A stretch of 32,129 nt of DNA from assembly GCA_025923195.1 (NCBI GenBank), contig JAICGJ010000054.1:1-32129 (forward strand), written 5' to 3'. Under the pieces are notes generated by a model. That model ran no database searches. It saw nothing but the letters and a program-made list of their open reading frames with translations, and had not been told where the DNA came from. Positions within the stretch are counted from its first letter, which is position 1. Each line of letters opens with the position of its first letter. This DNA is from Chryseolinea sp. (GTDB lineage: Bacteria > Bacteroidota > Bacteroidia > Cytophagales > Cyclobacteriaceae). The position numbers were made by a program, and so were the translations under genes. This document shows positions 1 to 32,129 of this stretch, piece by piece.

Positions 1-1440
1 CGCGCCAGAGAAGTAGGCATCCGAAAAACGATGGGGTCTCAGCGCGGTCAACTCATCGTTCAATTCTTAAGTGAGTCGATGCTCACGGCATTTTTGGCTT
101 TTCTGCTTGCTATATGCCTGATGACCCTCGCCTTACCTTATTTGAAAGACGTGGGTTTTGAAAATATCAGGTTGAGCTTCGACAATAGTTTTCTGCCAAT
201 TTCGGGGTTAATTATATGTCTCGTTACAGGTTTGATTGCGGGCAGTTATCCGGCGTTGTACCTCTCATCATTTTTGCCGGTGAAAGTATTGAAGGGAATT
301 TTCAAGCAGGGAAGAAGTCCCATAACTTTCAGAAGAGTATTGGTGGTTTCTCAGTTCACCATATCCATTGGTTTGATCGTCAGTACGGTTGTTGTATTTC
401 AGCAAATCGACTATGCTAAAAACAGGTCACTTGGATACAACCCTGATAATCTTATTTCGATTAGAGCTACCAGGGATCTATATTTGAATTTTGCTCCTTT
501 GAAGCGGGAGTTGTTGAATTCCGGATACTTCGAAGCAGTGGCAACAACTTCCAGTCCGATTACAGCTGTTTATAACATATGGAGTGATTTTTCATGGGAC
601 GGCAAGGATCCTAATTCGCAGATCGCCCTGGAAGCATTGATGACAGAATGGGACTTCGAAAAAGTAGCAGGTTTGAAGTTTAAACTTGGACGACCTTTTT
701 CCATAAAATATGCAAGCGATTCAAATGCTGTGATCTTAAATGAATCAGCGCTAAGGACCATTGGTTATAATGATCCGATCGGCAGAACCATGAAATCCGG
801 CAATAGAGAGATCACTATTGTGGGCGTGGTTGAGGATATGGTGATGCGTGATCCATTCAAGCCGGTTTCTCCAGGCGTAATTCTTTTTAATGCTAAGGCA
901 GTAAGTAATATTTTGATAAGGGTGAAAGATAACGCTGATTTGAAAGAGGCATTGGCAGCAATGCAGCCCATCTTTGAAAAAAATAATCCTGCCCAACCTT
1001 TTGAGTATAGCTTTGCCGATGATGATTTCAACAAAAAATTCGCGCTTGAAAACCAGGTCGGTAAACTTTCCGGAATATTTGCGATACTGGCAATTCTAAT
1101 CAGTTTCCTCGGACTCTTTGGACTGGCTTCCTTCATCGCGGAACAACGCGTTAAAGAAATCGGAATTCGGAAAGTTTTAGGAGCTTCGATATCCAATCTC
1201 TGGAGGCTGATGTCAAAAGACTTTATTGCTTTAGTTCTAATATCGTGTTTGATTGCTTCACCGGTTACCTTCTATTTCATGCACAACTGGCTGCTGAAAT
1301 ACGAATACCGCACTGAATTATCCTGGTGGATTTTTGGCGTCGTCAGCATAGGCGCTCTGGCTACCACGTTAGCCACGGTCAGCCATCATGCGTTAAAAGC
1401 ATCGTTGGCAAATCCTGTGAATAGTTTGAGATCGGAGTAG
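1..1440 (+). CDS. FtsX-domain ABC transporter permease, 5'-truncated by window edge
   Basis: The reading frame is open from base 1, and the ten codons before the first ATG (position 31) encode RAREVGIRKT, the conserved cytoplasmic motif of FtsX permeases. The true start therefore lies outside the window. What remains is a membrane segment, then two helices ending in a GSYPALYLSSF turn, a periplasmic MacB-like domain of roughly 200 residues, and a second FtsX domain. That second domain has the repeated motif RVKEIGIRKVLGAS and three C-terminal membrane segments. Bacteroidota proteins of this family are about 800 residues, so roughly the last 60% is present. These permeases usually work with a MacB/LolD-type ATPase in mechanotransmission, lipoprotein or drug export; no ATPase gene is visible here, so the substrate is unknown. 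The gene is followed at 1547 by a paralogue in the same direction. It ends in NSLRSE, matched by GSLRSE in the next gene. Confidence 0.93.
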   Translation, partial: RAREVGIRKTMGSQRGQLIVQFLSESMLTAFLAFLLAICLMTLALPYLKDVGFENIRLSFDNSFLPISGLIICLVTGLIAGSYPALYLSSFLPVKVLKGIFKQGRSPITFRRVLVVSQFTISIGLIVSTVVVFQQIDYAKNRSLGYNPDNLISIRATRDLYLNFAPLKRELLNSGYFEAVATTSSPITAVYNIWSDFSWDGKDPNSQIALEALMTEWDFEKVAGLKFKLGRPFSIKYASDSNAVILNESALRTIGYNDPIGRTMKSGNREITIVGVVEDMVMRDPFKPVSPGVILFNAKAVSNILIRVKDNADLKEALAAMQPIFEKNNPAQPFEYSFADDDFNKKFALENQVGKLSGIFAILAILISFLGLFGLASFIAEQRVKEIGIRKVLGASISNLWRLMSKDFIALVLISCLIASPVTFYFMHNWLLKYEYRTELSWWIFGVVSIGALATTLATVSHHALKASLANPVNSLRSE

Positions 1441-1443
1441 TTG

Positions 1444-1531
1444 TCCGTTAATAGTTATCCGTGTGTGTGTGATTCGTGTGTGAAGGTGCAGTTAACGATT
1501 AACGGATAACGGATAACGGATAACGGATAAC
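1444..1531. repeat. Intergenic TATCCGTTA/TAACGGATA repeat with 7-bp tandem
   Basis: The gap between the two permease genes holds TCCGTTAATAGTTATCCGT (1444-1462). Facing it in inverted orientation is a run of four CGGATAA units (1503-1530). The same word occurs in the gaps at 4225-4400 and 6934-7176, again as facing pairs. It is a dispersed palindromic element rather than coding sequence. Confidence 0.75.
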
Positions 1532-1546
1532 TAATAACGAACAAAA

Positions 1547-4156
1547 ATGCAAAAGCCACCACTACTCTTCCTCCGCTTCTTCCGTTGGTTTTGTCACCCG
1601 GACTTACAGAAGTACATCGAAGGTGATTTGATGGAATTGTACTTCGAGCAACTACGCCAAAGGGGGAAAAGAAAAGCCGATATAAGATTTATAGTAGATG
1701 TACTCTTGCTCTTCAGGCCGGGTATTATAAAACCTGCACAACATTATCACCCTATAAACAACTATACTATGTTCAAAAGCTATTTCAAAATCGGATGGAG
1801 AAATCTATTGAAAAACAAAGGCTATTCATTAATCAATATAGGCGGACTTTCAGTAGGGATGACGGTAGCCATACTCATTGGACTTTGGGTGTACGATGAA
1901 CTCTCGTTTAATAAATATCACAAAAACTACGACCGCATTGCCTATGTTCTGCAAAATCAAACTTTCAACGGACAAGTTGAAACCTGGTATGGTCAGGCAT
2001 TGCAACTGGCTCCTGAACTCAGGAGTGCATATGGCAGTAACTTCAAATATGTAGTTACAACTTCTTATACGGGGGACCGGATCCTTCAGTACGAAAATAA
2101 AAAATTTGCCAAAAGCGGCAACTACATGGAACCTGACGCTCCGGAAATGCTGTCCCTCAAAATGCTCAGGGGCTCACGTTCGGGACTCACCTCGCCAAAC
2201 TCCATATTATTATCAGAATCTGTAGCTAAATCATTTTTTGAAGATGAAGATCCCATAAACAAGGTGATGAGAATCGACAACAAGCTCGATGTAAAAGTTA
2301 CAGGTGTATACGAAGATATCCCGCGCAATTCCGACTTTGCCAACCTCACCTTCATTGCTCCTTTTGAACTGCTTTCAAAGAGCGAAAACTTTGAGAAACG
2401 CGTCACCTGGGGCAACAGCTGGTTCAACTGCATTGTACAAATTGCTGACAATGTAGATATGCAACAGGCATCGATCAACATTAAAGATTCCAAGCTAAAA
2501 CGAGTGCTTATGGAAGATGATGATGCGCGGTTTAAGCCGGTGATTTTTCTACACCCTATGAGCCATTGGCATCTGTACTCCGATTTTCAGAATGGCGTTT
2601 CCGTTGGCGGCAGAATTCAGTACGTATGGATGTTTGGCCTGGTCGGCGTTTTTATACTGCTGCTGGCGTGTATTAATTTCATGAATCTAAGCACAGCACG
2701 CTCGGAGAAAAGAGCCAAGGAAGTGGGTATTCGCAAAACCATTGGTTCGGTGCGCACTCAATTGATTAATCAGTTCTTTACCGAGTCTTTCCTAGTAGTA
2801 GGAGTTGCTTTTATATTTTCAATTTTGTTGGTACAGCTGCTGTTGCAGTGGTTTAATGAAATTGCTGACAAAAGGATAGTCATACCGTTGGACAATCCCT
2901 GGTTTTGGGCATCGGGAGCAGGATTCACCATGATTACCGGCTTGTTGGCAGGCAGCTACCCCGCCCTATTCCTTTCCTCGTTTCAGCCGATAAAAGTTTT
3001 AAAAGGTTCTTTTCGTGTCGGGCGATTCGCTTCAATTCCACGACAAGTGTTGGTCGTTTTGCAGTTCACCGTGTCCATCACTTTGATCATTGGTACTATC
3101 GTAGTATTCCGTCAAATTCAATTTGCTCAGAACCGGCCTATCGGTTATGATAGCAATGGATTGATATCCTCTAGCATAAAGTCAGAAGAGATCAAAAAAC
3201 ACTATATGGTCTTCCGTCAGGATTTACTAAAAACCGGGGCAGTAGCTGAAACCTCGCTGAGCGATACACCAATAACAGCCACCTACGTGACGAACAGCGG
3301 TTTCAACTGGAGTGGGAAGGATCCAAATATGGCGGAAGAATTTGTGACCCTGCGTGTCTCATATGAATTTGGGAAAATGGTGAACTGGAAGATAAAAGAA
3401 GGAAGAGATTTCTCAAGGGACATAGCCAGCGATACTACTGCGTTTATCCTTAATGAATCGGCGGTTGATTACATGGGACTCGAAAATCCTGTAGGCGAGG
3501 TCATGGATTGGGGAGGTCACACCAAATGTAAAATTGTTGGTGTTGTCGAGGACCTGGTGACACAATCGCCGTACGCACCTGTAAAACAAATGATCTTTGT
3601 TCTCAATGAGAAACGTGTGAATTTCGTAACAATAAAAATCAATCCGGAAATTAGTATAAAGGAGGCCCTCGTCAAGATTGAACCCGTATTCAAAAAGTAT
3701 GACCCTGAAAATGCCTTTGAATACCAATTTGAAGACGAGGAACATGCAAAGAAATTTGGTAATGAAAAACGCATCGGAACCCTGGCATCAATCTTCGCTT
3801 CGCTGGGAATTTTCATCAGTTGTCTCGGCTTATTCGGGTTGGCCTCTTTTGTCGCAGAGCAACGCACTAAGGAAATCGGCATACGCAAAGTATTGGGTGC
3901 AACCGTATTCCATGTGTGGCGTATGCTTTCCCGCGATTTTGCAGTGTTGGTGATCATATCCTGCGTTTTTGCTATACCGGTTTCATTTTATTTCATGAAC
4001 GAATGGCTTCAGCAGTACGATTATCGCACCGATATGTCTTGGGAAGTATTTGCTGCCTCAGCACTCGGAGCATTGCTAATCACTCTTGCCACGGTAAGTT
4101 ACCAATCGGTGAAAGCCGCCGTTGCAAATCCGGTAGGAAGCTTGAGATCAGAGTGA
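1547..4156 (+). CDS. ABC transporter permease with permease prefix domain and two FtsX domains
   Basis: This 869-residue protein starts with about 74 residues (…HPDLQKYIEGDLMELY…) that match the permease prefix domain found in front of some Bacteroidota FtsX permeases. A typical FtsX permease then begins at Met75 (MFKSYFKIGWRNL). The order is: membrane helix 1, a large periplasmic MacB_PCD domain, FtsX domain 1 with KRAKEVGIRKTIGS, helices ending GSYPALFLSSF, a second periplasmic domain, and FtsX domain 2 with QRTKEIGIRKVLGA and three last helices. Full length (about 795 residues plus prefix) fits the family. Met75 (position 1769) could be an alternative start, but the prefix is in frame and family-like, so 1547 is preferred. 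It is a close paralogue of the preceding gene and probably belongs to a permease array. The partner ATPase is not in the window and the substrate is unknown. Confidence 0.93.
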   Translation: MQKPPLLFLRFFRWFCHPDLQKYIEGDLMELYFEQLRQRGKRKADIRFIVDVLLLFRPGIIKPAQHYHPINNYTMFKSYFKIGWRNLLKNKGYSLINIGGLSVGMTVAILIGLWVYDELSFNKYHKNYDRIAYVLQNQTFNGQVETWYGQALQLAPELRSAYGSNFKYVVTTSYTGDRILQYENKKFAKSGNYMEPDAPEMLSLKMLRGSRSGLTSPNSILLSESVAKSFFEDEDPINKVMRIDNKLDVKVTGVYEDIPRNSDFANLTFIAPFELLSKSENFEKRVTWGNSWFNCIVQIADNVDMQQASINIKDSKLKRVLMEDDDARFKPVIFLHPMSHWHLYSDFQNGVSVGGRIQYVWMFGLVGVFILLLACINFMNLSTARSEKRAKEVGIRKTIGSVRTQLINQFFTESFLVVGVAFIFSILLVQLLLQWFNEIADKRIVIPLDNPWFWASGAGFTMITGLLAGSYPALFLSSFQPIKVLKGSFRVGRFASIPRQVLVVLQFTVSITLIIGTIVVFRQIQFAQNRPIGYDSNGLISSSIKSEEIKKHYMVFRQDLLKTGAVAETSLSDTPITATYVTNSGFNWSGKDPNMAEEFVTLRVSYEFGKMVNWKIKEGRDFSRDIASDTTAFILNESAVDYMGLENPVGEVMDWGGHTKCKIVGVVEDLVTQSPYAPVKQMIFVLNEKRVNFVTIKINPEISIKEALVKIEPVFKKYDPENAFEYQFEDEEHAKKFGNEKRIGTLASIFASLGIFISCLGLFGLASFVAEQRTKEIGIRKVLGATVFHVWRMLSRDFAVLVIISCVFAIPVSFYFMNEWLQQYDYRTDMSWEVFAASALGALLITLATVSYQSVKAAVANPVGSLRSE

Positions 4157-4224
4157 ACTTAGCCGCTCTTGGTTAATCGTTAATAAGGCGATGTGAGATT
4201 GTGCATGACGCTGCAGGCAAAGGA

Positions 4225-4252
4225 TATCCGTTAATAGTTATCCGTTAATAGT
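4225..4252. repeat. TATCCGTTAATAGT direct repeat (left partner)
   Basis: Two adjacent perfect copies of the 14-mer TATCCGTTAATAGT (4225-4238 and 4239-4252). They are matched in inverted orientation by the degenerate TAACGGATA-type words at 4361-4400. This is the same family as at 1444-1531 and 6934-7176. Confidence 0.75.
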
Positions 4253-4360
4253 AAAGGCGGCAGAGATGAAAAGTTGGAGGATCTTGTGAAGTATACGATA
4301 AAAAAAGACGCTAAGCATCAGTTGGATCAGTACTCCAATCCCCATGCCCTTGTCCTCAAC

Positions 4361-4400
4361 TAATAAGGGATAACTACTAACGGATAGCTGATAACTGATA
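4361..4400. repeat. TAACGGATA-type repeat (right partner)
   Basis: A degenerate series of GGATAAC, ACGGATAGC and GATAACTGATA words. It is inverted relative to 4225-4252 and about 110 bases away. The pair could form an imperfect long hairpin downstream of the permease gene. Confidence 0.6.
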
Positions 4401-4438
4401 GAATCTGACATTCTTCTGCAAATCATTATAAACCCGCA

Positions 4439-4456
4439 GTAAAATTTTTATTTTAC
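4439..4456. promoter_or_regulatory. Perfect inverted repeat upstream of Crp/Fnr gene
   Basis: GTAAAAT-tttt-ATTTTAC is a perfect 7-bp-arm, 4-base-spacer inverted repeat ending 7 bases before the ATG at 4464. Its dyad symmetry and position suggest an operator, possibly for autoregulation by the Crp-like protein. The low complexity means it could also be chance. The operator role is an inference. Confidence 0.35.
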
Positions 4457-4463
4457 CGCCTTA

Positions 4464-5060
4464 ATGGTTTTGTTCATGATGTTTGAAGCCCTGCGAAAAT
4501 ATATTAACCAATATACTTCTTCCGAAATCTCAGAAGGAGCGTTTGACACTGTATCGAAATCGTTTACGCCCAAACATCTTCTCAAAAGACAATTTCTCCT
4601 GCAGGCTGGCGATGTCTGCAAGTATACCGCCTTTATTGTAAAAGGTGCGATGCGACAATACTCTTTGGTGAACGGCGTCGAAAACATTGTCTACTTCGGC
4701 ATTGAAAACTGGTGGATGTCCGACCGTGAAAGCTTCACGATGCTCACCCCATCTCAATTCAATATCGATGCACTGGAAGATTGCGATCTGTTATTGATTA
4801 CGCACGATAAAGTACAGTTGCTCAAGGAGTCGGTGCCTCAATGGAATAAGATGGCAGCACAGATGGATCATCGTCATTCTATTGCGATGCAGAAACGTAT
4901 TCACGATGCCATTAGCCTTACGGCAGAAGATCGTTTCTTAAATTTGATAAAGAGCAATCCCGAATTCATGCAACGGTTTCCCCAAAACATGATTGCCTCC
5001 TACCTCGGCATAACGCCTGAGTCACTCAGCCGAATAAGAAAGAAGCTCGCTAAAAAATAG
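4464..5060 (+). CDS. Crp/Fnr family transcriptional regulator
   Basis: A 198-residue protein with the two-part Crp/Fnr layout. An N-terminal cyclic-nucleotide-binding-like beta-roll covers about residues 20-120 (…LLQAGDVCKYTAFIVKGAMR…). A long dimer helix follows, then a C-terminal winged helix-turn-helix at about 150-198 whose recognition part reads ASYLGITPESLSRIRKK. No cysteine cluster typical of Fnr iron-sulfur sensors is present, and the cAMP-contact residues are not evident, so the ligand is unknown. Such short Crp proteins are common in Bacteroidota and often control the gene next to them; here that is the pirin gene 170 bases downstream. Start: ATG at 4464, with alternatives at 4476 and 4479. 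Confidence 0.9.
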   Translation: MVLFMMFEALRKYINQYTSSEISEGAFDTVSKSFTPKHLLKRQFLLQAGDVCKYTAFIVKGAMRQYSLVNGVENIVYFGIENWWMSDRESFTMLTPSQFNIDALEDCDLLLITHDKVQLLKESVPQWNKMAAQMDHRHSIAMQKRIHDAISLTAEDRFLNLIKSNPEFMQRFPQNMIASYLGITPESLSRIRKKLAKK

Positions 5061-5074
5061 TTATCCCGTAGACG

Positions 5075-5082
5075 TATCTTTG
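5075..5082 (+). promoter_or_regulatory. Possible -7 element (TAnnTTTG)
   Basis: TATCTTTG matches the Bacteroidota -7 consensus TAnnTTTG and lies between the Crp/Fnr gene and pirin. No clear TTG is found at the expected -33 distance, and the leader to the pirin ATG would be about 140 bases. This is a weak candidate. Confidence 0.3.
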
Positions 5083-5230
5083 AGAAGAGCGAAAGTCTAA
5101 AGGGCTGACGACATCAATGAGGGACTGGAGCAGCAAGCCCTGACCGCATCACAAAACACTTAACAAATGTCAATTCTCCTTCTTACCATTTGATATTAAA
5201 TAAAAGCTATTTTCAAGGGAAGTTTGTATC

Positions 5231-6124
5231 ATGAAAACGACACAACAACGATCCATCAGAGGAAGATTTCGTGGCGTGAATTCAAAAGTGGGAGAACTTT
5301 TGGTGAACCGTTTACTTCCCGGTTCAGATATTCAGGCAGTAGGTCCATTTGTATTTCTCGATCATTTATATCCGACAACACAAAAGCCAAAAACGCCGGA
5401 GCGCCCCTCCGGAAAATTTGCCCATCCGCACCGCGGGATTGCTACATTCTCGTATTTGTTCAGTGGATCCCTGGAACATTTCGACAGTCACGGCGGACAT
5501 GGAATTGTAGGTGCAGGCGAGGCTCAGTGGATGAAAGCGGGCAACGGTATTATCCACGATGAACACAATAGCCCAGAATTTCAGCGCACTGGCGGAGTGT
5601 TACATGCGCTGCAATTCTGGATCAACCTGCCTTCAGTGAATAAAGCCGAACCTCCAGATTACCTAGCCTTGAAGTCTCGCGATATTCCCGAAGTCAGTCT
5701 TGCCGATCAAGCAGGTATCCTTCGCGTTGTGATCGGCGCTATGGGACGTGATCAGTCGCCAGTAAAAACTTACAGCCGGCAGTTCATCTACCACCTTATA
5801 CTCAAGCCACAAGGCAAGTATGTTTGGGAGACACCCGGGGGACAAGAAGCTGCTGTCTTTGTGCCAACGGTACCTGTACTAATCAATGGTAATGAAGTAG
5901 GCAATAGTGAATTGGCGGGATTCAATTCCGGGGATGGTGAAGTAGAATTTGTTAATCCTGCAAATGCTCCGGTGGATGTCATTCTTTTTGGAGGCGAGCG
6001 GTATGCAGAAGCGATTTATGCAGAAGGTCCTTTTGTGATGAACTCCCGCGCGGAGGTCGCGCGCGCCTACAAAGATTTTTTTGACGGCAAGTATGGCGAA
6101 ATCGACTATGCCGTGAGTGTTTAA
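5231..6124 (+). CDS. Pirin family protein
   Basis: A 297-residue bicupin. The N-terminal cupin carries the pirin metal-site motifs: HPHRG at residues 65-69 and HDEHNSPE at 109-116. By alignment with human pirin, His65, His67, His109 and Glu111 would bind the metal (Fe in pirins). The C-terminal cupin (about residues 170-290) has the usual PVLINGNEVG and ILFGGERY segments. Pirins act as redox-sensitive regulators or as quercetin 2,3-dioxygenases; the sequence does not say which. An AGGGAAG stretch sits about 10 bases before the ATG at 5231. In Bacteroidota, pirin often neighbours stress-responsive regulators and small NADP-binding or flavin reductases, which matches the Crp gene before it and the reductase gene after it. 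Confidence 0.93.
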   Translation: MKTTQQRSIRGRFRGVNSKVGELLVNRLLPGSDIQAVGPFVFLDHLYPTTQKPKTPERPSGKFAHPHRGIATFSYLFSGSLEHFDSHGGHGIVGAGEAQWMKAGNGIIHDEHNSPEFQRTGGVLHALQFWINLPSVNKAEPPDYLALKSRDIPEVSLADQAGILRVVIGAMGRDQSPVKTYSRQFIYHLILKPQGKYVWETPGGQEAAVFVPTVPVLINGNEVGNSELAGFNSGDGEVEFVNPANAPVDVILFGGERYAEAIYAEGPFVMNSRAEVARAYKDFFDGKYGEIDYAVSV

Positions 6125-6139
6125 CGTAGAAAAAACTGT

Positions 6140-6168
6140 GTGACTCCTTAGTCTTCGCGCTTGGTGGC
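6140..6168. repeat. Fragment of CTTCGTGG-type dispersed repeat
   Basis: GTGACTCCTTAG followed by TCTTCGCGCTTGGTGGC. Both halves recur in the hairpin at 28406-28480. This is a partial, rearranged copy just after the pirin stop. Confidence 0.55.
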
Positions 6169-6301
6169 TAATAATGCGCGTTGCAATTTTCGTCACGCTC
6201 GAGTGAAATCCCTGAATAACACAAACGAATGCAAGCCTAATTCTAAAACAGTGATTGGTATCAATCGTCAATCCTAAATAAATCTAAAATCAAAATCCAT
6301 C

Positions 6302-6901
6302 ATGAAAATAGGAATAATGGATCAGGTCCCATTGGTAAGGCCTTTGCCAAACATGCCGTCAAGGCAGGATATGAAGCAGTGATCAGCAATAGCCGCGGAC
6401 CGGAAACCCTTGCTGATCTTGTAAAAGAAATCGGCCATGGAATAAAACCTGTAACCACCAAGGAAGCGCTTCAGGCCGAGGTCATTTTTCTCGCAGTCAA
6501 CTTTAAACAGGGTGCCAAACGTGGTGACCGACGCGGCTCTCTTGAAAGGAAAGGTTGTCATCGACCCTACTAATGCTATTGCCTTTCCTCATTTCAAACC
6601 GATCGACTTGGGCGATAAAACTTCCAGCGAAGTTATTTCAGAACTTCTTCCTGGAGCGCGGCTGGTGAAAGCCTTCAACACACTTCCTGCCGCTGTGTTA
6701 GCAGCCAACCCTGAAGAAGCCAATGGCAGGCGTGTGGCCTTTGTGTCGGGCAACGATAAACAGGCAAAAGCAACTGTGAAACAGATCATCAGTCGCCTGC
6801 GGTTTGCAGCTATTGATCTGGGCAAACTTGAAACCGGCGGGAAACTGCAACAGTTTGGTGGGCCATTACCAGCGTTGAATTTGGTTAGAGTGGTGCGATA
6901 A
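6302..6901 (+). pseudogene. NADPH-dependent F420 reductase-like (Rossmann) protein, two compensating frameshifts
   Basis: Reading from the ATG at 6302 gives MKIGI and then fails. One base is missing at about 6317-6319, after which the next frame gives the nucleotide-binding start GSGPIGKAFAKHA. That frame continues to about 6510, where one extra G in a GGG run (6510-6512) shifts back to the original frame, giving VPNVVTDAALLKGKVVIDPT and on to the TAA at 6899-6901. The joined product is about 199 residues, normal for this family of NAD(P)-binding proteins (F420-dependent NADP oxidoreductase fold). Without correction, the ATG frame stops near 6385. The two indels cancel, and the remaining sequence is well conserved (VIDPTNA, LVKAFNTLP). 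It may be a very young pseudogene or an assembly error. It lies 177 bases after pirin in the same direction. Confidence 0.8.
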
Positions 6902-6933
6902 AACGATTTCAGTGAAAAGTTTCAGGGCCATGC

Positions 6934-7176
6934 TATCCGTTATCCGTTAATCGTTAATAGGGATTGAACACCGAATATTGAACAAGGAACATCGAATGAC
7001 GGGCTCAACGCCCCGGTTTCAAATTCAAATTTTCAGGTTTCCGATGACTGGCTTTGAACTAATTACACCTTAGGTTCGAGCGTCCTTCGATGTTCCTTGT
7101 TCGTTATTCAGTGGGTCTAATGCTCGATCAGCGAAGAGCGACACCAATAACTATTAACGGATAACTGATAACGGAT
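6934..7176. repeat. Nested inverted-repeat element between convergent genes
   Basis: The outer pair is TATCCGTTATCCGTTAATCG… (6934-6960), facing CTATTAACGGATAACTGATA… (7151-7176). The inner pair is a 22-base word starting GAACAAGGAACATCGAA (6980-7001), facing its reverse complement at 7081-7102 with one mismatch. The element fills the gap between the plus-strand reductase and the minus-strand AraC gene. It may end transcription in both directions, which is an inference. Confidence 0.75.
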
Positions 7177-7181
7177 GGCGA

Positions 7182-8339
7182 TCAACTCCTGCGGTTCTCC
7201 TTCCGAAATTCCGCCGGTGTTTGCGAAGTAAATTTCTTGAAAGCATTGTTAAATGAAGTCTTATTATTGAACCCCGCCTTGAATGCAATTTCCAACAGGG
7301 ATGATTTCGGCTCGGCCAGAATCAATCGCTTTGCCTCATCAACGCGATACCTATTGATGAAATCAAAAAAAGTCGTGTTCAAATGCTCATTGATAACCTG
7401 TGAAACGTGATGCGGCGGGATTTTTACCATCCCTGCGAACTCTTGCATTCTCAATTCATTATTTAAGTATGGTTTTGATACTTCCATGAACTTTTCGATT
7501 TGTAAGGCGTACGCCTTAGCCTGATCATACTTCAGCGACGATTTTTCGTACTTGGAGGATCTTGTGACCTGATCATCGCCGGATGGCCATGATACACCAG
7601 CGAGCTTGTAGCTGATTACATAAATCAGCACGGAGGTTGGTATCACATAGAGGTAGTCAAGACTACGGTTATAGGATTGCCTGAAAAAGAATAGCAGGAG
7701 AAACAACGAAATAAGCACAACGGCCAGTAGCAATAACATGGTGAGGATTTTAGCCCAGCGCAAGCTCCCGGTATCGAGAGATGAATAGGTTGCCGTTAAC
7801 TTAATTTCGTAATTACTGATTAACGCATAAGTCACAAAAAGGTAAAGAAGTCCGTGAAGAAATTGGACTATAAAAACAGTTGAGTAGGCGTATTGCATGA
7901 ACGACACGCTTTTGTTGAATGGATCAAAAGTCGTTAACATGCCATAGTTCACCTGTCGAAAACTTAGGACATCATAGGTCAGCAGAGGTATGGCCCAGGC
8001 AAACACAAAAAATGGTGCAACATGAAGGATGATCGCTGTTAAAGACATGATAGGTTTGCCAACAATGGCCCTGGCGTAAAAATAAAACAATGGACCCACT
8101 ATCAACCAGGCACCATAACGTGTTCCGTAGAATGGCTGTATTGGGATATCATATGGCAATCGGACAGAGAGAAACTCAGCCTGAAACCACAACAACACGC
8201 AAATCAGCAGGAACAAGTACAGATGCTGGACCGGTCGCAGACGGTAGCGAAACGCTAACAATGACAAAACAAACACTCCCTGTGTAATTGTAATAAACAG
8301 AAATATCGATAGCAGATCAACTGATAATCCAACGGACAT
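7182..8339 (-). CDS. Membrane-anchored AraC family transcriptional regulator
   Basis: The N-terminal two thirds hold about seven hydrophobic segments (for example LLSIFLFITITQGVFVLSLL and ILTMLLLLAVVLISLFLLLF). A cytoplasmic C-terminal AraC-type double helix-turn-helix follows over roughly the last 100 residues (…LRMQEFAGMVKIPPHHVSQV… and …LLEIAFKAGFNNKTSFNNAF…, ending TPAEFRKENRRS). Proteins of this build are common in Bacteroidota and are thought to sense a membrane or periplasmic signal; the ligand is unknown. The open frame extends to an upstream ATG at 8450, but the added 37 residues are polar and unlike the family. The ATG at 8339 directly precedes the first membrane segment, so it is preferred. 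The gene is divergent from the exported propeller gene at 8629, which could be a target. Confidence 0.88.
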   Translation of the reverse strand: MSVGLSVDLLSIFLFITITQGVFVLSLLAFRYRLRPVQHLYLFLLICVLLWFQAEFLSVRLPYDIPIQPFYGTRYGAWLIVGPLFYFYARAIVGKPIMSLTAIILHVAPFFVFAWAIPLLTYDVLSFRQVNYGMLTTFDPFNKSVSFMQYAYSTVFIVQFLHGLLYLFVTYALISNYEIKLTATYSSLDTGSLRWAKILTMLLLLAVVLISLFLLLFFFRQSYNRSLDYLYVIPTSVLIYVISYKLAGVSWPSGDDQVTRSSKYEKSSLKYDQAKAYALQIEKFMEVSKPYLNNELRMQEFAGMVKIPPHHVSQVINEHLNTTFFDFINRYRVDEAKRLILAEPKSSLLEIAFKAGFNNKTSFNNAFKKFTSQTPAEFRKENRRS

Positions 8340-8628
8340 AGTAGCTAATATCCGGCTAACTTTATTCAAGTCAAAGTCATAATCGAGTTCTGCTCTCGGT
8401 AGAGTGCGACGCGGACAGTTTTTTAGGTTCAAGAGTAATTCCAATGGCAAGCATATGATTTAAGTCTATGTAAAAGAATATCAAGGACCAATAACTATAG
8501 TCAACTGGGCCAGGCATGACATTCACCAAAATTCGACGTCGCGTATACCATGTCTTACATTAATTTATTAGATTGGAGCATCACGTACGTAAAGGACTTC
8601 GAACATCAACACTTCAACAGTAATAGCC

Positions 8629-9693
8629 GTGAAAAAATCAAATCTAAAATCAAGAAGGGAATTTTTGAAAGCATCTGCGTTGGTTAGCGTTGCATTCAGC
8701 CTTCCCGCCTTTAATATCCTGAAAAAGTCTGAATTAGCGGACGAAGTTATAGGTCATGGCGATTTTCGTTACAAAGTTCACAAAACCTGGGGAAGTCTCG
8801 ATCCAGTTAAAACACCGGTAAAGAATTGTCACGAAATGGTGATGGACAAAAAAGGCAGGCTTCTCATGATTACTGATGAAACAAAAAATAACATCATCAT
8901 CTACGATCAGTCCGGTAAGCTGATAACTACGTGGGGACACGAATTTCCGGGCGGCCACGGCCTTACGTTATTTGATGAAGGCGGTGAAGAAGTACTCTTC
9001 ATCTGTGATCCGGACACGGGGCGTGTTGTCAAAACAACCTTGGATGGAAAAATATTGCTGGAATTGCCAAATCCGAAGAACATCGGAGTTTATGAGAGTT
9101 CACAATCCTTCAAACCAACTGAAACGGCAATTGCTCCCAACGGCGATATATATGTTGCCGATGGATATGGATCACAATATGTTCTGCAGTTTTCCCCGAA
9201 AGGTGAATTCATGAGAAAATTTGGAGGTCCTGGTGACGCCGATGATAACTTCAGTACGGTACATGGTGTCGCCATCGATCAACGTGATAAGCAGAACATA
9301 AAATTGCTTTGCACATCTCGGGCGCACAATGCCTTTAAATATTTTACCCTGGATGGAAAGTATCTTTCCACAATTTTTCTGCCTGGCGCTTATGTGTGCC
9401 GGCCAGTGTTTGATGAAGGAAATATTTATTCAGGGGTTTGCTGGTCTCGCTTGAGATATCTGAATCAAACTAATAATTCCGGGTTTGTCACCATCCTTAA
9501 TAACAAAAACATGGTGGTTTCTAATCCAGGCGGAACCCAGCCTGTGTACAAGGATGGAGCACTTCAACTCATTGTGCAGGACAAACCTGTATTTAATCAT
9601 TGCCATGACGTTTGCGTTGACAACAATAAGAACTTATATGTTTGTCAATGGAACGCGAACAAAACTTATCCTGTCAAACTCGAAAGGGTATAA
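8629..9693 (+). CDS. Tat-exported NHL/six-bladed beta-propeller protein
   Basis: A 354-residue protein with a twin-arginine signal, SRREFLKASALVSVAFSLPA (residues 8-27), so it is probably folded before export. The mature part is a series of NHL-like strands (…MVMDKKGRLLMITDETKNNI…, …AIAPNGDIYVADGYGSQYVL…, …GVAIDQRDKQ…, …VCVDNNKNLYVCQWNANKTY…), resembling the peptidyl-alpha-hydroxyglycine alpha-amidating lyase-like or six-bladed propeller family. Conserved His residues in the strands (NCHEMVMD, VHGVAID, NHCHDVCVD) fit a metal-binding propeller. Tat export suggests a cofactor or metal site, but the substrate is unknown. It is divergent from the AraC-type regulator and convergent with the M4 protease gene. 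Confidence 0.88.
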   Translation: MKKSNLKSRREFLKASALVSVAFSLPAFNILKKSELADEVIGHGDFRYKVHKTWGSLDPVKTPVKNCHEMVMDKKGRLLMITDETKNNIIIYDQSGKLITTWGHEFPGGHGLTLFDEGGEEVLFICDPDTGRVVKTTLDGKILLELPNPKNIGVYESSQSFKPTETAIAPNGDIYVADGYGSQYVLQFSPKGEFMRKFGGPGDADDNFSTVHGVAIDQRDKQNIKLLCTSRAHNAFKYFTLDGKYLSTIFLPGAYVCRPVFDEGNIYSGVCWSRLRYLNQTNNSGFVTILNNKNMVVSNPGGTQPVYKDGALQLIVQDKPVFNHCHDVCVDNNKNLYVCQWNANKTYPVKLERV

Positions 9694-9791
9694 TTGGAGA
9701 CAAGAGATTGTTTATGATCGTCTTCGCTTTCTCTGCGCCTGTCTACCGCAGACTGCCCAGCCAGGCGATTTTCTCCGTGCGCTATGTGGTT

Positions 9792-9827
9792 AAAAAAACT
9801 TTCAGGCCTGCTCGTGCTCACCAGGCC
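9792..9827 (-). terminator. Probable intrinsic terminator of the M4 protease gene
   Basis: Read on the minus strand after the stop at 9833, GGCCTG and CAGGCC form a 6-bp GC-rich stem with an 11-base loop (9805-9827). Six bases later there is a run of seven T (9792-9798 on the plus strand as A). The spacing to the T-run is slightly long, so confidence is moderate. Confidence 0.45.
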
Positions 9828-9832
9828 CTCAT

Positions 9833-12800
9833 TTACTTCATTTTTACAGCACGGCACGCTCCCACCTTTTTTCCATTTTGTACGTGAATTACATATTGAC
9901 CACCAGGTAAATTATCCAGTTTTATAGGAAGTGACGCTCCTGAAGACGAGCGTACAACAGTGTACACTCGTTGGCCCAAGAGATTCATAACCTCAACTCT
10001 GTCTGCAGCAAAATCAGGAGGAAGCTCCAGCAATAATTCGCTTACAAATGGATTCGGATAACAGGATAATCGAACGGTATTTTCCTCTGTCAGGATGCCC
10101 GTTACGTCGTCATCAATATCGCGGCTGCCGGACGAAAAGTATACAGGCCACTGCGACGTAGCGAAAAGGTCGGTGGCATCGGCGTCCGATGATGAGATCT
10201 TGTTGCCATTTAAATTGACAAATCCAGTGTAATAATCCCCAGCACCTTCATCCAGCGTGAAGGCTACACGTGTATCGTCCTTATTAAACGATGGGAATCC
10301 AAGCGTCTCGTTTGTGAATATGATGTCAGTCTCACCGGTTTCAATATTGCTTCCAAGAACGTAGTATGCGTCGTTTAGCGCATCCACCATGTCAAAAGCA
10401 AGTATGTGTGGACTGAGCTTCGCAAAAGTCGGATTGCCTATACTGACACCTTCCGGCAAACTTGAAAACAATTTGGATATCCTACCATCACCAAAATCGT
10501 TGTTAGCAATATCCCAGGCGTGTATGAAGTTTACGTCCCAATATTCGATGTCATTTCCGGACTCATTTTGGATTCTGTTAAAGGCATCATAAACTACAAA
10601 CTCACCAGAATAGTCCCATTCCAAGGCATCCGCATATTCCGCTCCACCGGAATTTATTCCATCAGAATACGTGGGGTTGTACAGTGTAAACTCTCCCCAC
10701 TCCTCACTCACAAAATCGTACACATAAATGGTGTTGATTTGTGCTTCAGTGACCGCTGCCATCCTTTTCCCATCTTTTGATATCGCCACCTTAGACCATA
10801 TCGTTTCATCCTGAACCACAAACTCCTGCGGGTCTTCACCCGGAGTCGTTATGATGGAGTGAATTGTCTTATCTCCGGCGACAAAAACTGCGAAACTACC
10901 ATCGTCTGTTACACTGGGCCTGCATAGGAATTCCGTTGTTGTCAGCGGGTTCACTGCCGCGGAGTTAACGGGAGCCCTATACAACGTGCTAGGATCCCCC
11001 TGAAAAGTATTGTACACCAATAAAAACTCATTCCCGGGATTTTCAGGCAAATTTTCCTCATAGTCACCGCCTTGTCCATTTGTGATACCAACGGCATCGA
11101 AGGCGAGCCCTGCCTGCGTTACTTCATTGGAAGTTGGCCCAAATAAATCGCCTGCCGCCGCAATCACTGCAAGTCGCAGGTCAATAAACTTTGATGACTT
11201 TGTAAGATATTCGTCCAAAGCTTTATAAAATACATCCGCTGCCTTATCCCTCGTAATAGCCTCAGCATATCTGTAGAAAGCATGATTGGGAATTCCACTG
11301 TTGATATGGACGCCTCCGTTATCTTCAGTTCCATTGTATTTTTCGTTCACATGTTTGGGCTGAAAGCCCGTGTCCCCCAGGCTGGTTCCTCCATTGTGTG
11401 GATCTTCCAGCGACCTTAATGCACCGGATGGGAAGGCCGCAACTTTCACAACATCTTCACCAATTTCCCAATCATCAGGATCCATCATTGAACCAAAAAT
11501 GTCCGCCATGGACTCGTTGATCGCGCCTGACTCTCCTTCATATTCAAGGTTGGCAGTATTTTCAACCACACCGTGGGTCATTTCATGTCCCGCAACATCC
11601 AAGCCTCCCGCCAAAGGCTTGAAACCTATAATTCCATTCCCATAAAACATCGCCTTGCCGTTCCAGAACGCGTTGTCAAGCGGGTTTCCGTTTTCAGGGT
11701 CGCTAACATTGATAAGTGATATCATAGAACCTCCCTGCCCATTGATGGAGTTCCTTTCATGATTTGTAAGAAAATACTCATACGCCATGCCAGCGTTGAA
11801 GTGAGCTGAAACGGCTTTTGAGTGATTGCTTGTATTCCAAACATTATCACCAGTAACCATGTGAACAATGGCGGCGTCATCGCCAAATGTATTGTCCATA
11901 TCAACGGTAAGGATACCCCCCACCGGTTCATCAGGAAGAACTGATTCGGTGGCATTAAACATGGATCTCGACGCATCCAGCATGTAGTAGCCGGACCCAA
12001 CTTGATACGTATGGACGGTGCGTGACACACCGTTCAGGTCATTAGCGGAAGTCGTCTTTGGGCCATCAACGAGACAAATTGTATTGGAATTCCTCAAGAT
12101 ATTTCCCGTATGTGCATCAATGAAATATTCCATTCTCTTGTGAATTGCCGGTGAATACATAACACGGTAAGCCAGGACAAGCGAAGTCACCAAGCCTCGG
12201 TCTTCATAAATGCACAGTGTTGCCTCAGGCTCCGCGAACTCGATCAGCCTCTTTTCAAATGAGGTAAGGGATCGGACTGGACCAGATTTGAAAATATCTA
12301 TTTTTGCTTTGTTAATCGCTGTCTGCGAATCAATAGAGGGAACCACATCAATTTCCTCTGCAGGTGTTACATACTTACCGTTGAAGGCCATTCCTTCCCC
12401 ATAGGAATTTAAGTGCACCATTATTTCTGCACCATGTACAGCCACGCCTTTGTAGTGCTGCTGCAATCGAATATGGGTACCGTTATCCTTGTCACTTTTA
12501 ATATTTTCGATCGAAAATTCTTCACTTCCATTCTGTATCTGAAGCAAAGGCGCAAGTTCCTCCAGGTAAGCAAAGCAGGCAGTCCTAGGATCTTTTCCAG
12601 GGATAGCGCGGGATGAATTCATATTGCGACTTGACTTTATAAAAGCGGGATGGCGTCCATCTGAATGCAAAACGCGGTGCGGACTCAGGTTGCGCCCGAC
12701 GGAAAACTTACGGTTGTGTTCAAAAATACTCTGACTTATCCTTTGGAACGAAGTCGGACGGGGTGGAATTTTGCGGGCATGTAACGACGATGTATTCACA

Positions 12801-12931
12801 GAAATCATTTTTCTTTTCTTGCCCTCAAAAGTATGTTGAGCCTCAACTGAATGAAAAACAAGGCAAAGCAGGGAAATCGTTAAAATCAACCTGTAGACTT
12901 TCTTCATAGACTTTTTTTTTCGGACACTCAT
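9833..12931 (-). CDS. Secreted M4 (thermolysin-like) metallopeptidase with type IX secretion sorting domain
   Basis: A 1032-residue zinc protease. It has a signal peptide (LILTISLLCLVFHSVEAQ), an FTP/PepSY-type propeptide (about 80-270), then the M4 catalytic domain (about 310-630) with HEMTH at 449-453. His449 and His453 bind zinc, Glu450 is catalytic, and Glu473 in NESMAD is the third ligand, 24 residues after the first His as in thermolysin. His542 in GGVHINSG matches thermolysin His231. Residues of about 640-930 resemble WD40/TolB propeller repeats (SDGINSGGAEYADALEWDYS). The last 80 residues are a Por sorting domain (CYPNPF … LLGQRVY … LPGGQYVIHV), so it should be exported by the type IX system. 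The start ATG overlaps the stop of the upstream small gene (ATGA). A second ATG at 12907 directly precedes the hydrophobic signal and is possible. Confidence 0.96.
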   Translation of the reverse strand: MSVRKKKSMKKVYRLILTISLLCLVFHSVEAQHTFEGKKRKMISVNTSSLHARKIPPRPTSFQRISQSIFEHNRKFSVGRNLSPHRVLHSDGRHPAFIKSSRNMNSSRAIPGKDPRTACFAYLEELAPLLQIQNGSEEFSIENIKSDKDNGTHIRLQQHYKGVAVHGAEIMVHLNSYGEGMAFNGKYVTPAEEIDVVPSIDSQTAINKAKIDIFKSGPVRSLTSFEKRLIEFAEPEATLCIYEDRGLVTSLVLAYRVMYSPAIHKRMEYFIDAHTGNILRNSNTICLVDGPKTTSANDLNGVSRTVHTYQVGSGYYMLDASRSMFNATESVLPDEPVGGILTVDMDNTFGDDAAIVHMVTGDNVWNTSNHSKAVSAHFNAGMAYEYFLTNHERNSINGQGGSMISLINVSDPENGNPLDNAFWNGKAMFYGNGIIGFKPLAGGLDVAGHEMTHGVVENTANLEYEGESGAINESMADIFGSMMDPDDWEIGEDVVKVAAFPSGALRSLEDPHNGGTSLGDTGFQPKHVNEKYNGTEDNGGVHINSGIPNHAFYRYAEAITRDKAADVFYKALDEYLTKSSKFIDLRLAVIAAAGDLFGPTSNEVTQAGLAFDAVGITNGQGGDYEENLPENPGNEFLLVYNTFQGDPSTLYRAPVNSAAVNPLTTTEFLCRPSVTDDGSFAVFVAGDKTIHSIITTPGEDPQEFVVQDETIWSKVAISKDGKRMAAVTEAQINTIYVYDFVSEEWGEFTLYNPTYSDGINSGGAEYADALEWDYSGEFVVYDAFNRIQNESGNDIEYWDVNFIHAWDIANNDFGDGRISKLFSSLPEGVSIGNPTFAKLSPHILAFDMVDALNDAYYVLGSNIETGETDIIFTNETLGFPSFNKDDTRVAFTLDEGAGDYYTGFVNLNGNKISSSDADATDLFATSQWPVYFSSGSRDIDDDVTGILTEENTVRLSCYPNPFVSELLLELPPDFAADRVEVMNLLGQRVYTVVRSSSGASLPIKLDNLPGGQYVIHVQNGKKVGACRAVKMK

Positions 12932-13353
12932 TTTATGGGTTTGAATTCAACCGTATTCACACTGGCTTGAACTTCGTCGTAGACTTTTTTTACCTCCTCG
13001 GCAACCGGATGATCCACGTCTCCCCAAGTGATAGTTTGTTCATTGCCGTTCTCGGTTGAAGCAATGAAATAATATAGGTTTCCCGGATGACTGAACGGCG
13101 ATGCAGCCCGGGCTTGATCACTCACCTTTGTGATTATCTCTTTTGCCTTGGCTCTATCTATTTTTCCACACAGCGTGAATTCTATATCACCTACTCCGTT
13201 TCCTTTGAATACCTCGCCTTTCGATGTGACTTTGTAGACCGTCGATGTTCCTGCAAAACCACCACCGCTACCCACGGAAATGAATTTATCCTGTGCGAGA
13301 GAGCTGCAGTCGCAGATTAAGACTGCCAGCGCAAAGAAATAAACACCTTTCAT
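12928..13353 (-). CDS. Small secreted protein of unknown function, coupled to the M4 protease
   Basis: The protein is about 141 residues from the ATG at 13353, which begins a clear signal peptide (MKGVYFFALAVLICDCSSLA). The open frame continues to 13389 with a less likely start. The mature part starts with a glycine-rich strand (SVGSGGGFAGTSTVYKVTSK), then a small alpha/beta domain with one cysteine (EFTLCGKID), and ends in a helix plus a VNTVEFKPIK strand. I do not recognise a named family. The stop overlaps the ATG of the M4 protease gene by ATGA, which implies co-transcription and probably translational coupling. A small exported protein translated immediately before a secreted protease could be an inhibitor or chaperone, but that is inferred from position only. 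Confidence 0.8.
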   Translation of the reverse strand: MKGVYFFALAVLICDCSSLAQDKFISVGSGGGFAGTSTVYKVTSKGEVFKGNGVGDIEFTLCGKIDRAKAKEIITKVSDQARAASPFSHPGNLYYFIASTENGNEQTITWGDVDHPVAEEVKKVYDEVQASVNTVEFKPIK

Positions 13354-13516
13354 AACAAGCAATGATAAGGTACAAACTAGTCGAATCACATGAATTTACA
13401 CATTGAGAGCTTCATTCGAACAATTCCTGAAAAATTATATTACTAAACATGACTAACTTATTTTGTACAGATATAAGAGTCAGCACTTTTTCCTACAATT
13501 TGTTATTTTGCGATCC

Positions 13517-14440
13517 TTGAAGTTTTTCATTTTAACGATATTGTTTTTCTTGCATTCGGCTCCTTCACATAGGGGTGAAATAGTCCGTTCCCGGTATGTT
13601 GCTTTTACTTTTGACGACCTTCCTGCTACCCAGGGCTATGCTCCATACGTCATTCAAAATATCACAGAAAAATTAACGCGTCATCATGTGCCAGCAATAG
13701 GATTTGTCAATGAGAGCAAACTTTATACAGATGGGCTGCTTGATAAGACGAAAGTTGCTTGGTTGGAGCAATGGTTAAATTCAAACCTCGACCTCGGAAA
13801 TCACAGCTACTCCCATATCGGTATCGATGACGTGTCGCTTGAAGACTACAAGGCAGACGTTCTGAAAGGCGAAAAAATCTCCAAGCAGCTTTTGAAAGAA
13901 CGTGGAAAGACGTTGACCTATTACCGGCACACTCAACTTAGAACAGGACCTACGCCGGAATCAAAGAAAGATTTGCAGAAATTCTTACGAGAGAATGGTT
14001 ATAAAGTGGCACCGGTTACTCTTGATAACAATGACTATATTTTTGCGAATCTCTATGAAAAGGCAAAGGGAAATAAGGATACAGTGATGATGAATTATGT
14101 CGGCGTGGAATATCTAAAATATATGGAACTGATCGTTAAGCATTTCGAGCAGGTCTCTATTGATTTCCTGGGTTATGAGGTAAAGCAGACTTTATTGCTC
14201 CATGCAAATGCGCTCAATGCTGATTATCTCGAGGGTTTAATTCAACTTTTTCAAAAAAGAGATTACGCATTTATATCCCTTGATGATGCACTGAAAGATC
14301 CCGCCTACCAATTAGAGGATGCTCCCTCGAAGAAGGGCCTATCCTGGCTACACCGATGGATGTTGGCAAAAAATCTCGAAATGAGGCCTGAGCCGCTTGA
14401 GCCGGAGAGAATAAATCAACTGATCAAAGAGTATCGATAG
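13517..14440 (+). CDS. Polysaccharide deacetylase family protein (NodB homology), non-ATG start
   Basis: The mature part begins with the NodB motif 1 (VAFTFDDLPATQGY; Asp-Asp at 33-34 in this numbering). Motif 2 is LGNHSYSHIG, with zinc-ligand His96 and His100, and a YYRHTQLRTG segment stands in place of motif 3. It probably removes acetyl groups from a cell-wall or extracellular polysaccharide. The frame has no in-frame ATG before the catalytic domain. The open frame reaches back to a TTG at 13463, but the TTG at 13517 gives a clean signal peptide (MKFFILTILFFLHSAPSHRG), so it is chosen. The C-terminal 50 residues (…KKGLSWLHRWMLAKNLEMRP…) are an extension after the deacetylase core. It is divergent from the small secreted gene, about 160 bases apart. 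Confidence 0.85.
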   Translation: MKFFILTILFFLHSAPSHRGEIVRSRYVAFTFDDLPATQGYAPYVIQNITEKLTRHHVPAIGFVNESKLYTDGLLDKTKVAWLEQWLNSNLDLGNHSYSHIGIDDVSLEDYKADVLKGEKISKQLLKERGKTLTYYRHTQLRTGPTPESKKDLQKFLRENGYKVAPVTLDNNDYIFANLYEKAKGNKDTVMMNYVGVEYLKYMELIVKHFEQVSIDFLGYEVKQTLLLHANALNADYLEGLIQLFQKRDYAFISLDDALKDPAYQLEDAPSKKGLSWLHRWMLAKNLEMRPEPLEPERINQLIKEYR

Positions 14441-14650
14441 CCTTACGACTTGGGATCGTGGCAATGTCCAGATTTCATCCGCAATAATACTTCTGTTCCA
14501 TAGCAGAGCCGACAAGGATTCTTAAGAGCAGTAATGCCTTGTCTATCGCTCTCACACTTTGCGTAACTTCGGCGGAGGCTAAGGAAATCAATTGCTAAGA
14601 AACAACCTCAGCCTCATTGATCAATTTTGAAAGTAAGTTCTACACACAAT

Positions 14651-15013
14651 ATGAAATTTACCGTTACAATACTTACTTGCTTTTGTGTTGCCCAAATTGC
14701 AAAAGCGCAGGTAGCTTCACCAGATAGTCTCTTATTGTTACCTACACAGCCGGATCGACATGGGACCCTGCGAAGAAACCAAACGAACAACCCTGTCTCA
14801 AGGAGCATTCAGCAAACTTGTCATCGTTACGAAAATCTGGCAGCATCAAGTTCGGAGCTCGGTATGCCGAAAAAGGAATAATTGTAATCGCAGCAAAGTC
14901 TTTTTTAGGAAGCTAAAGGCCTGGTAACAGCAGATCCCGCAGTTCAGAATAAGCTATTTGATGCGGACGTTCAGAGGCTCAGCGTCTTCTACGATGGATG
15001 TGTAACGAAATAA
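14651..15013 (+). pseudogene. Exported YciI-like protein, two compensating frameshifts
   Basis: The ATG at 14651 starts a good signal peptide (MKFTVTILTCFCVAQIAKAQ). After the codons for SPDSL, one base is missing at about 14732, and the next frame reads IVTYTAGSTWDPAKKPNEQP … FGARYAEKGIIVIAAKSF. One extra base near 14908 then returns to the first frame (EAKGLVTADPAVQNKLFDAD … RLSVFYDGCVTK), with a stop at 15011-15013. The joined product is about 120 residues and looks like a YciI/ferredoxin-like alpha-beta domain with a secretion signal, as found in Bacteroidota. Both indels must be removed to give a protein. It could be an early pseudogene or contain sequencing errors. Function is unknown. 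Confidence 0.7.
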
Positions 15014-15100
15014 TGTCCGCTGGGCTGAACTTCTGTCTGGTGACAATGATGAAATCAGTGATTCGTTTACAGCAGTCTGAATGCTATCGGAACGCCTAGT

Positions 15101-15400
15101 TCAAACCCCGCAGCAGCCTGTTGTAAATTCTGTTATTCCATAACACCCCGCGCTACATACAACGCCGTACGTCTTAATGTTGCAACCACAGACCGGGTTA
15201 TATTCCATCGTACAAATACAATTATCTTTTAACACCTCCCGACATTCGCCAGGCGTTGAGGACTCGTCACATCCCAAAACGATTGACACCATCAGCATGT
15301 GAGGCGCGCTTCTAAGAAATAATTTGCTTAGTTTCTTATAAACATCTGGCTGGATGGACCGATCGCGGCGTACGGTATTTTTACTGAAAACACTACGCAT
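15101..15400 (-). CDS. Kazal-type serine protease inhibitor domain lipoprotein
   Basis: The C-terminal 45 residues match the compact Kazal pattern of bacterial lipoproteins: CTMEYNPVCGCNIKTYG, then cysteines in VVCSAGCYG and TTGCC. Before it is a lipobox-like stretch, MLMVSIVLGC, so the mature protein would be a small lipid-anchored inhibitor starting CDESSTPGEC. The start is uncertain. The open frame reaches 15400, but the Met at 15298 lies too close to the lipobox for a normal signal peptide. A good signal (KKLSKLFLRSAPHMLM…) lacks an in-frame ATG; an ATG two bases out of frame upstream suggests a 2-base indel at the start. The upstream end overlaps the Cas6-like remnant on the other strand. 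It may protect against host-range or self proteases, which is an inference. Confidence 0.7.
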   Translation of the reverse strand: MRSVFSKNTVRRDRSIQPDVYKKLSKLFLRSAPHMLMVSIVLGCDESSTPGECREVLKDNCICTMEYNPVCGCNIKTYGVVCSAGCYGITEFTTGCCGV

Positions 15401-15519
15401 TCAAAGATCAACCGATGCTGGCTTTCAGCGGAGAGTTTTCGGCGAATGTTTTACTGCGGGATCTTATTGGGATAGGAAAAGCGGTATCCCGGGGATTTGG
15501 AACTGTCGTGAAAAAATAG
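15388..15519 (+). pseudogene. cas6: C-terminal remnant of a Cas6-like CRISPR RNA endonuclease
   Basis: After a stop at 15385-15387 the frame encodes about 43 residues ending in a TAG at 15517-15519. They include HYAFKDQPMLAFSGEFSANV and DLIGIGKAVSRGFGTVVKK. GIG-KAVSR-GFG fits the RAMP/Cas6 glycine-rich loop GhGxxxxxGhG, which sits at the extreme C-terminus of Cas6 proteins. The preceding PMLAF-x-GEF-x-x-N segment resembles the strand before it in Bacteroidota Cas6. The rest of the gene (about 200 residues, including the catalytic residues) is missing, and no continuation in other frames upstream was recognised. An adjacent Cas1 N-terminal remnant at 16231 supports the call. No database search was possible. 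Confidence 0.6.
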
Positions 15520-15536
15520 TTCATTCGTTAAATCAC

Positions 15537-15566
15537 AAACCTATCAGGTTTTTAAATGATAGGTTT
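15537..15566. repeat. REP-like hairpin upstream of the RAYT gene
   Basis: AAACCTATCA (15537-15546) and TGATAGGTTT (15557-15566) are a perfect inverted repeat with a 10-base loop, 23 bases before the transposase ATG. The word is a variant of the ACCTGACAGGTTT/ACCTAACAGGTTT sequences inside and after the gene. It therefore looks like the REP substrate of this transposase family. Confidence 0.7.
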
Positions 15567-15589
15567 CAATCCGATAGCTGCAATTATTT

Positions 15590-16180
15590 ATGATGCCCTC
15601 CACAATCTATCACATATACAATCATGGGAATGCTGAGGATAACCTTTTCCGATGTGATGAAAATTACCGATATTTTCTTCAGAAATATGGAGAATATATA
15701 AAACCGGTTGTCAAGACATATGCTTACTGTCTTTTGCCAAATCATTTCCACTTTTTAATTCAGGTACATGGAGAGGACGTACTAACAAACCTAACAGGTT
15801 TTGAAAACCTGTTAGGTGTAAAACTGCAAAGACGGATTGTATTACAGTTCAGTAACTTTTTCAATGCTTATACAAAGGCTTTCAATAAAATGTACGACCG
15901 CAAAGGAAAACTCTTTCTATCTCCTTTCAAGAGAAAGTGTGTTATCAATCCGTGGCAATTTTTGAATACATGGAGATATGTCCATTACAACCCAGTGCGG
16001 CATCAGTTCGTCGAAGATCCATTTGACTGGCCGTTCAGTTCAATTCATGATTACAGGCAGAATAAAGATCATTTTGTTTTGATTTCAGAAGCTCAGCGCT
16101 TAGCGGAATCAAGTCTTGGCTTTACCGCACTGAAGGATTTTAAACCAAATTGGAGCGACTTTATTGAATTTGACTATTAG
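15590..16180 (+). mobile_element. REP-associated tyrosine transposase (RAYT, IS200-like Y1 family)
   Basis: A 196-residue HUH-type single-strand DNA transposase. Visible are the N-terminal YHIYNHGNAEDNLFRCDENY segment, the metal-binding motif LLPNHFHFLIQV (His52 and His54), and the catalytic helix FSNFFNAYTKAFNKMYDRKG, in which Tyr94 is the likely nucleophile. The downstream WRYVHYNPVRH and DWPFSSIHDY blocks are typical of TnpA-REP proteins. It is intact and of normal length. REP-like hairpins lie on both sides, and a third lies inside the frame (15789-15817), encoding residues 67-76 between the HFH motif and the tyrosine helix. The gene sits between a Cas6-like C-terminal remnant and a Cas1 N-terminal remnant. 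RAYTs act on REP hairpins and are often domesticated; no direct insertion-sequence ends could be defined. Confidence 0.88.
15789..15817. repeat. Perfect REP palindrome inside the RAYT reading frame
   Basis: ACCTAACAGGTTTT (15789-15802), a central G, then AAAACCTGTTAGGT (15804-15817): arms of 14 bases with no mismatch. It is read in frame as part of TNLTGFENLLGV. It belongs to the same word family as the hairpins at 15537-15566 and 16184-16212. Confidence 0.9.
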
Positions 16181-16183
16181 GAG

Positions 16184-16212
16184 ACCTGACAGGTTTAAAA
16201 AATCTGATAGAT
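16184..16212. repeat. Degenerate REP-like hairpin downstream of the RAYT gene
   Basis: ACCTGACAGGTTT (16184-16196) faces AAATCTGATAGAT (16200-16212); 9 of 13 positions pair. It lies 3 bases after the transposase stop and may also act as a weak terminator. The left arm is close to the palindrome inside the gene. Confidence 0.6.
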
Positions 16213-16230
16213 CTTTAAAAATTAATTTTT

Positions 16231-16361
16231 ATGGAGATCCTCATTAATATCCCTGGCGCTTACCTTCATATAAAAGATGAAATGTTTGAGTGCGGTTTAC
16301 CAAAGAAGGTAAAGAGGAGAAACAACAGATGGCCACCCATAAGGTGACTTCTATTGTACTA
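16231..16361 (+). pseudogene. cas1: N-terminal remnant of cas1 (CRISPR integrase), frameshifted
   Basis: The ATG at 16231 opens MEILINIPGAYLHIKDEMFE. One G appears to be missing after the GAG at 16288-16290. The next frame continues VRFTKEGKEEKQQMATHKV and TSIVL, ending near 16361. The motifs G-x-Y-L-x-x-K-D-x-M-F-E-V-R, then HKV-x-S-I-V-L, match the first beta-strand domain of Cas1 proteins. After SIVL the expected continuation (a segment leading into the helical domain) is absent, and both frames soon stop. Only about 44 of some 330 residues remain, so no catalytic residue is present. It begins 51 bases after the transposase stop. The Cas6-like tail before the transposase supports a destroyed CRISPR-Cas locus. 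Confidence 0.65.
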
Positions 16362-16432
16362 CAGAATAGGCACAATTCTACAATTCTGTTGTTCAACTGT
16401 CTTCTATTTTAGTACCGCTAGCCCAATAGTAA

Positions 16433-17200
16433 ATGGAAATTCTAAAAAAGGCCGGAAGGTTAGTTTTTGCCATAGGTATTGCAGGTCTCGGTCTACAACA
16501 ATTTTTTTTTCACGGGTTCAGACCGGTATTTATTCCTGCCTGGCCGTCATGGATGCCCGAACCTCAACTCTTCATTTACCTTAGTGGTGTAGGTTTAATT
16601 ATTGCCAGCCTTTTTATTGTTTTTAATTTCCAACCCAGGAAGACGAGCCTTATTCTGGGATGCGTCTTTCTTGCATTACTTATCTTATTTCATATTCCAT
16701 TTCATGTAGTCCAAAGGAATACATCGCTGGGCTCCTGGACGAACACATTCAAAATCCTTGCATTTTCAGGATCTTGCTTCGTTCTCGCAAGTTCCCTTCC
16801 AGATGACACAGATAAACGCAGAACATTTCTTGAAAAATTAATACCAATGGGGCGAATATTCTTTGGTATTATGATGTTCGTCTTTGGCATCGATCATTTT
16901 CTTTACTATCAATTCGTGGAGACGCTCGTTCCACGTTGGATACCCTGGCCGTTGTTCTGGACTTACTTTGCAGGCATAGCCTTAATCGGCTCTGGAATTT
17001 CATTCATCTTTAAAATCAAAGTAAAATTGATTGGTATCCTGACGGCCATTATGCTTTTCGCCTGGTTTTTAATTCTGCATATTCCGCGGGCCGCACTGAT
17101 GCCGTCGGAGGCTGATAATGGCAATGAAATTACCAGCGTTTTTCAAGCCTTCGCTTTTAGCGGAATCGCATTATTGATAGCATTTGATTCTGATACTTGA
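16433..17200 (+). CDS. DoxX-like integral membrane protein (duplicated four-helix unit)
   Basis: A 255-residue, very hydrophobic protein with about eight membrane segments in two similar halves. Each half starts with a GR-x-x-F-x-x-G(I/M) helix (KKAGRLVFAIGIAGLGLQQF and IPMGRIFFGIMMFVFGIDHF). A re-entrant-looking segment with P-x-W-x-P follows (PVFIPAWPSWMPEPQLFIY and TLVPRWIPWPLFWTYFAGIA), then two further helices. This is the DoxX/DoxD-like fold seen in many Bacteroidota membrane proteins. No catalytic residues or cofactor site are evident and the role is unknown. It stands alone after the decayed CRISPR remnant, with about 70 bases of leader. Confidence 0.8.
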   Translation: MEILKKAGRLVFAIGIAGLGLQQFFFHGFRPVFIPAWPSWMPEPQLFIYLSGVGLIIASLFIVFNFQPRKTSLILGCVFLALLILFHIPFHVVQRNTSLGSWTNTFKILAFSGSCFVLASSLPDDTDKRRTFLEKLIPMGRIFFGIMMFVFGIDHFLYYQFVETLVPRWIPWPLFWTYFAGIALIGSGISFIFKIKVKLIGILTAIMLFAWFLILHIPRAALMPSEADNGNEITSVFQAFAFSGIALLIAFDSDT

Positions 17201-17421
17201 ATCCCGTAAAATTTAGTTCAACCAGTTCGACATTATACCTCATCACGGGGTAATTGTCTTCTAGGAATAGAGATAAGGATCTATACTTGCCGGGAACCGC
17301 CGCTAATAGAGCTCACCATGCAAAAAAGAGTGTATTGCCTGGCGCAGACAGCCCTTAAAATTGTCATATATGCCACCTTTCAAAGCAACTTTTACCCTCG
17401 ATTTTTACAACAAAAATCATC

Positions 17422-17881
17422 ATGGCAAAGCAAAAATTTGAGACCACGATCTTAATCAGTGGCAAAACGGCTACCGGAATACGCGTGCCCGACGATATCG
17501 TAGAAAAGTTGGGCGCTGGGAAAAAACCTCCCGTTAAGATCACGATTAACAATAATTACACCTATCGTAGTACTGTTGCAGTGATGAACGGAGCATTCAT
17601 GGTGAGTGTAAGTTCCGACGTCAGAGAAAAAGCCGGTGTGCAAGGCGGCGATAAAGTAATCGTCGACATTGAGCTTGACACCGAACCAAGAGAAGTAACT
17701 ATCCCACCCGACTTCAAGAAAGCCCTGGATAAAAAATACATCTGCGAAAAAATCTTATGAAAGTCTCTCCTATAGTCGTAGGAAAAACTATGTATACCTG
17801 ATTGAGCAGGCAAAGACAGAGGAAACAAGACAAAAGAGGATTGACAAAGCTATTGCAGATCTCAAGGTTGGTAAAACCTGA
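17422..17881 (+). pseudogene. DUF1905 / YdeI-OmpD-associated protein, single frameshift at an A-run
   Basis: The frame from 17422 encodes a DUF1905 beta-barrel domain (ISGKTATGIRVPDDIVEKLG … PVKITINNNYTYRSTVAVMN … VQGGDKVIVDIELD) and the start of the YdeI part (PREVTIPPDFKKALDK). It then stops at 17760. Removing one A from the six-A run at 17731-17736 lets the frame continue as NTSAKKSYESLSYSRRKNYV … LIEQAKTEETRQKRIDKAIA … and end with a TGA at 17879-17881. This is exactly the expected YdeI-type C-terminal helix pair. The full product would be about 152 residues. As given, the protein lacks its C-terminal third. Sequencing error, a recent mutation, or slippage on the A-run are all possible. 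Confidence 0.82.
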
Positions 17882-17977
17882 AGCATGCGACAGAACCAGT
17901 GTTTTGCAAAGATTATATGACTGTAAACATGCAAGGATTACCAATGTATTTGTAGCATTGTAAGGCCTCGTGCATTT

Positions 17978-20362
17978 CTATTCATTCCTCAGGCTATCCG
18001 TCGGATTCGCTAAAGCGGCCTTTAGAGATTGAACGCCCACAGTAACAGCGGCAAACAACAAAGCGAGCATGGCGGAAAAGACAAAGACCCAGGCATTGTC
18101 TGCTAGGTTTATACGGTTAACGAATCCTTGCAGCCACTTATCCATGAAATAGTATCCGATCGGACATGCGATCAACCCAGCAACTACGACCAAAATTATA
18201 AAGTCTTTCGACAGAAGTGTAGCGATGTTGGCTATCGACGCACCCAATATCTTACGAATGCCAACTTCTTTGGTACGTTGCGCGGAAACAAACATGATCA
18301 GTCCGAGCAGTCCAACGCACCCTATGCTGATAGCTACGAAGGCGAACGCAACGAACAAACGCGAAATTTTCTTTTCCTCTTTGTAAAAAGTGGCGAGCTG
18401 CTGATCTAAAAAATCATAGGTGAAGTAATATTCAGGAAAAGCGGCCTTCCACTGTTTTTCAAAATGATTGATAGCTTCCTTGGCATGACGCATATCAATT
18501 TTTACTGAAACTTTCTGAAAGTGGGCTTCCTCGCGGGTGATCAATACCGGATGCATTCCTTCGTGCAGACTGACAGTTTGAAAATCTTCTACAACTCCTA
18601 CGATAGTTGCCCGTTTACCCGAATATTCGATTACCTCTCCGACAGCTTTCTCCGGTTTGTCCAGTCCTAATTCCCTCGTCAGGCTTTCATTGACGATTAC
18701 ATTTAACCCTGAATCTCCTTCAATCGTGTTTGCTCCCGCGATTGTCCGGATATCAAACATCTTTAAATAGACAGAGTCGACCAGTTTTACTTCAACAGAA
18801 GATTCATCGGGCATCGATTTGTATTTAAATCCAGTCCACCATTTATTAATTGTAGTAGAAGGCGTATTCAGCGAAAAACTCACATTTTTTATTTCCGGAT
18901 ATTGTAAAAGTCCGTTTCGCAAGGCTGAGAGCCTCGATTTGTCCGGCCGGGGAAGATCAGCTGTAAGCACTGCTTCTTTGGTGAAGCCCAGAGGCTGCGA
19001 TTCGAAATAATCAGTTTGACGAACCGTTATCAAAGTGCATATGATCAACACCTGCGTTATGATGAACTGAAAGGTGATTAATCCTTTCCGAATAAAAATT
19101 CCTTTTAGCCCCATTGATATCGGCGCATTTTTTAGAGCTTCAACCGGTCTAAAGCCCGAAAGAACAAATGCAGGATAAAAACCTGATAGCAGCGTTACGG
19201 CCACCAGTATTATCAGCATCAGAAAAAGTGTATCAGGTTGTGTCAACGTCTCCTGACTTAAGGGTATGTCCGTATACTGCTTCGATAAAATGGTCAACTG
19301 ATTGACGAGGACAAAAGATATAAGCATAGATACCAGCGTAACAATAAATGCCTCCCCCAGAAATTGAAGAATGAGATTTTTCCTGTCGCTACCGAGGGAC
19401 TTGCGAATGCCCACCTCCTTCGCTCGGCGTATGGCCTGTGCGCTGGCCAGGTTGGTAAAGTTGATGCAAGCGATAAGAAGTATGAAAATTCCAATGATAC
19501 GCAGCGTATTGATCGCGTCCGGAGAGATGATGCGCTTGTTATAATTATCACCGATAAAGTGAATGTCACTTAGGTGCATTGCACTGAACGCCCTGTACTT
19601 TTCGGCGTACTCTTTGCCAAGTCGTCTTTCTATCAGACTTTTGAATTTTGGCTTTAACACTGCTGGGTCAACGCCTTTTTTCAACAGAACATAGGTATGA
19701 TAATAGGAATTCCAACCTTCGAAATTATCAGGGTCATATGCACCTTGCTTTTTTTCGATTGTAGCATGTGAAACCGCTATTTGAATTGGGAAATCAGAAT
19801 TGACAGGCGGATCCTCAATGATTCCGGTGACAATGAGATCATCTTCATTATTCAGACGTATAGCCTTGCCCAATGCATCACCTTTGAAGTATTGGTTTGC
19901 CAGCGACTCGGTTATTACAACTTTGTTGGGTCCACCCAGCGACGTCTCCGCTGTTCCATGTAGCCAAACAAAATCAAAGATTCTAAAAAACTGAGGCTGC
20001 ACAAGATACGTTTCGGGGATTCTGGCCAACTCGCGATTGATCTCAATTTGTGTCTTGTCAGGATTTAATTTAAGGATGGTCGCAACTTCTTCGAACTCTG
20101 TAAATTCGGCACGCAGCGCGGGTGCTAATCCCGTCGGCGAACCCATGTCATGATCCTCTTCCTCTCCAGGCCCGCCTGAATTTATACGATAGATCCGATC
20201 GGCCTGAGCATGGTATTGGTCATAACTCAATTCGAATTTTACAATAAGAAAAATAAAAAGCGCGCAGGTGATGCCGAGCGTTAGCCCTACAATGTTGATC
20301 AAAGAGTAAGTTGCGTATCGCCGAAGGTTGCGTATGGAAATGGTCAAAAAGTTTCTAAGCAT
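17978..20362 (-). CDS. FtsX-domain ABC transporter permease (MacB-like)
   Basis: The protein is about 794 residues from the Met at 20362 (MLRNFLTISIRNLRRYATYS), the canonical opening of Bacteroidota FtsX permeases. The open frame runs back to 20398, but those 12 residues are unlike the family. The order is: helix 1 (NIVGLTLGITCALFIFLIVK), a MacB_PCD periplasmic domain, FtsX domain 1 with RRAKEVGIRKSLGSDRKN, a GFYPAFVLSGF turn, a second periplasmic domain, and FtsX domain 2 with QRTKEVGIRKILGASIAN. It ends in DSLRNE, like the two permeases at 1-4156 (SLRSE). It lacks the prefix domain of the 1547 gene. No ATPase or membrane-fusion partner is nearby, so the substrate cannot be named. It is divergently oriented from the LamG gene. 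Confidence 0.93.
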   Translation of the reverse strand: MLRNFLTISIRNLRRYATYSLINIVGLTLGITCALFIFLIVKFELSYDQYHAQADRIYRINSGGPGEEEDHDMGSPTGLAPALRAEFTEFEEVATILKLNPDKTQIEINRELARIPETYLVQPQFFRIFDFVWLHGTAETSLGGPNKVVITESLANQYFKGDALGKAIRLNNEDDLIVTGIIEDPPVNSDFPIQIAVSHATIEKKQGAYDPDNFEGWNSYYHTYVLLKKGVDPAVLKPKFKSLIERRLGKEYAEKYRAFSAMHLSDIHFIGDNYNKRIISPDAINTLRIIGIFILLIACINFTNLASAQAIRRAKEVGIRKSLGSDRKNLILQFLGEAFIVTLVSMLISFVLVNQLTILSKQYTDIPLSQETLTQPDTLFLMLIILVAVTLLSGFYPAFVLSGFRPVEALKNAPISMGLKGIFIRKGLITFQFIITQVLIICTLITVRQTDYFESQPLGFTKEAVLTADLPRPDKSRLSALRNGLLQYPEIKNVSFSLNTPSTTINKWWTGFKYKSMPDESSVEVKLVDSVYLKMFDIRTIAGANTIEGDSGLNVIVNESLTRELGLDKPEKAVGEVIEYSGKRATIVGVVEDFQTVSLHEGMHPVLITREEAHFQKVSVKIDMRHAKEAINHFEKQWKAAFPEYYFTYDFLDQQLATFYKEEKKISRLFVAFAFVAISIGCVGLLGLIMFVSAQRTKEVGIRKILGASIANIATLLSKDFIILVVVAGLIACPIGYYFMDKWLQGFVNRINLADNAWVFVFSAMLALLFAAVTVGVQSLKAALANPTDSLRNE

Positions 20363-20584
20363 AGGTTCAAATGTGAATTGGAAACCGGTCCGATTCAATT
20401 ATCGGTCCAATGCAAATATGCCCGATGTGGAGCGAAATCTCCAGGCCATTCCGAACATCTGCACGGGTATGGACTATTTTGTCCGGACGCGGACTGTGTA
20501 AAGTTAGGACTGAGCTCATGAGGTCATTTCAAAGATTCAATGCAACAATCGAAGAATTTCGCTAACACTGCATCGCAAAAACAC

Positions 20585-20592
20585 TATTTTTG
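20585..20592 (+). promoter_or_regulatory. Possible -7 element of the LamG gene
   Basis: TATTTTTG fits TAnnTTTG and lies 15 bases before the ATG at 20608. That would give a very short leader. No TTG is present at the expected -33 distance. Confidence 0.3.
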
Positions 20593-20607
20593 CTACATCC
20601 CACACCT

Positions 20608-21531
20608 ATGAAAACCGGAATAATACAATCATCCTCGTTCAGTTTTCTCATCCTCTTTTTTTCTTCTGACATTGCCGTCGACATAGAGGAAACATTCAAT
20701 GTAACTGAGAATATGATTCCTTCATCGCAAGTCTCCGCACTATCAGAAGCACTCACCTTTCACGCTTCATTTGATGAGGGACCTGACGCTGACTTCGGCA
20801 AGGGCGATAAGAAAATTTACTCAGGGAATTTTAAAGGCAGCCGCGCGCAGGACGAAATCCCGACAACATCCGGATTGGGAACCCCACCCTTATCCATAGT
20901 GAAGGAAAAAGGCAAGTATGGGGATGCTCTGGAATTCAAAAAAGATAATAGCCATGTAGTATTTTACAAGCTGGAAAAAAACATTCAATACGCCGAAAAG
21001 GATTTCAAAGGAACGCTTTCACTGTGGATGAACCTAGACCCAAGTGAGATCCCGGAAAAATATTGTGATCCATTACAAATCACCGATAAGTACTATGCGA
21101 GCGATGCTATTTGGATAGATATCACTAAGAATGACGTACCGCCAGACTTGCGCTTAGGCGTGCTGGGGGACGAGCGGGTTTGGGACGTCAGCAAACGCCA
21201 AGGTGCAAGCGAAGAATTTTTCTGGCATCTCCTCAAAATCTCCGATCCACCTTTTCAAAAAGGAAAATGGACTCACGTGGTGGTGACTTGGGAACTAAAC
21301 GGATCTGACATAGGCACGGCAAAATTGTATTTGGATGGGCAGTATCGCGGACGGTCCGGACCGATAAGAGAACCTTTTCGTTGGGATGTATCGAAGGTCA
21401 CTATGCGGTTGGGGACGGGTCACTACATTGGTTTAATGGACGATATTGCGATATTCCATAAGGTACTCACAGCAGATGAAGTAAAGACGTTGTACAATTT
21501 GAAAACCGGCGCTTCGGAACTGCACCCTTGA
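20608..21531 (+). CDS. Exported LamG/concanavalin-like jellyroll domain protein
   Basis: About 307 residues. The ATG at 20608 is chosen over the upstream TTG at 20590 because it starts a signal-like segment (MKTGIIQSSSFSFLILFFSS). Residues of about 50-300 form a LamG-like fold, with LTFHASFDEG at its start, GTLSLWMNLDPSE, KGKWTHVVVTWELNG, AKLYLDGQYRG and YIGLMDDIAIFHKVLTADEV at the end. These are the hallmark strands of laminin-G-like domains in Bacteroidota polysaccharide-associated proteins. It probably binds or accompanies a carbohydrate-active enzyme; no catalytic domain is present. It lies upstream of other secreted genes (21921, 22767), but the 390-base gap suggests a separate transcript. 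Confidence 0.83.
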   Translation: MKTGIIQSSSFSFLILFFSSDIAVDIEETFNVTENMIPSSQVSALSEALTFHASFDEGPDADFGKGDKKIYSGNFKGSRAQDEIPTTSGLGTPPLSIVKEKGKYGDALEFKKDNSHVVFYKLEKNIQYAEKDFKGTLSLWMNLDPSEIPEKYCDPLQITDKYYASDAIWIDITKNDVPPDLRLGVLGDERVWDVSKRQGASEEFFWHLLKISDPPFQKGKWTHVVVTWELNGSDIGTAKLYLDGQYRGRSGPIREPFRWDVSKVTMRLGTGHYIGLMDDIAIFHKVLTADEVKTLYNLKTGASELHP

Positions 21532-21920
21532 AATAATTCCAAAGAAACCCAGTCGAAACGGGTCGGTTCGCATGTAGACGAAGCGTTATCCAATCTTTCG
21601 TTGAGTTATGGCAGCCTGAGCGTAAGTAGCGTGCACCCATTCTGCTTGACATTTGCTATAGGTTTGGGAATGAATTATCGGGTCATGATTTGTCTCTTAA
21701 GAAACACGCACATGGTAGAACCTGACGCACACATCCACACGGCGACCGGGAAGTAAGAATTCAGTGCATATTAGCGCGTACTATGTGCCATCCTGATCGT
21801 TAACTAACTCCTCCTGTGGCCTAATGTCCGCTCAACACTTTGACGAACTTAGGATTTGCAATTGTTAGCTTTAGCATTAACTTTATCTACAACCAATGCT
21901 GACTCTATAGCTACATTCAC
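21532..21920. other. 389-base gap with no recognised feature
   Basis: No frame on either strand shows a signal peptide, a known motif or family-like sequence, and no clear hairpin or repeat was found. It may hold the promoter of the 21921 gene, but no full TTG-N19-TAnnTTTG match is seen. Confidence 0.5.
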
Positions 21921-22721
21921 ATGATCAAAACTTCATTAACATTGTGGATGATGATAACAACGGGTATTCTTTATTCTCAGGGAATTAAAATGAGCGACGT
22001 TCTCATCATCAGCCATCCTGAACTGAAACAGGATGTGGACCCGAAAACATTTCAATCGTTTATCACCGACCAACTTTTTCCCGAATTGAGTAAAAATGGC
22101 GTCGGAACATCTTACCACTTGTTTAAGGCTGACCGCGGAAACGAAAAAGGAAAATTTCTTTTGGTTAGAGCTATCGAAAAATCAAAGGGCGGTAAATCGG
22201 CAGGCGCGGGAAGCCCAGTTGATCTTGTAGGGTCTGGAAACGAAGGGCTCGAGGTCTTGGTCAGCAATCCCCAGGCCTTTACAGAATACCACCTTATTGG
22301 TGCTGACATGATCGGATCATTACCCAACTCGGGAATTTTGGGGCTGCATTATATAAAAGTTAAAAAGGAGCGGGCGGCGGATTTTGAAAAATTTGTTGTG
22401 GACAAGTTACATCCCGCCGTTAGCAAACTGTTTCCTGACATGCAGCTGCTCTATTATAAAGCCGTTGCTGGAGAAAATTCGGGATCCTATTTAACCATCT
22501 TTACCATTGATTCACCTAAGGCGCGTGACAAATATTGGCCGGAAGGCGCTCCCGAAACCGATGTGCTAAAAAAAACCTTCAAACCGCTTGAGGGCCTGGC
22601 AAAGGAACTCGGAACTTACCTCGTTGAAGGTTCATATCTGGAGCCGTCATCGGGAGGAGCAGCAGCTTATTGGGAAAGCAAGGTATGGACCGATTTTATC
22701 CATTCCCGCTTCCTTCAATAA
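21921..22721 (+). CDS. Exported protein with two dimeric alpha/beta-barrel-like repeats
   Basis: A 266-residue protein with a signal peptide (MIKTSLTLWMMITTGILYSQ). The mature part looks like an internal duplication. Around residues 28-90 the pattern F-x-x-F-x-x-D-x-L-x-P-x-x-S-K appears (FQSFITDQLFPELSKNG), followed by Y-x-x-x-K-A-x-x-G. Around 150-210 it recurs (FEKFVVDKLHPAVSKLF … LLYYKAVAGENSGSYLTIF). This strand-helix-strand layout resembles ferredoxin-like dimeric alpha/beta barrels (ABM/EthD type), here fused in tandem. No catalytic residue can be named. The gene lies 45 bases before the DUF1080 gene in the same direction, so the two are probably co-transcribed. Confidence 0.7.
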   Translation: MIKTSLTLWMMITTGILYSQGIKMSDVLIISHPELKQDVDPKTFQSFITDQLFPELSKNGVGTSYHLFKADRGNEKGKFLLVRAIEKSKGGKSAGAGSPVDLVGSGNEGLEVLVSNPQAFTEYHLIGADMIGSLPNSGILGLHYIKVKKERAADFEKFVVDKLHPAVSKLFPDMQLLYYKAVAGENSGSYLTIFTIDSPKARDKYWPEGAPETDVLKKTFKPLEGLAKELGTYLVEGSYLEPSSGGAAAYWESKVWTDFIHSRFLQ

Positions 22722-22766
22722 TCTTCATAGGAAAAAAATGAACATAAACAAAAAATTCAAACCCAT

Positions 22767-23504
22767 ATGAAACTTTGCTTTGCCTTTGTCATCTTAATCA
22801 TTATAACTGTACAGGTGTACGCACAGGGAGATAAAGCTCCAAAAGGGTTTACATCTCTCTTCAACGGAAAAGATTTTACAAACTGGAAGGTTCCGGCAGG
22901 CGATAACGGGCATTGGAAAATAGTAAATGGCGTTATAGATTATGATGCCGAAAGCGAAGCAGAGGATAAGAATCTCTGGAGTGAAAAGTCCTATAAGAAT
23001 TTTGAACTGTATGTAGATTGGCGCATTAAGGAAACTCCCTGGAAGAATCCAAATGTGCCACTTATTTTACCGAGCGGACTTCACAAGAAGAACGAAAAAG
23101 GGGAACCTATAACAATGGTAGTACCCGATTCCGATTCGGGAATCTTATTGCGGGGTGTCGGAAAATGCCAGGCGAACATCTGGAACTGGCCCATCGGGTC
23201 TGGCGAAGTCTATGGATACAGAATGGACGAAAAAATGCCACCGGAAGTAAGGCGGGGTGTTACGCCTAAGGTAAATGCCGACAAGAATATCGGAGAATGG
23301 AATACCTTTAAGATCACCATGAAAGGCGACAGAATGACTGTTGAACTGAATGGAATCGTGGTGATTGAAAACGCATTGCTTCCGGAAATACCGGAATCAG
23401 GACCCATCGGGCTGCAACATCATGGATCAAAAAAGGATGGCGAATGGAACAGTCCGCCCAGCCTGGTCCAATTCAAAAACATCTACGTGAAGGAATTAAA
23501 ATAA
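22767..23504 (+). CDS. Exported DUF1080 (3-keto-disaccharide hydrolase-like) protein
   Basis: A 245-residue protein with a signal peptide (MKLCFAFVILIIITVQVYAQ). A single DUF1080 jellyroll domain follows, beginning GFTSLFNGKDFTNWKV and WKIVNGVIDYDAE. It continues through NFELYVDWRIKE, the SGILLRGVGKCQANIWNWPI segment, GEWNTFKITMKGDRMTVELN and GPIGLQHHG. Members of this family include 3-keto-glycoside hydrolases/lyases and many uncharacterised secreted proteins of Bacteroidota and Planctomycetota. Length and motif order are typical. It is probably co-transcribed with the preceding gene and may act on oxidised sugars in the periplasm; the substrate is inferred from the family only. Confidence 0.9.
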   Translation: MKLCFAFVILIIITVQVYAQGDKAPKGFTSLFNGKDFTNWKVPAGDNGHWKIVNGVIDYDAESEAEDKNLWSEKSYKNFELYVDWRIKETPWKNPNVPLILPSGLHKKNEKGEPITMVVPDSDSGILLRGVGKCQANIWNWPIGSGEVYGYRMDEKMPPEVRRGVTPKVNADKNIGEWNTFKITMKGDRMTVELNGIVVIENALLPEIPESGPIGLQHHGSKKDGEWNSPPSLVQFKNIYVKELK

Positions 23505-23599
23505 CAGATCATCGGCCGCCTTTAAGAGACAAGCGTCAGTTATTTGTGCTAGCAGATCTACAAGTTGCCTTTTAGTCTGTAAAGAAGGTTGATTGGGTG

Positions 23600-24187
23600 T
23601 TATTCTTTTGCGATAAGCGGATCCCGGGCGGACTCATTCTTTATTTCTTCTATCTTTTTCTTAGCTTCATTAAACGAATTTTCGATGGTCTGCGCATCAT
23701 TAATGAAAAAGGTATTATCCGGCCCGCTTTCAAATTTTAAATACCACTTGCTCGTGCCTTCCGTTACATAGTATCCAAATTGAAAGCCATCATCAGTGAT
23801 AAACTTATTTTCCACGTAGTCAGGTTTGCTATAAACATCTTTGACGGCCTCACCTTTTAAAGCAGCCAGCGCCTTCATGGCTTCCAGTAAATCTTCGTAC
23901 TCAATAGACGCCGAATTAATGTCGGCCGCGCCTTGTCTTTCGACCAGATAGAAATATTTTGACTCGTCGCCGCTGATCACCTTTCTGATCCTCGTCTGAG
24001 CAGGTTCCCCTAAGAACAACTTAATGCTGGACAGTTTGAAGTCAATGAACTTTGTGATTGTCCCTGTTCTTGAAGCGAATGCCTCCATTTTTGTTTGAGA
24101 GGCGTGCTGCGCATGCTCATCCTGTTGTGCCAAAGAGATATTGATTGAAAGCAAAGTAAGACAAATCAGCGTGGATGTTTTATGCAT
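23600..24187 (-). CDS. Exported protein of unknown function
   Basis: A 195-residue protein with a signal peptide (MHKTSTLICLTLLSINISLA), followed by a His/Gln-rich stretch (QQDEHAQHASQTK). The mature part is mixed alpha/beta: KFIDFKLSSIKLFLGEPAQT, then YFYLVERQGAADINSASIEY, a helix (EDLLEAMKALAALKG), then strands YVENKFITDDGFQFGYYV and KWYLKFESG. It ends in a Lys/Glu-rich helix (IENSFNEAKKKIEEIKNE). I do not recognise a named family. It stands alone on the minus strand, convergent with the DUF1080 gene and divergent from the SusC-like receptor. Confidence 0.8.
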   Translation of the reverse strand: MHKTSTLICLTLLSINISLAQQDEHAQHASQTKMEAFASRTGTITKFIDFKLSSIKLFLGEPAQTRIRKVISGDESKYFYLVERQGAADINSASIEYEDLLEAMKALAALKGEAVKDVYSKPDYVENKFITDDGFQFGYYVTEGTSKWYLKFESGPDNTFFINDAQTIENSFNEAKKKIEEIKNESARDPLIAKE

Positions 24188-24508
24188 AGAATAATTATTA
24201 GGTCACGTTCGGTATAACTGAGCAGAGCTCTTATAAATTCATTCCAGAGAAAGGCTAATAATAAACCGAAACCGGATTATCGTGGAATTGCACTAAAAGT
24301 AGATATTCTATTTAAAAATTCAAACAAAGGCCAGGAACTCCAGGAGTAGCGCCATTCACGCGATCCCGGTATCCTCCTCACGCATAGTTTGAGGGTTCCA
24401 CTAAAACGGTGGTATTGATCACGACAATGGATCTTATTTTCAAGGCTAAACAGCATAGCATCCACCGTTGGAATTTTGTAAAACATCATTATCTTAGGCA
24501 CTGCTATT
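24188..24508. other. 321-base gap between divergent genes, no recognised feature
   Basis: This gap must hold the promoters of the minus-strand exported protein and the SusC-like receptor. TAGTTTG near 24386 is close to a -7 element but lacks one T, and no full match was found. No hairpin, RNA gene or additional reading frame was supported. Confidence 0.45.
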
Positions 24509-27205
24509 ATGCCCCGCACTATGATGAAGTCGATTCTGCTTTGTGTTTTTCTGGTCTCCATAATGAAGGGTTATGGTCAGCAGCCCATTCAAGACAGTCT
24601 TGAAAATGTCAAAACAACTTTTAATGCTGTTTCAAAACTTAAACGTGAAGATTTTAATCAAGGAATCATACACTTGCCCTATCAATTAATAAATGGCCGT
24701 GTCACTGGAATCGGAATGTCGGCTGCTGGTAATGATCCGAACGGTGAATTTGTGCTTCGGGTGAGAGGTTTGTCCACGTTACAAAGAGAAACAAAACCCC
24801 TTCTGGTCGTCGATGGTTTTGTCGTAGATGATCTGCAGTTGGTTGACCCCAATGATATAGCCCAGGTTACACTGCTTAAAGATGGCGCATCGGCATCCGC
24901 ATACGGTGTACAGGGCGCTAATGGCGTGTTAATGATCACAACCAGGAAATCAGATGAACCCTCTCACGTTTCCTTTCAATCCGCCTTCGGCGTTGCCCAA
25001 TCGATTAACAAAATTGATGTTTTGTCTGCAGGCGCTTACAAACAATTTCCAGCATCGGTAGACATGGGTAGTTCACAGGATTGGCTTGATCTCATTACGC
25101 AAACAGGTATTTCAAGCGTTAACAATCTTGCGGTTTCCAGAAATACAGAGTCGTTTTCTGTCAGGGCATCTGTGAACAGTCGCATTGTTAAGGGGACCCT
25201 GTTGGGTACCGGCTTCGATCAGCTGAACTTCCGAATAAATCTTCAACAAAGAGCAATGAAGGACAGGCTTCGGCTGCAGATGCGTCTAGCCTCTTCCACC
25301 AGGGAGTCTGACTTCGGATTTAGAGAGGCGCTCAAATATGCCTATACGTCCAATCCAACGATGCAAGTTCATGATCCTGCCTCCCCTCAACATGGGGGTT
25401 ACAAACAGAGCCTGGTTTTCGACAACTACAACCCAATAGCGATAATTGAGCAAAACACGAACGCAGGAAAAGATAAATCATCCTCGATTTCATTTGGCGG
25501 TGACTATGAATTCAATGGCAAGCTAAAAGGGATTGTAATGAAGCTCTCTTATCAGTTATTAAGTATGGATTACTTCAACGGAAGGTATTACTCCAGACAA
25601 AGCTTTTATATTGGTGCCTATCGAAATGGGCTCGCCAGCACAAGTTCCGACAAGAGAAAAATGCAGCAGTTCGATGCTGTTCTTAATTATGTGAAGAATT
25701 TAAAAAACGTGAACTTTGAGATTTCCTCCGGTTACCGATTCCAGGACCATACCAGATCAACGGCGTTAATGGAAGGCGGAGATTTTTTAACCGATGCCTA
25801 TAGTTACCATAACATGGGAGCTTCACAGGATTTTCAAAATGGAATCGGTGCTGTTTCTTCTTCGCTTGATGCTTACAAAGTTGTTTCATGGCTTACCAAC
25901 GCCTCAGTTTTTTTCAAGGAAAAATATTTTATCAGTGCATCCACTAACTACAGTGGGTCAACACGTTTAGGAGCAAACAATAAATGGGGCTTATTCCCAG
26001 CCATCACTGGCGGAATACAGTTTACTGAAGGAATAGCGATGCTTAGCTATTTAAAGATCAGGGCATCGTGGGGAAAGGCGGGAAACATACCTCAACAGTC
26101 CAATCTCGCAGGCTCTAAGTTGAGTGCCGGGGGCTTTATGTATTACAACGGTAATTATATCCCTGCATACTTCCTTTCGAGAGACGCTAACCCTGATTTG
26201 AAATGGGAGGAAAAATCTGAAGTAAATATCGGGGCTGACTTTACGTTACTCAATGACAATGTGCGGGGCAGCATTGATTGGTTCAACAATAAAGTTACGG
26301 ATCTCATTTCGCCTGTTAGCGTTCCAAGCCCACCCAGTATCAGTTATTCAATGGTGGCGAACTTGGGGGAAATTCAAAACAGTGGGCTGGAAATTAACCT
26401 GAATGTATCAGCAAGAAAAACCAGGCAATTTAGCTGGGATATAGATTTCAACTTTTCGCATGTCACGACAACAGTGAATAGTCTCCACGGTGACAATGTC
26501 ACCCTGACTGAAAACGGGAAATTGAGCATAGGTGTATTGACAGATGCCGGCGGCGGCTGCAGTAGCCATGGCGTTAACCTTATTGAAGAAGGTGCAAAGC
26601 TTGGGCAAATTCAGGGCCCTGTGTTCACAGGAATCGGCCTCGATGGCTACCCACAACACAAGGACATCAACGGCGATGCGGCCTATTGCGACTGTCCCGA
26701 CGACTTCGTGGTATTAGGAAATGCTTTACCGAAATTTATATTCGGATTCGGCAGTCGCTTTGCCTACAAGAATTTTGAGCTGCGCTTCTTGCTGCGGGGC
26801 GCCAGCGGTCATCATAAGGTAAACTCCTATCGCATCTATCAGGAGGGCACGGGAATAGTTCCCTCGTATAACCTTGTAGAGACGTCTTATTTTGATCCCC
26901 GGCTACAGCATACACATCTTTCCAGTAATTATGTTGAGAAGGCATCGTTCATAACATTAGATAATATCTCCCTGGGTTACCAGGTCCCAACTACCTTGAA
27001 GCTAACCGTTCTTTTCACTGTCCAGAATCTTTTTACGATTACGAAATACACGGGCTCAGACCCTGAGGTCGCGTACGGAAATCCGGTGTTGAAGGGTCAA
27101 ACTGTCGACCCGGGGAATCCCAGTCCACTTGTGAATGGCCTCGATCTCAGGGGCAGCTACCTGCCTTCCAGAATTTTCTCTGTTGGGTTTGGCTTGAAAT
27201 TGTGA
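24509..27205 (+). CDS. SusC/RagA-like TonB-dependent outer-membrane receptor, without N-terminal carboxypeptidase-like domain
   Basis: An 898-residue outer-membrane beta-barrel. After a signal peptide (MMKSILLCVFLVSIMKGYGQ, probably from the ATG at 24521) comes the plug. The plug carries SusC-type signatures: VLRVRGLSTLQRETKPLLVV, DGFVVDD, PNDIAQVTLLKDGASASAYG and GANGVLMITTRK. The rest is barrel strands (NLKWEEKSEVNIGADFTLL-like, GSIDWFNNKVTDLI, ELRFLLRGASGHHKVNSYRI) ending in RIFSVGFGLKL. Typical SusC proteins are 1000-1100 residues and begin with a CarboxypepD_reg-like domain of about 90 residues, which is absent here. A Cys-containing loop (GGGCSSHG … AAYCDCPDD) may form disulfides. No SusD-like lipoprotein follows, so the partner and ligand are unknown. 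It could take up glycans or peptides. Confidence 0.92.
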   Translation: MPRTMMKSILLCVFLVSIMKGYGQQPIQDSLENVKTTFNAVSKLKREDFNQGIIHLPYQLINGRVTGIGMSAAGNDPNGEFVLRVRGLSTLQRETKPLLVVDGFVVDDLQLVDPNDIAQVTLLKDGASASAYGVQGANGVLMITTRKSDEPSHVSFQSAFGVAQSINKIDVLSAGAYKQFPASVDMGSSQDWLDLITQTGISSVNNLAVSRNTESFSVRASVNSRIVKGTLLGTGFDQLNFRINLQQRAMKDRLRLQMRLASSTRESDFGFREALKYAYTSNPTMQVHDPASPQHGGYKQSLVFDNYNPIAIIEQNTNAGKDKSSSISFGGDYEFNGKLKGIVMKLSYQLLSMDYFNGRYYSRQSFYIGAYRNGLASTSSDKRKMQQFDAVLNYVKNLKNVNFEISSGYRFQDHTRSTALMEGGDFLTDAYSYHNMGASQDFQNGIGAVSSSLDAYKVVSWLTNASVFFKEKYFISASTNYSGSTRLGANNKWGLFPAITGGIQFTEGIAMLSYLKIRASWGKAGNIPQQSNLAGSKLSAGGFMYYNGNYIPAYFLSRDANPDLKWEEKSEVNIGADFTLLNDNVRGSIDWFNNKVTDLISPVSVPSPPSISYSMVANLGEIQNSGLEINLNVSARKTRQFSWDIDFNFSHVTTTVNSLHGDNVTLTENGKLSIGVLTDAGGGCSSHGVNLIEEGAKLGQIQGPVFTGIGLDGYPQHKDINGDAAYCDCPDDFVVLGNALPKFIFGFGSRFAYKNFELRFLLRGASGHHKVNSYRIYQEGTGIVPSYNLVETSYFDPRLQHTHLSSNYVEKASFITLDNISLGYQVPTTLKLTVLFTVQNLFTITKYTGSDPEVAYGNPVLKGQTVDPGNPSPLVNGLDLRGSYLPSRIFSVGFGLKL

Positions 27206-27272
27206 TATTGATTTGGCGCAGCCTTCAAATTTTGAATCAGACTTATCGTTTCCAGCCGAAACAGCCCATCAA

Positions 27273-27306
27273 TTGCTTGCTTAGTTCCTATGCATAGCTA
27301 GATTTG
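27273..27306 (+). promoter_or_regulatory. Bacteroidota-type promoter TTG-N19-TAGATTTG
   Basis: TTG at 27277-27279 and TAGATTTG at 27299-27306 are separated by 19 bases. This matches the -33/-7 promoter form of Bacteroidota, and the ATG of the TolB-like gene follows 20 bases later at 27327. A second TTG is at 27273-27275. It indicates that the gene is transcribed separately from the SusC-like receptor. Confidence 0.6.
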
Positions 27307-27326
27307 ATATAGAAAAATCAGATCCT

Positions 27327-28337
27327 ATGAAACTAATCGTATTCTTCATGGTGCTGTTCATATTGGTTTCACAAGGAAGGAAACCCGGGAACCCGCTTTC
27401 TACCCTACCTCCAAATATTGAAGTCCTTACACATTTCGGGGAACGGGCGGATATCTCACCCGACAATCAGGAGATCGCCTTCATGTCAAAAAGTTTTGGC
27501 GATGCCATGGTAATTGATCTAAAGACCCGCGCAATCCGGTGCCTCACCTGTAACGTGCCGGCCGCAGCATTTCTCCGGGTAATGCATCTCTCCACAGGCG
27601 ACTACATCTTGATAGGACCCGACCATTTCGAAGACATCCGAATAAGTCGTTCCCGCGATAATGAACTATGGTTTCTCAGCAAAGAACGTGGCTCGAAACC
27701 CGTGAAACTTGGACAGAAGATGAGCGAAGGCGCTGCAGTCTCAAAAAAGAATCTGACCATCGCCTTTTCACAACTGAAAGCCCAGGCGCCCGACCTCCCA
27801 TCAGGGGCATCCAGAATCATTATGGCGGATATTGATCTCTCAGGGTCGGTGCCTAAACTCATAAATAAGAAGACGATTCATGAAACCTCCGATCCTTCGT
27901 GTGTTTTGGAAGCTCAGGACTTCTATGACAACGATACCAAATTGACTTTTGTCTGTTATGAACCCAGCGATCTGGCGTCAGTTATGGGAATTGATTTAAA
28001 AACAGAAGTGGTAACTAATTATTCCAAGCTGCCAGGCGCTTACAACGAAACAGAAGGCATTTTTCCAGATGGGCTGTACACTTGTGTCGAGTCCGATCGT
28101 CAGTGCGAAAAACTGGGTGGCAAGCGGGGATCAGGCAACATTGATATCTGGAAATTAAAATTGGATGGGACAGGAAAGGATTTTGTTCGCCTTACGACAT
28201 TCAATGATTACGAAGGCGGCAAGGCATCGAACCCTGTGGTTTCTAGTGATGGAAAGTTCATGGCATTTCAATCTGCCAGGACGACTGACCCTGCCGGGGT
28301 TGGGTACGGGCTCCTGCTCTACCACTTTGACAAATAA
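27327..28337 (+). CDS. Exported TolB-like/PD40 beta-propeller protein
   Basis: A 336-residue protein with an N-terminal signal (MKLIVFFMVLFILVSQG). The rest is propeller-like with PD40/WD40-type strands: ADISPDNQEIAFMSKSFG near the start, ELWFLSKERGSKPVKL, LTIAFSQLK, NIDIWKLKLDGTGKDFVRLT and SNPVVSSDGKFMAFQSART at the end. Cysteine pairs (RCLTCN, DPSCVLEAQ, TCVESDRQC) suggest disulfides in the periplasm. These proteins usually bind peptides or sugars or act as accessory lipoproteins. No catalytic motif is present. It follows the SusC-like receptor by about 120 bases but has its own promoter. Confidence 0.8.
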   Translation: MKLIVFFMVLFILVSQGRKPGNPLSTLPPNIEVLTHFGERADISPDNQEIAFMSKSFGDAMVIDLKTRAIRCLTCNVPAAAFLRVMHLSTGDYILIGPDHFEDIRISRSRDNELWFLSKERGSKPVKLGQKMSEGAAVSKKNLTIAFSQLKAQAPDLPSGASRIIMADIDLSGSVPKLINKKTIHETSDPSCVLEAQDFYDNDTKLTFVCYEPSDLASVMGIDLKTEVVTNYSKLPGAYNETEGIFPDGLYTCVESDRQCEKLGGKRGSGNIDIWKLKLDGTGKDFVRLTTFNDYEGGKASNPVVSSDGKFMAFQSARTTDPAGVGYGLLLYHFDK

Positions 28338-28405
28338 AAATTTTGATCTTGGGCAGGGTGGACTGAAAAGTCGAATTACGAGTACTCCAATAAAATTTCA
28401 TTAGA

Positions 28406-28480
28406 GACTTCGTGGTTTCTTGGTGTCTTCGCGTCTTGGTGGCAGTTTGCCACGAAGGCACGAGGACACTAAGGAGTCAC
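28406..28480. repeat. Hairpin-forming dispersed repeat (CTTCGTGG type)
   Basis: GACTTCGTGGTTTCTTGGTG… through TTGGTGGCA (28406-28444) faces TGCCACGAAGGCACGAGGAC… to 28480, around a 3-base loop. The inner 9-bp arms pair with one mismatch and the outer parts are imperfect. A rearranged partial copy is at 6140-6168. It lies between the TolB-like gene and the convergent TerB gene and may serve as a two-way terminator. Confidence 0.7.
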
Positions 28481-28565
28481 AAAGTAGATAGAGTACTAAT
28501 AAATTTGGTCGTAATTTTTAAAGTAACTTTCTAGTCAGCCCCCTTCCCAATAAAAAAGAATCCTT

Positions 28566-29318
28566 TTACCGAAGCAGTCTTCCAAGCATGGAACTCATGC
28601 TTTGGTTGCCCCGGCTTTTGTTCAGTCCTGAAATCAACGATCCGAGTCCGCCAATCCCTCCAGTTCCGCTGCTGGTTGCTCCACCGAGCATTCCGCCCAG
28701 CAAACCACCACCTAGTCCGCCTAAACCCCCTGCACCACGCCTTCCGCCGCTGAGTGCGCGTCCCGCGAGGCTACCGAGTAATAAGGGTCCTAAAAATCCA
28801 AATATGCTCTTACCCATAGACCCCACGTTAATTCCTGCTTTTGAAAGTTTATCCTGCAAACCCGTCGATTGTAGAAAAGCCGGTTGTGCGAATTCTTCAG
28901 GAGTATGTGATTCTTTGGCTGCCTTACTTACAACTTGATCAAGCACCGAAAATTGGTTCTGATTAACCTCGAGGTATCTCGCCACCTTTTCGATATTACC
29001 CTTTTCCTCAGCGGTATAACTTTCATCTGCCTTAGCCAGCGCAATCAGATCTGTAATAAGTGAATATCTGAGATCGCTGGTCTTCAAGGTGTCAAGACAT
29101 TTTTTTAAATCGTTGCCCGATGTGTCTTTTGCCGCTTCTATTATGTTTTGTTCTTCATCCGGCGAAATACCAGCCGCGTGAGCAATCTCGCGCAAATGTC
29201 CTAATTCTTCTTCTGTCGCCTCGCGGTCTGCTGTTGCAAGCGCTGCAAGCGCACCCAGGTAAGCGCCCTTTTCATTCTCCGAATATCCGGTAAGTAGGGT
29301 TTCTGATTTTACTTCCAT
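28566..29318 (-). CDS. TerB-domain protein with glycine-rich C-terminus
   Basis: A 250-residue protein. Residues of about 10-140 are an all-helical TerB-like domain with its acidic signature (GALAALATADREATEEELGH and LIALAKADESYTAEEKGNIE), in which the Asp/Glu residues probably bind metal. A hydrophobic segment follows (IFGFLGPLLLGSLAGRAL), then a glycine-rich tail (GGLGGLGGGLLGGMLGG …) ending SMLGRLLR. TerB domains occur in tellurite and stress-response systems and in membrane-associated proteins. No other ter genes are present, so tellurite resistance should not be assumed. It has its own minus-strand unit, convergent with the TolB-like gene. Confidence 0.83.
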   Translation of the reverse strand: MEVKSETLLTGYSENEKGAYLGALAALATADREATEEELGHLREIAHAAGISPDEEQNIIEAAKDTSGNDLKKCLDTLKTSDLRYSLITDLIALAKADESYTAEEKGNIEKVARYLEVNQNQFSVLDQVVSKAAKESHTPEEFAQPAFLQSTGLQDKLSKAGINVGSMGKSIFGFLGPLLLGSLAGRALSGGRRGAGGLGGLGGGLLGGMLGGATSSGTGGIGGLGSLISGLNKSRGNQSMSSMLGRLLR

Positions 29319-29701
29319 AAATTTTCTATTTATTTCTTTTTTTAATGACTATTTACTGAATTAACATGCGGCACGCACTTAAGTTTTGATTGAAAAAATA
29401 ATTCGACGGTAAATTAAAATGAGTGGTAAGAAGAGCAAAATATCCAGTCGCCCGCTACGTCAGTCCGCAGTTTCGATCACGAAATCAACTACGGTTTTGC
29501 AGGAATGTCAAAGTTTCAAGAAAACTAAATTGTGGACCGAATTATTTAAGTAATAGAGTTAAAAATTGAACTGAGATTTTTTGTCGGGGACGCAAGTCGC
29601 GGCAAGATTCAGAACGACCACGCCCAAAGTAACCACCCAAACACTATTTTCGTTAATACACGGTGTAAGGAAACTCAACATAGCCCTTATGATGTAATGA
29701 C
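29319..29701. other. 383-base gap with no recognised feature
   Basis: The gap is AT-rich and lies between divergent genes (TerB on minus, TM2 on plus). It should contain promoters for both, but no clear TAnnTTTG element or other regulatory structure was recognised. The open frames in it show no family features. Confidence 0.45.
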
Positions 29702-29992
29702 ATGAACAAGTATGAGCTGCAGAGCCGAATTAAGTCGACTGGAACTGCCATCCTTTTCTGGTTTTTGTTAGGGGCGCATTTTGCATATCTAGGAAAGTGG
29801 GGCTTGCAGCTGCTTTTCTGGATCACGCTGGGAGGCGTTGGTGTCTGGGCAATTGTTGAACTTTTTCTCATTCCAGGCAGAGTTGAAAAATACAATGCGG
29901 GAATTTATGAGCAACTCGACCAGATCGAAAAAAGAGATAAGGCAAATGAACTCTTGAAGAATCTTGAAATGATCAAAGCGGCGAAGGGCTAA
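29702..29992 (+). CDS. TM2-domain membrane protein
   Basis: A 96-residue protein with two membrane segments in TM2-domain arrangement: AILFWFLLGAHFAYLGKWGL, then LLFWITLGGVGVWAIVELFL. They are followed by a charged C-terminal helix (YEQLDQIEKRDKANELLKNL). The G-x-H-x-x-Y-x-G-x-W pattern in the turn is typical of TM2 proteins, in place of the usual GxxGxHRFYxG. Function is unknown. It is a single-gene unit in the plus direction between minus-strand genes. Confidence 0.85.
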   Translation: MNKYELQSRIKSTGTAILFWFLLGAHFAYLGKWGLQLLFWITLGGVGVWAIVELFLIPGRVEKYNAGIYEQLDQIEKRDKANELLKNLEMIKAAKG

Positions 29993-30037
29993 GATTTTAG
30001 ACCGGCTTACATACGAGCCACTTTCACACTTTTTATG

Positions 30038-30523
30038 CTAATCTGTATGAGACGATAAACCGTCTACCCTCCTGTACTTTTCAATATTTAGTCGCTCAAC
30101 CCCGAGGTCTTCAATTTTTTCGACCCCTTGTTGAGTCAAAGTGTCGCCCAATATTGTAAGCTTAAAAGGAAAGGTATTTCCTTCCCATTCGCGATAACTG
30201 CAGTATTCCAGGTGCTCTGTATATTGATCACCGGATAAAGTATATCTACCGCCTCCTGCCGAAAAAGTGGCAGTCGAATCCTTTCCCTTTTTCAAGTCAT
30301 GGCTCAAGAAGGAGAAATGCGTGGCGTTGATGATTTTGATCATGCTTTGATCGCGTGTGTAATCAGTGACGGTAGTATCACCATCCTCTATAATTGTTCC
30401 GGAAATTAATTGCCATGTACCCTCAATTGGACTTGCTGTAACGGAATCTATATTATTGCCTTTGGGATCTTGGCAGCCAAAACCAAAAAATAGTATTAGT
30501 GCCACTGCTGGTGCTGATTTCAT
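30038..30523 (-). CDS. Lipocalin-like lipoprotein
   Basis: The protein is about 161 residues from the Met at 30523, which gives a lipoprotein signal (MKSAPAVALILFFGFGCQD) with lipobox GFGC. The open frame extends to 30562 with a less likely start. The mature part has the lipocalin-like opening PIEGTWQLISGTIIEDGDTT and successive strands (SMIKIINATHFSFLSHD, GGGRYTLSGDQYTEHLEYC, FKLTILGDTLTQQGVEK), ending with ERLNIEKYRRVDG. This is the pattern of small Bacteroidota lipocalin_4/DUF4488-like lipoproteins that report or bind an unknown ligand. No partner gene is evident. Confidence 0.78.
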   Translation of the reverse strand: MKSAPAVALILFFGFGCQDPKGNNIDSVTASPIEGTWQLISGTIIEDGDTTVTDYTRDQSMIKIINATHFSFLSHDLKKGKDSTATFSAGGGRYTLSGDQYTEHLEYCSYREWEGNTFPFKLTILGDTLTQQGVEKIEDLGVERLNIEKYRRVDGLSSHTD

Positions 30524-30601
30524 ACGACTTATCGAAATTAGAATTGAAATGAAAAGATACATCTTTCTCTAAATTCTTTATATCAGCGTAAAAAATCCAC
30601 A

Positions 30602-31090
30602 TCAGAAAATGGCTTCGATCAACTTGTACACACCGTAGAAGGCCGCAACAACAACAAGGAACAAAACTATCGCTATCACAATCAAAATTCCATTTCCCTG
30701 TCCCTGATGCTTCCCTTCTAAATAATGCTCCTTCAGTAGCTGAACATTGCGCGTGTTTGAGCGATAAAAAACATCAAAGATCGTTCCCACCAAAGGTATA
30801 GCTCCAATTATAGCATCCATAGTTGAATTCAAGAGCATTTTGATCACTACCTTCCGGCTGGCACCGTGATTCCTCATGGTATAAATAAGGGCACAGGAAA
30901 TTAGAAAGGTAATCAGGTCACCAGCAACTGGAAACAGGCTCAGCAAGGGGTCAAGCCCAAATCTGATGTTAGTTCCAGGGATTAAAAAGCGAGAGTCCAT
31001 CCATTGGGCTAGGCGCTCAACCCCTTGAATGCTGGGAAGATCGGCGTCACGAATAGGTCGGGCCTTGATGACCTTTATAGCAGGTTCCAT
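30602..31090 (-). CDS. DUF4112 membrane protein
   Basis: A 162-residue protein matching DUF4112: an N-terminal helix with LAQWMDSRFLIPGTNIRFGL, then the conserved DPLLSLFPVAGDLITFLISC. A KMLLNSTMDAIIGAIPLVGT segment follows, then FDVFYRSNTRNVQLLKEHYL. A hydrophobic C-terminal helix (ILIVIAIVLFLVVVAAFYGV) is probably a membrane anchor. The two P-x-x-G-D/T repeats are the family hallmark. Function is unknown. It is 78 bases upstream of the lipocalin-like gene in the same direction, so the two may share a transcript. Confidence 0.88.
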   Translation of the reverse strand: MEPAIKVIKARPIRDADLPSIQGVERLAQWMDSRFLIPGTNIRFGLDPLLSLFPVAGDLITFLISCALIYTMRNHGASRKVVIKMLLNSTMDAIIGAIPLVGTIFDVFYRSNTRNVQLLKEHYLEGKHQGQGNGILIVIAIVLFLVVVAAFYGVYKLIEAIF

Positions 31091-31344
31091 ACTGAATATT
31101 AGCGTTCCAGATTCTCACTGAATACAAAATGGTGCCAGATTTTTCGACCCAGCTAAGTGTCCCGTAATCCCTTGGAATTTTGCACAGGGTCACTAGGCCC
31201 GGTACTCTCAGTAAAATTATTTGGACAGACCTGAGGATGGCTCGCCCCACTCCATTGCAGAATCTGGTGCCCCTTTCCTTCATCCTTTCATATCCGCCGT
31301 TAAGGCTATCCAACGCAAAGTTTATTTGGCTGGCACCGAAAATG

Positions 31345-31782
31345 TTATTCATCAACTTTCGTATACTCCAGAGCTTTTTCTTCTCCCCAATAGATTTTCT
31401 CGTCATCCACGTAAAGAGGTGGATACTTGTTTCCAGCCGCCGGGGTCAGCTTTTTCTTGGCGGCATCGTACTTCGTTTGGTATGGAGGCATAGGCTTGTC
31501 GGCTTCGGGCATTTCTGTAACCCATCCTTTTTTGTCATAATCGTTCATAAGCCATTTGCGGTTGGAGATTTCATAGCCGTCGCCGCCGGCTTTTATAAAA
31601 ATTGTATCTCTGACAGTGCGGCTGCCCACAACCTCCCCCGTTCGAGGATCAATGACCTCCGCAGTATAGGTATGTGTATATGCTCCTTCAACCCCAAGGC
31701 TATCTGCGGATTCCTTTCCACATGAAATACAAGAGAAGTAGGTTAAGAATAAGAAGAAAATCAACGTGCGGCAGCCAACCAT
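31345..31782 (-). CDS. Small lipoprotein of unknown function
   Basis: The protein is about 145 residues from the Met at 31782. It begins with a lipoprotein signal (MVGCRTLIFFLFLTYFSCIS followed by CGKES, lipobox around SCISC). The open frame extends to 31851 but the extra 23 residues are not signal-like. The mature part is beta-rich: VEGAYTHTYTAEVIDPRTGE, SRTVRDTIFIKAGGDGYEIS, NRKWLMNDYDKKGW, and a C-terminal PPLYVDDEKIYWGEEKALEY. The layout (short strands ending in an easily read dipstick motif) is that of small Bacteroidota lipoproteins of unassigned function. It lies upstream of DUF4112 in the same direction with a gap of about 250 bases. Confidence 0.75.
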   Translation of the reverse strand: MVGCRTLIFFLFLTYFSCISCGKESADSLGVEGAYTHTYTAEVIDPRTGEVVGSRTVRDTIFIKAGGDGYEISNRKWLMNDYDKKGWVTEMPEADKPMPPYQTKYDAAKKKLTPAAGNKYPPLYVDDEKIYWGEEKALEYTKVDE

Positions 31783-32129
31783 AGAAGACCAATATGGTAA
31801 ATATAGGCCGTAGCATCGTAAACAAAAAGCTTTCCCGGAAATGTGCAACAATCTGATACGACAATTGACGGCTTATTCAGCCGATTAAGATGTTTCACCT
31901 AAATAAAATCTCGGTTCAGATCTAATCGCCTAGGCGCTATGAAGGAGATATTCTTTTGTAGGCCATGGTCGCAGCCCAACGCCTCAGCCACCGGCGACAC
32001 TCACAACAACGGTTGAAAAAATAAAACACACACGTTGCCATCTATGGGTTTCGGCAAAAATGATGATTCCACGACATCGTTGTAAAAGAGGTCGTGATGG
32101 ACGCCAGGATCTTGCCGCCGGGGCGATCC
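31783..32129. other. Right-edge region with no supported gene
   Basis: No complete gene is recognised. One plus-strand frame is open from about 31945 to the window edge but has no early ATG and no motif. It could be the start of a gene or chance. Confidence 0.4.

Follow-up and report, generated by a model that had tools for sequence, protein, structure and literature searches.

The swapping of effector genes between CRISPR-Cas loci is known from trees and gene comparisons, and RAYT and IS200-type enzymes cut and rejoin single-stranded DNA at hairpins. Type I-B loci contain a cas6-cas1-cas2-cas4 block; according to a published comparison, the adaptation modules of types I-B and I-D include cas6, and effector genes are replaced beside a retained adaptation module (Hudaiberdiev et al., 2017; PMC5704561). 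The words 'transposase' and 'toxin' occur zero times in the main text of that paper. Numerous toxin-antitoxin modules beside CRISPR genes could, according to another report, safeguard these genes; where it deals with transposases, these are Mu transposases of other types rather than Y1 enzymes next to cas6 (PMC10910872). RAYTs, for their part, have been described as single-copy genes (Bertels and Rainey, 2011; PMC3116915), and GTAG is given as the tag typical of REPs (PMC3733652). Our literature searches brought up no report of transposases at the seam where the effector genes adjoin the cas6-adaptation block.

The window analysed here, a stretch of 32,129 nucleotides from Chryseolinea sp., differs from the described I-B loci in that just 132 bp of its cas6 and some 132 bp of its cas1 are left. 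Its relevant features are as follows.

15309 to 15387, plus strand: possible additional frameshifted cas6 sequence, tentative (tblastn with the Cas6 of locus L046)
15388 to 15519, plus strand: 3' end of a Cas6b-family cas6, comprising 43 codons and the stop codon (PF17262 and a profile of relatives' Cas6)
15537 to 15566, no strand: left palindrome adjoining the transposase, with perfect arms of 10 nt (z -3.84)
15590 to 16180, plus strand: open gene of 196 aa for a predicted RAYT-like transposase of the Y1 (HUH) kind (REP_Tyr_transpos, structural model, HUH motif and tyrosine)
15789 to 15817, no strand: 29-nt palindrome inside the transposase frame, with perfect arms of 14 nt (z -5.68)
16184 to 16212, no strand: right palindrome of the same family, degenerate, 3 mismatches to the family pattern (z -0.85)
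16231 to 16344, plus strand: cas1 5' end in its first frame, from ATG to a premature stop (Cas1 profile and tblastn with relatives' Cas1)
16305 to 16362, plus strand: cas1 continuation in the next frame, after which the homology stops (Cas1 profile positions 22-47, E 0.019)

A sequence-only reading of this DNA had recognised the tail of a Cas6 protein with its glycine-rich loop, ending at 15519, and the comparisons bear this out. The open stretch at 15388-15516 encodes 43 residues, including the G-rich loop GIGKAVSRGFG, and is closed by a stop codon at 15517-15519. It matches Pfam Cas6b_C (PF17262) with 48.1 bits (E 1.6e-12; cut-off 39.4 bits) over profile positions 74-113 of 114, so that the Cas6b-type Cas6 of an I-B locus is represented by its C-terminal 40 positions only. 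A Cas6 profile built from the named relatives, which also finds the solved Cas6b structure 4z7k (E 1.5e-54), scores 58.7 bits on the tail (E 5.9e-17), against at most 7.0 bits when the window was shuffled 20 times by blocks of two bases. Further cas6 sequence in other frames might reach back to roughly 15309, as weakly suggested by tblastn with the Cas6 of L046, which places residues 148-157 at 15309-15338 and residues 160-204 at 15338-15472 (E 0.004); the relatives' Cas6 profile sees no cas6 sequence at 15309-15387. A cysteine-rich, Kazal-like open reading frame on the minus strand (15101-15400; Kazal_1, E 0.00096, under the cut-off) adjoins the relic and also covers 15300-15400, and the DNA before the relic, at 14440-15300, gives the impression of decayed coding sequence.

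The same reading had placed a frameshifted Cas1 N-terminus from 16231 onwards. From the ATG at 16231, the first frame matches Cas1 profile positions 1-28 (E 3.7e-6, 23.1 bits) and is also matched by tblastn with the Cas1 proteins of relatives. In the next frame, segment 16290-16409 gives a match to positions 22-47 that is weak when taken alone (E 0.019, 10.9 bits); the top Cas1 score in the 20 shuffled windows was 6.6 bits. Because the match to the profile carries on from one frame into the next, the frameshift, located near 16300-16305, is borne out. The cas1 head follows cas6 on the same strand, as in I-B loci. That neither fragment is Cas, their likeness having arisen by chance, is an explanation we rejected and to which we give almost no credence: both are short, and the Cas1 fragments have no match when searched against Pfam alone, but Cas6b_C is over its cut-off, the shuffled windows score far lower and the fragments stand in the gene order of relatives. 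Running cas profiles on both, a check proposed with the original reading, gave Cas6 and Cas1 rather than unrelated proteins, and on these profile matches the identification as a cas6 3' end and a frameshifted cas1 5' end is confirmed.

The gene order of relatives was drawn from a Cas6 alignment of 12 rows compared with genome contigs, which gave 442 relatives, the best 80 of which were used; some unnamed loci duplicate named ones (L050 is L140, and L056 is L158). Among these best 80 of 442, cas1 follows cas6 in 74, with a median gap of 25 bp, in keeping with the proposal that the two fragments come from neighbouring genes. No cas1 was found in the other six, and since five of them have 6 kb of sequence past cas6, real absence of cas1 does occur. 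Cas3 lies upstream of cas6 in 69 of the same 80; in the 11 loci without it, the sequence ahead of cas6 is shorter than 4 kb in eight and 6 kb long in three. The Cas1-head peptide was present beside cas6 in 11 of 19 other fetched loci. The overall order is cas8-cas7-cas5-cas3-cas6-cas1-cas2-cas4, some genes not being found in some loci. Effector genes were typed in three loci, all of them I-B: L045 by Csh1, Csh2 and Cas5h over their cut-offs, together with Cas3, Cas1, Cas2 and Cas4, L105 by Csh2 and L111 by Cst2. Among the loci inspected for arrays, L045, L047 and L050 have them.

Between the two fragments of the window lies the transposase frame, its ATG 70 bp past the cas6 stop and its own stop 50 bp ahead of the cas1 ATG. 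The earlier statement that a RAYT had split the locus therefore holds for the position of the transposase between the fragments and fails for the cutting of a gene, as the frame sits in the cas6-cas1 intergenic gap and leaves both genes uncut. NCBIfam REP_Tyr_transpos matches the protein with 56 bits (E 3.9e-15); this is below the cut-off of 80, and for this reason we use the label 'RAYT-like'. No Pfam family matches it, nor does Y1_Tnp at E up to 10, and its sole match by sequence in the PDB is 4er8 (E 0.021). An AlphaFold2 model (alignment of 7 rows, mean pLDDT 70.9, low at residues 62-77, 161-165 and 175-196) has as its best PDB match the same entry, a RAYT bound to its REP hairpin (E 2.1e-7), followed by the transposases of IS608 and ISDra2; matches to tRNA guanylyltransferases are weak, with E of 0.008 or higher. 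The model thus predicts a Y1 HUH fold, and the alignments supply the HUH motif and a tyrosine, both conserved, which we take to be the catalytic residues. Sequence and model together identify 15590-16180 as the open reading frame of a predicted RAYT-like Y1 transposase.

Like RAYT/TnpA-REP genes, this gene combines a predicted Y1 fold closest to 4er8, the HUH motif with tyrosine and adjoining palindromes, and, like the RAYTs described as single-copy (PMC3116915), it has no near-identical second copy in its genome, the nearest other transposase being 41% identical. Unlike a RAYT, it falls below the family cut-off, one of its palindromes lies inside the frame, and all three lack the GTAG described as typical of REPs (PMC3733652). 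Close copies of the palindromes were not found elsewhere in the genome with a pattern that misses degenerate ones. With IS200/IS605 elements it shares the transposase superfamily and the structural matches to the IS608 and ISDra2 enzymes; it differs from them in having no Y1_Tnp match, no second gene and no near-identical genome copy.

The hairpins noted earlier between the fragments are present at the three places listed above, beside and within the gene. None of 200 shuffles folds as well as the left palindrome, and the right, degenerate one folds no better than shuffles. We sought and did not find a dispersed family: the palindrome pattern with at most 3 mismatches gave only the copies at 15789 and 16184 genome-wide, and a stricter pattern gave 0 matches. 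The first pattern also misses the window's own left copy, so degenerate copies elsewhere could escape it. A further sequence, GTTTCAATCC, common to the CRISPR repeats of the relatives inspected for arrays, occurs once in the window, at 15563-15572 beside the left palindrome; shuffling the window 100 times produced a match of this kind somewhere in it 11 times, and we set it aside as a repeat remnant, its presence probably being due to chance.

Palindromes also accompany RAYT-like genes of relatives: three kinds of RAYT-like gene, that of the window among them, have their own, differing palindromes both inside and outside the reading frame. Besides 15789-15817 in the window, such palindromes lie at 5644-5659 and 5905-5936 in L140, at 5559-5587 and 5724-5752 in L158 and at 5608-5658 in L105. 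The Runella palindromes of L158 (5559-5587, 5724-5752 and 5902-5930) start with GTAG, and one of them is placed between the transposase and cas6. In L105, eight tandem units of about 69 bp (4555-5221) stand between cas3 and the transposase, each with a palindrome resembling that of the Runella transposase; as far as seen they are not a CRISPR array, since whole units repeat.

Beyond the two fragments, the locus is absent from the window. Of eight cas profiles run on it, the six other than Cas6 and Cas1 gave just a Cas2 match of E 0.65 elsewhere in the window, taken as chance; in particular, the I-B effectors Cas8b, Cas7, Cas5 and Cas3 have no match there, in agreement with the remark that no array or other cas gene is visible. 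Cas2, Cas4, Cas5, Cas7 and Cas8 were searched within the window, and a few families and two repeat patterns in the whole genome (6.57 Mb in 379 contigs). Cas1 had no match in the genome, in a search that was positive in 9 of 14 control genomes; the cas6 tail had no second match, and Cas3 gave seven weaker matches and none over the cut-off. For the families tried, the suggested loss of a processing and adaptation module is thus matched by the lack of an intact cas1, a cas3 or a second cas6. The proposed search for arrays in the rest of the genome, made with one pattern of two and one of three repeat ends of the relatives' type, gave 0 matches, and plasmids gave no match. With 379 contigs, few families and two patterns, the searches could have passed over further cas genes, or arrays whose repeats end differently. 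In its present state the relic is unable to function as a CRISPR system.

We consider it very probable that the relic is the fossil of a whole Bacteroidota CRISPR-Cas locus, in which a RAYT-like Y1 gene entered the gap between cas6 and cas1 harmlessly before genes were lost on both sides and cas1 was frameshifted. The ancestral locus would have had the order cas8-cas7-cas5-cas3-cas6-cas1-cas2-cas4, as in relatives, where an array is present in the loci inspected and the type is I-B in those typed. The transposase gene, with its palindromes, would have entered the short gap on the same strand while the locus was still whole, without damage, as judged from the two intact gene ends and the size of the gap in relatives. 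Later, the effector genes and most of cas6 would have been lost on one side, and the rest of cas1 and the genes after it on the other, the transposase frame remaining open after the cas genes had gone. If expressed, the transposase would, by analogy with characterised enzymes, cut and rejoin single-stranded DNA at its own hairpins. Since cas6-cas1 blocks combine with several effector groups, the lost effector type is not readable from the relic.

A more active part for the transposase, in which cleavage at the palindromes caused deletions on both sides, would fit the survival of only about 130 bp of cas sequence on each side and of the transposase as the part still open. We nevertheless hold this to be very unlikely, as the surviving cas sequence ends some 150-230 bp from the palindromes and not at them, and where relatives have a Y1 gene next to cas6, the neighbouring cas genes are in most cases present. 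Nor does the relic have to be of local origin: a 1-kb piece with the cas6 tail, the transposase and the cas1 head might have arrived as a fragment by recombination. In its favour, the cas6 tail, matched in 16 of 145 other genomes (17 of 146 with its own), has no match in the five genus siblings G001-G005, and the two flanking genes, for a deacetylase and a DoxX protein, are not mutual neighbours in relatives: in the proposed same-place comparison, their matches reached no more than 50% identity and, in those searched genomes that have both, lay apart. Against such an arrival speak the single occurrence of the cas6 tail in the genome and the impression of decayed coding DNA before it, and we regard it as unlikely. 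No relative has an intact pair at the same place, so the favoured decay in place is inferred, as is the order of events.

Relatives have Y1 genes beside cas6 as well. We searched with profiles of 12 RAYTs (among them the window's own and one that is the very gene of L140) and of two cas6-linked sets, five RAYTs and five IS200-like proteins, and detected 12 Y1 reading frames in 796 kb of 80 loci (the best 80 of 442). All 12 lie upstream of cas6 on the cas6 strand, with another reading frame intervening in L149; the window transposase is on the opposite, downstream side. Six are RAYT-like (L093, L105, L111, L140, L149 and L158) and six IS200-like (L115, L128, L138, L142, L163 and L168). Among the same best 80 of 442, Y1 was not detected in 68 loci, an absence weaker than it appears since the profiles were partly built from these very proteins. 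A count by junctions shows 8 Y1 genes and not 12 because the cas6 reading frames as called overlap in L105 and L158 and there is no cas3 on the contig in L128 and L149. As a rough background, about 29 Mb of six genomes, chosen for carrying one, held 42 IS200-like matches, which would predict roughly 0.04 in the 27 kb of cas3-cas6 gaps, RAYTs not being in the rate; none of the other IS200-like matches in these genomes exceeds 48% identity with the cas6-linked query. Two of the 12 genes are damaged, that of L111 having no tyrosine segment and that of L115 being split over two frames. For L163 and L128, the one pair in which Y1, cas6 and cas1 are all unsaturated, dN and dS are 0.04 and 0.64 for Y1, 0.07 and 0.77 for cas6 and 0.08 and 0.91 for cas1; Y1 is therefore under purifying selection there. 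At the joint between cas3 and cas6, these profile searches place Y1 transposases from a number of distinct lineages.

Large insertions between cas genes were seen only on the two flanks of cas6. In the best 80 of 442 loci, adjacent cas reading frames stand 300 bp or more apart at 19 of 69 cas3-cas6 and 10 of 74 cas6-cas1 junctions, and at 0 of the remaining 285 (cas8-cas7 29, cas7-cas5 53, cas5-cas3 64, cas1-cas2 71 and cas2-cas4 68), an excess with a Fisher p of 2e-15 that ignores the relatedness of the loci; a count based on tblastn gives 24 and 12. A Pfam scan covered 30 of 96 gap reading frames of the named loci, a few of these 30 being at places for which no outer cas gene could be located, together with 9 of unnamed loci. 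Besides Y1, the guests include PIN/VapC, ParE, AbiEii, YhcG nuclease, AAA_14/DUF4143, PRiA4_ORF3, DUF6398 and HTH proteins, and some reading frames that belong to no family. Toxin-like genes of the PIN/VapC or ParE kind lie on the cas strand in the cas3-cas6 interval of L045 (9695-10069), L047 (10880-11254, minus strand), L132 (5599-5970) and L046 (13880-14185), and genes for YhcG-type nucleases in the cas6-cas1 gap of L056 (7458-8510), L130 (1632-2651) and L162 (7346-7774). Such toxin-like genes beside cas6 recall the toxin-antitoxin modules reported beside CRISPR genes (PMC10910872).

The cas3-cas6 joint is also, by protein comparison, the place where effector sets swap, with cas6, cas1, cas2 and cas4 staying together. 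Pairwise identities correlate among cas8, cas7, cas5 and cas3 (r 0.92-0.96) and among cas6, cas1, cas2 and cas4 (r 0.59-0.78), and across the seam r is 0.09-0.18, except for cas8, recognised in fewer loci (31 reading frames), where it is 0.25-0.49. Cas1 identity reaches 80% or more in 75 pairs, and in 53 of these Cas3 is less than 40% identical. This division into blocks at the joint corresponds to the module shuffling already published (PMC5704561). Two Y1 lineages go with the cas6 block across differing effector groups: in pairwise alignments, five IS200-like Y1 proteins share 81-91% identity in loci whose Cas3 proteins share 26-48%, and for the three RAYT-like ones of Runella the figures are 74-92% for Y1 and 26-34% for Cas3. 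L105, L158 and L111 fall in three different Cas3 groups and the IS200-like set in two. DNA similarity starts at the Y1 start codon in the pairs L163-L142, L128-L142 and L142-L138, about 20 bp earlier in others, 154 bp before Y1 in L163-L128 and in the upstream repeats in L105-L111; intergenic DNA diverges fast, so these starts do not place the breakpoint.

It is conceivable that Y1 genes are recurrently recruited to the seam in Bacteroidota type I-B systems, travel with the cas6 block and aid effector exchange by cutting single-stranded DNA at their palindromes, the window being a fossil in which such a gene outlived its system, but we find this unlikely. The simpler reading is that the flanks of cas6 tolerate insertions, Y1 genes being one kind of guest among others. 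A requirement of Y1 for swapping was rejected: among the pairs with Cas1 at least 80% identical, both loci have Y1 in 7 of 53 swapped and 1 of 22 non-swapped pairs. On a quick Cas6 tree, the Y1 state changes at least 8 times and the effector group at least 31 times. The many loci in which no Y1 gene was detected, the two damaged genes and the position of the window transposase past cas6 likewise speak against a role of Y1 in the exchange.

Taken alone, the relic is simply another dead CRISPR locus, and its value lies in pointing to this joint, where the recurrent Y1 genes are the part worth following. If they do take part in the exchange, they would provide a mechanism for the swapping process. 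If they play no part, the joint would still be a marked site of insertion, useful for finding accessory genes.
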